Part shown: positions 1 through 64,000 of the stretch, piece after piece
Layout of the letters: the number at the start of each line of letters is the position of its first letter
How positions within the stretch are numbered: position 1 is the stretch's first letter
NCBI RefSeq assembly: GCF_016901995.1
Contig: NZ_JACJLE010000001.1
Location: forward strand, 1-64,000
Source: Bacteroides caecigallinarum
GTDB taxonomy: Bacteria; Bacteroidota; Bacteroidia; Bacteroidales; Bacteroidaceae
Length of the DNA stretch: 64,000 nt
Reading direction: 5' to 3'
Translations under genes and position numbers: made by a program
The notes under the pieces: generated by a model
What the model was told of the DNA's origin: nothing
The model's database searches: none
What the model saw: the letters and a program-made list of their open reading frames with translations, nothing else

Positions 1-5
1 TATAT

Positions 6-55
6 TGTAACATACGTGATAAAAAATGTAACATTCATCTTCTTTTGTGTTACAT
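6..55. promoter_or_regulatory. Three TGTWACAT boxes upstream of the susC-like gene
   Basis: TGTAACAT occurs at 6-13 and 27-34 and TGTTACAT at 48-55, so the three boxes start exactly 21 bp apart, which places them on one face of the helix. They lie 50-100 bp upstream of the candidate -7 element. Related boxes (TGTTACAA at 5244 and TATTACAT at 5265, again 21 bp apart) precede the glycosidase gene. Seen: the repeats. Inferred: binding sites for a regulator shared by the two transcription units. No regulator gene is visible in the window. Confidence 0.45.
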
Positions 56-104
56 CTAAGAAACTATTGGTAACGTCTGAAATTTTATCTTATTGATTAA
101 TACG

Positions 105-112
105 TACCTTTG
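105..112 (+). promoter_or_regulatory. Candidate promoter -7 element for the susC/susD unit
   Basis: TACCTTTG matches the Bacteroidota -7 consensus TAnnTTTG. The -33 side is only a T-rich stretch near 82-86. This predicts an untranslated leader of about 165 nt. The leader is AT-rich and no clear riboswitch fold was seen in it. Confidence 0.5.
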
Positions 113-284
113 TTTTGTCAATAACAATTGTTTTACTTTAATATACTAAGTATGAAAAACGGTTCAATTTAAGTATATAAAAAAATTGTTATTAGGTTAC
201 TTATTACCTATATATTAATTAATAGAAGAAGTGATATTAATTTATAAAGCTTAATACTTAATGTTTAATTTAATTATTTCAATC

Positions 285-3200
285 ATGAAAAGCACAAGAA
301 ATCTGAAACCTTTATGGTTATTGATGTTTTTTTGCCTGATACCTTTTTGGGCAATAGCACAGACTGTAACTATTAGTGGTAACGTTAAGGACTCATCAGG
401 CATACCGGTTATTGGTGCCAGCGTGCTAGAAAAAGGTACTACCAATGGTATTATCACCGACTTTGACGGAAACTTCACTTTATCTGTAGAAAGCAACTCT
501 ACACTTGTTATTTCTTTTGTCGGATATAAGACACAAGAAATAAATGTAAATGGTCAGACTTCATTCAATGTGGTATTAAAAGAAGATACAGAAGTATTGG
601 AAGAAGTTGTTGTCGTTGGTTATGGTGTTCAAAAGAAGAAACTTGTAACAGGTGCTACAGTGCAAGTAAAAGGAGATGACTTACAGAAGTTAAACACCGT
701 AAGTGCTTTAGGTGCATTACAGAGCCAAAGTCCGGGCGTGAACATTACACAAAGTTCCGGTATGCCTGGAGAAGGATACAAGGTTAATATCCGTGGTATG
801 GGTACTATTGGCTCTTCAGCACCTCTATATGTTATTGATGGTGTGGCTGGTGGAGACATAAATATGCTTAACCCATCAGATATCGAATCTATCGACGTAT
901 TAAAAGATGCTGCTTCGGCTGCAATCTACGGTGCCCGTGCGGCTAACGGTGTAATCCTTGTCACAACCAAACAAGGTAAAACAGGAAAAGTACGAGTATC
1001 ATATGACGGATATTACGGTGTACAGCAAATAGCTAAAAAACCGGAGTTATTGAATGCCAAGCAGTATATGGAGATAATGGATAGAAAAGACGGCGCATAC
1101 GATTGGGAAAGCTTACTTCCGTCATACCTTTATGATTCTATTATGGACGGTTCATGGAACGGAACAAATTGGCTTGATGAAGCAACAAACAATAATGCAC
1201 CTACACAGAACCATGCATTTAATATCACAGGCGGAAATGAATTCTCGAAATTCTCATTAGGTTTATCATATACTTCCCAGGAAGGAACTATCGGAAAACC
1301 TGTAGAACCTAATTATGAACGTTATACATCTCGTCTAAATTCAGAACATGTAATTTTGAAGAACAATGATTTTGATGTTATCAAGTTCGGAGAAAACATG
1401 ACCTACAGCTATACAGAAAGATCAGGTATAGGAATTGGTAATATATATTGGAACGACGTCCATAACTTCCTTGTAGCAAATCCTTTGATGCCTGTTTACG
1501 ACAGCGAAGGCAATTATTATGACCAGGACGACAAAGTAGCAGAAGGTTGGGGGTTTGAACCTAATGCTGCCAACCCTATTGCTTCGATGGTTTATCAAAG
1601 AGGTAAAAACCTTACAAGGAATCATGCTTTCCGTGGAAACTTCTATTTGGAAATACAGCCAATAAAGAATTTAAAATATAAAACCAGCTTTGGCTATCGT
1701 TTCAATTCATCAAGTTACAGATCTTATACAGACAAGTTCAATTTATCTGCAGCCACAATAAATACAAACGATAGAGTAACCCAAACTCAGAGCATGGATT
1801 TGGCATGGACATGGGAAAATACTTTAAGCTATAGCCTGAAAAAGAACTATCATGCTTTTGATGCCGTTATCGGTCAATCAATGGAAAAATGGGGTATAGG
1901 AGAAAATGTTTCTGCTACAAATGCAAACTCATTGTTCCCTGGACTGTTTGACTACGCTTATTTGAGCAATACACAAGGTATTAATTCAAGTTTGACAACT
2001 GTCAGCGGAGCACCTCAGACCGCAGGTCGTCTGGCTTCTTTCTTCGGTAGAGTTAACTACAACTATAACGAAAAATATATGTTCTCTGCAACTTTACGTG
2101 CCGATGGTTCAGGAAACTTTGCAAGAGGAAACAGATGGGGCGTCTTCCCATCATTCTCAGCAGGTTGGGTAATTACTAATGAATCGTTCATGGAAAGTGT
2201 TCAAAACTGGATGGACTTTTTGAAGATCCGTGCCAGCTGGGGTCAGAACGGTAACTCAGACATAACTAACTTCCAGTATCTTTCAACTATTGCTTTTGAT
2301 GCCCAGAACTCATATGTATTTGGAACAGATAAAGTTACACAAACTACAGGAGCCTATGCAAATATATTGCCAAATAAAGACATCTCATGGGAAACATCAG
2401 AACAGTTAGACTTGGGTATTGATGCACGTTTCTTTAATTCCAGACTTGGATTAGCTTTCGATTACTATCACAAAGTAACTAAGGACTGGCTTGTTCAGGC
2501 TCCTATCCTTGCCAGCTACGGTACAGGTGCTCCATACATAAATGGTGGTGACATTGTAAACAAAGGTTTTGAAATAGCTTTGAACTGGAATGAAAGAATA
2601 AGAGACTTTAATTATGGTATCAATTTCAACCTGTCACACAATAAAAACGAAGTTACAAGAATCGCCAATACAGAAGGCATTATCCACGGTCCTAGCGATG
2701 TGCTTACAGCTATGAGTGGCGGTGAAATTTACAGAGCCGAAGTCGGTTATCCAATAGGATATTTCTGGGGATATAAAACTGCAGGAGTATTCCAGAACCA
2801 GGCACAAGTAGATGCTACAAAAGCTAAATTATCAACAGCTGCTCCAGGTGAACTTATATTTGTTGATGTAAACGGTGACGGAGAAATATCAGAGGCTGAT
2901 AAAACTATGTTAGGTGATCCAAACCCTGATTTCCGTATGGGATTCTCTTTCAACCTCGGTTATAAAGGATGGGATTTGTCTGTTACAACTAACGGTGCTT
3001 TCGGACAGCAAGTTGTAAAATCATACCGTCAATATTTGGGTGAAACAAAACAGAACTTTACAACAGATGTTTACGAATGCTGGAATGGTGAAGGCACATC
3101 AAACACTATGCCGTCTATCTACAAGATGGAAAGTAGCGAAAGCTGGAAAAACTTCTCTGACATTTTCGTTGAAGATGCCAGCTATCTGAGAATACAGAAC

Positions 3201-3425
3201 ATCACATTAGGATATGATTTCAAGAAATTGTTCCCTAAAATGCCTCTTGAACAAGCCAGAATATATTTGTCTGTTCTTAATGCTTACACATTCACAGGTT
3301 ATTCTGGTATGGATCCGGAAGTTGGTGCAAGCGGTAACGATTCTTATAGCTGGGCTTCAGGTATAGATTTAGGTTTCTATCCAAGTCCCCGTACATATAT
3401 GGTTGGTGTAAATCTTAAATTTTAA
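285..3425 (+). CDS. SusC/RagA-family TonB-linked outer membrane transporter
   Basis: This is the outer-membrane channel of a SusCD glycan importer; with the SusD lipoprotein that follows it would take up oligosaccharides using TonB energy. The 1046-residue protein has a signal peptide ending FWAIAQ, a carboxypeptidase-D regulatory-like domain (about residues 27-105), a TonB-box region containing EEVVVVGYG, a plug domain (SQSPGVNI, YVIDGV, ANGVILVTT) and a long beta-barrel ending in VNLKF. I chose the ATG at 285 over the one at 261 because it starts directly at a basic, then hydrophobic signal peptide. The susD-like gene starts 11 bp after the stop. The substrate cannot be read from sequence; the GH35-like enzyme downstream hints at a galactose-containing glycan. 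Confidence 0.95.
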   Translation: MKSTRNLKPLWLLMFFCLIPFWAIAQTVTISGNVKDSSGIPVIGASVLEKGTTNGIITDFDGNFTLSVESNSTLVISFVGYKTQEINVNGQTSFNVVLKEDTEVLEEVVVVGYGVQKKKLVTGATVQVKGDDLQKLNTVSALGALQSQSPGVNITQSSGMPGEGYKVNIRGMGTIGSSAPLYVIDGVAGGDINMLNPSDIESIDVLKDAASAAIYGARAANGVILVTTKQGKTGKVRVSYDGYYGVQQIAKKPELLNAKQYMEIMDRKDGAYDWESLLPSYLYDSIMDGSWNGTNWLDEATNNNAPTQNHAFNITGGNEFSKFSLGLSYTSQEGTIGKPVEPNYERYTSRLNSEHVILKNNDFDVIKFGENMTYSYTERSGIGIGNIYWNDVHNFLVANPLMPVYDSEGNYYDQDDKVAEGWGFEPNAANPIASMVYQRGKNLTRNHAFRGNFYLEIQPIKNLKYKTSFGYRFNSSSYRSYTDKFNLSAATINTNDRVTQTQSMDLAWTWENTLSYSLKKNYHAFDAVIGQSMEKWGIGENVSATNANSLFPGLFDYAYLSNTQGINSSLTTVSGAPQTAGRLASFFGRVNYNYNEKYMFSATLRADGSGNFARGNRWGVFPSFSAGWVITNESFMESVQNWMDFLKIRASWGQNGNSDITNFQYLSTIAFDAQNSYVFGTDKVTQTTGAYANILPNKDISWETSEQLDLGIDARFFNSRLGLAFDYYHKVTKDWLVQAPILASYGTGAPYINGGDIVNKGFEIALNWNERIRDFNYGINFNLSHNKNEVTRIANTEGIIHGPSDVLTAMSGGEIYRAEVGYPIGYFWGYKTAGVFQNQAQVDATKAKLSTAAPGELIFVDVNGDGEISEADKTMLGDPNPDFRMGFSFNLGYKGWDLSVTTNGAFGQQVVKSYRQYLGETKQNFTTDVYECWNGEGTSNTMPSIYKMESSESWKNFSDIFVEDASYLRIQNITLGYDFKKLFPKMPLEQARIYLSVLNAYTFTGYSGMDPEVGASGNDSYSWASGIDLGFYPSPRTYMVGVNLKF

Positions 3426-3436
3426 ATAGTATAGTC

Positions 3437-5140
3437 ATGAAACTAAAATATATATACGCAGCAATTTTTGCAGCACTTACATTAAACAGTTGTGAAAACT
3501 TTCTCGATACTGAGAATTACACACAGAAAACTACAAGTAACTTCCCTAAAACATCTGAGGATATCAGTATGATGTTGTCAGGTTTGTATTCAACATTGAA
3601 TCATCAAAACAGACAGCACACTGTCAATATATACTATGTGGCAGGAGCAGCTTCAGACGAATTATTCGGCGGTGGCGGTTCTGCAGATAAAGCATTCCAA
3701 ATGACAGACAAGCTTTTAAATGTAGGAGTTGATGCATTCCAATCATTCTGGGAAGAAAATTATAAGGGAATATATCGTGCAAACATGATACTTGAATACG
3801 TTGGCAATGTAACTGATTGGGTTGACGAAGCAACGAAAAATCAGGCTATCGGCGAAGCCAAGTTCATGAGAGCCTTGCTTTATTTCCAGATGGCACAAAT
3901 GTTTGGCGAAGTTCCGATGCCGTTAACTTCTGAGGCGCAAAACCTGCCAAAATCTTCTGCCGAAGAAATATATGCCCAAATAACTACAGATTTGAAAGAA
4001 TGTATTGAAAGCATGCCTGACAAGAAATATTCTCCTGATTTCTCCGGTCATGCAACAAAATATGTAGCAGAAGCTTATATGGCAAGGGTATTCTTATTCT
4101 ATACAGGTTATTACAAGAAAGATACTTTACCTTTGACTGATGGTGGAAGTGTTACAAAAGATGAAGTTATAATCTGGCTGGAAGATTGCAAGGATAACAG
4201 TGGTTATGATCTTGTAAATGATTATAGGGAATTATGGCCATATACTAATCCTTATACTATAAATGACTATTCTTATACAAAGGGGCAAAATGCAATTGAC
4301 GGTACAAAACTGGCATGGGAAACGGATGTGAATAATGAAGTGCTTTTCGCTACTAAATATAACGTATATGGTTCATGGGATGATGTAAGTCTTTCAAACA
4401 TGTTTCCACTTTTCTATGGTCTCAGAAATCAGGATTACGCCAAGACTTTCCCATTTGGCCAAGGTTGGGGATGTGGAACTGTAAACTCGGTATTATTTAA
4501 TGACTGGTTGGCAGACGAGCCTAACGACCCAAGACGTAATGCTTCTATCTTAGATGTTAAAGAAGAAGGAATAACATATTCATGGGACGGTAATGACCAA
4601 ATGGAATATACAGGATATTTCCAGAAGAAATATATGAATATAAATGCTAAAGCATCTGATGGTTCACTTGTGGTATATTCATATTTAATGTATGGTGCAC
4701 AAAACAATATGCAGCTAGGTCAGACTCAGGATTTGGTAATGATGCGTTATGCCGATGTTCTTTTAATGCACTCTGAATTGACAGAAACAGCAGATGGCTT
4801 GAATAAAGTACGTAACAGAGTAGGACTTCCAAGTGTTGACTATTCACTGGACAACATAAAAAAGGAAAGAAGATACGAACTAGCATTCGAAGGTATCCGT
4901 TGGTTTGACCTTATGAGATGGGGCGATGTAGAAACTCAATTGGAAAGACAGATAGGCGTAAAAATCATAAATGCCGGAAAAGAAACTACAATGCAATCAT
5001 TCGGTGGCGGATTTACCAAGAGATATCAGGAAACAGGTGGTTTCTGGCCAATACCTAAATCTCAGATGGATTTGTCAGGCGGTGTACTAGTTCAGAATAA
5101 AGGATGGGGTACTACTGATGCTGAATTCTTAGGCTGGTAA
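3437..5140 (+). CDS. SusD/RagB-family starch-binding-like outer membrane lipoprotein
   Basis: This is the surface glycan-binding lid of the SusC channel encoded just upstream. The 567-residue protein begins with a lipoprotein signal peptide and the lipobox LNSC (lipidated Cys about residue 19). The SusD-like N-terminal region contains the helical segment NYKGIYRANMILE, and the RagB/SusD C-terminal region contains KERRYELAFEGIRWFDLMRWG, a segment (shown here as separate motifs YELAFEG and RWFDLMRWG) that is highly typical of the family. It is co-transcribed with the SusC gene (11 bp gap) and closed by a strong terminator. The ligand is unknown. Confidence 0.94.
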   Translation: MKLKYIYAAIFAALTLNSCENFLDTENYTQKTTSNFPKTSEDISMMLSGLYSTLNHQNRQHTVNIYYVAGAASDELFGGGGSADKAFQMTDKLLNVGVDAFQSFWEENYKGIYRANMILEYVGNVTDWVDEATKNQAIGEAKFMRALLYFQMAQMFGEVPMPLTSEAQNLPKSSAEEIYAQITTDLKECIESMPDKKYSPDFSGHATKYVAEAYMARVFLFYTGYYKKDTLPLTDGGSVTKDEVIIWLEDCKDNSGYDLVNDYRELWPYTNPYTINDYSYTKGQNAIDGTKLAWETDVNNEVLFATKYNVYGSWDDVSLSNMFPLFYGLRNQDYAKTFPFGQGWGCGTVNSVLFNDWLADEPNDPRRNASILDVKEEGITYSWDGNDQMEYTGYFQKKYMNINAKASDGSLVVYSYLMYGAQNNMQLGQTQDLVMMRYADVLLMHSELTETADGLNKVRNRVGLPSVDYSLDNIKKERRYELAFEGIRWFDLMRWGDVETQLERQIGVKIINAGKETTMQSFGGGFTKRYQETGGFWPIPKSQMDLSGGVLVQNKGWGTTDAEFLGW

Positions 5141-5168
5141 AAAATCTAAATTCAAAATACTTAAAATA

Positions 5169-5217
5169 AAACCGACATATATCGTAATTAAAAAAATTGA
5201 TATATGCCGGTTTTTTT
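5169..5217 (+). terminator. Rho-independent terminator after susD
   Basis: A 14-15 bp stem pairs AAACCGACATATATC (5169-5183) with GATATATGCCGGTTT (5199-5213) with one mismatch and is followed by a T run. It ends the susC-susD transcript and separates it from the glycosidase gene. Confidence 0.85.
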
Positions 5218-5300
5218 ATACTCATTAATATAAACAACGAATATGTTACAAATGCTTCCGTATATATTACATACACCATTTTTACATCAGATATTATTAT

Positions 5301-5328
5301 TTTGAAGAAATAAAATAATTTACCTTTG
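5301..5328 (+). promoter_or_regulatory. Promoter of the GH35-like gene
   Basis: TTTG at 5301-5304 and TACCTTTG at 5321-5328 form a Bacteroidota -33/-7 pair with 16 bp spacing. The -7 element overlaps an upstream in-frame TTG/ATG-like start, which supports the ATG at 5353 as the true start. TGTTACAA and TATTACAT boxes lie at 5244 and 5265. Confidence 0.6.
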
Positions 5329-5352
5329 TCTCATTCTCAAAATATAATATCA

Positions 5353-7059
5353 ATGAAAAAACATTTATTATCCATGGCATTATTTTTTGCCATATCAGCA
5401 TCGTACGCACAAGAACTGCCTCATTGGACCAGACAAGGGACAGCCACACAAATGACAGTCAATGACAAGCCCATGCTTCTTCTGGCCGGTGAACTTGGAA
5501 ACTCCTCGGCTTCATCGCCAGAAGACATTGAGAGTATATTCCCAAAATTAAAACGTATCGGACTGAATACCGTACTAGTACCGGCTTATTGGGATCTGAT
5601 AGAGCCGGAAGAGGGGAAATTCGACTTCTCACTCATTAACAAGACCATCACTGAAGCAAGGGATCAAGATATGAAAGTCGTTTTCCTGTGGTTCGGCGCA
5701 TGGAAAAACTCCATGAGCTGTTATGCCCCGCTATGGTTCAAAAGCAATTACAAGAAATATCCACGGTGTTATACTGAAGCCGGAAAGCCACTGGAAATAG
5801 CCAGTCCTTTTTCGGAAAATGTTTTCGAAGCCGATTCCAGAGCTTTCGTGAAACTGATGAGCCATATAAAGGATTTTGATTCAAAGGAGAATACGGTAAT
5901 CATGATTCAGGTGGAGAATGAGATAGGTATGCTGGAAAGCGCCAGAGACCACTCAAAGACGGCTGATAAGCTGTTCAAATCTCCGATACCTGAAGAGCTG
6001 AAAAAATATCTGAAGAAGAATATCAATACTCTTCACCCATGGCTGAAAGAAAAATGGCAGAAAGCCGGTGGAAAAACGGAAGGCACATGGGAAGATGTCT
6101 TCGGAAAAGACATTTTCACTGATGAAATATTTATGGCATGGCAATATGCCGCATACGTAGAGAAAATGATTCAGAAAGGAAGGGAAGTATATAACCTGCC
6201 AATGTATGTCAATGCAGCGATGAACAGCCGTAACAGGAAACCGGGCGAATATCCTTCAGCGGGACCGCTTGCACACCTTATTGATATATGGAAATGTGCA
6301 GCTCCAAGCATAGACCTTCTGGCTCCGGACTTGTATGACAAAGGATTTGTGGACTGGGTTGCACAGTACAAACTTCATAACAATCCGCTTTTCATTCCCG
6401 AAATAAGGCTCGAGCCTAATGATGGGGTGAGAGCATTCTATGTGTTCGGACAGCATGATGCCATAGGCTTCAGTCCTTTCTCAATAGAGGATGCTCCCGA
6501 CGACGGCAATTACAAACTCACCAAGGCCTATGCCAAACTTGAAGAACTTATGCCTCTGATCACCAAATATCAGGGTAAGGAACAGATGAAAGGCATATTA
6601 TTCGACCAGACGAACAAGGAAAAGAACATTAAGTGGGACGGGATTACGCTTTCATGCAAGCATTTCTTCACTCTTCCTTGGGATGCCCGTGCCACTGACG
6701 GAAGTGTATGGCCCGAAGGCGGAGGTATCATAATAAAGCTTGACAGTTACGAATATATTGTTGCCGGAAGCGGTATTGTAATAGAATTCAAGAATCCTGA
6801 TGAATTGAAGGGATTTATACAGAAGAAGCTTGGCGAGGACGGTTTCATTGCTGCCGGTGGTAATACTGCCAATGAAGAAAAATGGTATGCGGAAAAACGT
6901 ATAGGAATAGGTTCGGTAGATGAGGTCAGTATAGACGAGGAAGGAAATATGAAATATTTGCGCCGGCTTAACGGCGATCAGGATCATCAGGGCCGACACG
7001 TCAGAATTGGAGTCGATGACTTCAGTATTTTACACGTGAAACTATACGAATATAGATGA
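5353..7059 (+). CDS. GH35-like beta-galactosidase with DUF5597 C-terminal domain
   Basis: This is a probable exo-acting glycosidase (beta-galactosidase type) of the periplasm or cell surface. The 568-residue protein has a signal peptide ending ASYAQ and a TIM-barrel GH35/GH42-like catalytic domain. IQVENEIG gives the likely acid/base Glu190, and FIPEIRL gives the likely nucleophile Glu350. The C-terminal region with AAGGNTANEEKWYAE matches the DUF5597 module found on such enzymes. It has its own promoter after the SusCD terminator and shares upstream box motifs with susC, so it is probably part of the same small polysaccharide-utilisation locus. Activity on galactosides is inferred from the family; other beta-glycosides are possible. 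Confidence 0.85.
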   Translation: MKKHLLSMALFFAISASYAQELPHWTRQGTATQMTVNDKPMLLLAGELGNSSASSPEDIESIFPKLKRIGLNTVLVPAYWDLIEPEEGKFDFSLINKTITEARDQDMKVVFLWFGAWKNSMSCYAPLWFKSNYKKYPRCYTEAGKPLEIASPFSENVFEADSRAFVKLMSHIKDFDSKENTVIMIQVENEIGMLESARDHSKTADKLFKSPIPEELKKYLKKNINTLHPWLKEKWQKAGGKTEGTWEDVFGKDIFTDEIFMAWQYAAYVEKMIQKGREVYNLPMYVNAAMNSRNRKPGEYPSAGPLAHLIDIWKCAAPSIDLLAPDLYDKGFVDWVAQYKLHNNPLFIPEIRLEPNDGVRAFYVFGQHDAIGFSPFSIEDAPDDGNYKLTKAYAKLEELMPLITKYQGKEQMKGILFDQTNKEKNIKWDGITLSCKHFFTLPWDARATDGSVWPEGGGIIIKLDSYEYIVAGSGIVIEFKNPDELKGFIQKKLGEDGFIAAGGNTANEEKWYAEKRIGIGSVDEVSIDEEGNMKYLRRLNGDQDHQGRHVRIGVDDFSILHVKLYEYR

Positions 7060-7074
7060 GCGTTCATTTAATTT

Positions 7075-7117
7075 AAAACGACAGTTCATTTTACATCGAA
7101 TGAACTGTCGTTTTTTT
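7075..7117. terminator. Bidirectional terminator between convergent genes
   Basis: AAAACGACAGTTCATT (7075-7090) pairs with AATGAACTGTCGTTTT (7099-7114). Runs of T follow on the plus strand and runs of A precede it, so the hairpin can stop the glycosidase transcript and the opposing envC operon. Confidence 0.85.
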
Positions 7118-8396
7118 ATCTTGCTATCCAAAGCTCTGGATTAAGCTTTTCTTTCTCCTTTCGTAACTGAAAATGAAGTACTGTATTGCCGTCTGTATCA
7201 GTATTTATCTGCCCTATTACATCACGCGTTTTCAACTGGCTTCCTTGTTTCACAATCACTGATTCCAGATTACAATATACGGAGATATAACTTCCGTGAC
7301 GAACCAGAACATTTGCCAGACCGTTATATTGGAACACAGCAGTAACTTCTCCATCAAATATGGTACGTGCCATCGCACCGGATTTAGCCTTAATGTCTAT
7401 ACCTTTATTATCGAGACGAACATTTTTCAATCCTTCCACCTGATACTGACCGTAACGACCGACAATTACATATGGGCCTGTAACAGGTATAGGAAGTCTT
7501 CCTTTATTGCGTTCGAATGTTCCTGATAATTTACGGTCCGAATAATCAACTTTATAGACGTCCATCTGTTCCTTTTCTTTCTTGACACTTTCACCTGCAG
7601 GCTGTTTTTTGGTCTGTGCCTGTTTACGCCTGCGTTCCTCCTCTGCCCTTTTACGTGCCGCTTCTATTTCTATGGCAATCAGACGATCTATTTCCGCATT
7701 AAGTCTGTTTGCTGCCTTTCGTTGTTTTTCCAACTCACTTCGCAGTTGTATCTGCTTTTTTTGCATAGATGCAAGCAGTTTCTTTCTGTCAGCCTCTTGA
7801 GTTTCAAGTTTCTTTTTCTCGGCTTCCTGATGCTTAAGCAATGCAATCTTTGCCTGATAGGTTTCTTCGGTCACCTTCTTCTTCTCCTGAATCTCAGACA
7901 TTTTCGCCTTTATTTCCTCACCTTTAAGACGCTGGAAGTTGGCATACTGTCTCACATAGCGCAAGCGCCGGTACATCTGACTCAAATTATCTGCAGAGAA
8001 AATGAACATAAGTTTTTCCTGTATAGTGCTGTTACGATGAAGATATTTGAGAGATTTTTCATAACCGGCACGTTTACGTTCCAAATCTCCTTCCAATACT
8101 TTCATCTCACTTTCCAGACGGTTTATTTCCTGCTGTATGCTATTTACATCACTCTGTATAGCTGATAGATAGCGGCGTCTTTCGGCAATCTGTCCGCTTA
8201 TAAGAGCCAGATTGTCCAACTGGCTTTTAACGTCCTTCCCTGCCGACTGTAAAAGTGTTTCAGATTCGTTTATGCGCTGATGAAGTTCATTACGTTCTTT
8301 CTCCAACTGCCTTATCTTGGGAGTTGACTGTGCACAAACAAACTGTACAAGTTGTATGCAAATAAATAGTAATATGTACCTTGATGAAATATACAT
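7116..8396 (-). CDS. envC: EnvC-like murein hydrolase activator (degenerate M23/LytM domain)
   Basis: This periplasmic protein probably activates a peptidoglycan amidase at the division site. The 426-residue protein has a signal peptide ending FVCAQ, long coiled coils (about residues 25-265, many K/E/R/Q heptads) and a C-terminal LytM fold (about 310-426). The zinc ligands of active M23 peptidases are missing: the HxGxD motif reads NKGID and the HxH motif reads VLHFQL. This loss is what distinguishes EnvC/NlpD-type activators from hydrolases. It is last in the operon dut-TPR-DUF4292-envC, only 6 bp after the DUF4292 stop. The partner amidase is not in this window. Confidence 0.85.
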   Translation of the reverse strand: MYISSRYILLFICIQLVQFVCAQSTPKIRQLEKERNELHQRINESETLLQSAGKDVKSQLDNLALISGQIAERRRYLSAIQSDVNSIQQEINRLESEMKVLEGDLERKRAGYEKSLKYLHRNSTIQEKLMFIFSADNLSQMYRRLRYVRQYANFQRLKGEEIKAKMSEIQEKKKVTEETYQAKIALLKHQEAEKKKLETQEADRKKLLASMQKKQIQLRSELEKQRKAANRLNAEIDRLIAIEIEAARKRAEEERRRKQAQTKKQPAGESVKKEKEQMDVYKVDYSDRKLSGTFERNKGRLPIPVTGPYVIVGRYGQYQVEGLKNVRLDNKGIDIKAKSGAMARTIFDGEVTAVFQYNGLANVLVRHGSYISVYCNLESVIVKQGSQLKTRDVIGQINTDTDGNTVLHFQLRKEKEKLNPELWIAR

Positions 8397-8402
8397 CTTT
8401 GC

Positions 8403-9227
8403 TTACTGTTTTATAAATAGTTTCAACAGTTCCTGTACTGACATTTTTCTATATTTTGATGATAGTTCAGTCTTGGAATCCCAATTGGAATCTGTATTGA
8501 TACGGGATAATTTCATATCCAATGAATACTTCTTGTCAGTTCCTTCGGACATCATTTCTATAGACTGAGGGAATACGTCATTTCCCAACATGGTGAAATC
8601 CGCATAACGGCAATGAAGCGAATATGGCAAGTCCTTAAGCGCTATGACTGTCTCTTCCAGACGACCGTCTGTGGCCGACGTAAAGAAACTATAACCGATA
8701 CGCTTTGTTCCTTTCACCTGCAATCGTGCCCTGTCTGCGTAAGGAGACAAAGTAAATCCTGAAGCATCAGCCACTGAAAGCTTATCCTTTCCGGGAATAA
8801 ATATTTCATTCAATATTAAAGACTGGAGAATATTAAAATCCAGTTCAGTATTCAGAAGACTGCTTATTTCGGCAAAACCTAACTCAACATAACGCTTGTT
8901 CATCCTGTCAACTGCCATGATTTTATCAGGAGTTATGTCTATACGTGCCACTTCTATACCCAATATAGGAGCCACACTGAAACGTATTATCTCACCACGA
9001 CGCACACGCATATTTGCATTAACACTCATAGGCGAGGATGAGCCTACATTCAACTCTATACGGGCACGGGCGGTCAGATTATCACGTGATGGAGTCCACT
9101 CTATCACCTTTTCCATATATTCAGTTCCGGAAAGACCACCAATCGTAGTATTACGCAATGTATTCCTGGAAGTTGAACACGATGTCAGGATTAATACAAG
9201 CAGAACTATGTAGCTGATTTGTTTCAT
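8403..9227 (-). CDS. DUF4292 family lipoprotein
   Basis: A 274-residue predicted lipoprotein: MKQISYIVLLVLILTSC gives a short signal peptide with lipobox LTSC. The rest is a soluble beta-rich domain matching the Bacteroidota family DUF4292, which I recall as having a LolA/LolB-like fold; that is family knowledge and not seen here. The ATG at 9227 was preferred to an upstream TTG at 9245, because the former starts exactly at the signal peptide and leaves a clean 10 bp gap from the TPR gene. The conserved neighbourhood with an EnvC homologue and a TPR lipoprotein suggests envelope work, perhaps lipid or lipoprotein handling. The exact role is unknown. Confidence 0.85.
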   Translation of the reverse strand: MKQISYIVLLVLILTSCSTSRNTLRNTTIGGLSGTEYMEKVIEWTPSRDNLTARARIELNVGSSSPMSVNANMRVRRGEIIRFSVAPILGIEVARIDITPDKIMAVDRMNKRYVELGFAEISSLLNTELDFNILQSLILNEIFIPGKDKLSVADASGFTLSPYADRARLQVKGTKRIGYSFFTSATDGRLEETVIALKDLPYSLHCRYADFTMLGNDVFPQSIEMMSEGTDKKYSLDMKLSRINTDSNWDSKTELSSKYRKMSVQELLKLFIKQ

Positions 9228-9237
9228 AAAAGCACTA

Positions 9238-11022
9238 TTATTCAATGTATTTACGCAGGGCTATTTTCTGTTTCAGTCTTTTTATCTCTTTTTCTGGACG
9301 TGGAGTTGCACCCTCTTCCTTAGAATCATCAATAGTTAAAGCTTTCTTCCATAACTCCAGGGCCTTTCCTTTCTCTCCCAATTTGAAATATATGTCACCG
9401 CAATGCTCTACTATTACCTGACTGCTGTCGCCACCGTTTTTCATCGCCTGTTCTATATATATGCGTGCTTCAGTAAATTTACCTTTTTCAAACAGTATCC
9501 ATGCATACGTATCCAGATAAGTAGAGTTTTCAGGCTCAGCTTTAACAGTCAAGAAACTCATCTCCTCAGCCTTATCCAGATTTGTACGTTCTACAGAAAG
9601 ATAGTAGGCATAATTGTTAAGTGTATTGATATTATTAGGATTATATACCAAAGAAGAGTCGTATGCAGCATAAGCCTCAGCCTTCATTTCACGCGAATGA
9701 TATAAATCGCCCAGTATGGAATAAAAATCCGAAGCTATATTCTTATCACTCTTTTCGTTTATCTGCTGTACTCCTTTTTTGAACACTTCAAGAGCCTTTT
9801 CTGTCTGGTCTTTCTGATAATGCGCCAAACCCAGATAGTAATAAAACTCCATAGCGTCAGGATTATATACCAATGCCGGAGTCGCCACACGTATAACTTC
9901 ATCAAGATTGTTATCCGCTATGGCATAACTTAGCAATTGAAGTCTGGCTGGTTTATTTTCAGGATCAAGTTCCAGTACCTTATTCAATACAGGAACCGAT
10001 TCTTTTTCCATTTTCTTTGTTATAAGATACTGTGCATAAAGCATCGGCACATCGGCATTCGGCTGTTTTCCAGTAAGAATTGTCTCAAAAAGACTTATGA
10101 TTTTTGTACTGTCCTTATCTGTCTGTTCCGATTTTACTATAAGCTGACGCATAAAGTCAAGTTTGAGTTTTGTATCTACATTCTCATTGACCAGAATTGA
10201 ATCAAGCTGAATGTTATACAAGCTGTCCTGACCGGTTTTCTGATAATATGAAGCCAGAGAAACCATGGCAGGAGCATAATCAGGTTCTTCTTTAAGAATA
10301 TCCTGATATACTTTCAGGGCCTCTTCATTGCGTCCGTTGCTGAGATAAACATCTCCAAGCACCGTACGATAACGCATATCATATGGATATTCGTCCACCA
10401 ACGACTGTATTTCCATAAATGCCTTATCCATATTGTCCAACTGGAGATATGCACGGAATTTCTCCATACTTATCTGCTCTGATTTTCCGTCAAGTTCTTC
10501 TATGCGGTCAAGTGTAGAGACAAGGCTGTCATAACTCTTGGTTCTGTTATATAAGTCTGCCAGTGAAAGCAACGGTTCCAGACGTGACGGAAATATCTGT
10601 GCCATATCCTCATATACAGATATAGCTTTAAGCCAGTTTTGCTTTGACTGGTAATATGAAGCCAATGTCTGCTTATACCAAAAATTGGTATCATCCGAAC
10701 GAGACGCCTGTTTCAAAGCTTCTTCTCCTTTGGCCTCCTGTCCAAGGAACATATAGAACTGTGATATTTCATACAAAACGGCAGCCGACTGCGGATATAT
10801 GTCCAGACAATGGGTATATAGCTGAAAAGCAGCATCGTATTCCCCCTTCTGTTTCATACGGACAGCTTCCAGAAAATAATAGTCAAACTTTCGGCGTTGT
10901 TCGTATGTCAAAGGATCTTTCAATTCAGACGATACCTTATTAGCGCGCTGTTTTCTCTGATTTAATGTTCCACATGACGAAAGCAACGGCAATATAAGAA
11001 TTAATAAATAAATGTACTTCAT
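9238..11022 (-). CDS. TPR-repeat lipoprotein
   Basis: A 594-residue lipoprotein with signal MKYIYLLILILPLLSSC (lipobox LSSC) followed by at least ten tetratricopeptide repeats over most of its length (for example YYQKTGQDS, LGDLYHSREMKAEAYAAY and YYLGLAHYQKDQTEKALEVF). TPR arrays are protein-docking scaffolds. The protein sits between dut and DUF4292 in an operon that ends with envC, so an envelope assembly role is plausible. The start at 11022 begins the signal peptide; an in-frame extension upstream overlaps dut and has no signal. The partner is unknown. Confidence 0.85.
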   Translation of the reverse strand: MKYIYLLILILPLLSSCGTLNQRKQRANKVSSELKDPLTYEQRRKFDYYFLEAVRMKQKGEYDAAFQLYTHCLDIYPQSAAVLYEISQFYMFLGQEAKGEEALKQASRSDDTNFWYKQTLASYYQSKQNWLKAISVYEDMAQIFPSRLEPLLSLADLYNRTKSYDSLVSTLDRIEELDGKSEQISMEKFRAYLQLDNMDKAFMEIQSLVDEYPYDMRYRTVLGDVYLSNGRNEEALKVYQDILKEEPDYAPAMVSLASYYQKTGQDSLYNIQLDSILVNENVDTKLKLDFMRQLIVKSEQTDKDSTKIISLFETILTGKQPNADVPMLYAQYLITKKMEKESVPVLNKVLELDPENKPARLQLLSYAIADNNLDEVIRVATPALVYNPDAMEFYYYLGLAHYQKDQTEKALEVFKKGVQQINEKSDKNIASDFYSILGDLYHSREMKAEAYAAYDSSLVYNPNNINTLNNYAYYLSVERTNLDKAEEMSFLTVKAEPENSTYLDTYAWILFEKGKFTEARIYIEQAMKNGGDSSQVIVEHCGDIYFKLGEKGKALELWKKALTIDDSKEEGATPRPEKEIKRLKQKIALRKYIE

Positions 11023-11035
11023 TGTTTTTATATTA

Positions 11036-11470
11036 TTATTTCTTTCCGCTGTGACCGAATCCTCCTGCTCCACGCTCGGTTTCATCAAGCGTATCTGTCT
11101 CTTCCCATTCAGCCTGTTCATGACGTGCTATGACCATTTGAGCCACACGCTCTCCGTCTTCTATTACAAAAGGTTCGTTAGACAGATTTACAAGTATTAT
11201 ACATATTTCACCCCTGTAATCGGCATCAATAGTGCCCGGGCTGTTCAATACCGTTATACCTTTCTTTATTGCAAGTCCGCTACGTGGGCGCACCTGTGCC
11301 TCATATCCTTCAGGCAGAGCTATATAAAGACCTGTCGGAACAAGACAACGCTGAAGAGGTTGGAGTGTTATTGGAGTATCTATATTGGCACGAAGGTCAA
11401 GACCTGCCGAAAGAGGTGTTGCATACTGTGGCAACGGATGTTTTGACTTATTGATAATTTTAATTTTCAT
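11036..11470 (-). CDS. dut: dUTP diphosphatase
   Basis: This enzyme hydrolyses dUTP to dUMP and pyrophosphate, keeping uracil out of DNA and supplying dUMP for thymidylate. The 144-residue length is normal for the homotrimeric enzyme. All five family motifs are visible: motif 1 AGLDLRA, motif 2 RPRSGLA, motif 3 with the catalytic Asp in GTIDADYRG, motif 4 GERVAQMVI, and the C-terminal Gly-rich motif 5 [10 protein letters not shown]. It is the first gene of the operon that runs into the TPR lipoprotein (13 bp gap). dgt, another dNTP-pool enzyme, lies just upstream. Confidence 0.96.
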
Positions 11471-11491
11471 ACGAGTAATATTTTTACGTCA

Positions 11492-11522
11492 CAAAGTAAA
11501 TAGAAATATTTTATTTCTCAAA
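11492..11522 (-). promoter_or_regulatory. Candidate promoter of the dut operon
   Basis: Read on the minus strand, TTTG (11522-11519) is followed after 19 bp by TTACTTTG (11499-11492), one mismatch from TAnnTTTG. The -33 element lies at the 3' end of dgt. Confidence 0.45.
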
Positions 11523-11523
11523 A

Positions 11524-12855
11524 TCAAACGGCAGGCAGGCTGTTCCCGTTAATTTTTCTATACAAATCAAGAGCATACACATCTGTCATTCCTGAAATAT
11601 AGTCCAATACCGCTATTATTCTTCCGTAAAGCGTAGGAGCAGAAATGTCATACTGGGTAGATACCCTGTTTATCAACAATTGAGAATATGCCTTTTCAGG
11701 GTAGCGTACGGCTTCTATCATCAAATCGGTAAGTGTGGATATCACCTGATAACCTGCCAATTCTATATCAACCACATCTTTAGAGCAATATATACGCTTG
11801 AATGCAGTTTCCGAACATATTTCGTACGCCTTTCTGACATGTTCGTCAAGATGACTTATCAACGGACCGGTAAAAGTACCGTCCAATATGCTTTCTTCAT
11901 TTTCTACGAACACACGTGTACACTCCTTTACCAATATTCCTATAGCCGTACTTCGAAGATATGCTATTTGTTCGTTCGTATCAGTCACCATAGAACATAT
12001 CATGTCTGTGCGTTCAAGCCTTTCTTTGCTCAGAAAGCCTCTATACAGCTGTTTGGTTTCTTCGGTTGTCAGGATTTTAAGCTTATGCGCATCCTCTATA
12101 TCCATCATCTGATAACAAATGTCATCAGCAGCCTCAACAAGATACACTAAAGGATAGCGTGCATATCTCACCGGTTCTCCGTCTTTGCTAAGTCTTATAA
12201 TACCTAATTCATCAGCTATCTTCTTGAAATATTCTTCTTCTGTGATAAAGAAGCCGAATTTCTGTTTCTTTCCCGCCAGAACTGAAGAATAGGGATATTT
12301 TACAATCGAGGCCAGAGTGGAATATGTCATTACGAATCCTCCCTGACGACGCCCCTTAAACTGATGCGTAAGCAAACGGAAAGCATTGGCATTTCCCTCA
12401 AAATGTATGATATCGTTCCATTCTTCAGGAGTAAGCATGTCTTTCAATATCTGTCCTTTTCCTTCCGAAAAATAAGTTCCGATAGCTTTTTCACCAGAAT
12501 GTCCGAAAGGAGGATTACCAAGGTCATGGGCAAGACACGCAGCCGACACTATTGCTCCTATCTCACTAAGATGAGTATTTGCCAGTTCAGGATGTTTTTC
12601 AAGAAGTCTTTGAGATACCTCATTCCCCAACGAGCGTCCCACGCACGACACTTCCAGGCTATGGGTAAGACGGTTATGAACGAAAATGCTTCCCGGTAGC
12701 GGGAAAACCTGAGTTTTATTCTGCAATCGGCGGAAAGTAGCCGAAAACACCAGTCTGTCATAGTCACGCTGGAACTCGGTTCTGTCATCCTTACGCAATT
12801 CGTGAAGATGTTCCAGACCGAAACGTTTATTTGATATAAGTTGTTGCCAATTCAT
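11524..12855 (-). CDS. dgt: Deoxyguanosinetriphosphate triphosphohydrolase (HD superfamily)
   Basis: This enzyme hydrolyses dGTP (and often other dNTPs) to the nucleoside and triphosphate. The 443-residue protein shows the HD-domain metal ligands in order: His in NRLTHSLEV, the HD pair in CLAHDLGNPPFGHSGE, and Asp in LVEAADDICY. The N-terminal RDYDRLVFSATFRRLQNKTQVF segment (quoted here as RDRL-type core DYDRLVFS and FRRLQNKTQVF) is typical of Dgt. I chose the ATG two codons in (MNWQQL) as the usual family start. A good promoter lies upstream, and dut downstream points to dNTP-pool control. Confidence 0.94.
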   Translation of the reverse strand: MNWQQLISNKRFGLEHLHELRKDDRTEFQRDYDRLVFSATFRRLQNKTQVFPLPGSIFVHNRLTHSLEVSCVGRSLGNEVSQRLLEKHPELANTHLSEIGAIVSAACLAHDLGNPPFGHSGEKAIGTYFSEGKGQILKDMLTPEEWNDIIHFEGNANAFRLLTHQFKGRRQGGFVMTYSTLASIVKYPYSSVLAGKKQKFGFFITEEEYFKKIADELGIIRLSKDGEPVRYARYPLVYLVEAADDICYQMMDIEDAHKLKILTTEETKQLYRGFLSKERLERTDMICSMVTDTNEQIAYLRSTAIGILVKECTRVFVENEESILDGTFTGPLISHLDEHVRKAYEICSETAFKRIYCSKDVVDIELAGYQVISTLTDLMIEAVRYPEKAYSQLLINRVSTQYDISAPTLYGRIIAVLDYISGMTDVYALDLYRKINGNSLPAV

Positions 12856-12875
12856 GTACATTTGTATTAACTATG

Positions 12876-12906
12876 CAAATATATAGTTTTGTTTCCCAAT
12901 ATTCAA
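12876..12906 (-). promoter_or_regulatory. Promoter of dgt
   Basis: On the minus strand TTG (12906-12904) and TATATTTG (12883-12876) are 20 bp apart, a close match to the Bacteroidota promoter. The start codon follows after about 20 nt. Confidence 0.6.
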
Positions 12907-12937
12907 CTTTTTGATAATCAATAAGACTTACACACAA

Positions 12938-12967
12938 AAAGGGCAGAGATAGAAACCTCTGCCCTTT
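12938..12967 (-). terminator. Terminator after glsB
   Basis: Perfect 11-bp stem AAAGGGCAGAG/CTCTGCCCTTT with an 8-nt loop. On the minus strand it is followed by TTTTTGTG, so it ends the acyltransferase operon. Confidence 0.85.
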
Positions 12968-12992
12968 ACATATATAATAATTCATTTTAAAA

Positions 12993-13970
12993 TCATCTGA
13001 CAATAGGATTTGCTCCTGATGTTAAGTTCAATGCTTCAGGATGCTCTTTAATATAAGATTCGATATGACGCACACGCTTTTCTTCCAGAATTTCATCTAC
13101 CGCTATAAGTATTCCTGTTTCCTCCACATCGCCAAAACCGTAATTGATGGCTGTACCGAACATACGCATTGTAGGTGACAGACTCATATAAGCATTAACC
13201 AAAGGAGGTATGTTATATCCTAATTTACGGACTTCAGCGTTCAAGATCTTATAGTCTTCCTTAAACGTATTGCAACAGAACAGTTTTTCAAGAGCTTTCT
13301 CGTCAGTCTCTATTTTAAGAGGTTGTTCCGGCAAAATAAGTCCGTCGGGATCATTGAAATGTTTGTTCAGGAAATAAAGTATCATGTCACGACCAAATCT
13401 GTTATAACTTGGATACATTGTCATCTTACCGAAAAAATATTTCATTTTAGGATTTATAACTGTAAGTGCTCCAAGTCCGTCCCATAAATTGTCAAGGGCA
13501 AACAACCCCTTAGAACCGGCACGGCTAGACTGATATTCCAAAGTTACAAATGAACGTCCTAGTTCAACAGTGTATGGCATGTATTCTTTAAGGAATTTTT
13601 CTGAAAAGTTGAACATGTGGGCAGTTGCCAATACAGGCTTGCCATGTTCGTCGAATTCCACCTCATCTCCAAACAGATAACGATAACCACCAAGTATCTC
13701 TTCGGCATCAGGATTCCATACAACCAGCTGTTTGTAAGGATTTTCCATCAAGTCATATTCGTCAAGGTCAAGCGATTTACCGGTACCTCCACCCGCCTCA
13801 CGGAAAGCTATCTCGCGAAGACGACCAATTTCTTTAAGGACATTAGGAGAGTCTTTCCATGTAACAATATATATTTCATTGTTACTTTTATTGGTAAATC
13901 TCAATCGTTTTTCTTCTGTCAATTCCGATTTAAGGACTTCCTTGTCAATCGGAGCAATAATATCTTCCAT
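12993..13970 (-). CDS. glsB: GNAT-fold N-acyltransferase, probable glycine-lipid enzyme GlsB
   Basis: Probably transfers a 3-hydroxy fatty acyl chain to the amine of glycine, the first step of glycine-lipid synthesis. The 325-residue protein has the OlsB/GlsB-like acyltransferase core: ILGGYRYLFG, VELGRSFVTLEYQ and LFALDNLWDGLGA. It follows a PlsC-like acyltransferase gene by 27 bp. In Bacteroides thetaiotaomicron the glsB/glsA pair makes glycine lipids and, as I recall, also lies near the dcw cluster, which supports the call. Older annotations call this family putative hemolysin. Membrane-associated action is inferred. Confidence 0.75.
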   Translation of the reverse strand: MEDIIAPIDKEVLKSELTEEKRLRFTNKSNNEIYIVTWKDSPNVLKEIGRLREIAFREAGGGTGKSLDLDEYDLMENPYKQLVVWNPDAEEILGGYRYLFGDEVEFDEHGKPVLATAHMFNFSEKFLKEYMPYTVELGRSFVTLEYQSSRAGSKGLFALDNLWDGLGALTVINPKMKYFFGKMTMYPSYNRFGRDMILYFLNKHFNDPDGLILPEQPLKIETDEKALEKLFCCNTFKEDYKILNAEVRKLGYNIPPLVNAYMSLSPTMRMFGTAINYGFGDVEETGILIAVDEILEEKRVRHIESYIKEHPEALNLTSGANPIVR

Positions 13971-13997
13971 ATATCTTCTTGTTTATTTTCTTCTTTT

Positions 13998-14816
13998 CTA
14001 TAACTTGTAAACAAGTTCGCGGACATAAGCTGCCCATGCTGCCTGAGAGCGCGATTTATCGAATGTCTGCCAAGGTATAGGCTTTCCAATAGTAATCTTA
14101 AACGTCTTATGTCTGTTCTTATACATCTCGTCAGCAAGATACAGCATGGCAATATTGAATTTTATGCCAAAAAATTTGCACAAATTTGCCAAATTATAAA
14201 AGAAATCGGAGTTTCTTCCCTCAAAATGAATAGGTACGACATCTCTCTGAGTTTCTACACTCTTCGCTATAAAAGTTTTCTTCCATTCCAGATCCCTTAT
14301 TACGCCATTACGTCGTCTGGAACACAAACCGGCAGGAAACATAATGATATGCTGATCGGAACGAAACCCCGCTTCTACCATACGCGGAAAATCCCTTGAC
14401 TGGGAACCTGTTTTATTAATCGGAATACAAAGCGGAGCAAGTCCGTGCAGATTCATCAAAAGGTCATTTACAAGGTATTTTATTTTTCCATCATAGTGTT
14501 TGCCAAGAACATAGCCGAGAGCAATACCGTCCTGACCTCCCAAAGGATGATTGGAAACGAATGTACATAATCTGTCGTCAGGCAGGTTTTCCAGTCCTTC
14601 AACCTCAAGCTTTATGTCAAGATAGTCCATACATGCTTCCAGAAAATCCACTCCTTTCTTATCAGACACGCTTGACAGGAATGCATTTATCTCATCCTGA
14701 TGAACTATGCGTTTAAGATAAGAAACAACAAAACGAGGAACACGACGAGCTTTGCTGCCCGCTTTTTCCTTTAATATTTTATCAATATCAATCAGAAAAA
14801 CTGAACCGTCTGACAT
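13998..14816 (-). CDS. glsA: PlsC-like O-acyltransferase, probable glycine-lipid enzyme GlsA
   Basis: Probably adds the second fatty acid to the hydroxyl of an N-acyl glycine at the inner membrane. The 272-residue protein has the LPLAT fold, but its motifs are divergent. Block I reads NHPLGGQDG, with five residues between His and Asp instead of the usual four, and block III reads FPAGLCSR, with Ala in place of the usual Glu. The variation looks family-specific and not a defect, because neighbouring residues are well conserved. It heads a two-gene operon with the GNAT acyltransferase. A role in other acyl lipids cannot be excluded. Confidence 0.72.
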   Translation of the reverse strand: MSDGSVFLIDIDKILKEKAGSKARRVPRFVVSYLKRIVHQDEINAFLSSVSDKKGVDFLEACMDYLDIKLEVEGLENLPDDRLCTFVSNHPLGGQDGIALGYVLGKHYDGKIKYLVNDLLMNLHGLAPLCIPINKTGSQSRDFPRMVEAGFRSDQHIIMFPAGLCSRRRNGVIRDLEWKKTFIAKSVETQRDVVPIHFEGRNSDFFYNLANLCKFFGIKFNIAMLYLADEMYKNRHKTFKITIGKPIPWQTFDKSRSQAAWAAYVRELVYKL

Positions 14817-14848
14817 ATTAATTCTTGTTTTTTTGAAGTTATACAGCG

Positions 14849-14856
14849 CAAAAATA
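14849..14856 (-). promoter_or_regulatory. Candidate -7 element of the glsA-glsB operon
   Basis: On the minus strand TATTTTTG fits TAnnTTTG, 32 bp before the start codon. No convincing -33 element is at the right distance. Confidence 0.35.
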
Positions 14857-15016
14857 GTGTATCTTTTGCAAAAAGTTACATTTTCAACGGAAAATTATAC
14901 AATAATACGCTAAAAAAGATGTAATAATATATTTTAGGGAAGGAATTTTACAATTGGTTTAAATATTCTTTTTTATGCTACGAGGAGTAGTATTATTACA
15001 GAAGTAAGTTCATAAA

Positions 15017-15104
15017 CAGGTGCCGACAATCGTCGGCAGAGCGTATCATAATGGTCAGCAATGCATACCACGATGGTCAGCAGCATTACCGTCCATCGTC
15101 AGCA
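15017..15104. repeat. Four-unit intergenic array, 22-bp period
   Basis: Four units end at 15038, 15060, 15082 and 15104, each 22 bp after the last, with shared ends ATCGTCGGCA, ATGGTCAGCA, ATGGTCAGCA and ATCGTCAGCA. The first unit contains the hairpin TGCCGAC-AATC-GTCGGCA; the others form weaker palindromes across unit borders (GGTCAGCA-A-TGCATACC). The period of about two helical turns suggests either protein binding on one face or folded DNA/RNA. It does not code for protein. Confidence 0.75.
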
Positions 15105-15320
15105 CCACCCCAAAAGGCACTGGTTTCTCCTCGATACACTAAATTTGAGTAACACTAATAATCCAAACAAAAAATTAATGCCAAATTCATATTTTCTTAC
15201 CATACCTGTTGATAACTTTTAGAAAGATTTTCCGTTTTCGGTAGCTAATCTTTGTAAGGAAATTTATAATTTTACGCCTAAATTGGATAATAAGGTATAA
15301 AGCATAAAAAAACGACATAT

Positions 15321-16235
15321 ATGGACGATGTAAAACAGACATATCACGTACCTGTCCTACTGGAAGAGAGTATAGATGGACTGAACCTTAAAAAGGGAGG
15401 AATCTATGTTGACGTTACTTTCGGAGGGGGAGGTCACTCCAAAGAGATACTGCGCAGGATGGACAAAAGCTGTAAACTCTACAGTTTCGACCAGGATGAG
15501 GATGCCGAAAGGAACATTGTCCATGATGAAAGATTCACATTTGTCAGAAGCAATTTCAGATATCTGAAAAATTTCCTCAAGTATTATGGTGTTGAAGAAG
15601 TTGACGGGATACTGGCAGACCTTGGTGTTTCATCGCATCATTTCGATGACTCAGAAAGAGGGTTTTCATTCAGATTCGACGGAAAACTGGACATGCGAAT
15701 GAACAAAAGAGCCGGTATGACTGCAGCCGATATATTAAACAATTATGATGAAGAGAAATTGGCAGATATTTTCTACCTATATGGAGAATTGAAAAACAGC
15801 AGAAAACTGGCTTCGGTAATAGTCAAAAGAAGAAGCGTAAAACCTTTTGACACTATTGGTGATTTTCTTGAAACGGTAAAACCGCTATACGGTAAAGAAA
15901 GAGAGAAAAAAGAGATGGCAAAAGTATTTCAGGCTCTTAGAATAGAAGTAAATCAAGAGATGGAAGCCCTGAAAGAGATGCTGTATTCAGCTACAGAAAT
16001 GCTTAAGCCGGGAGGAAGACTGTCAGTCATTACCTACCATTCACTTGAAGACAGAATGGTAAAGAACATAATGAAGACAGGGAATATCGAAGGAAAAATG
16101 GAACAGGACTTTTTCGGAAACGTAAAGACCCCATATAAGACAATAAACAATAAAGTCATTGTACCGGACGATGATGAAATAGAAACAAATCCACGTTCTA
16201 GAAGCGCGAAACTGAGAATAGCAGAAAAAAGATAA
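15321..16235 (+). CDS. rsmH: 16S rRNA (cytosine1402-N4)-methyltransferase
   Basis: Methylates C1402 of 16S rRNA using S-adenosylmethionine, tuning the ribosomal P site. The 304-residue protein shows the family motifs YHVPVLLEE at the N-terminus, the SAM-binding VDVTFGGGGHS, and LADLGVSSHHFD. It opens the plus-strand dcw run and precedes ftsL by 8 bp. mraZ, the usual upstream neighbour, is absent. Confidence 0.96.
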   Translation: MDDVKQTYHVPVLLEESIDGLNLKKGGIYVDVTFGGGGHSKEILRRMDKSCKLYSFDQDEDAERNIVHDERFTFVRSNFRYLKNFLKYYGVEEVDGILADLGVSSHHFDDSERGFSFRFDGKLDMRMNKRAGMTAADILNNYDEEKLADIFYLYGELKNSRKLASVIVKRRSVKPFDTIGDFLETVKPLYGKEREKKEMAKVFQALRIEVNQEMEALKEMLYSATEMLKPGGRLSVITYHSLEDRMVKNIMKTGNIEGKMEQDFFGNVKTPYKTINNKVIVPDDDEIETNPRSRSAKLRIAEKR

Positions 16236-16243
16236 ATTAAATT

Positions 16244-16600
16244 ATGAGTAACAAAGGCGACACAAAAAATGAACATAAAAGCGCGAATATCACCTGGGGT
16301 AGTATTCTGGGAGGAGATATTCTGGCTCATGACTTCTTCAAAAGACAGGTCAACCTGCTATGTCTGATTGTGGTGCTTACAATTGTATATATCGACAACA
16401 GATATTCAAGCCAGAGAGAAATGATAGAAATAGACAAGCTCAAAAAGGAACTGACAGACATCAAATATGATGCTCTGACCATTTCATCTGAACTAACAGA
16501 AAGAAGCAGGCAGTCAAAAATTGAGACCTATATTTCTGAAAAGAGCACTCCTTTGGCTACTTCTACAAAACCACCATACTTGATCAAGGAGGATTATTGA
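16244..16600 (+). CDS. ftsL: FtsL-like cell division protein
   Basis: A 118-residue bitopic membrane protein in the ftsL position between rsmH and ftsI. It has a cytoplasmic N-terminus of about 37 residues, one membrane helix (VNLLCLIVVLTIVYI, about residues 38-52) and a periplasmic coiled coil (MIEIDKLKKELTDIKYDAL). FtsL proteins have low sequence identity; the call rests on topology and position. It would form the FtsQLB-type complex that activates FtsWI. Its TGA stop overlaps the ftsI ATG in TGATG, implying translational coupling. Confidence 0.85.
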   Translation: MSNKGDTKNEHKSANITWGSILGGDILAHDFFKRQVNLLCLIVVLTIVYIDNRYSSQREMIEIDKLKKELTDIKYDALTISSELTERSRQSKIETYISEKSTPLATSTKPPYLIKEDY

Positions 16601-18714
16601 TGATACCCGGACATAAAAACCTAACTCTAAGATATACGTTTTTCGTACTGATTATGGCTTTACTGGCCATAGCCGTAATAGTTAAGGCAGGCATAATAAT
16701 GTTTGCCGAAAGACAGTATTGGAAAGACGTTGCCGACAGGTTCGTCAGAGAAAATGTAATTGTATTCCCTACAAGGGGTAACATAATATCGTCCGACGGT
16801 AAACTTATGGCAAGCAGTCTGCCGGAATTCAGAATATACATGGATTTCAAGGCTGGTGGCGTACAGAAAGACACAATGTTGATGAACCACTTGCAGGAAA
16901 TATGCGAAGGACTGCACAGAATATTTCCCGACCAGAGTGCCGCTGAATTCAGAAGAACAATACTGAAAGGGAGAAAAGCCGGAAGCAGAAATTATCTGCT
17001 TTATCCTAAAAGAATTTCCTATATCGAGTACAAAGAAGTGAAAAAGCTTCCCGTTTTCTCACTTAGCAGATACAGAAGCGGACTTCATGAGCTGGCTTAT
17101 AACCAAAGAAAAAAACCGTTCGGTTCACTTGCCATGCGAACATTAGGAGATTTGTATCCGGACACAGCTTTGGGAGCAAAAAACGGTCTGGAACTGACAT
17201 ACGACAAGTATCTTAAAGGAGAAGTTGGTATTACACACAGGCAAAAGGTCAGAAACCAATATCTGAACATTGTAGATAAGGCACCTGTTGACGGATGCGA
17301 CCTGATAACAACAATAGATGTTGATATGCAGGATATTGCCGAGAAGGCATTGGTTGACCAGCTAACCAATCTTGAAGCTGAAGCCGGTGTAGCAATAGTT
17401 ATGGAAGTAAAGACAGGAGAAGTCAAGGCTAATGTAAATATGACAAGAGCCGGAGACGGGAAATACTACGAGATGAGAAATCTTGCAGTAAGCAACCTTA
17501 TGGAACCAGGTTCTACATTCAAGACAGCCTCAATAATGGTGGCCATGGAAGACGGATACATAACACCCGACTACGAAGTAGATACGGAAAAAGGTATTGT
17601 GAACATGCATGGCAGCAGGATGAGAGACTGGAACTGGTATAAAGGAGGATATGGAGTAATTGACGTTACAAAAATCCTTGAAGTGTCTTCAAATATAGGT
17701 GTTTCAAAGATTATAGACCATTTCTATGGTGATAATCCTCAGAAATTCATTGACGGTCTTAAAAGAATGAGTATTGACACCCCATTGGAACTGGGATTTA
17801 CAGGTGAAGCCAGTCCAAGAATTTTAGGTCCTAAAGAAAGATATTTTGCAAAGACTACCCTACCATGGATGAGTATAGGATATGAGACACAAATTCCTCC
17901 TATATATATACTCAATTTCTACAATGCAATAGCAAACGACGGAAAGATGGTTAAACCCAAGTTCGTCAAGGCTATCACAAAGGATGGTGACATTATAAAG
18001 GATTTCCCGACAGAAACCGTAAACGAACAGATTTGTTCTGAAAAGACTTTGGAGCAAATAAGAGCAATACTTAAAAGTGTTGTAGCAAACGGACTTGCAA
18101 AACCGGCAGGAAGCAAACTGTTCAGTGTATCCGGTAAAACAGGAACAGCTCAGATTTCACAGGGAAAAGCGGGTTACAAGAGTGGAGGTACAAAACACCT
18201 TGTAAGCTTTTGCGGTTATTTCCCTTCTGAAAGCCCTATGTACAGCTGTTACGTAGCTATACAGGCTCCAAAGGCTAGTCCATCAGGAGGTGTGCAGGCA
18301 GGTAGCGTATTCAGCAAGATTGCGGAACGTGTTTATGCAAAACATCTGTTCTTCGATTTGGCACAAGCCAAAGACTCAACTTCAATAATGATTCCTGATA
18401 CAAAAAACGGGCTCAAAAGTGAAATTACATATATATTAAACGAATTGGATATCGACTGTAACGAGCCTGGAGATGAAATCGTATGGTGTAAAACTGCAAA
18501 TGGCAGCAACAGTGTTCAATTGAGCGAACTCAACACCAACGAAAAATCTGTTCCAAATGTAAGAGGTATGGGAGCTAAAGATGCAGTATTCCTCCTGGAA
18601 GAAAGAGGTCTGAGAGTAAGAATAAGCGGTATGGGTAAAGTTGTTTCACAAAACATACCACCCGGAAGTACCGTAAGAAAAGGACAAACCATAACATTAA
18701 CCCTCAGACAATAA
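16600..18714 (+). CDS. ftsI: Division-specific penicillin-binding protein (transpeptidase) with PASTA domain
   Basis: Cross-links septal peptidoglycan with FtsW. The 704-residue protein has an N-terminal membrane helix (FFVLIMALLAIAVIVKAGI), a dimerisation domain, a transpeptidase domain with SxxK (PGSTFK, active Ser305), SxN (SSN, 363-365) and KTGT (Lys513), and a C-terminal PASTA domain (VPNVRGMGAKDAV). The ATG at 16600 overlaps the ftsL stop; the in-frame TTG one codon earlier is unlikely. An AAGGAGGA sequence at 16586-16593 is an unusually strong Shine-Dalgarno for this phylum and supports the start. Confidence 0.95.
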   Translation: MIPGHKNLTLRYTFFVLIMALLAIAVIVKAGIIMFAERQYWKDVADRFVRENVIVFPTRGNIISSDGKLMASSLPEFRIYMDFKAGGVQKDTMLMNHLQEICEGLHRIFPDQSAAEFRRTILKGRKAGSRNYLLYPKRISYIEYKEVKKLPVFSLSRYRSGLHELAYNQRKKPFGSLAMRTLGDLYPDTALGAKNGLELTYDKYLKGEVGITHRQKVRNQYLNIVDKAPVDGCDLITTIDVDMQDIAEKALVDQLTNLEAEAGVAIVMEVKTGEVKANVNMTRAGDGKYYEMRNLAVSNLMEPGSTFKTASIMVAMEDGYITPDYEVDTEKGIVNMHGSRMRDWNWYKGGYGVIDVTKILEVSSNIGVSKIIDHFYGDNPQKFIDGLKRMSIDTPLELGFTGEASPRILGPKERYFAKTTLPWMSIGYETQIPPIYILNFYNAIANDGKMVKPKFVKAITKDGDIIKDFPTETVNEQICSEKTLEQIRAILKSVVANGLAKPAGSKLFSVSGKTGTAQISQGKAGYKSGGTKHLVSFCGYFPSESPMYSCYVAIQAPKASPSGGVQAGSVFSKIAERVYAKHLFFDLAQAKDSTSIMIPDTKNGLKSEITYILNELDIDCNEPGDEIVWCKTANGSNSVQLSELNTNEKSVPNVRGMGAKDAVFLLEERGLRVRISGMGKVVSQNIPPGSTVRKGQTITLTLRQ

Positions 18715-18757
18715 GAATACATAAGTACAAGAATTAACAAACTAAAAGTTCAAACAT

Positions 18758-20209
18758 ATGTTACTGAAAGAACTATTACAGACAGCCGGAAAATATGAGA
18801 TATCCGGTTCTGACGAGATTGAAATCAACGGTATAGAAATAGACTCAAGAAAGATAAAAGACGGCAACGCATTTATAGCAATAAGAGGTACACAGGCTGA
18901 TGGTCACGATTATATCTCAAAAGCCATTGAACTGGGAGCAAAAGCCATTATATGCGAAAAGTTGCCTGAAACGACTATAGAAGGTATAACATATGCTATT
19001 TTCAGCGATACGGAAGATGCGGTAGGTAAAATTGCAACCACATTTTATGGTAATCCGACAGAAAAACTAGACTTGGTAGGTGTAACAGGAACTAACGGAA
19101 AAACTACAATCGCTACATTATTATATAATATGTTCAGAGCTTTCGGATATAAAGCAGGACTTATATCAACAGTATGCAATTATATCGACGGGGAAGCTAT
19201 ACCGACAGAACACACTACTCCCGATCCTATCACACTTAATCAGCTGCTGGGAAAAATGGCAGACGAAGGATGCAAATATGCTTTCATGGAAGTCAGTTCA
19301 CATTCTGTTGCACAAAAGCGTATAGGCGGGCTTAAGTTTGCCGGAGGAATATTTACCAATCTGACCAGAGACCATCTGGATTATCACAAGACCGTAGAGA
19401 ATTATCTGAAAGCTAAAAAAGCATTCTTCGACGGGCTTCCAAAGACTGCATTTGCCCTTACAAACGCAGATGACAAGAATGGAATGGTAATGGTACAAAA
19501 TACAAAGGCTAAAGTAGCCACCTATTCCCTGCGTACCATGGCAGACTTTAAAGGTAAAGTTCTGGAAGACGGATTTGAAGGTATGTTGCTGGATATAAAC
19601 AATACAGAGGTAAATGTACAGTTTATAGGCAGATTCAACGCATATAACCTTTTAGCTGTTTACGGAGCAGCAAGTCTGCTTGGCAAAAAGCCTGAAGATA
19701 TTTTATTACAGCTGAGTACCCTCAAACCGGTAAGCGGACGTTTTGATTCACTGCGTTCACCTGAAGGCTACACGGCAATAGTTGATTATGCACACACTCC
19801 GGATGCACTTACTAATGTGCTGGATGCTATACACGATGTGTTAAAAGGCAGAGGTAAGGTTATAACTGTAGTAGGAGCAGGCGGCAACAGAGACAAAGGT
19901 AAGAGACCTATTATGGCCAAAGAGTCTGTAAGACAAAGCGACAAAGTAATAATTACATCCGACAATCCACGCTTCGAGGAGCCGCAAGATATCATAAACG
20001 ACATGCTTGCCGGACTAAATAAAGATGAGATGAAGAAGGTCGTTGCCATAACAGACCGAAAAGAAGCTATACGTACAGCATGCATGATGGCTTCGCAGGG
20101 TGACGTAATTCTGATTGCCGGTAAGGGACATGAGAATTATCAGGACATAAAAGGTGTGAAATATCATTTTGACGACAAAGAAATAGTAAGAGAAATTTTC
20201 TCTAATTAA
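18758..20209 (+). CDS. murE: UDP-MurNAc-L-Ala-D-Glu--meso-diaminopimelate ligase
   Basis: Adds the third stem-peptide residue during cytoplasmic peptidoglycan precursor synthesis, using ATP. The 483-residue protein has the Mur ligase P-loop VTGTNGKTT, the central domain and the C-terminal SDNPRFEEP. The DNPR tetrapeptide is the signature of enzymes that use meso-diaminopimelate and not lysine, so the cell wall is mDAP type. It lies 43 bp after ftsI, in order with mraY. Confidence 0.96.
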
Positions 20210-20235
20210 TATAACCTATAATATAGAAGAACTGA

Positions 20236-21504
20236 ATGTTATACTATCTGTTTAAATATTTAGAACAATTTGACTTCCCGGGTGCTAGAATGTTCGGCTA
20301 TGTCTCGTTCAGAGCTTTAATGGCTGTCATCCTGTCGCTCCTTATTTCTGCAATTTTCGGTGAATTTTTCATTAACAAGCTTAAGAAAAAACAAATCACC
20401 GAGGTACAAAGGGACGCTTCGATAGACCCTTTTAACGTAAACAAGAAGGGGGTTCCTACTATGGGAGGAATAATAATCATAGTAGCGATACTGATACCAT
20501 GCCTGCTTTTAGGTAAACTGCATAACATATATATGATACTTATGCTGATTACAACCATTTGGCTTGGTACATTGGGCTTTCTTGACGACTATATAAAAGT
20601 ATTCAAGAAAGACAAGGAAGGGCTTCACGGCAAATTCAAAATAATAGGTCAGGTTGGTCTTGGCTTCATAGTAGGCCTGACACTTTATCTCAGCCCGGAC
20701 GTTGTAATCAGAGAAAATGTTGAAGTACAGAAAAACGGAGAGGTGGTAGATGTGATACACAAGGCACAGGACGAGAAATCAACCAAAACCACAATTCCAT
20801 TTTTCAAGAACAACAATCTTGATTATGCCGATATAGTAGGCTTCATGGGTGAACATGCACAGGCTGCCGGATGGGTGGTATTCGTAATTATAACCATATT
20901 CGTTGTGACAGCAGTTTCAAACGGTGCAAACCTTAACGACGGAATGGATGGTATGACGGCCGGTAACTCCGCTATAATAGGTGTCACATTGGGTATATTG
21001 GCATACGTATCGAGCCACATAGAATATGCATCATATCTGAATATAATGTATATACCTGGCAGCGAGGAACTTGTTATATATATATGCGCCTTTATAGGTG
21101 CCCTGATAGGTTTCTTATGGTATAACGCATTTCCGGCACAGGTATTTATGGGCGACACCGGCAGTTTGACCATAGGTGGTATCATCGCTGTCTTTGCTAT
21201 TATCATACACAAAGAACTGCTGATACCTATACTGTGCGGAGTTTTCCTTGTAGAAAATCTTTCTGTTATCCTACAAGTGAAATATTTTCAGAGAGGTAAG
21301 AAGAAAGGAGTCAAACAAAGAGTGTTCAAACGTACACCGATACATGATCATTTCAGAACGACCATGGCACAACTTGACCCTAACTGTACATATATATTTA
21401 CCGGACCAAGTAACGTTTTCCATGAATCAAAAATAACTGTCAGATTCTGGATTGTTACCATAGTTCTGGCTGCAATAACGATTATAACTTTAAAGATCAG
21501 ATAA
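20236..21504 (+). CDS. mraY: Phospho-N-acetylmuramoyl-pentapeptide transferase
   Basis: Transfers phospho-MurNAc-pentapeptide to undecaprenyl phosphate, making lipid I at the inner membrane. The 422-residue protein has about ten membrane helices and the family motifs VPTMGGI, LGFLDDYIKV, NLNDGMDGM and MGDTGSL (catalytic aspartates). At 422 residues it exceeds the ~360 of the E. coli enzyme owing to an extra loop after about residue 155 (rich in K, E and D), which I recall as common in Bacteroidota MraY. Confidence 0.96.
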   Translation: MLYYLFKYLEQFDFPGARMFGYVSFRALMAVILSLLISAIFGEFFINKLKKKQITEVQRDASIDPFNVNKKGVPTMGGIIIIVAILIPCLLLGKLHNIYMILMLITTIWLGTLGFLDDYIKVFKKDKEGLHGKFKIIGQVGLGFIVGLTLYLSPDVVIRENVEVQKNGEVVDVIHKAQDEKSTKTTIPFFKNNNLDYADIVGFMGEHAQAAGWVVFVIITIFVVTAVSNGANLNDGMDGMTAGNSAIIGVTLGILAYVSSHIEYASYLNIMYIPGSEELVIYICAFIGALIGFLWYNAFPAQVFMGDTGSLTIGGIIAVFAIIIHKELLIPILCGVFLVENLSVILQVKYFQRGKKKGVKQRVFKRTPIHDHFRTTMAQLDPNCTYIFTGPSNVFHESKITVRFWIVTIVLAAITIITLKIR

Positions 21505-21514
21505 ATTTATCATC

Positions 21515-22849
21515 ATGGCAAAAAGAATTGTCATTTTAGGAGCCGGAGAAAGCGGAGCGGGAGCTGCCGTACTGGCAAAGAAGAAAGGATTTGACACGTT
21601 CGTATCAGACATGTCACTCATCAAGGACAAGTATAAGTATATGCTTGACAGTAAAGGTATTGCCTGGGAAGAAGGCAAACACACTGAAGAACTCATTCTC
21701 AATGCAGATGAGGTTATTAAAAGTCCGGGAATACCGAACGACGCACCTATGATTTTAAAGATCAAGGAGAAAAACATTCCAATCATATCTGAAATAGAAT
21801 TTGCAGGCAGATATACTAATGCAAAGATGATATGTATTACAGGAAGTAACGGAAAAACGACAACAACGTCGCTGATTTATCACATATTCAAAAAAGCAGG
21901 ACTCAATGTAGGTCTTGCAGGAAACATTGGCCAGAGCCTGGCATATCAGGTTGCTGAATGCAATTATGACTATTACGTAATAGAACTAAGCAGTTTCCAG
22001 CTTGACAACATGTACGATTTCCATGCAAACATTGCCGTACTTATGAATATCACTCCGGATCATCTGGACAGATACGAATATAAGATGCAGAATTACATTG
22101 ACGCAAAATTCAGAATCATCCAGAACCAGACAGAGAACGACGCATTCATTTTCTGGAATGACGATCCTGTAATACAAAGAGAACTGCATAAATATGGAAT
22201 ACACGGACACTATTATCCTTTTTCAGAGACAAAGGAAGAAGGTACTGTGGCTTATGTGAAAGAAAAAAGAATTTGCTTCACCGAACCTATAGCGTTCAAC
22301 ATGGAACAGGAAGAACTTGCACTGACAGGAAAGCATAATCTGTTCAATTCCATGGCTGCCGGACTTTCCGCCAATATTGCTGGTATAAAGAAAGAGTGTA
22401 TCCGCGAGGCTTTGAGCGATTTCAAGGGAGTGGAACACAGACTTGAAAAAGTTGCCAGAATAAAAGGAGTGGAATACATAAACGACTCTAAAGCAACAAA
22501 CGTAAACTCATGCTGGTATGCACTCCAGAGCATGACTACAAAGACTGTACTAATCCTTGGCGGAAAAGACAAAGGAAACGATTACAACGAAATAGCCGAC
22601 CTGGTAAAAGAAAAATGTAGCGGTCTTATATTCATGGGACTGCATAACGAAAAACTACATGACTTCTTCGATGGTTTCGGACTTCCAATAGCAGAAGTAA
22701 AAAGCATGAAAGATGCAGTTGATGCAGCATATAAGATGGCAAAAGACGGTGAGACTGTTCTTTTGAGCCCTTGCTGCGCAAGCTTTGACCTGTTTAAAAG
22801 CTACGAAGACCGAGGTGACCAGTTTAAGGAATGTGTAAAAAAACTATAA
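21515..22849 (+). CDS. murD: UDP-N-acetylmuramoylalanine--D-glutamate ligase
   Basis: Adds D-glutamate to UDP-MurNAc-L-Ala. The 444-residue protein starts with a nucleotide-binding segment VILGAGESGAGAA, followed by the P-loop ITGSNGKTTTTS, the middle-domain ELSSFQLD, and the C-terminal domain with NDSKATN and LSPCCASFD. It lies 10 bp after mraY and 12 bp before ftsW. Confidence 0.96.
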   Translation: MAKRIVILGAGESGAGAAVLAKKKGFDTFVSDMSLIKDKYKYMLDSKGIAWEEGKHTEELILNADEVIKSPGIPNDAPMILKIKEKNIPIISEIEFAGRYTNAKMICITGSNGKTTTTSLIYHIFKKAGLNVGLAGNIGQSLAYQVAECNYDYYVIELSSFQLDNMYDFHANIAVLMNITPDHLDRYEYKMQNYIDAKFRIIQNQTENDAFIFWNDDPVIQRELHKYGIHGHYYPFSETKEEGTVAYVKEKRICFTEPIAFNMEQEELALTGKHNLFNSMAAGLSANIAGIKKECIREALSDFKGVEHRLEKVARIKGVEYINDSKATNVNSCWYALQSMTTKTVLILGGKDKGNDYNEIADLVKEKCSGLIFMGLHNEKLHDFFDGFGLPIAEVKSMKDAVDAAYKMAKDGETVLLSPCCASFDLFKSYEDRGDQFKECVKKL

Positions 22850-22861
22850 TCTGCAACAAAG

Positions 22862-24145
22862 ATGGATTTGCTAAAGAAATTATTTAAAGGCGACAGAATA
22901 GTATGGATTATCTTCATGCTATTCTGCCTTATATCAATCATTGAAGTTTTTAGTGCTTCCAGTACACTTACATTCAAGTCGGGTGACCACTGGAGACCGA
23001 TAACTTCACATATTTCATTGATAATGGCAGGTACCATCATAGTATTTTTCACACACTTGATGCCATGCCGGTGGTTCAAAAAATTCAATATGCTTCTTCC
23101 GATATCATGGGGATTGCTTTTGGTAGTACTCATAATTGGTGCCATGACTAACGGGGCAAAAAGGTGGATTGATTTGGGAGTATTCCAATTCCAGCCGTCA
23201 GAAGTTGCAAAAATGGCTCTGATAATATCTGTTGCAACTACACTGGCAAAATTCCAGCAGGAAGACGGTGCAGACAAAAAGGCTTTCAAATACATACTGA
23301 TATCAACAGGTATAACGGTAATGCTTATTATTTCAGAAAACCTGTCAACAGCTGCCCTACTCTGTGCCACAGTGTTCGTTATGATGTTTATAGGAAGAGT
23401 ACCGATGAAGCAGTTGGGCAAACTGGCAGGCGCAGCAATACTATTCATTGTAATAGCACTCAGCGCCATAAAGTTCATACCGGACAAAGCCTGGGACGCA
23501 GTAGGACTTCACCGTTTCACTACATGGAAAAGCCGACTTGACAATCATTTCAATCAGGCTCAGGTTCCTGCAGCCAAATTTGATATTGACAATGATGCTC
23601 AGGTTGCACATGCCAACATAGCAATAGCTACAAGTAACATTATAGGAAAAGGTCCCGGCAACAGTGTGCAACGTGACTTCCTGTCGCAGGCATTCTCGGA
23701 CTTCATCTATGCTATCATCATAGAAGAGCTAGGACTGGTTGGAGGAGCTTTTGTGGCACTGCTGTATATAGTACTATTACTTAGAATAGGTAAAATAGCA
23801 CGAGGGTGCGATGAACCTTATTACGCTTTACTCGTTATAGGTATAGGCATATTATTGTCAATACAGGCAATGTTCAACATGCTGGTGGCAGTAGGCATAA
23901 TACCGGTAACAGGACAACCTCTACCACTTATAAGCAAAGGAGGAACATCCATACTTATCAATTCGGTTTATATCGGTATAATATTAAGTATAAGCCGACA
24001 CGTATATGACCTTCAGGCAAAAGAGGAAGAGGAAAAAGCTGCAGAAGAAGCCAAATTACATGATGCGGCAGTCTCAATACTGAAGAATGCAGCATTGGAA
24101 CTGGCAGAAAAAGATCCAAAAGACAAAGATGAGAATTTCAACTAA
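22862..24145 (+). CDS. ftsW: Septal peptidoglycan glycosyltransferase (SEDS family)
   Basis: Polymerises lipid II into glycan strands at the septum together with the FtsI protein encoded upstream. The 427-residue SEDS protein has about ten membrane helices; family motifs include NGAKRWIDLG, FQPSEVAK, QRDFLSQAFSDFI (with the catalytic Asp region) and PVTGQPLPLISKGG. The cytoplasmic tail of about 45 residues is highly charged (KEEEEKAAEEAK). A 142-bp gap with a possible promoter separates it from murG. Confidence 0.95.
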   Translation: MDLLKKLFKGDRIVWIIFMLFCLISIIEVFSASSTLTFKSGDHWRPITSHISLIMAGTIIVFFTHLMPCRWFKKFNMLLPISWGLLLVVLIIGAMTNGAKRWIDLGVFQFQPSEVAKMALIISVATTLAKFQQEDGADKKAFKYILISTGITVMLIISENLSTAALLCATVFVMMFIGRVPMKQLGKLAGAAILFIVIALSAIKFIPDKAWDAVGLHRFTTWKSRLDNHFNQAQVPAAKFDIDNDAQVAHANIAIATSNIIGKGPGNSVQRDFLSQAFSDFIYAIIIEELGLVGGAFVALLYIVLLLRIGKIARGCDEPYYALLVIGIGILLSIQAMFNMLVAVGIIPVTGQPLPLISKGGTSILINSVYIGIILSISRHVYDLQAKEEEEKAAEEAKLHDAAVSILKNAALELAEKDPKDKDENFN

Positions 24146-24191
24146 AAAGTTGGGATATAACGATATAAATATATTAATTTCTTATTATTCT

Positions 24192-24221
24192 GTTTTTATT
24201 TGAAGTTTATTAATAACTTTG
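24192..24221 (+). promoter_or_regulatory. Possible internal promoter before murG
   Basis: TAACTTTG (24214-24221) fits TAnnTTTG and a T-rich -33 region (24192-24197) lies about 17 bp upstream. The 142-bp gap here is the longest inside the dcw cluster, so a second transcription start is plausible. Confidence 0.4.
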
Positions 24222-24287
24222 CGAAAAATAGTTTTAAAAGAAAATATAAAATAGCAGGGTTTTAAAGGCCTGACAAAATATAAAACA

Positions 24288-25418
24288 ATGAACGATAATC
24301 TACGTATAATAATAAGCGGAGGTGGAACCGGAGGACATATTTTCCCGGCAATATCCATAGCAAATGCCATAAAAGAATTGAGGCCAGACACAGAAATACT
24401 CTTTGTAGGTGCAGAAGGAAGAATGGAAATGCAAAGAGTTCCGGCTGCGGGATATAAGATAATAGGTCTGCCGGTAGCAGGTTTTGACAGGAAAAATCTC
24501 TTAAAAAACTTTGCAGTGATAGTGCGACTTATAAAAAGCCAGATGATAGCGCGTAAGATTATCAATGACTTTAAGCCACATGCAGCTGTCGGAGTTGGTG
24601 GATACGCAAGTGGTCCGACTCTGAAAATGGCAGGGGCAATGGGAATACCTACTCTTATTCAGGAACAGAACTCATATGCCGGAGTGACAAACAAATTACT
24701 TGCCGGAAAAGCATCTAAAATATGTGTGGCTTATCCTGGCATGGAAAAATTCTTCGATAAGGATAAAATAATAATGACGGGAAATCCTGTAAGACAAGGA
24801 TTATTGGAAAACAATCTGTCTAAAGAGGATGCAATTAAGTCATTCGGTCTTGACACTAAAAAGAAGACAATCCTTATTATAGGCGGTAGCCTGGGAGCCA
24901 GAACACTGAACAACTGCGTGATGCACTCTATGGGAAAGATTAAATCATCAGATGTGCAGTTTATATGGCAGACAGGTAAATTTTACATCAACGAAGCCAA
25001 AGAATGCTACAATGCCGAAGGCAATCCGGAAATGATTCACACTACGGACTTCATATCTAATATGAATGCTGCTTATACGGCTGCCGACCTGGTAGTCAGC
25101 AGAGCTGGTGCAGGTTCTATTTCAGAATTCTGTCTTTTGGGCAAGCCTGTGATCTTGGTTCCATCACCAAACGTGGCAGAAGACCATCAGACAAAAAATG
25201 CTATGGCCCTTGTGGATAAAGGAGCTGCCGTTTATATAAAAGATTCGGAAGCTGAAGATAAACTAATAGCCACTGCCATTGAACTGGTAAATGATGAATC
25301 AAGACTAAAAGCCCTTAGTGAAAATATAAAGAAACTGGCCTTTAACAACTCTGCAACTATCATTGCTGAAGAAGTTTGTAAACTGGCTGATAAATACAAG
25401 AACGAACATGAACATTAA
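24288..25418 (+). CDS. murG: Undecaprenyl-PP-MurNAc-pentapeptide GlcNAc transferase
   Basis: Converts lipid I to lipid II at the cytoplasmic face of the membrane. The 376-residue GT28 protein has the N-terminal glycine-rich GGGTGGHIFPA, GVGGYASGP in the acceptor domain, QEQNSYAG, and the UDP-GlcNAc-binding region SRAGAGSISE and PSPNVAEDHQ. It overlaps the start of murC by 11 bp. Confidence 0.96.
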   Translation: MNDNLRIIISGGGTGGHIFPAISIANAIKELRPDTEILFVGAEGRMEMQRVPAAGYKIIGLPVAGFDRKNLLKNFAVIVRLIKSQMIARKIINDFKPHAAVGVGGYASGPTLKMAGAMGIPTLIQEQNSYAGVTNKLLAGKASKICVAYPGMEKFFDKDKIIMTGNPVRQGLLENNLSKEDAIKSFGLDTKKKTILIIGGSLGARTLNNCVMHSMGKIKSSDVQFIWQTGKFYINEAKECYNAEGNPEMIHTTDFISNMNAAYTAADLVVSRAGAGSISEFCLLGKPVILVPSPNVAEDHQTKNAMALVDKGAAVYIKDSEAEDKLIATAIELVNDESRLKALSENIKKLAFNNSATIIAEEVCKLADKYKNEHEH

Positions 25419-26784
25419 TTCTATAAAATCCGTATATTTTATTGGTGCAGGCGGTATAGGAATGAGTGCACTGGTCAGATACTTCCTGTCAAAAGGCAAG
25501 AAGGTGGCCGGCTACGACCGTACTCAAAGCGAACTTACCGACAGACTGATAGAAGAAGGAGCAGAGATACATTACGAAGAGAATATTTCCCTGATTCCGG
25601 AAGAATGTAAAGACAAAGAGAATACGCTGGTTATATACACCCCGGCAATACCTTTGACACATAAGGAATTCGTTTACTTCAAAGAAAACGGGTTCGAGAT
25701 TCTAAAACGTGCTCAGGTGCTTGGAATGATAACAAAGACCGAAAAAGGATTGTGCGTGGCAGGTACACACGGAAAGACTACAACATCTACGCTTACCGCA
25801 CATCTGCTTCACCAGTCACATATAGGCTGCAATGCATTCCTTGGCGGTATCTCTAAAAATTACAAGACAAATCTTCTATTATCCGATACCAGCGAATATG
25901 TAGTAATAGAAGCAGATGAGTTTGACAGATCATTCCACTGGCTTACACCATTTGCAACTGTTATAACAGCAACGGATTCTGACCATCTGGATATATACGG
26001 AACACGTGAAGCATATCTGGAAAGCTTCAACAAATATACTTCGTTAATACGTCCGGACGGATATCTCATTGTGAAAAAAGGAATAGACCTCTCTCCAAGA
26101 GTACAAGATGGTGTAAAGACATATTCATACGGAATCAACGAAGGGGATTTCAAGGCTGAAAATATAAGAATCGGGAATGGCGAAATAATTTTCGACTATA
26201 TATCCCCATTCGGCAATATAAAAGATATAAAGCTCGGAGTGCCTGTATATGTTAATATAGAGAATGGTATAGCTGCAATGGCTCTGGCACAAATAGCAGG
26301 AGTAAGCAACGAAGAGATTAAAAGCGCAATGCCTACATTTGGAGGTGTTGACCGACGTTTTGACTTCAAAATAAAGGAAGACAATCTGGTGTTCCTGAGC
26401 GACTATGCGCACCACCCGGCAGAAATAAAGCAAAGCATTTCTTCAATAAAAGCACTTTATCCTGACAAAAAAGTTACAGCTGTATTCCAGCCGCACTTAT
26501 ATACCAGGACCAGAGACTTCTATAAAGAATTTGCAGAAAGTCTGTCACTGGCAGACGAAATTATACTGCTTGACATTTATCCTGCCAGAGAGCTTCCTAT
26601 TGAAGGAGTTACAAGCAAGCTGATATATGATAATATTGCATCCGGAAAAACAAAAAGTTTATGCAGCAAAGACGAACTTCCTGAAATAATCAGGAACAAG
26701 GATATTGAGGTTCTCATAACTTTGGGCGCCGGCGACATAGACAACATGGTTCCACAAATTTATAATATACTGAAAAATAAATGA
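25408..26784 (+). CDS. murC: UDP-N-acetylmuramate--L-alanine ligase
   Basis: Adds the first stem-peptide residue, L-alanine, to UDP-MurNAc. The 458-residue protein starts with the Rossmann-like FIGAGGIGMSAL, then the P-loop GTHGKTTTST, DHLDIYGT and the C-terminal DYAHHPAEI and FQPHLYTRT. The ATG at 25408 is the family start; a longer frame opens only at a TTG. It overlaps murG at the 5' end and ftsQ by an ATGA at the 3' end, indicating coupled translation. Confidence 0.96.
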   Translation: MNINSIKSVYFIGAGGIGMSALVRYFLSKGKKVAGYDRTQSELTDRLIEEGAEIHYEENISLIPEECKDKENTLVIYTPAIPLTHKEFVYFKENGFEILKRAQVLGMITKTEKGLCVAGTHGKTTTSTLTAHLLHQSHIGCNAFLGGISKNYKTNLLLSDTSEYVVIEADEFDRSFHWLTPFATVITATDSDHLDIYGTREAYLESFNKYTSLIRPDGYLIVKKGIDLSPRVQDGVKTYSYGINEGDFKAENIRIGNGEIIFDYISPFGNIKDIKLGVPVYVNIENGIAAMALAQIAGVSNEEIKSAMPTFGGVDRRFDFKIKEDNLVFLSDYAHHPAEIKQSISSIKALYPDKKVTAVFQPHLYTRTRDFYKEFAESLSLADEIILLDIYPARELPIEGVTSKLIYDNIASGKTKSLCSKDELPEIIRNKDIEVLITLGAGDIDNMVPQIYNILKNK

Positions 26785-27515
26785 TAAAACGAATTCTTAT
26801 ACTCTTGGCTTTGATTGCAACATCGGTTTATCTGGTGTTGGCAGTCACTATGTTTAACGCAAAGCCTCTTGACAGGCCTTGTGAGGGTATGGAATTGGAA
26901 ATTATGGACGACATTGATTATGAGTTCATAACACTACGTGATATCGAAGCAATATTAAAGAACAAAAAACTTCTACCTACAGGTAAAAAACAAAAGGAGA
27001 TAAATGTCAGGAACTTAGAAATAGAACTTGAGAAGAATTCTTTTGTAAAAGATGCGGAATGTTACATCACCAAAGGCGGTAAAGTAAAAATAGATGTATA
27101 TCAGAGAATACCACTGATGAGGGTAATGAGCAGCAACGGCGACAATTATTACATTGACAATGAAGGGAAAGTGATGAACGCAAGCGGTAAAGCCGTACAC
27201 GTTGCCGTAGCTACAGGATACATTGACAGAAAATTTGCAAGCGACAAACTTTTCCAACTTGCATGTTTTCTCAAATCGGATAAATTCTGGAATTCACAGA
27301 TTGAACAAATCAACGTGACTCCCAAACAAGAAATTGAACTTGTGCCAAGAGTAGGAAATCATATACTATTCTTAGGGAAGCCTGAAATGTTCGAAACTAA
27401 ATTCAAGAAACTAAAGGCATTCTACACTGAAGGTTTAAATAAAGTAGGATGGAATAAATACCAACGTATCAGCGTTGAATTCAACAACCAGATAATTTGC
27501 ACAAAAAAGGAGTAA
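26781..27515 (+). CDS. ftsQ: Cell division protein FtsQ-like
   Basis: A 244-residue bitopic protein between murC and ftsA. It has one N-terminal membrane helix (ILILLALIATSVYLVLAVTM) followed by a periplasmic POTRA-like domain (YEFITLRDIEAIL to KVKIDVYQRIPLMRV) and a beta domain (IDNEGKVMNA). This matches FtsQ/DivIB topology. It would join the FtsL-like protein in the complex that licenses septal synthesis. Its start overlaps the murC stop by four bases. Confidence 0.9.
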   Translation: MIKRILILLALIATSVYLVLAVTMFNAKPLDRPCEGMELEIMDDIDYEFITLRDIEAILKNKKLLPTGKKQKEINVRNLEIELEKNSFVKDAECYITKGGKVKIDVYQRIPLMRVMSSNGDNYYIDNEGKVMNASGKAVHVAVATGYIDRKFASDKLFQLACFLKSDKFWNSQIEQINVTPKQEIELVPRVGNHILFLGKPEMFETKFKKLKAFYTEGLNKVGWNKYQRISVEFNNQIICTKKE

Positions 27516-27523
27516 TATAAGAT

Positions 27524-29299
27524 ATGGCAGCAACAGATTTCATAGTAGCGATTGAATTAGGTTCAACAGAGATAACCGGCATCGCAGGTAAGAAAAATGC
27601 AGATGGCAGCTTGAATATACTGGCTTATTCTTCTGAAAAGTCAGCCGACTGTATTAAAAAAGGAGTTATCTATAATCTGGATAAGACCACACAAAAGCTC
27701 ACTTCAGTTATAAAAGGGCTTGAAAACAAACTTCAGGCCGGTATAAAGAAAGTTTATATCGGTGTGGGCGGTCTATCACTAAGAAGTGTCAGGAATTCCG
27801 AAAACAGACAATTGGGAGAAGACACCAGAATATCGCAAGCCATAATTGACAGTATGATGCAGAATAATCTGGACATACCTCCATTGGACTATGAGATACT
27901 TGCTGTTGAACCTCAAGAATATAAGATAGGCAACAATCTGCTTACTGAGCCTGTAGGTACTACAGCCAACAGCATAGAGGGAAACTATCTGAATATCATC
28001 GCACGCCCTTCTGTCAAACAAAATATAAGACAGTGTCTGTCGCATACCGGATATGACATTGCCGGATTTGCTATATCACCTATGGCTACAGCTGATGCCG
28101 TGCTCACTACTAACGAAAAAAGATCAGGTTGTGCACTTATCGATTTCGGAGCCGATACTACAACTGTAAGTGTCTATAAAAACAATATATTGCGCCATGT
28201 CTGTGTAATTCCATTAGGTGGAAACAACATTACAAAAGATATAACCAGCAAACAGATAGAGGAAGACGATGCTGAACTGATAAAACTGAGATATGCATCT
28301 GCCTATACAGAACACAAAGAAGGTGAAGAAGTACAGGACTCAGAGTTCACTATCGACGGTAAATTCACCATACAGTCAAGGGTACTTGAGGATATTGTGG
28401 AAGCCAGAGTAAATGAAATTCTGAACAATGTATTCAACCAGATAAAGCTTTCCAACTATAGCGATTCATTAATGGCCGGTATCATCGTTACCGGAGGAAT
28501 GGCTAATATGCCGGATATTGACAAAGCCATAACAAACATTACAAAAATCGAAAAAGTAAGGATAGCTTTAAACAGCGAGACAAATATTGTAGGAAACACT
28601 GTTATACCTAAAAACGGTAAATCAAATACCCTAATAGGAATATTGATGTCCGGCGAAGAAAATTGCTGCAGAATTGATCCGAGAAAGGGACATCAACTTG
28701 ACTTTAATGAAGAAGCTGTAGCCGGAAACGACAAACAAGAGAATAATAACTCGGAAGAGCAGCAAAAAGAGTCGGAAGAAACCAAAGCCGAAGAGACAAT
28801 CAAAGAGGTTGAAACTATAGATAACACAAAAGAATGTCATCAACTGGTAATTACAGCATCACAGCTGATATTGAGCAGAGGATATTCTGAAGCGATTGAA
28901 GTATTGGACAAGGCCAAGAAGCTGAACGTAGAAGCCAAAGCCAGAGAAATCGACTCACTGGAAAAAGAAGCAAAGAGACTTCTGGAAGAAGCCGAAAGAG
29001 TGAGAGCTATAAAAGAGGCAAAATTACAGGCTGAAAAGCAACGTGAAGCACATAAAAAAGAAGAATGTAATAAATTGTTGGAAGAAGCAATAGAGCTCAT
29101 AGACAAAGAAAAATACAAAACCGCAAAAGAAAAACTTGACGCTGCAAGGGTATATAATATTGCGGAATGTAACCTGATTATAGAAGATCTGGAAGAAAAA
29201 ATTGTGAAGACCCAGAAAAACAAGAAAAGAAGTATCTTTGACAGGATAAAACAAGGTATGAGCAAAGCTTCTGAAGAGTTTTTTGATGGAATAAAATAA
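27524..29299 (+). CDS. ftsA: Cell division protein FtsA with long C-terminal extension
   Basis: This actin-like ATPase tethers FtsZ to the membrane. Residues 1 to about 385 form a normal FtsA core (IVAIELGSTEITG phosphate-binding segment, ALIDFGADTTTVS, IVTGGMANMP). The protein is 591 residues, while FtsA is usually 400-500. After the core comes an acidic linker (386-430), then two related ~50-residue helical repeats starting at about 433 (ECHQLVITASQLIL) and 513 (ECNKLLEEAIELI), separated by a Glu/Lys/Arg coiled coil. The extreme C-terminus, RSIFDRIKQGMSKASEEFF, looks like the usual amphipathic membrane-targeting helix. The extension thus lies between core and membrane anchor. Confidence 0.94.
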   Translation: MAATDFIVAIELGSTEITGIAGKKNADGSLNILAYSSEKSADCIKKGVIYNLDKTTQKLTSVIKGLENKLQAGIKKVYIGVGGLSLRSVRNSENRQLGEDTRISQAIIDSMMQNNLDIPPLDYEILAVEPQEYKIGNNLLTEPVGTTANSIEGNYLNIIARPSVKQNIRQCLSHTGYDIAGFAISPMATADAVLTTNEKRSGCALIDFGADTTTVSVYKNNILRHVCVIPLGGNNITKDITSKQIEEDDAELIKLRYASAYTEHKEGEEVQDSEFTIDGKFTIQSRVLEDIVEARVNEILNNVFNQIKLSNYSDSLMAGIIVTGGMANMPDIDKAITNITKIEKVRIALNSETNIVGNTVIPKNGKSNTLIGILMSGEENCCRIDPRKGHQLDFNEEAVAGNDKQENNNSEEQQKESEETKAEETIKEVETIDNTKECHQLVITASQLILSRGYSEAIEVLDKAKKLNVEAKAREIDSLEKEAKRLLEEAERVRAIKEAKLQAEKQREAHKKEECNKLLEEAIELIDKEKYKTAKEKLDAARVYNIAECNLIIEDLEEKIVKTQKNKKRSIFDRIKQGMSKASEEFFDGIK

Positions 29300-29364
29300 A
29301 AGGCATCCATCATTTGATACCAACAATAAACAGTTATAACTAATAAACTAAAACTTAAAACGAT

Positions 29365-30672
29365 ATGTCAGACGAAACAACAATGCCTTTCGATTTTCCG
29401 AGAGACGTACAACATATAATAAAAGTCATTGGTGTAGGTGGCGGTGGCGGTAATGCCGTCAATCATATGTACAGGGAAGGTATCCATGATGTAAACTTTG
29501 TAGTCTGCAATACAGATAACCAGGCCTTGGATGAGTCGCCTGTACCTATAAAGCTACAGTTGGGTAGCGAAGGTCTGGGAGCCGGTAACCGTCCGGAAAG
29601 AGCCAGAGCCGCAGCCGAGGAAAGTATCGAACAGGTAAAAGATATGCTCAACGACGGATGCCGCATGGCTTTCATCACTGCCGGAATGGGTGGTGGAACA
29701 GGAACAGGTGCAGCCCCAATCATCGCCAAGGCAGCCAAGGATATGGACATCCTTACCGTAGGTATCGTTACCATTCCATTCCTTTTTGAAGGAAACAAGA
29801 AAATTGACCAGGCTCTCGACGGTGTGGAAGAAATGAGCAAACATGTCGATGCACTTCTGGTTATCAACAACGAAAGACTTCGTGATGTATATTCAGACAT
29901 CAGCGTAATGAACGCTTTTGGAAAGGCCGACGACACCCTGTCTGTTGCAGCCAAGAGTATAGCAGAGATAATAACATTGAGAGGTAAGATAAACCTTGAC
30001 TTCAACGATGTGAAGACCGTACTTAAGGATGGTGGTGTGGCAATCATGAGTACAGGTTATGGCGAAGGTGAAGGTAGGGTTTCAAAGGCCATCAACGACG
30101 CTTTGAACTCGCCATTGCTGAACAACAACGATATTTTCAATTCAAAGAAAGTACTTTTCGTCATTACATATAGTCCGACAAGCGAACTTATGATGAACGA
30201 GATGGATGAAATCCACGATTTCATGAGCAAATTCGGAAAAGACTTCGAAACCAAATGGGGTCTTTATGAAGACAGCTCTCTTGAATCGAAAATCAAGTTT
30301 ACAATACTTGCCACAGGTTTCGGTATTTCGGATGTTCCGGGAATGGACAATGTAATACAGAAACATACCAAAGAAGAAGAGGAACGTCTGGCTGAACAGG
30401 AAGAAATCAGACAGAAGAAGGAAGACCGCCGAAGCAACTACTACGGGGCGAATATAGTAAGAACAAACAGAAAGAGAAGACATCACTTGTATGTATTCAG
30501 CCAAGAAGATCTTGACAACGATGATATCATAAGCATGGTAGAAACCATACCTGCCTACAAGAGAACAAAGAGTGAGCTTGAAAGCATACAGTCGAAAGCA
30601 GCTATGCAGGAAAACCCATCACAGAATTCGGAATCCAACAATTCTGAAAGTACTGTCATAAGCTTCTTCTAA
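29365..30672 (+). CDS. ftsZ: Cell division GTPase FtsZ
   Basis: Tubulin-like GTPase that forms the Z-ring. The 435-residue protein carries the GTP-binding signature GGGTGTGAAP, the T7-loop region NLDFNDVKTVL with its catalytic Asp pair, and an N-terminal VIGVGGGGGNAV. The C-terminal linker is charged (KKEDRRSNYYG), and the tail contains IPAYKRTKSE, a Bacteroidota-type conserved peptide, then ends in VISFF. It lies 65 bp after ftsA. Confidence 0.97.
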   Translation: MSDETTMPFDFPRDVQHIIKVIGVGGGGGNAVNHMYREGIHDVNFVVCNTDNQALDESPVPIKLQLGSEGLGAGNRPERARAAAEESIEQVKDMLNDGCRMAFITAGMGGGTGTGAAPIIAKAAKDMDILTVGIVTIPFLFEGNKKIDQALDGVEEMSKHVDALLVINNERLRDVYSDISVMNAFGKADDTLSVAAKSIAEIITLRGKINLDFNDVKTVLKDGGVAIMSTGYGEGEGRVSKAINDALNSPLLNNNDIFNSKKVLFVITYSPTSELMMNEMDEIHDFMSKFGKDFETKWGLYEDSSLESKIKFTILATGFGISDVPGMDNVIQKHTKEEEERLAEQEEIRQKKEDRRSNYYGANIVRTNRKRRHHLYVFSQEDLDNDDIISMVETIPAYKRTKSELESIQSKAAMQENPSQNSESNNSESTVISFF

Positions 30673-30717
30673 TACCAACAAAGATAAAATACTTATAAAC
30701 TTAAAAACTCATATATT

Positions 30718-31167
30718 ATGGATTTATTCGAACAGATCAGCAACGATATCAAGGAAGCCATGAAGGCTAAAGACAAAGTTAAACTTGAAACTTTGCGTAA
30801 TGTGAAAAAATTCTTCCTTGAAGCAAAAACAGCTCCTGGAGCTAACGATACACTGACAGACGATGCAGCACTGAAGATTATGCAGAAACTCGTGAAACAA
30901 GGAAAAGATTCAGCTGCTGTGTATGAAGGACAGGGCCGTGCAGACCTGGCAGAAGCTGAAATGGCACAGGTAAGAGTAATTGAAACTTACCTTCCAAAAC
31001 AACTTTCTGCAGAAGAACTTGAAGCAAAGCTTAAAGAAATCATTGAGCGTACAGGTGCAAAAGACGGAAAAGACATGGGTAAGGTCATGGGAGTGGCATC
31101 TAAAGAACTTGCAGGCCTGGCAGAAGGAAGAGCAATATCAGCAAAAGTGAAAGAGCTTCTGAACTAA
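30718..31167 (+). CDS. GatB/YqeY domain protein
   Basis: A 149-residue soluble protein with the YqeY fold: ISNDIKEAMKAKDKVKLETL at the N-terminus and a C-terminal helical domain resembling the tail of the amidotransferase subunit GatB (GKVMGVASKELAGLAEGR). The fold is associated with tRNA binding in GatB, but the role of stand-alone YqeY proteins is not established. It lies 45 bp after ftsZ and is the last gene before a strong terminator, so it appears co-transcribed with the division genes. Confidence 0.9.
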   Translation: MDLFEQISNDIKEAMKAKDKVKLETLRNVKKFFLEAKTAPGANDTLTDDAALKIMQKLVKQGKDSAAVYEGQGRADLAEAEMAQVRVIETYLPKQLSAEELEAKLKEIIERTGAKDGKDMGKVMGVASKELAGLAEGRAISAKVKELLN

Positions 31168-31198
31168 TATTACTCACAAAATTAGAATATAATGACAG

Positions 31199-31257
31199 CG
31201 GTATATATATTATGATTTAGACAAAAGCTTATTTCATAACTATATATACCGTTTTTT
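31199..31257 (+). terminator. Terminator of the dcw cluster
   Basis: CGGTATATATA (31199-31209) pairs with TATATATACCG (31241-31251), extended inside by TTATGA/TCATAA, and is followed by six T residues. Confidence 0.8.
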
Positions 31258-31286
31258 CTTATTATAAGATTAAAGACCAAACATTT

Positions 31287-32204
31287 ATGAGCGAATTCTT
31301 TTTGGAAGCGCATAACATAGTGAAAAGTTATGCCAACCACACAGCCCTGAACGGCGTCAGCATCAATGTCCCAAAAGGAAAAGTATTCGGACTTCTGGGA
31401 CCTAATGGAGCCGGAAAGACAACATTGATAAGAATAATAAACCGTATAACTGCCCCTGATTCAGGAGAAGTATATTTCGACGGTCATCTGTCACAACCTG
31501 ACGATATCTACAGTATAGGATACCTGCCTGAGGAAAGAGGACTTTACAAAAAGATGAAAGTTGGCGAACAGGCTATCTACCTTGCACAACTCAAAGGATT
31601 GGACAAACGTGAAGCGACAAAACGTCTGAAAGAATGGTTCGACAAATTCGAAATAACCCAATGGTGGGACAAAAAGCTGGAAGAGCTGTCGAAAGGTATG
31701 CAACAGAAAGTTCAGTTCGTTATAACAGTACTTCACAAACCACAATTGTTGATATTCGATGAGCCATTTTCAGGTTTCGATCCTGTAAACGCAGAGCTTC
31801 TGAAAAGAGAAATCCTGGAACTTAAAAATCAGGGACACACAATAATCTTTTCTACTCATAACATGTCTTCAGTAGAGGAAATTTGTGATAACATCGCCTT
31901 GATAAACCACTCACAAGTAGTACTGCAAGGGGAAGTAAACGAGGTACGTTCGCAATTCAAGTCTAACACATACAGACTAGGATTACACATGGGAGACAAA
32001 CTGGCCGAGAACAGTATGTTCGAAATCCTATCATCCGAAATCAAAGGAGGAGAACATATTTATACCATAAAGAAGACAAACGAGATGAGCAATTCACAAC
32101 TTCTGACAGCTATTGCTGCTGGAAATGAAGTGACATCATTCTCCGAATGCCTTCCTTCGATGAACGAAATATTCATTAAGACTGTGGAAAACAGCAAACT
32201 GTAA
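31287..32204 (+). CDS. ABC transporter ATP-binding protein (NatA-like)
   Basis: Nucleotide-binding subunit of an ABC-2 type exporter; the permease gene follows after 27 bp. The 305-residue protein has Walker A GPNGAGKTT, the signature LSKGMQQK, Walker B LLIFDEPFSGFDP and the H-loop FSTHNMSS, plus a C-terminal ~80-residue domain of the DUF4162 kind found in NatA/drug-export ATPases. Sodium or drug export is possible; the substrate is not readable. Confidence 0.9.
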   Translation: MSEFFLEAHNIVKSYANHTALNGVSINVPKGKVFGLLGPNGAGKTTLIRIINRITAPDSGEVYFDGHLSQPDDIYSIGYLPEERGLYKKMKVGEQAIYLAQLKGLDKREATKRLKEWFDKFEITQWWDKKLEELSKGMQQKVQFVITVLHKPQLLIFDEPFSGFDPVNAELLKREILELKNQGHTIIFSTHNMSSVEEICDNIALINHSQVVLQGEVNEVRSQFKSNTYRLGLHMGDKLAENSMFEILSSEIKGGEHIYTIKKTNEMSNSQLLTAIAAGNEVTSFSECLPSMNEIFIKTVENSKL

Positions 32205-32231
32205 AAAAACACCTTCTATTTGCCTATACTT

Positions 32232-33530
32232 ATGAACAAGACATTCATTATAATTCACCGCGAGTTCATGAACCGCGTGAGCAAAAAATCATTTATCATA
32301 CTGACTGTTCTGATGCCGTTCATTTTTGCAGCACTGATATTCGTACCACTGATGCTTTCGATGGTAAAGAGCGACGAACAGAAAAACATTGCTGTGATTG
32401 ACCATACTGGAAAATATTTCCCTATGATGGCCAATGACGAATCATATTTATTCTTCCCTGAGACAGAAATGAAAGATGAGTTCCGCTCGGATACGACAGC
32501 CTACAGCGCAGTTATAGAAATCACAGCAGATCTGATAGAAAATCCTGATGCGGCAGCTATCTATTCGCGCAAGGAAATCCCACAGGGACTGTCGCGTATA
32601 GTTAACAATGCCATAAACGAACAGATCCGTCACGACAAACTGACGAACTACAATATTCCTCAGTTGCAGAGGATTATGAACGATTTCGAACAGACCTACA
32701 GCATACGCACAATCAAATGGAGCGACGACGGCAGCGAGAGCGAATCGAATGCAGGAGTAGCCGTAGCAGCAGGTATGATACTGACATTCCTCATCTATAT
32801 GTTCGTTATGTCATACGGAGGTATGGTAATGCAAAGCGTAATGGAAGAGAAGACTAACCGTATAGTAGAACTTATGATTTCGTCTGTACGCCCATTCCAG
32901 CTGATGATAGGTAAAATCATAGGAATCGGACTTGTAGGAATATTGCAGCTTGCCATTTGGGGAGTAATGCTTGTTATAATACTTACTGCTGCCGGATTAA
33001 TGTTCGGAGTATCAGCAATGTCAAATCCTGATGCAATGATGGCTGCAACTTCAACACCGATGCCGGAACCTACAGAAGCAAATGCCATACTTGCATCTAT
33101 CAACAACCTTAACCTGCCTGCACTGGGTGGTATATTCGTACTGAACTTCATAGGCGGTTATCTGGTTTATGCTTCTATATTTGCAGCGATAGGCGCATCT
33201 ATCAATGAGGCTGAAGACTCACAGCAGTTTATGACTCCAATAGTGTTCCTTCTTATTTTTGCACTATATGCAGCTATATACAGTGCGGAAAATGCCGATG
33301 GCCCGTTAGCCGTATGGTGTTCAATGATTCCTTTCACATCTCCGGTGGTCTCAATGGTACGTGTATCTCTCGACGCTCCTGTATGGCAGACAACTGTTTC
33401 TCTGATAATTCTATATATATCTGCTTTCACACTGATATGGCTTGCAGGAAAGATTTACAGAGTGGGAATCCTGATGTACGGAAAGAAGCCTTCTTTAAAA
33501 GAGATGATTAAATGGATAAGCTATAAATAA
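32232..33530 (+). CDS. ABC-2 type transporter permease (NatB-like)
   Basis: Membrane subunit paired with the ATPase upstream. The 432-residue protein has one N-terminal helix (FIILTVLMPFIFAALIFVPLML), a ~140-residue extracytoplasmic domain, then about five more helices in the C-terminal half. EEKTNRIVELMISSVRP is the conserved ABC-2 membrane segment (motif MEEKTNR..E.L..S). The ATG at 32232 (MNKTFIIIHREF) is chosen over an in-frame TTG. The topology fits NatB-type exporters. Confidence 0.88.
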   Translation: MNKTFIIIHREFMNRVSKKSFIILTVLMPFIFAALIFVPLMLSMVKSDEQKNIAVIDHTGKYFPMMANDESYLFFPETEMKDEFRSDTTAYSAVIEITADLIENPDAAAIYSRKEIPQGLSRIVNNAINEQIRHDKLTNYNIPQLQRIMNDFEQTYSIRTIKWSDDGSESESNAGVAVAAGMILTFLIYMFVMSYGGMVMQSVMEEKTNRIVELMISSVRPFQLMIGKIIGIGLVGILQLAIWGVMLVIILTAAGLMFGVSAMSNPDAMMAATSTPMPEPTEANAILASINNLNLPALGGIFVLNFIGGYLVYASIFAAIGASINEAEDSQQFMTPIVFLLIFALYAAIYSAENADGPLAVWCSMIPFTSPVVSMVRVSLDAPVWQTTVSLIILYISAFTLIWLAGKIYRVGILMYGKKPSLKEMIKWISYK

Positions 33531-33538
33531 GTTTTCTA

Positions 33539-33566
33539 ATGCCGACTACTGTCGGCATATAAAAAA
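33539..33566 (+). terminator. Hairpin after the ABC permease gene
   Basis: ATGCCGAC-TACT-GTCGGCAT (33539-33558) is a perfect 8-bp stem followed by ATAAAAAAG. The T run is missing on the plus strand, so it may act together with the larger hairpin 30 bp further on. Its stem TGCCGAC-N4-GTCGGCA also occurs at 15021-15038. Confidence 0.4.
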
Positions 33567-33587
33567 GACTATAAATACGAAAACTTT

Positions 33588-33630
33588 ATACCCGTTGGCA
33601 GAGTTAAATTATAGTTCTGCCAACGGGTAT
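33588..33630. terminator. Bidirectional terminator between ABC permease and recO
   Basis: ATACCCGTTGGCAGA (33588-33602) and TCTGCCAACGGGTAT (33616-33630) form a perfect 15-bp stem with a 13-nt loop between two convergent genes. T-rich sequence follows on both strands, though the runs are short. Confidence 0.75.
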
Positions 33631-33633
33631 TTC

Positions 33634-34359
33634 TTATATAAACAGTTCCTGTAATACGGACAAAGATTTCAGTTCCGGAAAATCCGGCAGATGCAACCGG
33701 TAATATTCGTTTATAATATCCAGACATCTGTTTCTCTCCATACGGTTCATGGCAAACAGATGCATATTGTCGTACTTCATACGCATCAGGTTGACTATAC
33801 GTGCCGATTCCTCAGGATGAAGGAACATTCCATGAAAAGGTTTCTCTATAGTAAAACATGCATTCATAAGGTCGAAATAAGCACCTTCTGCGTAATCCTC
33901 AGTATTGGGATAGAGTCCGAGAAATCTTGACAGGCGGATGAGGAACACGAGATGAAAATTAGAAAAACTTTTTTCGCAGGCATCAAGCCACATTATCGAA
34001 CCTGCCAAATACGAGAAAAGAGCTTCATCTCTACCCTCTTCTTTCAAGGCACGGAAAAGGAATTCTGACAGGAACATTGCTATTCCCGATTTATATGGAT
34101 CATATGGAAGTGAACTCAGGACATGCCACAATCTGGCTTCACGTACAGGATGCAACGAAGCTCGCGGGCGGACTTCTGCATCAATCTCTACCATTGCAAA
34201 AGGCTGAAACAAAAGACTCATCGCACCTTTTTTCTTCGATCGCGACACAGGTATAAGAAAAGACATTCGCCCATTCTCACGTGTGAAGATATGGGCGATG
34301 TTCTTTGTGTCATTATACTTGAATGAACATAATACTATTCCTTGATATCTCTGCAACAT
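33634..34359 (-). CDS. recO: DNA repair protein RecO
   Basis: Acts with RecF and RecR to load RecA on gapped DNA and anneal single strands. The 241-residue protein has the N-terminal OB-fold start (LQRYQGIVLCSFKYNDTKN), the basic stretch PVSRSKKKGAMS, and the helical C-terminal domain with FLGLYPNTEDY. The zinc-binding cysteines of some RecO proteins are absent, which is common in this phylum. The promoter overlaps the end of katA upstream. Confidence 0.93.
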   Translation of the reverse strand: MLQRYQGIVLCSFKYNDTKNIAHIFTRENGRMSFLIPVSRSKKKGAMSLLFQPFAMVEIDAEVRPRASLHPVREARLWHVLSSLPYDPYKSGIAMFLSEFLFRALKEEGRDEALFSYLAGSIMWLDACEKSFSNFHLVFLIRLSRFLGLYPNTEDYAEGAYFDLMNACFTIEKPFHGMFLHPEESARIVNLMRMKYDNMHLFAMNRMERNRCLDIINEYYRLHLPDFPELKSLSVLQELFI

Positions 34360-34366
34360 AACAGTG

Positions 34367-34397
34367 CAAAGTTAAAGAATATATCATAAAAAATCAA
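34367..34397 (-). promoter_or_regulatory. Promoter of recO
   Basis: On the minus strand TTG (34397-34395) and TAACTTTG (34374-34367) are 20 bp apart. The -33 element overlaps the katA stop codon. Confidence 0.6.
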
Positions 34398-35785
34398 TCA
34401 ATTTCCAGTCCAAGTGCTTTTGCCACTCCACGACCGTAAGCCTCATCAGCTTTCATACAGTTATTGATATGTCTGCGCTTGATTTCTACAGGTATATCAC
34501 CCATAGCACGGGCAGTATTTTCAAACAATACCTGCTGCTGTTCCGGTGTCATCAGGCGGAAGAGGGCTCTCGGCTGTGAATAATAATCAGTGTCGTCCTC
34601 ACGGTAATCCCACTGGTATGCTGCACCGTCGAGTTCCAAAGGCGGCTCCTTATATTCTGTCTGGTTCATCCATTCTCCGAAGCTGTTAGGCTCGTAGCCG
34701 ATAGTAGAACCGTGATTGCCATCCACACGCATCTGTCCGTCACGGTGATACATATTGAGGAACGGACAACGGCTGCGGTTTACAGGTATCTGATGATGGT
34801 TCACGCCCAAACGGTAACGCTGTGTATCTCCGTATGAGAACAATCGCCCCTGAAGCATGCGGTCAGGCGAGAAGCTGATGCCCGGAACTACATTTGCCGG
34901 ATTAAAGGCCGCCTGTTCCACATCGGCAAAATAGTTTTCAGGATTACGGTTAAGTTCCATAATACCCACCTCTATCAGCGGATATTCTTTCTGCGACCAT
35001 ACCTTGGTCAAATCGAACGGATTGTAAGGACAGTTTCTTGCCTGTTCCTCTGTCATAAGCTGTACGAACATCTTCCATTTCGGGAAGTCACCCTTCTCAA
35101 TGCTTTCATACAAATCACGCTGATGACTTTCACGGTCTTTTGCTATGATAGCCTCAGCCTCTTGGTCTGTCAGGTTCTTGATACCCTGCATGGTGTGAAG
35201 GTGAAATTTCACCCATGTGCGCACACCTTCGGCATTGATAAACGAGAATGTATGGCTTCCATATCCGTGCATGTGTCTGTATGAATACGGAATACCTCTG
35301 TCACTCATAGTGATTGTTACCTGATGTAGTGCTTCTGGAAGCAGTGTCCAGAAATCCCAGTTATTCTTAGGACTACGCATGTTTGTGCGAGGGTCACGTT
35401 TCACGGCATGATTCAAATCAGGGAATTTAAGCGGATCGCGCAAGAAGAATACTGGAGTATTGTTTCCCACGAGATCCCAATTGCCTTCCTCTGTATAGAA
35501 CTTGATGGCGAAACCTCTGATGTCGCGTTCCGCATCGGCTGCTCCGCGTTCGCCTGCCACAGTAGAGAAACGAACAAACAATTCCGTTTCCTTTCCTACT
35601 TCAGAGAAGATGGCAGCTTTAGTGTATTTGGTAATATCATTAGTAACGGTGAATTTTCCGAAAGCGCCCGACCCTTTGGCGTGCATACGTCTTTCAGGAA
35701 TTACCTCTCTGTCAAAATGTGCAAGCTTTTCAAGAAACCATACATCCTGTAAAAGCATAGGTCCTCTTTTTCCGGCTGTAGCCAC
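34394..35785 (-). CDS. katA: Monofunctional haem catalase (5' end frameshifted)
   Basis: Decomposes hydrogen peroxide to water and oxygen. Catalase motifs are intact: [16 protein letters not shown] (distal His), the [10 protein letters not shown] region, and the proximal-haem [14 protein letters not shown] with the Tyr ligand. The open frame begins only at a GTG (35785) inside VATAGKRGP, about 19 codons later than expected for this family. The missing codons are present upstream in another frame: an ATG at 35841 with a strong AAGGAGG (35847-35853) would read [16 protein letters not shown] if one A were added to a run of six A (plus-strand T6 at 35828-35833). As sequenced, the ATG frame stops after five codons. 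The flavodoxin-like gene lies 15 bp upstream. Confidence 0.93.
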
Positions 35786-35841
35786 ATTCTGATTGTCGGC
35801 TACCAGTGCCCCCTGGGCTGTTGTTAGTTTTTTGTTTCCAT
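35786..35841 (-). other. Out-of-frame native start of katA (one-base deletion in A6)
   Basis: The segment holds the catalase ribosome-binding context, ATG and N-terminal codons, but the frame meets TAA at the sixth codon. Restoring one A in the homopolymer joins it to the catalase frame without other changes. Possible causes are a sequencing or assembly error, a phase-variable homopolymer, slippage during transcription or translation, or a true mutation. Confidence 0.8.
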
Positions 35842-35856
35842 AAATACCTCCTTAAA

Positions 35857-36294
35857 TTATTTAGTTAACATGTTACTTTGTATAAAAGTATCCAGTTTAG
35901 TTTTGTCTTCGTCTGTCAAACGTGCTGTCTTCGATTTCAAGAAACCGCTTACTCCCTTTCCGGTCATATTCATAGCCTTTCTCATCCTGCGGTACATACT
36001 TCCGGTCCTTATCTTGTAGGTAGTAAAAAACATGACCTTGCGTTCATCCATATAACCTGCAACAGACTTGCTGAAGTCAATCCACTTCCGATGCGGATGC
36101 TGTCCTATAACAAACCAGCCGCAAGTCCAACACCCTGATAACACAATGTCTGATTTCAACAATCTCTGCTTGTCGAAATCCGAAATTGAGGACAGGCTAA
36201 CATCAAGTCCCTTCGACCACAGGTACATAGCTATCTCTCTGGCATATGCAGCTGTCCGGCCGGTATGGCTATAGTATAAAACCGTCGCTTTCAT
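35857..36294 (-). CDS. Flavodoxin-like protein
   Basis: A 145-residue protein with the flavodoxin FMN phosphate-loop start VLYYSHTGRTAAYAREIA, then alternating strands and helices (SDIVLSGCWTCGWFVIG, KVMFFTTYKIRTG). It is shorter than some flavodoxins and carries a CWTC motif in the second loop region, which could be redox-active; that is inference. It lies 15 bp upstream of katA on the same strand, so it probably forms an oxidative-stress operon, divergent from a LysR regulator. Confidence 0.75.
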   Translation of the reverse strand: MKATVLYYSHTGRTAAYAREIAMYLWSKGLDVSLSSISDFDKQRLLKSDIVLSGCWTCGWFVIGQHPHRKWIDFSKSVAGYMDERKVMFFTTYKIRTGSMYRRMRKAMNMTGKGVSGFLKSKTARLTDEDKTKLDTFIQSNMLTK

Positions 36295-36373
36295 TATTAT
36301 TAATACTTTACTATTATTACTTCGTTGTCAAACAAATCAGATATAATCAACAAAGTTTTCATACGCATTTAAA

Positions 36374-36386
36374 ATTTGTAACAAAT
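36374..36386. promoter_or_regulatory. Palindrome ATTTGTAACAAAT in the divergent LysR/flavodoxin region
   Basis: A perfect 13-bp inverted repeat centred on 36380, between the divergent genes. LysR regulators usually bind such dyads in the divergent intergenic region. Binding is inferred. Confidence 0.45.
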
Positions 36387-36403
36387 ATAAATATGCAAAA
36401 GAT

Positions 36404-36424
36404 ATTTCACTATATTTGTGAAAT
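36404..36424 (+). promoter_or_regulatory. Promoter -7 element inside an inverted repeat before the LysR gene
   Basis: ATTTCAC and GTGAAAT (36404-36410, 36418-36424) flank TATATTT, and TATATTTG (36411-36418) is a good -7 element. A site with this layout would let the regulator block its own promoter. Confidence 0.5.
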
Positions 36425-36468
36425 TCTATTTTCCGATAACAGTTATTGATAAAAACGATATAGCACAA

Positions 36469-37353
36469 ATGGAACTAAGACAACTAAAGTATTTCGAGAA
36501 GGCATGCGAACTTAAAAACTTCTCCGAAGCATCCAGAATGCTTCATATATCGCAAAGCACACTGTCGCAACAAATCAAGCAACTGGAGGACGAACTCAAC
36601 GTTCTGCTTTTCGACAGAATAGGCAAAAGAATTATACCGACAGAAGCCGGTATGGCTTTTCTGCCATTTGCAAGAAATTCCATACTGGAGGCAGAAAACG
36701 GAAAACAGATTATAAAAGACCTTAAAGGTATTATGACTGGAACGCTCAATATCGGTGTAACCTACAGTCTAAGTCATCTGTTGAGATGCTCCATAACCGA
36801 TTTCAAGAAAGCTTATCCGGGAATAAATGTCATTATAAATTTCGGTACGTCAAAAGAACAGATAAGGCTTCTTGAGAATAAGCATGTGGATTGCGTTCTG
36901 TCATTCGAACCGGAAGAAATAGATGAAGAATATGAAAAAATCAAACTCTTCTCATCCAAACTCTATTTCATAGTTCATGAATCACACCCAATGTCTTACC
37001 TGTCATCCATATCGTTAAAAAAACTACAGGAAATCGAGTTGATTTTACCGGCTGTAGGATTTGCCACTCGCATGAAAACAGACGAGGTGTGCAACAAGAA
37101 CAACCTCAAACTAAATATGGTAATGGAAATAAACGATGTGCAGACCATAATACATCTAATAAGAAAAGGAAACTGGGGAACTATACTGACCAGAGCAGCA
37201 ATAAAAGACGAACCTGACCTAAAGGCCATACCTATACTTACAGCCGAAACACTAACATCGCAGGCGTACTTGTTCTGGCCCAAAGGCAGCTACAGAAAGA
37301 AATCAGCAACAGCTTTTGCCGAATTCGTACTAAATACCATAAAAAACGGATAA
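36469..37353 (+). CDS. LysR-family transcriptional regulator (CynR-like)
   Basis: A 294-residue DNA-binding regulator. The N-terminal winged helix reads LRQLKYFEKACELKNFSEAS and LHISQSTLSQQI; the C-terminal part is a periplasmic-binding-protein-like effector domain (TGTLNIGVTYSLSH). Its place, divergent to flavodoxin-like-katA, suggests OxyR, but the two redox cysteines of OxyR are not found: the matching region reads LPAVGFATRMKTDEVC with a single later Cys. I therefore call it a CynR-like LysR protein that may control the katA operon. The ATG at 36469 (MELRQLKYF) is the canonical LysR start; a GTG 51 bp upstream lies inside the promoter. Confidence 0.88.
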   Translation: MELRQLKYFEKACELKNFSEASRMLHISQSTLSQQIKQLEDELNVLLFDRIGKRIIPTEAGMAFLPFARNSILEAENGKQIIKDLKGIMTGTLNIGVTYSLSHLLRCSITDFKKAYPGINVIINFGTSKEQIRLLENKHVDCVLSFEPEEIDEEYEKIKLFSSKLYFIVHESHPMSYLSSISLKKLQEIELILPAVGFATRMKTDEVCNKNNLKLNMVMEINDVQTIIHLIRKGNWGTILTRAAIKDEPDLKAIPILTAETLTSQAYLFWPKGSYRKKSATAFAEFVLNTIKNG

Positions 37354-37461
37354 TCAGAACTGCATAATACGCTTAAAGTCACTTGAAAACATAAACTGAC
37401 ACCATCGAAGCAGTCTAAAACATAAATTCTCACCTCTTTAGAAAAAAAATAGCAAAGAAGT

Positions 37462-37492
37462 TTTGGTATTTTGAAAAAACTTCATACCTTTG
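37462..37492 (+). promoter_or_regulatory. Promoter of tRNA-Glu/rpsT
   Basis: TTTG (37462-37465) and TACCTTTG (37485-37492) with 19 bp spacing give a near-perfect Bacteroidota promoter, about 55 bp upstream of the tRNA. Confidence 0.75.
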
Positions 37493-37547
37493 CATCCGCA
37501 ATCGAGAAATAATAACCTCGACAACATCGGAATATCCGATTTAGGAT

Positions 37548-37619
37548 GGCCCGTTCGTCTATCGGTTAGGACGCAAGATTTTCATTCTTGAAAGGGGGGT
37601 TCGATTCCCCCACGGGCTA
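37548..37619 (+). tRNA. tRNA-Glu (anticodon UUC)
   Basis: A cloverleaf can be drawn: acceptor GGCCCGT/ACGGGCT (first pair G-U), D arm with GTCTATCGGTTAGGAC, anticodon stem CAAGA/TCTTG with loop TTTTCAT (anticodon TTC), and T arm GGGGG-TTCGATT-CCCCC. CCA is not encoded. rpsT follows 42 bp later and may share the transcript. Confidence 0.95.
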
Positions 37620-37661
37620 CATAATAAACAATATCACGAACAATATTAAAGATTAGTCGAG

Positions 37662-37916
37662 ATGGCAAATCACAAATCATCTATCAAAAGAATTAGACAG
37701 GAAGAAAAAAGAAGACTTCACAACAGATATTATGCTAAAACTATGCGTAATGCTGTAAGAAAACTTCGTGCTACAACAGACAAAGCTGAAGCAGTAGCAT
37801 TGTATCCAAAAGTACAGAAAATGTTGGATAAATTGGCTAAGGTTAACATTATCCACAAGAACAAGGCTGCTAACTTGAAGTCAAAATTAGCTGCACACAT
37901 CGCTAAGATTGCTTAA
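37662..37916 (+). CDS. rpsT: 30S ribosomal protein S20
   Basis: Primary-binding protein of the 30S subunit. The 84-residue, lysine- and arginine-rich protein starts [18 protein letters not shown] and contains [18 protein letters not shown] sequence ([19 protein letters not shown]), both typical of S20. It lies between tRNA-Glu and gyrB and has its own terminator. Confidence 0.97.
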
Positions 37917-37939
37917 TTTTGGTACCTTAAAAAGATATT

Positions 37940-37967
37940 AAGGCTAGGTTTTTACCTAGCCTTTTGT
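37940..37967 (+). terminator. Terminator after rpsT
   Basis: Perfect 10-bp stem AAGGCTAGGT/ACCTAGCCTT with a TTTT loop, followed by TT. Confidence 0.8.
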
Positions 37968-37994
37968 CGTTTATACACTTCACATCCGAAAGCC

Positions 37995-38036
37995 AGGTGA
38001 AAATCAAAAAACATGCTGATTTTCACCTTTTTTTTG
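37995..38036 (+). terminator. Second terminator between rpsT and gyrB
   Basis: Perfect 12-bp stem AGGTGAAAATCA (37995-38006)/TGATTTTCACCT (38017-38028) followed by eight or more T residues. It forms a tandem stop with the hairpin 30 bp upstream. Confidence 0.85.
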
Positions 38037-38069
38037 GCTATTTGGAAAGATTATTACACAGATTTTTCG

Positions 38070-38077
38070 TAACTTTG
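38070..38077 (+). promoter_or_regulatory. Candidate -7 element of gyrB
   Basis: TAACTTTG lies 27 bp before the gyrB ATG. TTTGG at 38041 is 25 bp upstream, longer than the usual spacing, so the -33 element is doubtful. Confidence 0.45.
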
Positions 38078-38103
38078 AACGATTAAATAAACTATTTAAA
38101 AAC

Positions 38104-40065
38104 ATGAGTGAAGAACTGACACCAAACAGCGGAAGTAACTACTCGGCAAGCAGTATTCAGGTGCTTGAAGGACTTGAAGCCGTACGTAAACGTCCCGCTA
38201 TGTATATCGGCGACATCAGCGAAAAAGGTTTGCATCACCTCGTATATGAAGTTGTGGACAACTCTATCGACGAAGCTCTGGCCGGATATTGTACACATAT
38301 AGAAGTAACCATAAACGAAGATAATTCAATCACCGTACAGGACAACGGACGTGGTATCCCTGTTGATTTTCATGAGAAAGAGAAAAAATCGGCTTTGGAA
38401 GTCGTTATGACAGTGCTGCACGCCGGAGGTAAATTCGACAAAGGTTCATATAAAGTTTCAGGAGGTTTGCATGGTGTGGGTGTATCGTGTGTGAATGCAC
38501 TTTCTACTCACATGACAACAAACGTATTCAGAAACGGAAAAATTTATCAGCAGGAATATGAATGCGGTAAGCCACTCTATCCTGTAAAGGAAGTAGGTAC
38601 CACTGATTTGAGAGGTACGAAACAGACTTTCTGGCCGGATGCATCAATATTCACCGTAACCGAATATAAATATAACATTCTTCAGGCACGTCTTAGAGAA
38701 CTGGCATATCTGAACAAGGGTATCACTATCACTCTTACAGACAAGCGCGAAACAGAAGAAGACGGAAGCTACAAGAGTGAGGTATTCCACTCTGACGAAG
38801 GTGTTAAGGAATTCGTACGTTTCCTCAATTCTACAAATACTCCACTTTTTGATGATGTAATCTATCTGAACACTGAAAAACAGGGTGTTCCTATAGAGTG
38901 TGCCATCATGTACAACACAGGTTTCCGCGAGAACCTGCATTCATACGTAAACAACATCAACACTATAGAAGGCGGTACTCACGAAGGTGGTTTCCGTGCG
39001 GCACTTACACGTGTATTGAAGAAATACGCCGAAGAAAGTAAGGCACTGGAAAAAGCAAAAGTTGAAATCTCAGGTGAAGACTTCCGCGAAGGCCTTATCG
39101 CAGTAATCTCTGTAAAAGTTGCCGAACCTCAGTTCGAAGGTCAGACAAAGACCAAACTTGGAAACAGCGAAGTAAGCGGTGCCGTACAGCAGGCTGTAGG
39201 TGAAGCTCTTTCAAACTATCTTGAAGAGCATCCTAAAGAAGCAAAAGTCATTGTTGACAAGGTAGTACTTGCGGCAACAGCACGTATCGCAGCAAGAAAA
39301 GCACGCGAGTCTGTACAGCGCAAGAGCCCTATGGGCGGCGGCGGACTTCCTGGAAAACTGGCCGACTGTTCAAGCCGTGTAGCAGAAGAATGCGAGTTGT
39401 TCCTCGTCGAGGGTGACTCTGCAGGTGGTTCTGCAAAACAGGGACGAAGCAGACAATTCCAGGCTATCCTGCCTCTGCGAGGAAAAATCCTTAACGTAGA
39501 GAAAGCGATGTGGCACAAGGCATTCGAGAGTGATGAAGTAAACAACATCATTCAGGCACTTGGAATCCGTTTCGGTGTTGAAGAAGAAGACAGCAAGAAG
39601 GCAAACATCGAAAAACTCCGCTACCACAAAGTGATAATCATGACCGATGCCGACGTCGATGGTTCTCACATCGACACACTTATCATGACTCTGTTCTACA
39701 GATATATGCCTGAAATCATTCAGGAAGGTCACTTGTATATAGCTACTCCTCCATTGTACAAATGTACAAAGGGTAAGGTTAGCGAATATTGCTACACCGA
39801 AGAAGCAAGACATGCTTTCATCCAGAAATACGGTGACGGAAGCGAACAGGGAATACACACTCAGAGATACAAAGGTTTGGGTGAAATGAATCCGGAACAG
39901 CTTTGGGAAACAACAATGAATCCTGAAACTCGTATCCTGAAACAAGTACAGATAGAAAATGCCGCTGAAGCGGACTATATCTTCTCTATGCTTATGGGAG
40001 ACGATGTAGCTCCACGACGCGAGTTCATAGAAAAGAATGCTACTTATGCCAATATTGACGCATAA
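38104..40065 (+). CDS. gyrB: DNA gyrase subunit B
   Basis: ATPase and metal-binding subunit of gyrase, which introduces negative supercoils. The 653-residue protein has the GHKL ATPase motifs EVVDNSIDEA, DNGRGIPVD and GGLHGVGVS, the transducer domain with QTKTKLGNSEV, the TOPRIM motifs LVEGDSAGGSAKQGR and MTDADVDGSHI, and a C-terminal RYKGLGEMNP. Length is normal for the phylum. It has a monocistronic layout with terminators on both sides. Confidence 0.97.
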   Translation: MSEELTPNSGSNYSASSIQVLEGLEAVRKRPAMYIGDISEKGLHHLVYEVVDNSIDEALAGYCTHIEVTINEDNSITVQDNGRGIPVDFHEKEKKSALEVVMTVLHAGGKFDKGSYKVSGGLHGVGVSCVNALSTHMTTNVFRNGKIYQQEYECGKPLYPVKEVGTTDLRGTKQTFWPDASIFTVTEYKYNILQARLRELAYLNKGITITLTDKRETEEDGSYKSEVFHSDEGVKEFVRFLNSTNTPLFDDVIYLNTEKQGVPIECAIMYNTGFRENLHSYVNNINTIEGGTHEGGFRAALTRVLKKYAEESKALEKAKVEISGEDFREGLIAVISVKVAEPQFEGQTKTKLGNSEVSGAVQQAVGEALSNYLEEHPKEAKVIVDKVVLAATARIAARKARESVQRKSPMGGGGLPGKLADCSSRVAEECELFLVEGDSAGGSAKQGRSRQFQAILPLRGKILNVEKAMWHKAFESDEVNNIIQALGIRFGVEEEDSKKANIEKLRYHKVIIMTDADVDGSHIDTLIMTLFYRYMPEIIQEGHLYIATPPLYKCTKGKVSEYCYTEEARHAFIQKYGDGSEQGIHTQRYKGLGEMNPEQLWETTMNPETRILKQVQIENAAEADYIFSMLMGDDVAPRREFIEKNATYANIDA

Positions 40066-40119
40066 GGTAGTTTATATGTTTAACTAAATTTTTTACCTCC
40101 TCACATCTTACATGGAGGA

Positions 40120-40156
40120 AAGCCTCGGAATTCACAAAGTTCCGGGGCTTTTTTAT
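40120..40156 (+). terminator. Terminator after gyrB
   Basis: AAGCCTCGGAA (40120-40130) pairs with TTCCGGGGCTT (40140-40150) with one G-U pair and a 9-nt loop, then a T-rich tail. Confidence 0.85.
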
Positions 40157-40276
40157 TTATAAAAATCTTATATTTTATACAGTATAAATCATGCTCAGAA
40201 AGCGTATGAGGCCGTTTCATGCCATAAAACATTTATATTTTTTAGATTTAACGATTAAGCATTATTATAAAATAAC

Positions 40277-40284
40277 TACATTTG
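40277..40284 (+). promoter_or_regulatory. Candidate -7 element of malQ
   Basis: TACATTTG fits TAnnTTTG, 42 bp before the ATG. The -33 element is not clear. Confidence 0.45.
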
Positions 40285-40326
40285 GAAAAAGAAACAACTA
40301 AATAAAAACTAATACCTAAGAAAGAT

Positions 40327-43005
40327 ATGAAACTGACATTTCGTATTAAGTATCGTACAGTATGGGGCGAAAGCATGAGAGTTATTATCAACAACGATGA
40401 AGAAAACTCACTTCCCCTATTCACTCGCGACGGACAAGAATGGCAAGGAACTTTCAACTACGATTTGCCCGAAAATGAAGATATGGCAGCATACAGATAT
40501 GCCGTATTCAGAAATGAAAGATGCTTAAGAAAAGAATTCGGCGCAATTCCTCACTCTATTATAAAAGGTAATGCACAGCAACACCATTTTATTTTTGACG
40601 ATTGCTGGCGTGACCTTCCGGAAGGAAATCACAGATACAGTTCCGCATTCAATGGTATCCCACATACAGAAGAGCCAAAGAAACTTACTGACAACGTAGG
40701 CAGCTGTATAACATTCAGAGCATTATGTCCAGGACTGAGACACAAAGAACAGGAACTGGGAATAATAGGCAGCTGTAATGCACTTGGCAACTGGGAGTAT
40801 TACCGTCCGCTCAGAATGCAGGAGATATTGCCTGACGTATGGTACATATCCATAGACACTTCATCACTCACATTCCCTTTTGAATACAAGTTTGTAGCAA
40901 TCAGCTCTAAAACCGGAGCTGTAGAGGAATGGGAATGCGGATACAACCGTACATTCCACATCCAGCCATTAATGCGTGGCGAAACTTACTTCCCTACGGA
41001 AACGGAAGTGTTCTTCAATCTGCCTGAAAGAAAAGTTGCAGGAAGTGCGATACCGGTTTTCTCACTCCGCTCGGAAGGCAGTTTCGGTGTAGGCGATTTC
41101 GGCGACCTGAAAACATACATAGACTGGGCAGCGGAAACAAACCAGCAGGCAGTACAGATATTACCTATAAACGACACCACAAGGACAAAGACATGGGTAG
41201 ATTCATATCCGTACAATGCTATCTCAATATACGCGTTCCATCCTATGTATATTGACCTGAGACAACTTCCGGCTCTTAAGGATACAGATAAGGCTGCAGA
41301 ATATGAAAATGAACGCCAGAAACTGAACAGTCTTCCACAAGTGGAATACGAAGGAGTAAACAACACCAAACGTGCATACCTGAAGGACATATTCACTCAG
41401 GAAGCCGAAAACATCCTTTCATCGGAAGATTTCAAAACATTCTATTGCAAAAACGAAGAATGGCTTAAACCGTATTCGGCATTCAGCTATCTGAGAGATC
41501 TGTATGGTACAGCCGACTTCAATACTTGGCCGGAATACAGCACATACGTTTCCGAAGAGATAGACAAGCTATGCGACAAGGAAGCCGAAACATATCCCGA
41601 AATTTCATTCTATTACTTCCTGCAATACGTACTGCATGTACAGCTCCTCGCAGCTGCCAACCATGCACGCAGCAAAGGTGTGATTCTGAAAGGAGATATT
41701 CCTATCGGTATAAGCCGCGGAAGTGTGGAAGCATGGGTAGAACCATATTACTTCAATATGAACGGACAGGCAGGTGCGCCACCTGATGCTTTCTCAGTTA
41801 ACGGTCAGAACTGGGGATTCCCTACATACAACTGGGATGTGATGGAAAAAGACAACTACCAGTGGTGGAGAAAGCGCTTCTCAAAAATGGCTGAATACCT
41901 CACTGCTTACCGTATCGACCACATACTTGGTTTCTTCCGTATATGGGAAATTCCTGTACACTCTGTACACGGACTGTTAGGACAATTCGTTCCGGCACTG
42001 CCTATGAGCGCGGATGAGATAAAAGGTTTCGGACTGAACTTCCAGAAAGAGTTCATGACAGAACCTTTCATCAACGACTATATGCTTAACACCATATTCG
42101 GCGACAAGAGTGATGAGGTACGCAACACTTTCGTACAGCATGACCACCATGACATCTACCGCATGCGTCCTGAGTTCGATACACAGCGTAAAGTCGAAGC
42201 TTACTTTGCAGGAAAGACCGATCAGGAAAGCCTCAACTTGAAGGAAGGCCTATACTCATTGATAAGCAATGTTCTGTTCGTAAAAGACAGAAAGAATCCT
42301 GAGATGTATCACCCGAGAATATCTGTACAGAACGACTTCATCTACAAGCAGCTCAACTGGCAGGAACAGGAAGCCTTCAACAGACTATACAATCATTACT
42401 ACTACCAGCGCCACAACAAGTTCTGGTACGACGAGGCAATGAAAAAACTACCTGTCCTCACCCAGTCAACTTCAATGCTTGTTTGCGGTGAAGACTTGGG
42501 AATGGTGCCAGACTGTGTGCCATGGGTAATGAACCAGCTGCAGATTCTTTCTCTCGAAATACAGAGAATGCCTAAAGACCCGAAAGACGAGTTCGGACAT
42601 GTCTATAACTATCCGTTCCGCTCGGTATGTACCATAGGTACGCACGATATGTCGAGCCTTCGCGGATATTGGAAAGAAGACCCGCAGATAACAGAAAGAT
42701 ACTATCATTACGAATTAGGTCATTGGGGAGATGTACCTCAGGATGCGCCAGGATGGCTGTGCCAGGAAATTATCAACCAACATCTGGCAAGTCCGTCACT
42801 CCTCTGCATCCTGACATGGCAGGACTGGACATCTATAGATGAAAGTCTCCGCAATCCGAATATTGATATAGAACGTATCAATATTCCGGCGAATCCACGC
42901 CATTACTGGAGATGGAGAATGCACATCACTCTGGAAGAACTAATGAAGAGAGATGATTTCAACAAACAGATAAGAAACATGATTTCTGAAAGCGGAAGAA
43001 TCTAA
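40327..43005 (+). CDS. malQ: 4-alpha-glucanotransferase (DPE2-type amylomaltase, GH77)
   Basis: Cytosolic enzyme that moves alpha-1,4-glucan segments between maltodextrins and glycogen-like acceptors. The 892-residue protein is much longer than E. coli MalQ. Its N-terminus holds two starch-binding CBM20-like modules (about 1-125 and 130-250; the second has GIIGSCNALGNWEYYRPL). The GH77 catalytic domain shows GVGDFGDLKTYIDWA, the nucleophile Asp in YRIDHILGFFR, the acid/base Glu in CGEDLGMVP, and GTHDMSSLRGYW. This arrangement matches plant DPE2-like enzymes found in Bacteroidales. No signal peptide is visible. Confidence 0.94.
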   Translation: MKLTFRIKYRTVWGESMRVIINNDEENSLPLFTRDGQEWQGTFNYDLPENEDMAAYRYAVFRNERCLRKEFGAIPHSIIKGNAQQHHFIFDDCWRDLPEGNHRYSSAFNGIPHTEEPKKLTDNVGSCITFRALCPGLRHKEQELGIIGSCNALGNWEYYRPLRMQEILPDVWYISIDTSSLTFPFEYKFVAISSKTGAVEEWECGYNRTFHIQPLMRGETYFPTETEVFFNLPERKVAGSAIPVFSLRSEGSFGVGDFGDLKTYIDWAAETNQQAVQILPINDTTRTKTWVDSYPYNAISIYAFHPMYIDLRQLPALKDTDKAAEYENERQKLNSLPQVEYEGVNNTKRAYLKDIFTQEAENILSSEDFKTFYCKNEEWLKPYSAFSYLRDLYGTADFNTWPEYSTYVSEEIDKLCDKEAETYPEISFYYFLQYVLHVQLLAAANHARSKGVILKGDIPIGISRGSVEAWVEPYYFNMNGQAGAPPDAFSVNGQNWGFPTYNWDVMEKDNYQWWRKRFSKMAEYLTAYRIDHILGFFRIWEIPVHSVHGLLGQFVPALPMSADEIKGFGLNFQKEFMTEPFINDYMLNTIFGDKSDEVRNTFVQHDHHDIYRMRPEFDTQRKVEAYFAGKTDQESLNLKEGLYSLISNVLFVKDRKNPEMYHPRISVQNDFIYKQLNWQEQEAFNRLYNHYYYQRHNKFWYDEAMKKLPVLTQSTSMLVCGEDLGMVPDCVPWVMNQLQILSLEIQRMPKDPKDEFGHVYNYPFRSVCTIGTHDMSSLRGYWKEDPQITERYYHYELGHWGDVPQDAPGWLCQEIINQHLASPSLLCILTWQDWTSIDESLRNPNIDIERINIPANPRHYWRWRMHITLEELMKRDDFNKQIRNMISESGRI

Positions 43006-43033
43006 TATTGAATTGAGTTATTAACATCTGAAC

Positions 43034-43079
43034 AGGGTTTAAACAGTATTTAAAGGCTGTTTAAACCCTATTGTTTTTT
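43034..43079 (+). terminator. Terminator after malQ
   Basis: Perfect 13-bp stem AGGGTTTAAACAG (43034-43046)/CTGTTTAAACCCT (43057-43069) followed by ATTGTTTTTTA. Confidence 0.8.
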
Positions 43080-43168
43080 AACACCAGCCATCAAGACTTG
43101 AGTAGTTTACCCTTTGGATTTGAAGATTTTTTTGAGAGAATTACCAAAGAAGAAATTTCTGACCAAGT

Positions 43169-43738
43169 TTAATCAGATGCAATTTTGATAGTAATCTTTA
43201 GAAAGTTTGCATCCTCGCTGATAGAAACATTGGGGTCATTGGAATGAATCTCAATAATTTTTATTCCATTACCTCCAAACATCTCTATATCAGGATGTGA
43301 ACAAGTGTAATGAAACAAGCCTTTGAATATATACTTAAAATCTTTAGCCTTTATAGTAAGTGTCGATTCTCCATATCCTTCTTTCCTGTCATCAGAATAA
43401 TTCATCGAAGATTCCATAGGAAGAGGGAAAACAGTCCTTATTATTTTCTCATCTCCTATTTCAACGGTATGAAAAGGTATTTTATAGCCATCCCTTCCAA
43501 TAAAAGACAATCCATTCATAATAGCCTCATTATCTATAAGACTATTACCTTCTGAATCCAATACATCAATCAATACATCATTGAATATAGATGATGCAAC
43601 TGTCGGATAGTCTGGTTCTTCAGATTTACTGCACGAAGACAATAATAATAGTGGAAGAAAGAGACAAACAAATTTAGTTAGGTCGCACTTTGATAGAGAG
43701 ATTAATGAAAGGCAACTGATTCTAGTAAGATTTCTCAT
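43169..43738 (-). CDS. Hypothetical lipoprotein downstream of the sigma-barrel gene
   Basis: A 189-residue protein of no family I recognise. It has an unusually long signal region with a hydrophobic stretch LTKFVCLFLPLLLLSSC ending in lipobox LSSC (Cys about residue 36), so it should be lipidated and exported. The mature part is acidic at first (SKSEEPDYP) and then beta-rich, with strands such as NDVLIDVLDSEGN and FLKITIKIASD. The start at 43738 was chosen because it opens just before the signal; a longer frame starts only at GTG and overlaps the upstream gene. It follows the sigma-barrel gene by 98 bp on the same strand, so it may be a partner or target of that protein. Function unknown. Confidence 0.7.
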   Translation of the reverse strand: MRNLTRISCLSLISLSKCDLTKFVCLFLPLLLLSSCSKSEEPDYPTVASSIFNDVLIDVLDSEGNSLIDNEAIMNGLSFIGRDGYKIPFHTVEIGDEKIIRTVFPLPMESSMNYSDDRKEGYGESTLTIKAKDFKYIFKGLFHYTCSHPDIEMFGGNGIKIIEIHSNDPNVSISEDANFLKITIKIASD

Positions 43739-43836
43739 AATGTTTTTTTTAAATGTTTCTAATAGTAAGAGTGGCATAAACTTTAAACTTTGCATGAAAT
43801 CACAAAAAAAATTAGAATCATCTGCCATTTTAACAA

Positions 43837-45384
43837 TTACCACGTAAAACGCAAGCCTACAGGAAGCGAGAACTCAAAAGGCTTGTCCTGCCTGATTGTA
43901 GGATAGCTGCTCCTTGACTTAAAATAATAGTTTATAGACGGCTCTGTATAGATACCAATTTTCGGCGTGAAATGATATTCAATCCCTATTCCTCCATATA
44001 CAGACCATTGCATGGGCAATGCGTAATTATGTTCTTGCATTTCACCGTCATCTATTCTTTCATTCACCTTGCCTCTTAGTGGAAACTCCACCATTCCTCC
44101 AATGCCGGAAGAAAGTGAGAATTTGTCAATAGACAAAATCTTAAAACGAAGTTTCAGAGGAACTCCTAAATAATGTGCTTTTATATACTGATTGGTTACA
44201 GAAACGGACTGTTTATCGTTTATGGTTGTTGTGGTTCGTTTTGTCCGCAATAATGTGTATTGCAGCCCGCTTTCTAAATTCCAACATTTAGAGAGGAGTT
44301 TAGAAATATTCAAAGCAAATGTAATTGGCAGATCGTGTTCAGATTCCTCTATAACCTTGTCATTAGAACCTGCCCAAATAGGATTATCACTTGGTTTCAA
44401 ATATGAATTTTCTGTATTAAATGCTCCTATTACAGAACCTCCAACAGACACGCTAAAGTTACGATTTTTTCTTTTTGTTATAGGCAAGTCATTGGAATGA
44501 TGTGCGCAGGCAAAAAATTCCATTTTGTTTGGATTAGAACAAATATCATGCTTAGCTGTATCAGAGTCCTCTCCATTATCTGTTTTTGTTTCAGCAAGAA
44601 GATTTTCTGCTGTAGTGGAGAGGTTAAGGGAATCTTCCTTTTCCACACAGATTTCCGAAAGTAATGCGGTATTCCTACTGCTTTGCAGGGCAATCTGCTT
44701 TATTGATTCTTCATTTTGTACTACCTTGTTCTCTATATCTTTATTTGTTTCTGTTCTTAATTTTGTTGGTTCAAAAATTGTTTGAACTCTATGGTCATTT
44801 TGATTATGCTGGAAAATCATGGAAATTATGATAATGGCCAATATCACCATTCCTTTTTCTATTTTATACTTCACAATTATTTCGCGAAGCATAATCCGTG
44901 CATGGAATAGTTGAGAACCTGATGTCTGAGTTGAAATACCAAGCAGTTTAGCGATTTCTTTATGAGTTTTGTGCTCCAATACTGCAAGTCTGAACACCTT
45001 TTGATAACCCACAGGAAGACGGTTGATCATTATCTCCAATTCTTCCATTGTGATAGATTCCTCAAAGTCTGGAATGTCAGGCGTATCATAGTCTTCTGCG
45101 AGCAGTTGGGTAAAATCCTGTTCTTTAAGATATCGCAAAGACAAATTTTTCATTATCGTCCCCATCCAGTATTCCAGTTTTTCCTCATTCTGAAGTTGAT
45201 TGATACGGCTGAAAATGATAAGGAAACCATCATGTAATATATCTTGTGCAGCATCCAAATCATGTATATAGTGACAGATGACGCGCATCATCCGCCTTGA
45301 AAAGGTTGTATAAAGTAATCCTAATGCTTCTTTATCTCCTTTTTTACACCGTTCTAATAACTCTTTGATATCAATAGTTGCCAT
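43837..45384 (-). CDS. ECF sigma factor fused to inner-membrane helix and outer-membrane beta-barrel
   Basis: One uninterrupted frame of 515 residues combines three parts. Residues 20-90 look like sigma region 2 (LDAAQDILHDGFLIIFSRI), and residues 113-172 like region 4 with its helix-turn-helix (HKEIAKLLGISTQTSGSQLF). A basic segment (VKYKIEKG) then leads into one hydrophobic helix, MVILAIIIISMIFQ (about 179-192), consistent with an N-in inner-membrane anchor. About 115 hydrophilic residues (193-307) could span the periplasm. Residues 308-515 are alternating beta strands of a PorT-like barrel ending in GLRFTW, with the aromatic last residue typical of BamA substrates. No anti-sigma domain is visible. 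The nearest known idea is the Dma dual membrane-spanning anti-sigma factor of Bacteroides; here the sigma factor itself is attached. I chose MATIDIKELL as start; an upstream in-frame extension is hydrophobic and unlike sigma factors. Confidence 0.85.
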   Translation of the reverse strand: MATIDIKELLERCKKGDKEALGLLYTTFSRRMMRVICHYIHDLDAAQDILHDGFLIIFSRINQLQNEEKLEYWMGTIMKNLSLRYLKEQDFTQLLAEDYDTPDIPDFEESITMEELEIMINRLPVGYQKVFRLAVLEHKTHKEIAKLLGISTQTSGSQLFHARIMLREIIVKYKIEKGMVILAIIIISMIFQHNQNDHRVQTIFEPTKLRTETNKDIENKVVQNEESIKQIALQSSRNTALLSEICVEKEDSLNLSTTAENLLAETKTDNGEDSDTAKHDICSNPNKMEFFACAHHSNDLPITKRKNRNFSVSVGGSVIGAFNTENSYLKPSDNPIWAGSNDKVIEESEHDLPITFALNISKLLSKCWNLESGLQYTLLRTKRTTTTINDKQSVSVTNQYIKAHYLGVPLKLRFKILSIDKFSLSSGIGGMVEFPLRGKVNERIDDGEMQEHNYALPMQWSVYGGIGIEYHFTPKIGIYTEPSINYYFKSRSSYPTIRQDKPFEFSLPVGLRFTW

Positions 45385-45565
45385 TACAATAAAGATGAAT
45401 ATTATCGCATTATTTTGCATACAGCAGCACTGCTTTTAACATTTTTTACATGAATCTATCAAGAAGGTTATATGATTGTTTGATGTTTAATTTCATGGAA
45501 GACAAAAATAAAAGGACTATCAACATAGTATGTGAATAACACATTAATAACTCCATACATAAATA

Positions 45566-45597
45566 TTGCTACAAGAAAAACAAAATGCGTACCTTTG
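45566..45597 (+). promoter_or_regulatory. Promoter of rnhB
   Basis: TTG (45566-45568) and TACCTTTG (45590-45597) are 21 bp apart, 28 bp before the ATG. Confidence 0.6.
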
Positions 45598-45625
45598 CAC
45601 CCGGAAATTTTAAAACCCCATAAAG

Positions 45626-46228
45626 ATGCTTTTACCATACTTGAATGAAAACCTTATAGAAGCCGGATGCGATGAAGCAGGACGAGGATGTCTTGCCGGA
45701 GCAGTTTATGCCGCAGCTGTCATTCTGCCGAAGGACTTCAAGAATGAGATGCTGAACGACTCGAAGCAACTGTCTGAAAAACAGCGCTATCAGCTGAGAG
45801 AAATTATAGAAAAGGAAGCATTGGCATGGGCAATTGGTATTGTAGAACCGGAAGAAATTGATAAAATCAACATTCTGAACGCTTCGTTCCTCGCGATGCA
45901 CAGAGCAATTGACCAACTGAAAATTACTCCAGAACATTTGCTGATAGACGGCAACCGTTTCAACAAATACAAGAACATTCCGCATACCACAATAGTAAAG
46001 GGCGACGGAAAATATCTTTCAATAGCAGCCGCTTCGATACTTGCGAAGACTTATCGTGACGACTATATGAACAGGCTGCACAGTGAATATCCTATGTACG
46101 CATGGGATATGAACAAGGGATATCCCACAAAAAAACACCGACAAGCCATAAAGGAATTCGGCACTTCTCCTTATCACCGCCTGAGTTACAACCTTTTAGG
46201 CGACACTCAGCTTTCGCTGGATTTCTAA
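45626..46228 (+). CDS. rnhB: Ribonuclease HII
   Basis: Cuts the RNA strand of RNA-DNA hybrids, including single ribonucleotides in DNA. The 200-residue protein has the conserved [12 protein letters not shown] (first two acidic ligands), HLLIDGNRF (Asp) and [26 protein letters not shown] segment (seen as [17 protein letters not shown]) with the later Asp. Length is normal. It has its own promoter and is divergent from the sigma-barrel gene. Confidence 0.96.
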
Positions 46229-46681
46229 ATCAAGTCTTGGATTTCAACATCAACAGGAGTTATTAACAACCTGTTGAAAACCTACGTTATTAACAGCCTG
46301 TTAATAACTCTGCCTTCATACCTTCTAACTTTGGCACGACCGAATCAATTCATATAACATTTTTCCAGTCCAAACACATTAAATACAGAAGTAAGAGTCC
46401 GCAAAAGGACATTTTGACACGTAAAACAAGATAACCAAATGACAATTTGTCAATTTCCAACTTTATCAACACCTGTGAATATATTAATAATGTTTCCACA
46501 TGTTTAAAACAATGGCCTGAAGGTTTAAAATCAGATTATAAACATTAAACACCGTCTGACAAAAATTCAAACTCACGGCATCGGCACACAGTTTGCAATA
46601 TCAATAGTGAACTTGAGGTTCAAAAACCAAGAGTTCGGAAATAATTGAAAATGTATAACTTAAATATAGGAGATTAAAACT
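46229..46681. other. 453-bp gene-free region upstream of hsp20
   Basis: No credible coding frame. It holds two adjacent dyads near 46251-46310, three TTATTAACA-like nonamers, a TTATCAACA at 46463, a TAACTTTG -7-like element at 46326 far from the next gene, and the 13-bp palindrome TGACAATTTGTCA (46440-46452). A heat-shock control role for these elements is possible but not shown. Confidence 0.6.
46251..46310. repeat. Direct and inverted repeat pair GTTATTAACARCCTGTTRA
   Basis: The 19-mer occurs at 46259-46277 and 46286-46304, 27 bp apart. The second copy extends into the near-perfect dyad GTTATTAACAG-C-CTGTTAATAAC (46286-46308), and the first is enclosed by CAACAGG/CCTGTTG (46251-46257, 46270-46276). 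The outer arms GAGTTATTAACA (46257) and TGTTAATAACTC (46299) also pair with each other. Confidence 0.7.
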
Positions 46682-47119
46682 ATGATGCCGATTAGAAAGT
46701 ATTACAATCAGAACTGGTTACCAAGTATCTTTAATGATTTCTTCGATAACGACTGGATGGAAAAAGCTAACGCTACAGCCCCGGCTATCAATGTTATTGA
46801 GAGCGAAAAGAACTACAAAGTAGAGGTTGCAGCTCCAGGAATGACAAAAGACGATTTCAACATCCATTTGGGAGATGACAATGAACTTGTTATTTCTATG
46901 GAAAAGAAAGTTGAAAACGAAGATAAGAATAAAGAAGACAAGAAATACTTGCGACGCGAGTTCTCTTACACAAAATTCCAACAGTCACTTTACTTGCCTG
47001 ACAATGTTGATAAGGAAAAGATAAGTGCTAATGTTTCAGACGGTGTATTGACTATCGAGTTGCCGAAGTATTCACCAGAAGAAAAAGCTAAGGTTAATCG
47101 TGTTATTGAAATACATTAA
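46682..47119 (+). CDS. Small heat-shock protein, Hsp20/alpha-crystallin family
   Basis: ATP-independent chaperone that holds unfolding proteins. The 145-residue protein has a short N-terminal arm (WLPSIFNDFFDNDW), an alpha-crystallin domain (about 38-140; NVIESEKNYKVEVAAPGMTK, FSYTKFQQSLYLPDNVD) with the consensus VSDGVLTIELPK, and a C-terminal I-X-V-like tail (VNRVIEIH). AGGAGA at 46668-46673 is a usable ribosome-binding site. A DnaJ-family gene follows after an intergenic array. Confidence 0.95.
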   Translation: MMPIRKYYNQNWLPSIFNDFFDNDWMEKANATAPAINVIESEKNYKVEVAAPGMTKDDFNIHLGDDNELVISMEKKVENEDKNKEDKKYLRREFSYTKFQQSLYLPDNVDKEKISANVSDGVLTIELPKYSPEEKAKVNRVIEIH

Positions 47120-47137
47120 TCATTGGTAAACCAAATA

Positions 47138-47176
47138 AGAGCCTCCCGCCAACAGTCAACGGGAGGCTCTGTTTTT
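47138..47176 (+). terminator. Terminator after hsp20
   Basis: Perfect 11-bp stem AGAGCCTCCCG (47138-47148)/CGGGAGGCTCT (47160-47170) followed by GTTTTT. Confidence 0.9.
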
Positions 47177-47223
47177 ATAAGTAAACAACTTAAATAAATG
47201 CTTATGAGAACTTGAAATCATCT

Positions 47224-47329
47224 TTACATATTCTATAAATACAACTTATATTTACATATCTATAGATTGTATTTTTATATATATAACTTGTATTTATAAA
47301 AACAAAGGTTGTATTTATAGAATATGTAA
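47224..47329. repeat. 22-bp inverted repeat enclosing 21-bp-period AT-rich repeats
   Basis: The arms at 47224-47245 and 47308-47329 are perfect 22-bp reverse complements (right arm starts GTTGTATTTATAG). Between and including the right arm, TTGTATTTNTA begins at 47267, 47288 and 47309, a constant 21-bp step. The block lies between the hsp20 terminator and the DnaJ-family gene. Transcription through it could form a long AU-rich hairpin; as DNA, the phased T/A tracts may be bent. Confidence 0.8.
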
Positions 47330-47397
47330 GGTTGTTTACAAGAATTGCCAGGCATAAAACAACTTTATAAACCACCAACTTTAAAAACTCAAAATAT

Positions 47398-48333
47398 ATG
47401 GCTTTTATAGATTATTACAAAGTACTGGGCGTAGAACGTAATGCCACACAAGATGATATCAAGAAAGCCTATCGTAAGATGGCCAGAAAGTATCATCCTG
47501 ACCTGAACAAAGACGACCCTAACGCCAAAGACAAGTTTCAGGAGATAAACGAAGCTAACGAAGTTTTGAGCGATCCTGAAAAAAGAAAGAAATACGACGA
47601 ATACGGCGAACACTGGAAACATGCCGACGAATTCAAGGCTGAACGTGAAGCATACCAGAGAGCACAAGAGAAAGGCGGACAATCTGCATACTGGTACTCC
47701 GTAAATGGCGACGATTTCATGGGCGGATTCGGAAGAGGAAATGCAAGCGGATTCTCCGACTTCTTCGAGCAGCTGTTCGGACATGGATCCTCAGCGGGCA
47801 GAAGCGGAAGAGATTACAACATGATGAGCCGTGGAGGTGATATAGAAGCACAGATGAATCTTTCACTCCGTGAGGCAGCTGTCACGCACAAACAGACTTT
47901 CAGCGTGAACGGCGAGAACCTGCGTATAACCATACCTGCAGGTATTGCCGACGGACAAATGATAAAGCTGAAAGGCCACGGCGAGAAAGGCAGCAACGGA
48001 GCTCCTGACGGTGACCTTTACATCACCTTCCAGATAGCTCCAGATCCAGAGTTCAAACGTGAAGGTGACGACCTGTTCACAGATGTCGATATAGACCTTT
48101 ATACAGCTGTTCTTGGAGGTACTGTGAACGTCAAGACCATAGACGGAATGGTTAAGCTGAAAGTAAATCCGGGCACTCAGAACGACACAAAAGTCAGACT
48201 GCGTGGTAAAGGATTCCCTGTTTATAAGAAAGAAGGTACTTTCGGCGATTTGATTGTGACATATCATGTGGATATACCTACATCTTTAAGCGAAAAGCAG
48301 AAAGAACTGTTCACACAGTTGAAAAATAGCTAA
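47398..48333 (+). CDS. cbpA: CbpA-type DnaJ homologue
   Basis: Hsp40 co-chaperone that stimulates DnaK. The 311-residue protein has a J domain (about 4-70; [20 protein letters not shown], the HPD motif in [10 protein letters not shown]), a Gly/Ser/Phe-rich linker ([20 protein letters not shown]) and two substrate-binding beta domains ([16 protein letters not shown] and [15 protein letters not shown]). The cysteine zinc-finger domain of DnaJ is absent, so it is the CbpA kind. It lies near hsp20. Confidence 0.93.
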
Positions 48334-48370
48334 AATTGAAGCGATAATCCATAGATAATAACTTTATCAA

Positions 48371-48763
48371 TTACAACAGATTTATGGCAGCCAATTCCTC
48401 AGTCAGTGCGTTAATACCTTTCTGAATCTTCTCCAACTGCTGCTTGCGAGGTTTATGCACTCCGGCCGCATAATGCCACAACTGGCGTTCATTGATGCCG
48501 GTTATCCGACTCAATGCGGCCTTAGTGAAAATACTACTGTAGTAGTTGATAAATGTAGAAGCATCTATTTTAAATTTTAAGGAAAATTCCCCTTTGAGAA
48601 TTTCGCAAGGATTCGGATTGTCCTCCAAATATAAGTCTATAGCTTCTTTCATGTTATCTTCAATCTCCCTTATGTTATTACCAACCGTAATAACAGGAGC
48701 ACCTTCGATATAAGCACTAAGATTGTTGCCGGCATGTTCCACAATAACTTCAACTGTTCTCAT
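48371..48763 (-). CDS. hicB: HicB-family antitoxin
   Basis: Antitoxin of a type II pair; binds and blocks the HicA RNase and represses the operon. The 130-residue protein has an N-terminal partial RNase-H-like fold (TVEVIVEHAGNNLSAYIE, VGNNIREIEDNMKEAI) and a C-terminal helix-turn-helix (LSRITGINERQLWHYAAG). I chose MRTVEV; an in-frame ATG four codons earlier (48775) is also possible. It follows hicA by 39 bp. Confidence 0.85.
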   Translation of the reverse strand: MRTVEVIVEHAGNNLSAYIEGAPVITVGNNIREIEDNMKEAIDLYLEDNPNPCEILKGEFSLKFKIDASTFINYYSSIFTKAALSRITGINERQLWHYAAGVHKPRKQQLEKIQKGINALTEELAAINLL

Positions 48764-48802
48764 TTTGACCACCATTTTATAGTTAAACAAAAGAGGCTGG
48801 GG

Positions 48803-48991
48803 CTATTTTAGCCCCGCTTGCCTCAAAATGCTGTAATAAGTGCCTTTTTCAACGCCTTTCTTTCCATGATTCGGAACGACTACCGTTATTCCGTCTTTTT
48901 CAAACTTCATGTGGCTGCCCTTCTGGCTTTTTAGAACGAAGCCGTTGTCAAGCAACATAGTTACAACCTCCTTAACTGACTTGTAACTCAT
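48803..48991 (-). CDS. hicA: HicA-family mRNA interferase toxin
   Basis: Small ribosome-independent RNase toxin of the double-stranded RNA-binding fold. The 62-residue protein has the family core LLDNGFVLKSQKGSHMKF with catalytic His27, then VVVPNHGKKGVEKGT and a C-terminal ILRQAGL. The toxin gene comes first, as in most hicAB operons. I chose MSYKSVKEV; the upstream frame only adds residues from the promoter region. Confidence 0.9.
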   Translation of the reverse strand: MSYKSVKEVVTMLLDNGFVLKSQKGSHMKFEKDGITVVVPNHGKKGVEKGTYYSILRQAGLK

Positions 48992-49015
48992 AGCGTTTTT
49001 GACTTTATTACTTTG

Positions 49016-49047
49016 CAAATATAGTAAATCAACGAATAATTCACAAA
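49016..49047 (-). promoter_or_regulatory. Promoter of hicAB
   Basis: On the minus strand TTTG (49047-49044) and TATATTTG (49023-49016) are 20 bp apart, a close match to the consensus, 24 bp before the hicA ATG. Confidence 0.7.
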
Positions 49048-49153
49048 CAATATATTCTCATTTTTACTATAATTGAAAGTATATTCTAAATTATCCATTA
49101 TAAGCTCTATATTAAAAATACTCAAAACATTCGCTCAAAAAGCAGATATTTTG

Positions 49154-49161
49154 TACTTTTG
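49154..49161 (+). promoter_or_regulatory. Candidate -7 element of gpmI
   Basis: TACTTTTG fits TAnnTTTG, 48 bp before the ATG. It makes the in-frame TTG at 49159 an unlikely start. Confidence 0.5.
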
Positions 49162-49209
49162 CAGCCGGAAAACAAATTGGATTTCAAACTTCTAAAACAT
49201 ATTACAATT

Positions 49210-50724
49210 ATGGCAAAGAAAGCACTTTTAATGATCCTCGACGGATGGGGCTGCGGCGACCATCAAAAAGACGATGTAATCTTTAACACTCCTACTCCTT
49301 ACTGGGACAGCCTGTTGGCTAACTACCCTCACTCACAATTGCAGGCAAGCGGTGAAAACGTAGGTCTTCCTGACGGACAGATGGGTAACTCAGAAGTTGG
49401 TCACCTCAACATCGGTGCAGGACGCATCGTTTATCAGGATTTGGTAAAAATCAACCGTGCTTGTGCCGACGGAAGCATCATGAAGAACCCTGAAGTTGTT
49501 TCTGCCTTCACATACGCTAAGGAAAACGGTAAGAACATACACTTCATGGGTCTTACTTCAAACGGTGGCGTTCACTCTTCACTAGACCACTTGTTCCGCC
49601 TTTGCGACATCGCTAAAGAATACGGAATCGAAAATACTTTCATCCACTGCTTCATGGACGGTCGTGACACAGACCCTAAGAGCGGTAAAGGATTTATTGA
49701 AGAACTTACTGCACACTGCGCTAAATCAGCAGGTAAAATTGCTTCTATCGTAGGTCGTTTCTATGCAATGGACCGCGACAAACGTTGGGAACGTGTGAAA
49801 GAAGCTTACGACTTGCTCGTTAACGGTACAGGCAAGAAAGCTACAGACATGGTTCAGGCTATGCAGGAATCATACGATGAAGGTGTTACTGACGAATTCA
49901 TCAAACCTATCTCTAACGCTAACTTCGACGGTACTATCAAAGAAGGCGACGTAGTTATCTTCTTCAACTACCGTAACGACCGTGCAAAAGAGCTTACTAT
50001 CGTTCTTACTCAGCAGGATATGCCTGAAGCTGGTATGAAGACTATCCCAGGACTTCAGTACTACTGTATGACTCCATACGATGCTTCATTCAAGGGTGTA
50101 CACATCCTCTTCCCTAAGGAAAACGTACAGAACACTCTTGGCGAATACCTCGCTGCAAACGGAAAGACTCAGCTTCACATTGCTGAAACAGAAAAGTATG
50201 CACACGTTACATTCTTCTTCAACGGCGGACGTGAAACTCCATACGACAACGAAGACCGTATCCTGGTTCCTTCTCCAAAGGTTGCTACTTACGACCTGAA
50301 GCCTGAAATGAGCGCTTACGAAGTAAAGGACAAACTGGTAGAAGCTATCAACACTCAGAAATACGACTTCATCGTTGTTAACTATGCTAACGGTGACATG
50401 GTAGGCCACACTGGTATCTACGAAGCTATCGAAAAGGCTGTTGTCGCTATCGACAACTGCGTGAAAGATACAGTAGAAGCTGCTAAGGCTAACGACTACG
50501 AAGTAATCATCATCGCTGACCACGGAAATGCTGACCACGCATTGAACGAAGACGGAACTCCTAACACTGCTCACTCACTTAACCCTGTTCCATTTGTTTA
50601 CGTAACAGCAAACAAGGACGCTAAGGTTGAAAATGGTGTATTGGCAGACGTTGCTCCTTCTATCCTTCACATCATGGGTATGGCTCAGCCAGCTGATATG
50701 ACAGGAAAAGACCTGATTAAATAA
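49210..50724 (+). CDS. gpmI: 2,3-bisphosphoglycerate-independent phosphoglycerate mutase
   Basis: Interconverts 3- and 2-phosphoglycerate in glycolysis, using two metal ions (usually Mn2+). The 504-residue protein of the alkaline phosphatase superfamily starts [11 protein letters not shown], has the phosphoserine motif [12 protein letters not shown] (Ser61), [19 protein letters not shown] and the metal-binding [11 protein letters not shown]. The ATG at 49210 is the family start. Codon use is strongly biased to C-ending codons (AAC, GAC, TAC), as expected of a highly expressed gene. Confidence 0.96.
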
Positions 50725-50751
50725 TTATTATCAGAATATTAAATATAAAGG

Positions 50752-50781
50752 GGTGGATGCACAAACATCCACCTTTTTTTT
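50752..50781 (+). terminator. Terminator after gpmI
   Basis: GGTGGATG (50752-50759)/CATCCACC (50766-50773) with a 6-nt loop and eight T residues. Confidence 0.85.
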
Positions 50782-50801
50782 AATCATAAATCAATAATAA
50801 C

Positions 50802-51383
50802 GTGGTTCAGATAGACGATGTAGTAGTAAGCCTCGACGTATTCCGCGAGAAGTTCCTTTGTAATCTTGACGCTTGCAAGGGTGAATGCTGTATAGAAGGC
50901 GATGCCGGCGCACCGGTAGAGCTCGACGAGGTAGAAAAACTGGAGGAAGTACTTCCGGTGATATGGGACGAACTTTCGCCGGAAGCACGTGCTGTTATAG
51001 ACAAGCAGGGAGTAGTTTATACAGACCAGGACGGTGACCTGGTGACTTCCATCGTAAACGGCAAAGATTGTGTTTTCACATGTTACGACGAGAAAGGCTA
51101 CTGTTATTGCGCAATAGAAAAAGCCTATCGCGAAGGCAAATGTAATTTCTACAAACCGATATCTTGTCATCTGTATCCTATCAGAATAGGCGATTACGGC
51201 CCTTTCAAGGCTGTAAACTATCACAGATGGGACGTATGTAAAGCTGCGGTTCTGCTTGGAAAGAAAGAAAATCTGCCGGTCTATAAATTTCTGAAAGAAC
51301 CTTTGATAAGGAAGTTCGGTCAGGCATGGTATGATGAATTGGAGAATGTGGCAGAGGAACTGAAGAAACAGAAGCTGATATAA
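50802..51383 (+). CDS. DUF3109 family cysteine-rich protein
   Basis: A 193-residue cytoplasmic protein of the DUF3109 family, with a cysteine cluster CNLDACKGECCIEG near the N-terminus and further cysteines (DCVFTC, YCYCAIE, CNFYKPISCHLYP, VCKAAVL). The spacing suggests a metal or Fe-S site, related to YkgJ-like proteins; no reaction is established. The start codon is GTG (VQIDDVVVS), aligned to the usual MIQIDDVVVS start of the family. No separate promoter was found behind the gpmI terminator. Confidence 0.85.
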   Translation: MVQIDDVVVSLDVFREKFLCNLDACKGECCIEGDAGAPVELDEVEKLEEVLPVIWDELSPEARAVIDKQGVVYTDQDGDLVTSIVNGKDCVFTCYDEKGYCYCAIEKAYREGKCNFYKPISCHLYPIRIGDYGPFKAVNYHRWDVCKAAVLLGKKENLPVYKFLKEPLIRKFGQAWYDELENVAEELKKQKLI

Positions 51384-51447
51384 TTTTTTCTTTACCCCAA
51401 AAAACAAAATAAAACTCCAATAATATCCATATAGTAATATTTTTTCA

Positions 51448-51455
51448 TACCTTTG
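51448..51455 (+). promoter_or_regulatory. Promoter -7 element upstream of the structured RNA
   Basis: TACCTTTG matches the consensus and would start transcription near 51462, shortly before the folded segment. No protein frame follows directly. The -33 element is not obvious. Confidence 0.55.
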
Positions 51456-51506
51456 TATCAATTCCGTTGAACTGATTTCCAGCATCGGAAGGACATAATT
51501 AAACGA

Positions 51507-51720
51507 AAGGTGTTATTGAAATTATCTTCTTAGATTAAACTTCGCAACTTTAATTTTTAGCATGAAGATAATTACAATAGCACCCACGCTGTGATATATA
51601 TTCATCTTTAAGGGTGAACTATATACCAACTGGTGTGGGGCTATTGTTTTATCCATGCTAAAGGTAATGCGAAGACCTAATCTAAGGATAGAGCGATATG
51701 TTTCCCACACCTTATTTTTT
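51507..51720 (+). ncRNA. Candidate rod-shaped structured RNA (6S-like or unclassified)
   Basis: Nested helices pair across about 200 nt: 51507-51513 with 51707-51713, CTTAGATTA (51529-51537) with 51678-51686, CTTCGCA (51540) with TGCGAAG (51668), TTTAGCATG (51556) with CATGCTAAA (51654), GATAA with TTATC (51567/51649), CAATAGC (51575) with GCTATTG (51640), CCCAC with GTGGG (51583/51635), TATATA with TATATA (51595/51620), and a terminal TTCATC/GGTGAA hairpin (51601/51613). A run of T (51715-51720) follows the closing helix, and a promoter lies upstream. The long irregular rod resembles 6S RNA, including the Bacteroidales form. tmRNA and RNase P folds do not fit. Identity is inferred from shape only. 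Confidence 0.6.
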
Positions 51721-51740
51721 ACAACCTTCATAAGGGGAAC

Positions 51741-51869
51741 ATGAAGGGCAATTCACTCACTATGGATTTTATTATCGGATTGGCAATTTTTATCGGAGGT
51801 GGTCTTTTCGGAATGACAGTTATGGCATTAGCGTCAGCCAACAAAGATGAAGATGAAGAATGCGAATAA
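51741..51869 (+). CDS. Small membrane protein, DUF3789-like
   Basis: A 42-residue frame (or 35 residues from the ATG at 51762, MDFIIGLAIFIGGGLFGM), too short for routine gene calls. It consists of one hydrophobic helix (FIIGLAIFIGGGLFGMTVMAL) and an acidic tail NKDEDEECE. This matches the DUF3789 type of tiny membrane proteins, whose function is unknown. It lies about 20-50 bp after the structured RNA, so it could share the transcript or start after the RNA terminator. Confidence 0.6.
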   Translation: MKGNSLTMDFIIGLAIFIGGGLFGMTVMALASANKDEDEECE

Positions 51870-51947
51870 GCCTAAACAAATTGAAATAATAAAGGCTACC
51901 ATTCAATAGAAAGGCAGCCTTAGTATATAATTCATTTAGAATAGGCA

Positions 51948-53663
51948 TCAGAAATTCAGACTCACTCCCGCCATTACATTAAAGCCTTGAACAGGATATC
52001 CGCTTTCTGTCACATAATTCTTGTTCAAGATATTGTTCAGCTTCAGGAATACATTCACCCTGTCGTTGAACAGATATTCTGCACCTAAATTCAGTTCATT
52101 CACAGCATCAGCCTTTATACCCAATGTTTTTTTACGACCTTCGTAATTATATTGTGCCATTGCATGGAAGCCTTTGAATACCTTGGCACGGGCATTAAAT
52201 CCGATACTGTAAAGCGGTTTCAACCATAACAGATGCTCCATTTCATTCTGAACATTCCAACTGTAGAAATTACCGTTAAGACCAAAGTCCAGCATATCTC
52301 TGAAAGAATAATCAACAGAAAGACCAGCATATGCCACACGCGCCTTTGCCTGTGCTATCTCATTATAAATACCTCCTCCATCTGCATAAGGCATAGAGAA
52401 AAGTTCATTTCTCGTCTCACGATATCCTCCATATATTCCTAAACCGAAACCCGCAACCGGAGATGCCTTCAGACCGAGTTTTGCATCATACGGAGTGTAT
52501 GAAGAATTAAGCTGTATTGGCTGAACCCAGAACGGAGAGAAACCGTTTATTGTTCCGAAATCATTCAGACGTGTATTACCCGTAACATGAACATAAAGCA
52601 CATAATTGTCGGCAAATGTATAATCAAGCTTTACATCCGGCGAAAGTTTCAGTCCGCCATCGTTCGAAATCTGGAAATCCACATTCACTCCGGCAGTAAA
52701 AGACACAGATTCTGTACTTACCGAATAATAAGGACGAAGCTTTATCAGTGAATAGTTGCTGAACGACTTGTCATAGAACACATTGTCCATACCCAATAAC
52801 ACACCTACATCCTGTCTGTCATCAATCCCAGCTGAAATATATCCTTGAGTATGTACTACACTCTCCGACATGCTTCCCGGAATATATATGCCATGTTTGC
52901 GGTTGAACATCTTATATCCTGTCTGTAAACCGAACTCTACCGGAAGAGCATCTTTCACAGAAGATACACCTACATATCCACCACCTGACATGAACAACTG
53001 ATGTCCGAACGAAGGTACATCTGTTTTCTCTTCAGTCTGTGATGTTGACGCTGACAACTGTACATCAGGCATATAGCTGAATACCTGCGATGCAAAATTA
53101 CCGCCTACGTACATGCTCACCTTATCGAAATCGTGAGTATATTTAAGCGAAGCACCTGTGCGGAAGAAACGATGCTTCCACTCTTTATCGTAATTGAGAG
53201 TCGGTATATCCGTCACCGGATCAAAATCATATACTGCATCAATATTACCTGAATAGCCATGGAATGCAGCCATTACATCCAGGACATCCCTGTCGGTGAT
53301 ATTCCACAAATACGAGCCTTTAAAATCAGTATTGTTTCTGTTTCCGTAAGCCAGACGCACGTAACCTCTTCTGGCTTTATCCTCTGTAACCTCCCTGTTC
53401 ATAACATCCATGTGATAAACAGGAAACTTGTTCAACTGATGTACTGACGATGCATAGTTGATCTGTGTTTTCGCCACAGCCGGTTCTTCTATCTTTGGCA
53501 ATACATTCACCTTGAATGCATCCATCACCTCAGGATTATACTGGTTCTCTACCACCACCGTACGGTTTACGGTAGAGTCATTCTTCTGTTGCTGTTGTGC
53601 CGCCACATTAGTCAGTGTGACAAGTCCGGCACATATCAAAATCTGTTTTCTATATTTCTTCAT
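51948..53663 (-). CDS. Outer-membrane beta-barrel protein (TonB-receptor-like barrel, no plug)
   Basis: A 571-residue outer-membrane protein with a signal peptide (ILICAGLVTLTNVAAQ), a ~60-residue N-terminal segment (NRTVVVENQYNPEVMDAF), then a long run of amphipathic beta strands to the C-terminal MAGVSLNF. The last strands (FLKLNNILNKNYVTESGYPVQGFNV) resemble the end of TonB-dependent receptors, but no plug domain or TonB box is present. It lies 5 bp after a 1002-residue TPR protein, so the two probably form one envelope complex. Substrate and function are unknown. Confidence 0.85.
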   Translation of the reverse strand: MKKYRKQILICAGLVTLTNVAAQQQQKNDSTVNRTVVVENQYNPEVMDAFKVNVLPKIEEPAVAKTQINYASSVHQLNKFPVYHMDVMNREVTEDKARRGYVRLAYGNRNNTDFKGSYLWNITDRDVLDVMAAFHGYSGNIDAVYDFDPVTDIPTLNYDKEWKHRFFRTGASLKYTHDFDKVSMYVGGNFASQVFSYMPDVQLSASTSQTEEKTDVPSFGHQLFMSGGGYVGVSSVKDALPVEFGLQTGYKMFNRKHGIYIPGSMSESVVHTQGYISAGIDDRQDVGVLLGMDNVFYDKSFSNYSLIKLRPYYSVSTESVSFTAGVNVDFQISNDGGLKLSPDVKLDYTFADNYVLYVHVTGNTRLNDFGTINGFSPFWVQPIQLNSSYTPYDAKLGLKASPVAGFGLGIYGGYRETRNELFSMPYADGGGIYNEIAQAKARVAYAGLSVDYSFRDMLDFGLNGNFYSWNVQNEMEHLLWLKPLYSIGFNARAKVFKGFHAMAQYNYEGRKKTLGIKADAVNELNLGAEYLFNDRVNVFLKLNNILNKNYVTESGYPVQGFNVMAGVSLNF

Positions 53664-53668
53664 TGTCG

Positions 53669-56600
53669 TTACTGGTTAAGTTTAGCCAATCTGGTTTCTA
53701 TCATTTCCGCTATGTCATCGTCTGCCTGATAGTTCTGCTGCAGAGACAACAGATACTGTTTTGCATCCAGTTTGCGTCCGAGTTTCACATACACATCACT
53801 CAACAGCACAAAACTTCTTGCAAGCCAGTAGGCGTGCGGTGTACTTACCTCGATATATTGCAGTATTTCCTTCTCGGCTGCCTCAGTCTTTCCTTCATCG
53901 AAGTAAATTTGTGCCACCAGATATTTGGCTTCGGCACCATATACATTTCTAGTATCTCTTGCAAGGGCTTTCAGGTCAGCAAGAGCTTCATTGCTCTGTC
54001 CGTTCTTGATGAATGCCTTTGCTCTATAGTATCTTGCCTCGTTTTCCAGTTCAGGTGCAAGCTTGCTGTGAGCCATCATAGCCGATGCGGCACTGATAGT
54101 TTCGTTTGTATCTCCAGCCATATATGCGCTGCGCAAAGCACCGGTCTGTGCCTGAAGACGTTCTTCCTGGTTTCCGGCACGGTCAGCCAAGCGTTTATAA
54201 AGTTCCAATGAACGGCTATACTCTTTACCATTGTAAGCCATCTGCGCGCACAGAGTCATAGCCTCTGTAGAGAATTTGCTGTCAGGATATTCCAGAACCT
54301 TGTTCAAATGTGATGTAGCTCCAGAGTAATCCTTTTCATTATATGCTATGATACCTAGATAATACGATGCGTTCACACTGAAGGCTCCCTGCGGGAACGA
54401 CTGCAGATAAGACGTAAAGCTACTCTTGGCCTCAGCAATGTTTCCACGCATATACGCACGTTCGGCAGCTGTATATGTCAGTGAGTCACGTTCGTTTACG
54501 TCAAAGTTTGCACCACCCGGCAGAGATGAAGCATACGACATATATTCGTCCACCTTATTTATATCTATATATACAGATTTCAGGTCACGCTGTGCCATTC
54601 TAGCCTCTTCACTTCCAGGATAATCTGCAATAACCTTCTTATATGCGGCAATAGCTTCATTGAATTTGTCATTCTGATAATAAAGCAGAGCTATCTCGCT
54701 TGCCGCCTTGCGTGCCAGCTGGCTTTCAGGCCATTTTTCAACAAGGATCTTATATCGTCCTATAGCATTGTCTGCCTGTTCCATCTGTACAAAAGCACGT
54801 CCCTGTTCGTACAGCGCATCATCAATGTATTGTGATGAAGGATATTTTGACAGAAGGATATTTAGTGTTTCTATCTTTCCGGTATAGTCGCGCTGCAAAC
54901 CTTTCACGAAAGCCTCCTGGAACAGAGAGTAATCACCGTATGAAGGCTCGATAGATACAGCCTTGGCATACTGTGCACGTGCCTCATCGAAACGGCGTGC
55001 ATAGAAATAGCAGTCGCCGGCACGGTTGCACGCATCACCTCTCACCGAAGCATCTATGGCTGCATTCGTTTCAGCACATCTCACGAACCATGTCAGAGCC
55101 TTATCGTAATTCTTTTGTTTGAATGACGTATATCCCATATTATAAAGAGCAAGGCCATATTCCATACTCCTTCTGTTAGTGGCAAACTCCATATACTGGC
55201 GATAGTCGGCAGCAGCTTGTGCAAATCTGTCAAGTCGGTATTTTGCTTCGCCACGCCAGAAATACGCATCAGCCTTGGTCTGTGCATTATATCTGCCCAG
55301 TTGCAAAGACTGTGTGAAATAGTCAATGGCATTCTCGAACGAAGCCTGGGCAAAAGCCTGTGTACCTACGCGGAACAGAAGTTTCTGTTTTGCTTCCAGA
55401 ATTCTGCTTCCAGGCTGGCTGATTTTGGCTATGGATTTCAAAGCTGCCATATAGCTGCGGGTGTTCATATATACCTCGATAAGATAATCATTCACCTTAT
55501 CGGTATATTGCGAATGTGGAAATTCATTAAGGAAACGTTCGAACACCGTAACAGACTCTGCAAACGGAGAATACGACGTTTCATGAATACACAGGGCATA
55601 GTTATATAGAGCCTGCTCCTTTATCTGCATATTACGGTTGGATGCAGCCGCCTGTTCGAAAGCCATTCGCGCCTGGTTACGTTCTTTCAGGTTCAGATAC
55701 GCAAGTCCCATGTGCAGATAAGCATTCTGCGACATGTCATCATCCGCGCCTGTCACTCTTCCCAGATTTTCTGCAGCTTCAGAATAAACTTGAGTATTGA
55801 AATAACTCATACCCAGCTTATACAGAGCATTACGCTGCGGATTAGAAGCCTCGTTACAATAAGGAGAAAGATAATTCACTGCAGCTGTATAATCCCTCTG
55901 CGAGTAAGCAGCCTCACCCGCTATTCTCTTCATTTCAAGCGATTTTTCATTTCCGGGATAGTCATTAAGATATTTCAGAGCCATATTCCTTGCTGCGGCA
56001 TAATCACCTGTGATAAGGCTGATGTCTGCCATATAATATGGAGCAAGTTCCGCATAGTTCTTATTATCCTTTACAGAAGAAAAGCCTTTCATTGCAGAAT
56101 CGTATCTTCCTGCCGAATAGTCTATATAAGCCAGGCTGTATGTGGCGTCGTCCGAATATTTTGCACTGGCCTCTTTCAATACCGTGAGCCATGCAGTAGC
56201 TTCCTCTGTATTTCCTATCTCAAGATAAGACTGCGCCAGACGATAGACATTATCGTCTCTTTCTTCATTTCCCAAGGCATCGAAATCACAACCTCTGTAA
56301 CATGCAATGGCTTTCAGGTATTCCTTATCGAAGAAATACGAAGATGCGATAAGAGCCTGTACCCTATTCTTGTATCTTGACTCAGGATGATTTTCCAGAT
56401 ATGTCTCAAGTTTCTTGATGCGGTCCGGCAGGCGCAACTCGTATGCAGTACATGCCAGCATATACTCGGCCTCATCCACAAACTCCGCACAGTTACCCGA
56501 ATCCATATAACGCATCAATGTCTGTCGGGCAGCAGCATAATCATGACGCATAAACAGTTGTTTTCCATCGTTGAACAGCCTGCTCTGACCTGTCAACGGT

Positions 56601-56677
56601 TCAGTCTGCTGCGCACCTGCCACAATCGGCATAGTCATCAACAGACCGGCTATAAATGCGTTTCCTTTATTCTTCAT
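53669..56677 (-). CDS. Large periplasmic TPR protein
   Basis: A 1002-residue exported protein: signal peptide ending PIVAGAQ, then tetratricopeptide and YbgF/BamD-like repeats over nearly the whole length (for example YLIEVYMNTRSYMAALKSI, YYLGIIAYNEKDYSGATSHL and YLVAQIYFDEGKTEAAEKEI). About 20 or more repeats would form a long superhelical scaffold. Its gene is sandwiched between a Nudix hydrolase (11 bp) and a beta-barrel (5 bp), and the barrel pairing suggests an outer-membrane assembly or transport role. No catalytic motif was seen. Confidence 0.88.
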   Translation of the reverse strand: MKNKGNAFIAGLLMTMPIVAGAQQTEPLTGQSRLFNDGKQLFMRHDYAAARQTLMRYMDSGNCAEFVDEAEYMLACTAYELRLPDRIKKLETYLENHPESRYKNRVQALIASSYFFDKEYLKAIACYRGCDFDALGNEERDDNVYRLAQSYLEIGNTEEATAWLTVLKEASAKYSDDATYSLAYIDYSAGRYDSAMKGFSSVKDNKNYAELAPYYMADISLITGDYAAARNMALKYLNDYPGNEKSLEMKRIAGEAAYSQRDYTAAVNYLSPYCNEASNPQRNALYKLGMSYFNTQVYSEAAENLGRVTGADDDMSQNAYLHMGLAYLNLKERNQARMAFEQAAASNRNMQIKEQALYNYALCIHETSYSPFAESVTVFERFLNEFPHSQYTDKVNDYLIEVYMNTRSYMAALKSIAKISQPGSRILEAKQKLLFRVGTQAFAQASFENAIDYFTQSLQLGRYNAQTKADAYFWRGEAKYRLDRFAQAAADYRQYMEFATNRRSMEYGLALYNMGYTSFKQKNYDKALTWFVRCAETNAAIDASVRGDACNRAGDCYFYARRFDEARAQYAKAVSIEPSYGDYSLFQEAFVKGLQRDYTGKIETLNILLSKYPSSQYIDDALYEQGRAFVQMEQADNAIGRYKILVEKWPESQLARKAASEIALLYYQNDKFNEAIAAYKKVIADYPGSEEARMAQRDLKSVYIDINKVDEYMSYASSLPGGANFDVNERDSLTYTAAERAYMRGNIAEAKSSFTSYLQSFPQGAFSVNASYYLGIIAYNEKDYSGATSHLNKVLEYPDSKFSTEAMTLCAQMAYNGKEYSRSLELYKRLADRAGNQEERLQAQTGALRSAYMAGDTNETISAASAMMAHSKLAPELENEARYYRAKAFIKNGQSNEALADLKALARDTRNVYGAEAKYLVAQIYFDEGKTEAAEKEILQYIEVSTPHAYWLARSFVLLSDVYVKLGRKLDAKQYLLSLQQNYQADDDIAEMIETRLAKLNQ

Positions 56678-56688
56678 AAATATATAAG

Positions 56689-57213
56689 TTATCTATTGTA
56701 TTCATTTATAAAACGTTCCACTCCCTTGCGTACAGAATCCAGTCCGAAGTCCTGAGGATTTATCTTGTCCAAAGGCATCCAGAAAGTCTCTGCCACGTCG
56801 TCCATAGCTTCCAGAACAGAGTCATTCTCTACCCTGCATAGGAAAAACATATCCATGGTGTGTACAAGAAAACCTGAATAAAGATATGTATTCGGATATG
56901 AGAACAGATACTCTGCCTTCACCACATCAAGCCCTGTCTCTTCCTTCACTTCACGCGCAACTCCTTCTTCCGCCGTCTCAAACATATCAATAAATCCTCC
57001 GGACAGGTCAAGAGTCCCTTTGGCAGGATCTTTCGCACGTCGGCACACCAAAAGTTCATTTTTGGAATTAAGGATGAAAGCTACAGTTGCCGCACTGGAG
57101 TTGAAATAATACACAAAGCCACAGTCGGCACATTTCTTCGATTTGAAATTGTGTTCCTCAAAATGCGGAGAACCGCATACAGGACAATATTTGAACAGAT
57201 GTAAAGGGTGCAT
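56689..57213 (-). CDS. Nudix hydrolase with N-terminal zinc ribbon
   Basis: Hydrolyses a nucleoside diphosphate linked to another moiety; substrate unknown. The 174-residue protein has a zinc ribbon (CPVCGS and CADCGF, about residues 10-35), as in NADH pyrophosphatase NudC, and a perfect Nudix box: G-FIDMF-E-TAEEGVA-REVKEETGL. Without the NudC substrate motif clearly visible, NADH specificity is not assumed. It is first in the operon with the TPR and barrel genes. Confidence 0.9.
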   Translation of the reverse strand: MHPLHLFKYCPVCGSPHFEEHNFKSKKCADCGFVYYFNSSAATVAFILNSKNELLVCRRAKDPAKGTLDLSGGFIDMFETAEEGVAREVKEETGLDVVKAEYLFSYPNTYLYSGFLVHTMDMFFLCRVENDSVLEAMDDVAETFWMPLDKINPQDFGLDSVRKGVERFINEYNR

Positions 57214-57238
57214 AATAACACAAGTTTAGTTACAGTGG

Positions 57239-57246
57239 CAAAGTTA
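57239..57246 (-). promoter_or_regulatory. Candidate -7 element of the Nudix-TPR-barrel operon
   Basis: On the minus strand TAACTTTG fits the consensus, 26 bp before the start codon. No good -33 element was found. The remaining AT-rich sequence up to the lrp-like gene shows no other feature. Confidence 0.45.
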
Positions 57247-57447
57247 ACAGAAATAATGATAATATGTTACATTTCTGACATAAAGAACAATTTAGAATAA
57301 AGTTGTGTTTATATCATTTAGTCAGTTTATGAAAGTTTTGCAAAACAAAACTATAAAAAATATTGTTATATAACAGATATAATGCTCTTTTTATTTAAAA
57401 AATGATGATTTTCTGAATAAAATATCGAAATAATAAAAAAGTTTTTC

Positions 57448-57455
57448 TACATTTG
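57448..57455 (+). promoter_or_regulatory. Candidate -7 element of the Lrp-like gene
   Basis: TACATTTG fits TAnnTTTG, 31 bp before the ATG. The upstream 230 bp are very AT-rich, which suits Lrp-type autoregulation, but no clear site is visible. Confidence 0.5.
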
Positions 57456-57486
57456 CTTACAAAATGACATAACAAAACATACAATT

Positions 57487-57951
57487 ATGGAAAAAATTGA
57501 TAAATTAGACAAACAAATTCTGGAAATTATCTCTCAGAACGCGCGTATTCCTTTCAAAGACGTAGCAGCTGAATGTGGAGTATCACGTGCAGCAATTCAT
57601 CAGCGCGTACAACGCCTGATCGATCTGGGCGTAATTATCGGTTCAGGATACAATGTCAACCCTAAGAGCTTAGGCTACATGACATGTACATACGTTGGTA
57701 TCAAGCTGGAAAAAGGCTCAATGTATAAAAGCGTTGTGGCAGAACTGAACAAGATTCCTGAAATCGTGGAATGTCACTTCACTACAGGTCCTTACACAAT
57801 GCTTACAAAGCTATATTCTAAAGACAACGAGCATCTGATGGATTTATTGAACTCACGTATTCAGGAAATTCCTGGTGTTACTGCCACTGAAACACTGATT
57901 TCATTGGAACAGAGCATAAAGAAAGAAATCCCTATTCATCTGGATAAATAA
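57487..57951 (+). CDS. Lrp/AsnC-family transcriptional regulator
   Basis: A 154-residue amino-acid-responsive regulator. The N-terminal helix-turn-helix reads LDKQILEIISQNARIPFKDVAAECGVSRAAIHQRVQRL in pieces (LDKQILEIISQNARI; AAECGVSRAAIHQRVQRL), and the C-terminal RAM domain has ECHFTTGPYTMLTKL. Feast/famine proteins of this size form octamers. The stop overlaps the ATG of the DUF4491 gene (TAATG), so the two are coupled. Confidence 0.94.
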   Translation: MEKIDKLDKQILEIISQNARIPFKDVAAECGVSRAAIHQRVQRLIDLGVIIGSGYNVNPKSLGYMTCTYVGIKLEKGSMYKSVVAELNKIPEIVECHFTTGPYTMLTKLYSKDNEHLMDLLNSRIQEIPGVTATETLISLEQSIKKEIPIHLDK

Positions 57952-58280
57952 TGGAAACAATAGCCGGATTAAACGCAGGAGGTATAATCATAGGTCTGTG
58001 CACATTCCTGATAATCGGTTTCTTCCATCCCGTAGTGGTCAAAGCCGAATATTATTGGGGAACAAGGTGCTGGTGGATTTTTCTTCTGCTTGGCATTGCT
58101 GGTTTAACAGGTTCTGTATTAACAGATAATATTCTGATATCCACACTCTTGGGAGTATTTTCATTCTCTTCGTTCTGGACTATAAAGGAACTTTTCGAAC
58201 AGAGAGAAAGAGTCTTAAAAGGATGGTTCCCTATGAATCCTAAAAGGGAAAAAGAATACAGGACAAATTCAGATAAATAA
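57951..58280 (+). CDS. DUF4491 family membrane protein
   Basis: A 109-residue inner-membrane protein with about three hydrophobic helices (AGGIIIGLCTFLIIGFFHPVV, WWIFLLLGIAGLTGSVL, ILISTLLGVFSFSSFWTI) and a basic cytoplasmic tail (EQRERVLKGWFPMNPKREKEY). It matches the small family DUF4491, of unknown function. Translation is coupled to the Lrp-like regulator, which hints that the two serve one pathway, perhaps amino-acid homeostasis; this is inference. Confidence 0.85.
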   Translation: METIAGLNAGGIIIGLCTFLIIGFFHPVVVKAEYYWGTRCWWIFLLLGIAGLTGSVLTDNILISTLLGVFSFSSFWTIKELFEQRERVLKGWFPMNPKREKEYRTNSDK

Positions 58281-58301
58281 AAGTAAAGCAAAATAGAAGA
58301 T

Positions 58302-58348
58302 AAAGAGTTCATGGACTTCCATAAGGAATTGCGTGAACTCTTTTTTTT
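58302..58348 (+). terminator. Terminator after the DUF4491 gene
   Basis: AAAGAGTTCA (58302-58311)/TGAACTCTTT (58334-58343) with an inner TTCC/GGAA stem and eight T residues. Confidence 0.85.
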
Positions 58349-58375
58349 ATCACATAACCACAAAAGCTCATAATC

Positions 58376-59308
58376 ATGCAAAATATCAAAAACAATCTGA
58401 CAGAGCTTATCGGCAACACTCCGATGCTCAGACTGAACAACATGGAGAGAACTTACAGTTCCGAGGCTTCAGTAATTGCAAAACTTGAAATGTTCAATCC
58501 GGGCGGAAGCGCAAAGGACAGGATTGCACTCAACATGATAAACGATGCCGAAGCAAAAGGGATACTCAAACCCGGAGCCACTATCATAGAACCTACCAGC
58601 GGAAACACCGGTGTAGGACTGGCATGGATTGCCGGACTGAAAGGTTACAAACTTATACTCACAATGCCGGAAACAATGAGTCGCGAAAGACAACTCCTTC
58701 TTAAAGCATACGGAGCAGAACTTGTGCTTACCACCGGCAGCAAAGGCATGGGAGGTGCTATAGAAAAAGCAAAGGAACTGAATTCTGAAATTGAAGGTTC
58801 GGTCATTCTGCAACAGTTCTGCAATCCGGCAAACCCGGAAGCCCATTACAACACTACCGCTGAAGAGATATGGAGAGACACTGATGGCAAGATAGACGTC
58901 TTCGTAGCTGGAGTCGGCACAGGAGGAACCATAAGCGGAACAGGCCGAAAGCTGAAAGAGAAGAATCCGGAGATAGAACTTATAGCCGTAGAACCGGACT
59001 CATCGGCAGTAATTTCAGGCGACAAACCGGGCCCGCACAAAATTCAGGGTATAGGTGCAGGCTTCATTCCAGATACACTTGACACAAAGATTATTGACAG
59101 AGTGTTCCGCGTAAAGAACGATGATGCAATGGCAACAGCACGCGAGCTTGCAAATAAAGAAGGAATACTTTGCGGAATATCATCCGGAGCGGCTGCATAC
59201 GCAGCAATGAAACTATCTCAGGAAAGCAGATACAAAGGAAAGAACATTGTAGTATTGCTACCTGATACAGGTGAGAGATATCTCTCTACAGAACTTTTCG
59301 ACAGATAA
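58376..59308 (+). CDS. cysK: Cysteine synthase A (O-acetylserine sulfhydrylase)
   Basis: Makes L-cysteine from O-acetylserine and sulfide with pyridoxal phosphate. The 310-residue protein has [11 protein letters not shown] at the N-terminus, the PLP lysine in [12 protein letters not shown], the substrate loop [12 protein letters not shown], the phosphate-binding [12 protein letters not shown] and the C-terminal GISSGAA. No CBS domain is attached. It is flanked by terminators on both sides. Confidence 0.95.
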
Positions 59309-59311
59309 CAA

Positions 59312-59337
59312 AAAAGCCTCGCAAATGCGAGGCTTTT
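59312..59337. terminator. Bidirectional terminator between cysK and the MNT gene
   Basis: Perfect 11-bp stem AAAAGCCTCGC/GCGAGGCTTTT with an AAAT loop between convergent genes. Confidence 0.9.
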
Positions 59338-59348
59338 CTTATATACTA

Positions 59349-59654
59349 TCAACTCTCTTTCTTATAAAAAATCTTTCCCACACGGTTTATATGCTCACCT
59401 ATAGGAGTATCCACATTCTTATTATAATCAACCACATCAACCTTATAGAGCAATCCCAAATCCTCTATCTGAATATTTATATCCATCAGCTGATTAAATG
59501 TGAGATCATGTCCTATAGCCGCCAAATCAATATCAGACCCTTCCGAATAAGAGCCTTTGGCTCTGGAACCAAAAATAAGCACCTCTTCAATATTCGGAAA
59601 ACGCTGAAATACACTGCATATATCCGCTACAACCGTATCACTCAAGCCGTACAT
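59349..59654 (-). CDS. mntA: Minimal nucleotidyltransferase (MNT) antitoxin
   Basis: A 101-residue MNT-fold protein with the GSX10DXD signature (GSRAKGSYSEGSDID; Asp41, Asp43) and a third acidic residue in KVDVVDY. In HEPN/MNT pairs this enzyme inactivates the HEPN toxin by adding AMP units to a tyrosine. It lies 27 bp after the HEPN-like gene, in the usual toxin-first order. Confidence 0.85.
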   Translation of the reverse strand: MYGLSDTVVADICSVFQRFPNIEEVLIFGSRAKGSYSEGSDIDLAAIGHDLTFNQLMDINIQIEDLGLLYKVDVVDYNKNVDTPIGEHINRVGKIFYKKES

Positions 59655-59681
59655 AATCCATTTATCAATTAAGTTTATCAG

Positions 59682-60110
59682 TTAAACCAACCCCAAGCGG
59701 AGTTTCTCCTGTTCAAGTTTATCATCCAACTGTTTCAGCAGATGAGAATATTCATCATATATCTTGCGTACAATCTCAATGGCATCACCCTCATTATAAG
59801 TATGCGAAGTGGTTATTCGTGCTTTAGCCATTCTGCGCCAACCATCATGGTTGGAAATCATACCATCCTCGAATGCCATCTGAAGCGTACCGTTCGGACC
59901 TTGTACAAACTCGTAGCCCTTATACTTCATCAAATCCTGAAGAGTCTTCCAGGCAAGTTCGAAAGTATACTCAAAACGCTGTATCAATCCTTCCATTTCC
60001 AGTTCAGACAAATCATCAGCCCTCTTTTCAGATTCTGTTATATCCAGAATACGCTTATTTGCACGATGATAGCTATCATATCTTTGTAACCAACGTATAT
60101 CCTGTTCCAT
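59682..60110 (-). CDS. hepT: HEPN-domain toxin (HI0074 family)
   Basis: A 142-residue all-helical protein of the HI0074/nucleotidyltransferase-substrate-binding type, with the conserved FEYTFELAWKTLQDLM. The RX4HXY motif of active HEPN RNases is present: R98-ITTS-H103-T-Y105. The Tyr is the residue modified by the MNT partner in studied systems. The ATG at 60110 (MEQDIRWLQRY) is chosen; an upstream ATG (60128) adds only six residues. Confidence 0.87.
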   Translation of the reverse strand: MEQDIRWLQRYDSYHRANKRILDITESEKRADDLSELEMEGLIQRFEYTFELAWKTLQDLMKYKGYEFVQGPNGTLQMAFEDGMISNHDGWRRMAKARITTSHTYNEGDAIEIVRKIYDEYSHLLKQLDDKLEQEKLRLGLV

Positions 60111-60266
60111 ATTTATATCAATAGTCATATATTTATAAAATGAAATACGAGCAACACAAAGATAACGATTTATTATAAATGTCAAAATACTATACTAAAG
60201 AAATATAAATGAATGGAATTAGCTTTTTAGGACTAAACTTAATTAAAGAAAGAATATCTTCTAAAG

Positions 60267-60341
60267 TGGGCGTTGACGGATTCGAACCGCCGACCCTCTG
60301 CTTGTAAGGCAGATGCTCTGAACCAGCTGAGCTAAACGCCC
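60267..60341 (-). tRNA. tRNA-Val (anticodon UAC), copy 4 in transcript order
   Basis: 75-nt cloverleaf on the minus strand: acceptor GGGCGTT/AACGCCC, anticodon stem TCTGC/GCAGA with loop CTTACAA (anticodon TAC), T loop TTCGAAT, discriminator A, no encoded CCA. It appears identical to the three copies upstream. Confidence 0.95.
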
Positions 60342-60377
60342 GAAAGGAGAATATTTGATCAAATTATTTCTTTGAAG

Positions 60378-60452
60378 TGGGCGTTGACGGATTCGAACCG
60401 CCGACCCTCTGCTTGTAAGGCAGATGCTCTGAACCAGCTGAGCTAAACGCCC
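60378..60452 (-). tRNA. tRNA-Val (anticodon UAC), copy 3 in transcript order
   Basis: Same 75-nt sequence and fold as its neighbours, separated from copy 4 by 36 bp. The spacers contain related ATTTGATCAAWT sequence (minus/plus), so the array likely arose by tandem duplication. Confidence 0.95.
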
Positions 60453-60487
60453 GAAAGGGGGAAATTTGATCAATTATTATTTAGGAG

Positions 60488-60562
60488 TGGGCGTTGACGG
60501 ATTCGAACCGCCGACCCTCTGCTTGTAAGGCAGATGCTCTGAACCAGCTGAGCTAAACGCCC
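60488..60562 (-). tRNA. tRNA-Val (anticodon UAC), copy 2 in transcript order
   Basis: Same 75-nt sequence and fold; 35 bp separate it from copy 3 and 33 bp from copy 1. Confidence 0.95.
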
Positions 60563-60595
60563 CTAAAACAAATTGAAAAAGAGATTTAATCGGAG

Positions 60596-60670
60596 TGGGC
60601 GTTGACGGATTCGAACCGCCGACCCTCTGCTTGTAAGGCAGATGCTCTGAACCAGCTGAGCTAAACGCCC
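60596..60670 (-). tRNA. tRNA-Val (anticodon UAC), copy 1 in transcript order
   Basis: First tRNA of the four-gene transcript; 28 bp downstream of a strong -7 element. Same sequence and fold as the other three. Confidence 0.95.
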
Positions 60671-60697
60671 GAAAAGGTCTCTTTGTCAATTGCGATG

Positions 60698-60727
60698 CAA
60701 AGGTATTACTTTTTTTTTAACCGACAA
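60698..60727 (-). promoter_or_regulatory. Promoter of the tRNA-Val array
   Basis: On the minus strand TTG (60727-60725) and TACCTTTG (60705-60698) are 19 bp apart, upstream of all four tRNA genes. No second promoter is visible in the spacers, so they are probably one transcript. Confidence 0.7.
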
Positions 60728-60813
60728 TACATTTCCCGTTTTTTTTCTCAAAAAAACCTGTTTTTATTCTTTTTCGTACGTAATCATCATGCAAAAAGGC
60801 CTTACATGTTTAT

Positions 60814-60899
60814 CTCCACACGGCCGTGTGGAGTACTCGACACGAACGTGAGGAGAACTCCGCACGAGCGTGTGGAGATCTTGACACGAGCGTGTGGAG
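60814..60899. repeat. Four-unit palindromic array, 22-bp period
   Basis: Units start at 60814, 60836, 60858 and 60880. The first is a perfect 20-bp palindrome, CTCCACACGGCCGTGTGGAG; the others are imperfect versions (for example CTTGACACGAGCGTGTGGAG). Two-base spacers join the units. The GC content is far above the surrounding AT-rich DNA. Each unit could form a hairpin or bind a dimeric protein. Confidence 0.85.
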
Positions 60900-61091
60900 A
60901 CAGACCAGTTTTGTATTTCTGAAAACTGAAACACCTCATTCATTTCAGTAAGTCAAAAAGACATTTCAGAAAGTTAAAATCTTATCATACAGTCAGCGCA
61001 TCCCCCGAGTTTGAAGGTTCAATACAAATAAGCCGCGAGAAAGTTCCTGCAATAAAAATGTGGTTGGCAGAGGAAATATAATATTAAACTA

Positions 61092-61099
61092 TATCTTTG
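61092..61099 (+). promoter_or_regulatory. Candidate -7 element of the antiporter gene
   Basis: TATCTTTG fits TAnnTTTG, 29 bp before the chosen ATG. A TTG at 61074 is only 15 bp upstream, so the -33 element is uncertain. Confidence 0.5.
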
Positions 61100-61128
61100 C
61101 AACCGTAAAAAACAATAAACTAAAAGTT

Positions 61129-62097
61129 ATGATTTGGAATATCTTTATATTGGTTGCAGGTCTGGCATTGATATTGGTTGGAGCCAACGCACTGACAGAC
61201 GGAGCCGCATCTGTGGCTAAACGGTTTAAAATATCCGACCTCGTAATCGGTCTTACTATCGTGGCATTCGGTACATCAGCACCTGAGCTGGTAATAAGCC
61301 TCCTGTCTTCAATACAGGGTAGCGCGGAAATGGCGATAGGTAATGTGGTGGGTAGCAATATCTTCAACATACTTATGATTATAGGCTGTACGGCTATGGT
61401 ACTACCTATACAGGTGGGACAAGGAACAATGAGCAAGGAGATACCTCTGGTTATTCTTTCCTCACTAGTACTAGCTTTTATGGCTAATGATATCTGGCTA
61501 GACGGTGGAAGCAGCAATGTGATAGGTCGTGCCGACGGACTTGTACTGTTGGCTTTCTTCCTTATATTCATGCGCTACACATTCTCAATAGCTCGCAATC
61601 AGGAGGGAGAGTCTGAGGAACAGAAAATAGCTGAAATGCCTGTATGGCGTTCTTCTGTCTATATCCTTGGCGGATTGGCAGGACTGATTTTCGGAGGACA
61701 ATGGTTTGTAGAAGGCGCCAGCGGTATAGCATCATCACTTGGAGTAAGCGACTCAATTATAGGTCTGACACTCGTAGCCGGAGGTACATCACTGCCCGAA
61801 CTTGCCACTTCGGTGACTGCCGCTCTGAAAAAGAATCCTGGAATAGCTATAGGAAACGTGATAGGAAGCAACCTGTTCAATCTGTTCTTCGTATTGGGAT
61901 GCAGTGCTTCGGTATCGCCACTGCCTATGGGAAATATCAACAATGTTGATATTCTGGTACTTGTATTGTCGTCCGTACTGTTCTGGCTGGTTGGCTGGTT
62001 CTTCAAGAAACGTACTATTACAAGAATCGAGGGTGCCTTACTTGTGGTTTGCTATATAGCTTACACAACATATCTTATCATGCAGCAACAGGCATAA
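61129..62097 (+). CDS. Calcium/sodium antiporter (CaCA family, YrbG-like)
   Basis: Inner-membrane cation exchanger that probably extrudes Ca2+ in exchange for Na+ or H+. The 322-residue protein has about ten helices and the two inverted alpha-repeats that form the ion site: GLTIVAFGTSAPEL (first half) and GLTLVAGGTSLPEL (second half), each followed by a GNVVGSN/GNVIGSN motif. The ATG at 61129 (MIWNIFILVAG) starts at the first helix; an in-frame upstream extension overlaps the promoter. Confidence 0.93.
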   Translation: MIWNIFILVAGLALILVGANALTDGAASVAKRFKISDLVIGLTIVAFGTSAPELVISLLSSIQGSAEMAIGNVVGSNIFNILMIIGCTAMVLPIQVGQGTMSKEIPLVILSSLVLAFMANDIWLDGGSSNVIGRADGLVLLAFFLIFMRYTFSIARNQEGESEEQKIAEMPVWRSSVYILGGLAGLIFGGQWFVEGASGIASSLGVSDSIIGLTLVAGGTSLPELATSVTAALKKNPGIAIGNVIGSNLFNLFFVLGCSASVSPLPMGNINNVDILVLVLSSVLFWLVGWFFKKRTITRIEGALLVVCYIAYTTYLIMQQQA

Positions 62098-62120
62098 CAG
62101 ACATATATATCAAGAAAAAC

Positions 62121-62158
62121 GTCCGGAGCGATAAACACAATTATCATCCGGACATTTT
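62121..62158. terminator. Bidirectional terminator between the antiporter gene and trpS
   Basis: GTCCGGA (62121-62127)/TCCGGAC (62147-62153) with an inner GATAA/TTATC stem, between convergent genes, followed by a T run on the plus strand. Confidence 0.8.
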
Positions 62159-62181
62159 TCGGTTATATACTAATTCAAGAA

Positions 62182-63273
62182 TTATTCAGCAAAGCGTTTT
62201 GCCTGCTCGGCAATAAGTTCAGCATCATCAAAATAATTGATTTTCATAGCCCTGCGAACTTCATCCATTGTCTGTGCGGCAGTTTCACGTGCCACCTCGC
62301 AACCTTTCTTCAACATTTCGTAAACAGCCGGGATATCTTTTTCGAACTCGCTGCGACGCGCACGAATAGGTTCGAGTTCTTCCTGCATGATGGCAGCAAG
62401 GAACTTCTTAACCTTCATGTCACCAAGACCGCCACGTGTGTAGTGAGCTTTCAATTCGTCAAGGTTCGGATAATCAGGCAAGTAACGTCCGAAGTGTTCA
62501 GGACGGCAGAATGCATCAAGATATGTAAACACACAGTTGCCTTCCAATTTTCCAGGGTCGCTAACCTTGATGTGTGTAGGATCGGTGTACATGCTCTTTA
62601 CCTTCTTTTCCACTTCATCAGCAGAGTCAGACAGATAGATACAGTTTCCAAGCGACTTACTCATCTTAGCCTTTCCGTCTGTTCCCGGAAGACGAAGACA
62701 TGCGGCATTGTCTGGAAGCAGGATTTCAGGTTCTACCAGTGTTTCACCGTAAATATGGTTGAAACGGCGGACGATTTCGCGTGTCTGTTCTATCATAGGT
62801 TCCTGGTCTTCACCCACAGGCACTGTAGTAGCCTTGAACGCAGCTATATCGGCAGCCTGGCTGATAGGGTATGTAAAGAAGCCTACAGGGATACTTGTTT
62901 CGAAGTTACGCATCTGGATTTCAGTCTTAACTGTAGGGTTACGCTGAAGACGTGAAACAGTAACGAGGTCCATGAAATAGAAACTCAACTCGCAAAGTTC
63001 CGGAATCTGCGACTGAATGAAAATAGTAGATTTGTTCGGATCAAGACCTACCGCAAGATAGTCAAGAGCCACTTCAATAACATTCTGACGAACCTTTTCA
63101 GGGTTATCAATATTGTCTGTCAAAGCCTGTCCATCAGCTTCGAAAACGAATATCTTATCAAATTTTCCGGAGTTCTGGAGTTCTACACGACGACGCAAAG
63201 AACCCACATAATGACCTATATGAAGCTTACCGGTTGGGCGGTCGCCGGTCAGTATAATTTTTTCTTTTGCCAT
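62182..63273 (-). CDS. trpS: Tryptophan--tRNA ligase
   Basis: Charges tRNA-Trp. The 363-residue class I synthetase has the HIGH signature in [17 protein letters not shown], a Rossmann fold, [20 protein letters not shown] in the tryptophan site, and the KMSKS loop in [12 protein letters not shown] -7-like element TATTTTTG lies at 63312-63305 on the minus strand, 32 bp upstream. lspA precedes it by 80 bp. Confidence 0.96.
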
Positions 63274-63353
63274 ATATTAATTTATTAATAATTTCGATTT
63301 GCCGCAAAAATACAAAATAAAGAAGTATTTTGCACTAAACATTTAAACTTTAA

Positions 63354-63992
63354 TTACTTGGATGTATTATTCTTACCGAATAACGAAAAACTCTCACCGA
63401 AAGTTTTTGAATAGAAAATCAACAAGGCTATAGTGCCACAGCTTATTGCCGCATCAGCCAAATTGAATACCGGGGAGAAGAAGATAAAGTGATTACCACC
63501 TACAACAGGCATCCATGACGGCCAGTCAAATTCGAATAACGGAAAATAAAACATATCCACCACCCTACCGTAAAGCCAATCCGCATAACCTTCACCGGCA
63601 GGAACAAAAGTAGCGACACTGGAATATGTACTTTCGCTGAAAATAGCTCCGTAGAATATACTGTCGATGACATTTCCTATTGCTCCGGCAAAAATCAGTG
63701 AGATGCAGGTTATATAACCGTTCTTATATTTCGCCTTCACAAGTTTCATTATATACCACAATATAAATCCTGAAAATACCAGTCGCATAATTGTCTGGAC
63801 AGCCTTAGGCATAACCTGCATGCCGAATGCCATACCGTTATTTTCGATGAATGTAAGATAGAACCAGTCTGTTATACGAACACTTTCTCCATAATGGAAA
63901 TTGGTCTTTATTATTATCTTAATGAGTTGGTCAAGAATTATAGTAACAAGTATCACGGCTATTGCCAATATGGATTTTGATTTATTGTTCAT
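63354..63992 (-). CDS. lspA: Prolipoprotein signal peptidase (signal peptidase II)
   Basis: Removes signal peptides of lipoproteins in the inner membrane, such as the several LSSC/LTSC lipoproteins in this window. The 212-residue protein has four membrane helices and the aspartic protease motifs: IGNVIDSIFYG (first Asp) and FNLADAAISCG (second Asp). It is longer than the ~165-residue E. coli enzyme owing to inserts in the periplasmic loops (SESTYSSVATFVPAGEGY), common in Bacteroidales. The ATG lies 8 bp inside the window end, so the upstream neighbour is not seen. Confidence 0.95.
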   Translation of the reverse strand: MNNKSKSILAIAVILVTIILDQLIKIIIKTNFHYGESVRITDWFYLTFIENNGMAFGMQVMPKAVQTIMRLVFSGFILWYIMKLVKAKYKNGYITCISLIFAGAIGNVIDSIFYGAIFSESTYSSVATFVPAGEGYADWLYGRVVDMFYFPLFEFDWPSWMPVVGGNHFIFFSPVFNLADAAISCGTIALLIFYSKTFGESFSLFGKNNTSK

Positions 63993-64000
63993 ATAAATGT

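Follow-up and report, generated by a model that had tools for sequence, protein, structure and literature searches.

How is an ECF sigma factor kept in check when it forms one polypeptide with a membrane helix and a predicted outer-membrane barrel? The question is raised by a gene at 43837-45384 of the window, that is, the whole 64,000-nucleotide stretch of Bacteroides caecigallinarum DNA analysed here. A preliminary description had reported, without naming the strand, a single 515-codon frame holding sigma regions 2 and 4, a helix, a linker and a C-terminal aromatic residue, and the translation and the Pfam matches bear this out: on the minus strand, 43837-45384 reads through without interruption for 515 codons and ends in a stop. 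The locus has the following features.

43837..45384, minus strand: fused sigma-transmembrane-linker-barrel gene, 515 aa plus stop (from the ORF listing, Pfam and relatives)
44863..45384, minus strand: ECF sigma domain, residues 1-174, with region 2 at 24-90, region 4 at 115-164 and the recognition helix at about 150-167
44812..44853, minus strand: single hydrophobic helix, residues about 178-191, abutting sigma region 4, with basic residues ahead
44464..44811, minus strand: hydrophilic linker of 116 residues (192-307), presumably a tether across the periplasm
43840..44463, minus strand: OMP_b-brl_2 domain, residues 308-515, predicted barrel (Pfam and profile homology) with a C-terminal Trp
43169..43738, minus strand: following gene, same orientation, coding for a predicted lipoprotein of 189 aa (LSSC, by eye) without a Pfam match
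45385..45450, minus strand: upstream region of the fused gene, the site of TGCAGTCTTT in other fused genes, with no match here

The plus-strand frame over 43837-45384 is closed by many stops, and the ORF listing also contains a longer, 527-aa version of the product that starts from an ATG further upstream. Pfam places Sigma70_r2 at residues 24-90 (30.3 bits against a cut-off of 24) and Sigma70_r4_2 at residues 115-164 (45.6 bits against 25.7), and the OMP_b-brl_2 match at residues 308-479 lies only just above its cut-off (28.2 against 27 bits). All three models were matched at E ≤ 0.01 in each of the ten members of the first alignment. TIGR02985, the nearest NCBIfam model for the sigma part (E 1.7e-23), scored 83.7 bits, under its cut-off of 126.4. 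The helix and the tether length of the window protein were judged by hydrophobicity and sequence; in the translation, KYKIEK precedes the hydrophobic stretch at about 178-191, and the last residue is W515. The periplasmic domain of the sigma factor IutY is FecR-type, and no FecR model was present among the Pfam matches of the window protein or of the first-alignment members. The neighbours of the fused gene are the lipoprotein gene and an RNase HII-like gene (by eye), and a search of its own genome revealed no second sigma gene on the same contig.

In the Dma/Das and EcfO-Reo systems, a sigma factor is paired with an anti-sigma protein whose N-terminal binding domain is followed by a helix, then a disordered tether and finally a barrel (PMC13088901, PMC13114119, PMC9308784). 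The beta-rich barrel domain of the preliminary description is supported for the fused protein by Pfam and profile homology but not by structure prediction: the two AlphaFold models, for which three near-identical sequences served as input, had mean pLDDT values of 30.3 and 34.0 and were unusable. A profile search of the PDB with the barrel gave NanC as the best match, which is weak (E 0.07). The barrels of fused and separate proteins match each other profile to profile with an E value of 2.4e-57 (hhalign). As judged by this sequence comparison, the C-terminal domain is homologous to the barrel of separate Dma-like proteins, and the barrel fold itself is a prediction.

The same single frame is kept in two orthologues, G071 (99%) and G042 (93%). 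A long frame arising by chance, or an assembly error, was ruled out by the frame in these two genomes and by relatives that match over the full length at 31-37% identity. In a comparison with the 93% orthologue, the whole protein had a dN/dS of 0.41, the sigma part one of 0.22, the linker one of 0.69 (the highest among the four parts measured) and the barrel one of 0.55, values that are rough because they derive from just 23 synonymous and 37 other changes in all. The homologue search called for in the preliminary description indicated that the fusion is conserved in other species, and also across families. Within the genus, it was found in 10 of 61 genomes, as nine full-length matches and a 581-aa frame in G062. 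Full-length single-frame matches occur in at least 7 of the 393 genomes of the order sample, with the window's own included and G281 having two, and partial or broken copies are present in G119 and G361. The family sample comprised 399 genomes, of which at least 98, spread over 16 of 30 genera, gave a match at E ≤ 1e-55; among the matches listed, most are full length and some are fragments. In genus g18, at least 13 of 149 genomes carry the fusion, those of G119, G518 and G873 being partial or broken. The counts for the order, the family and g18 are minimum values, since scoring was limited to 3, 3 and 10 candidates per genome, respectively, and the genome samples include incomplete genomes. 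The fused proteins were cut to distinct sequences, 39 in a first set and 48 in a held-out set (87 in total); these sets include near copies, so that counts over them do not represent independent events. The viral contigs that were searched yielded three distant sigma factors and nothing else. Three copies of the fused gene, G119:C13 (L077), G591:C18 (L145) and G873:C79 (L142), are broken by an internal stop or a frame change, and they are either decaying genes or assembly errors.

The window's own genome also encodes a separate pair, a sigma factor at C168:8686-9213 (37%) and a 443-aa barrel protein (36%), as compared with the two ends of the fusion. Among the ten fusion-bearing genomes of the genus, both halves of such a pair are listed in nine, and the sigma half alone in G062. 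The first sigma tree required three changes between the fused and separate states. L077 and L078, which had at first been counted among the separate rows, are broken or partial copies in which the sigma piece continues into the helix, and they were relabelled as fused after this tree had been seen. With this relabelling, the fused proteins occupy one side of one branch in the sigma tree (SH-aLRT 100) and in the barrel tree (99), and each tree needs one change; both are quick, unrooted trees with SH-aLRT support only and long-branch warnings. Several origins of the fusion were rejected on this ground, as the three changes drop to one once L077 and L078 are counted as fused. One change per tree fits a single fusion and a single split alike, and the simplest reading would be one fusion with both halves inherited together. 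The recognition helix is mostly HSSSSQL in the fused proteins and mostly HTSSSQ in the separate sigma factors of the genus. A fusion that keeps the anti-sigma segment was also considered and dismissed, because the 619-647-aa frames of G007, G073, G055, G044, G049 and G067 are separate pairs with a single stop between the two genes. This arrangement, in which a lone stop codon divides the separate sigma gene from a Dma-like gene in the same frame, was seen at L021, L056, L057, L058, L059 and L060.

The sigma domain had been proposed to occupy the place of the anti-sigma end of Dma proteins, and comparison of the sequences supports this placement. In the fused proteins, the sigma recognition helix continues nearly directly into the membrane helix: relative to the end of the sigma model, the start of the membrane helix is offset by -1 to +4 residues in all 39 distinct proteins and by -5 to +3 residues in all 48 held-out ones. 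In the separate barrel proteins (n = 52), the helix starts at a median residue of 55 (range 47-91, counted in the stop-to-stop frame), and the segment ahead of it resembles W..LR.RM..YSEPLP..LW in the printed examples. Because the helix comes straight after sigma region 4 in 87/87 fused proteins, these cannot accommodate the segment of about 50 residues with which the separate proteins begin; the N-terminal cytoplasmic anti-sigma segment of the Dma1/Dma2 type is absent from all 87, the window's protein included. The sigma domain must therefore be silenced in another manner. The final residue is Trp in 39/39 fused and 45/48 held-out proteins (the others being two Lys and one Tyr), and the last residue of the separate barrel proteins varies widely. 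A C-terminal aromatic residue is typical of BAM-inserted proteins. The helix and the conserved part of the barrel are 126-243 residues apart in the 39 fused proteins, and a chain of this length could span a periplasm.

Regions upstream of fused genes contain TGCAGTCTTTT about 50 nt ahead of the start. A second box, which is TATCATA in one clade and GGACTATA or others elsewhere, comes after it at a distance like that between promoter elements. The motif, with at most one mismatch, is located upstream of 31 of the 39 fused genes, compared with 0.04 in shuffles and 0 for the reverse complement; the shuffles for this count and for the held-out count below preserved base composition only. Among the eight genes without it, five keep TGCAGT near the same place with an altered tail, and three are the window gene and its orthologues. 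A second copy, TGCAGTCTTT with at most one mismatch, lies no more than 25 nt past the last sense codon and before the next gene at 31/39 loci (hand count), and several fused loci have a third copy of the TGCAGTCTTT motif ahead of a radical SAM gene. The held-out set consisted of 50 loci outside motif discovery, 48 of them single-frame fusions (L142 and L145, which have a stop inside, were omitted). Here, the motif was present upstream in 44 of 47 loci, 42 of them exact (shuffles, 0.19), the denominator being 47 because upstream sequence is missing for L152. A copy no more than 120 nt past the stop was present in 39/48. The upstream exceptions are L176 and L182, which have no motif, and L167, which has two mismatches.

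When whole genomes were searched with a strict two-box pattern, both matches in G017, all 18 matches in 16 fusion-bearing genomes (11 with a match and five without) and all five matches in G001, G052 and G056 were located at the fused locus. The strict patterns were built from fused loci, so that matches there (25/25 in all searches together) are expected, and the informative part is that none lies elsewhere. There were no matches in 16 genomes of the genus without the fusion, and a backward control pattern gave none in each whole-genome search. Sites elsewhere may deviate from the strict two-box pattern. At many separate sigma genes, the position about 50 nt upstream is taken by TGCAGTATTTTTG, a motif that is related to that of the fused genes but distinct from it. 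An inverted TACTGC(A) is often seen further upstream of TGCAGTATTTTTG at these genes, for example at L081, L015 and L056. Together, the two elements may serve as a promoter or operator for the separate Dma/Reo-like systems. Separate sigma genes with this layout go up upon activation of their system, as reported for das2 in a dma2 mutant (PMC13088901) and for a P. vulgatus sigma gene after BcpT treatment (PMC13114119). A recognition sequence of B. fragilis EcfO was published earlier (named in PMC7366714), and the separate-gene motif TGCAGTATTTTTG may therefore be known.

The simplest reading of the two motifs is that each sigma type drives its own promoter. From the association of motif and gene, which is correlational, we infer that the fused sigma factor recognises the TGCAGTCTTT motif. 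The distribution of copies suggests that, in most relatives, the fused gene and the next one or two genes form a private, self-amplifying local circuit. Downstream of the fused gene, a lipoprotein or methyltransferase gene comes next, and one clade has a radical SAM/SPASM gene and then a GFO_IDH_MocA gene. A cassette of a small lipoprotein, radical SAM/SPASM and GFO_IDH_MocA genes was observed at L113, L122, L118 and other loci, and a methyltransferase in another clade. The lipoprotein gene of the window (43169..43738) sits where other fused loci have the promoter-bearing next gene.

The preliminary description had stated that no described system has this layout, which does not hold. Dma3 of B. 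thetaiotaomicron (bt_2778-2779) is described in PMC13088901 (J Bacteriol 2026) as having a sigma domain at its own N-terminus and no adjacent cognate sigma gene, and this paper cites Pardue et al. 2024 for the layout and notes that little is known about Dma3. The architecture is thus already known, and Dma3 was the only fused sigma-barrel protein found in our literature search. Compared by this description, the window protein is like Dma3 in being a Dma-family protein with a sigma factor as its N-terminal domain and no adjacent cognate sigma gene. In the literature on Dma3, as far as the accessible text of PMC13088901 extends, we found no account of its promoter, its distribution or a missing anti-sigma segment. 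Likewise, the literature searched gave no earlier account of how broad the family of fused proteins is, of the anti-sigma segment being uniformly absent, of the grouping in the trees or of the set of local promoters, and Pardue et al. 2024 may contain part of this.

The Dma1/Das1, Dma2/Das2 and EcfO-Reo systems have a helix, tether and barrel in the same order as the fusion (PMC13088901, PMC13114119, PMC9308784), but each consists of two proteins, and their barrel protein has the N-terminal cytoplasmic segment that is absent in the fusion. The separate pairs found here, which are likened to Dma/Das and EcfO-Reo by their layout, show homology to the fusion at each of its two ends and have the related promoter-like motif ahead of their sigma gene. 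IutY of Pseudomonas putida (ECF243) also combines an ECF sigma domain and a membrane-anchored periplasmic part in one chain; unlike the fusion, its periplasmic domain is an anti-sigma domain, its outer-membrane receptor is a separate protein, its chain has no barrel, and it belongs to another phylum (PMC8999054, PMC5411451). ECF48, ECF52 and ECF53 are similarly sigma factors with C-terminal membrane-spanning extensions, but they have a zinc-finger domain, come from Actinobacteria and lack an outer-membrane barrel (PMC8999054). ECF sigma factors with regulatory membrane extensions are thus a recognised class (PMC8999054).

On balance, we favour the interpretation that the fusion is a Dma3-type one-piece signalling protein whose sigma domain is released by proteolysis and which has a private promoter in most relatives. 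The N-terminus would stay in the cytoplasm, the helix would be a signal anchor, and the barrel would reside in the outer membrane. In the off state, the sigma domain would be fixed to the inner membrane at its recognition-helix end, instead of being held by an anti-sigma domain. A disturbance of the barrel or of the outer membrane would expose the linker, at which a periplasmic protease could make a first cut, and a membrane protease of the RseP kind could then cut at the helix and free the sigma domain. The freed domain would transcribe its own gene and the small adjacent cassette, resulting in self-amplification. An RseP-family gene is present in the window's own genome. Membrane anchoring as the off state, the cut in the linker and an RseP-type release are proposed by analogy with IutY, the closest precedent that has been tested, which is cut by Prc and RseP to release its sigma domain (PMC8999054, PMC5411451). 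According to PMC5411451, the activity of truncated IutY forms with the helix is wholly RseP-dependent, and the sigma domain without the helix is not processed by RseP and is still active, although less so in an rseP mutant. The helix-bearing forms were undetected in the rseP mutant (PMC5411451), so that loss of the protein is a second reading of the RseP dependence. For the Dma proteins, neither a protease nor a signal is reported in the accessible literature.

Regulators of the ToxR/CadC type act while they are held in the membrane, and an uncut fusion might do the same, with a signal passing through the linker and helix and RNA polymerase being recruited at the membrane. No requirement for a protease is known, and all strict promoter matches are confined to a single locus, a target within reach of a factor that stays in the membrane. 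We consider this mode of action unlikely, however, given that there is almost no spacer between the recognition helix and the membrane helix in 87/87 proteins, which would leave little freedom to bind polymerase and DNA, and that the helix-bearing IutY forms depend on RseP (PMC5411451). It is less likely still that a separate Dma/Reo-like protein of the same cell restrains the sigma domain in trans through its anti-sigma segment, the fusion then being a localising device. The co-occurrence of the separate pair in the fusion-bearing genomes of the genus (both halves in 9/10) would allow this, and dma3 is induced in dma1 and dma2 mutants, with possible crosstalk being mentioned (PMC13088901); however, a direct interaction does not follow from the induction of the dma3 locus. 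In addition, the fused sigma domains stand apart from the separate ones in the tree, and the two groups mostly differ in the recognition helix (HSSSSQL versus HTSSSQ) and in the upstream motif (TGCAGTCTTT versus TGCAGTATTTTTG).

The private promoter of the favoured interpretation applies to most relatives, and the window's own gene is an exception. Neither upstream nor downstream of this gene and its two orthologues (3/3) is there a TGCAGTCTTT motif, and the strict two-box pattern has no match in the whole G000 genome. A GCAGT at about -50 of the window gene is not kept by the two orthologues. The window contains one exact TGCAGTCTTT and nine copies with one mismatch, none of them at the fused gene, and 10 of 100 shuffles gave as many, which amounts to no clear excess above chance. 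A search for a substitute motif common to the upstream and downstream regions of the window gene and its orthologues gave nothing better than shuffles. The recognition helix of the window protein and its orthologues is TQTSGSQLFHAR, and that of the other fused proteins is mostly HSSSSQL.RAK. The missing motif, the altered helix and the barrel dN/dS of 0.55 could all indicate a switch that is decaying in this lineage, its promoter lost and its protein drifting. We find this improbable, because the open frame is kept in three genomes together with the start, the stop and the C-terminal Trp, and because the sigma part has a dN/dS of 0.22. A joint change of the helix and of promoter specificity is an equally good fit, but it would be one evolutionary event; such a co-change is attractive and rests on one lineage. 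Our favoured interpretation can be extended to a sigma factor without any anti-sigma, in which surface sensor, trans-envelope cable and transcription factor are one chain that is off by anchoring only and is cut free to close a local circuit, which arose once, and whose promoter specificity shifted together with the recognition helix in the window lineage. We give this extended form an even chance.

If the proposed mechanism is true, the path from the cell surface to transcription would be very short, comprising one polypeptide and its cutting, and an ECF sigma factor would be controllable by membrane tethering alone. The fusion lends itself well to testing the idea of one-protein signalling, given its wide spread, its missing inhibitor piece and the promoter motif that relatives carry around the fused locus. 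Because the private promoter provides a ready reporter, the question can be settled in B. thetaiotaomicron. Moreover, the natural fused and separate systems, each with its own promoter motif, constitute a data set on the change of sigma specificity.

Two other features were observed in the window, both on the minus strand. At 48371-48990, there is a small gene pair that, by eye, resembles a HicB antitoxin and a HicA-like partner, and 60266-60670 contains four tandem tRNA-Val genes with the same anticodon.
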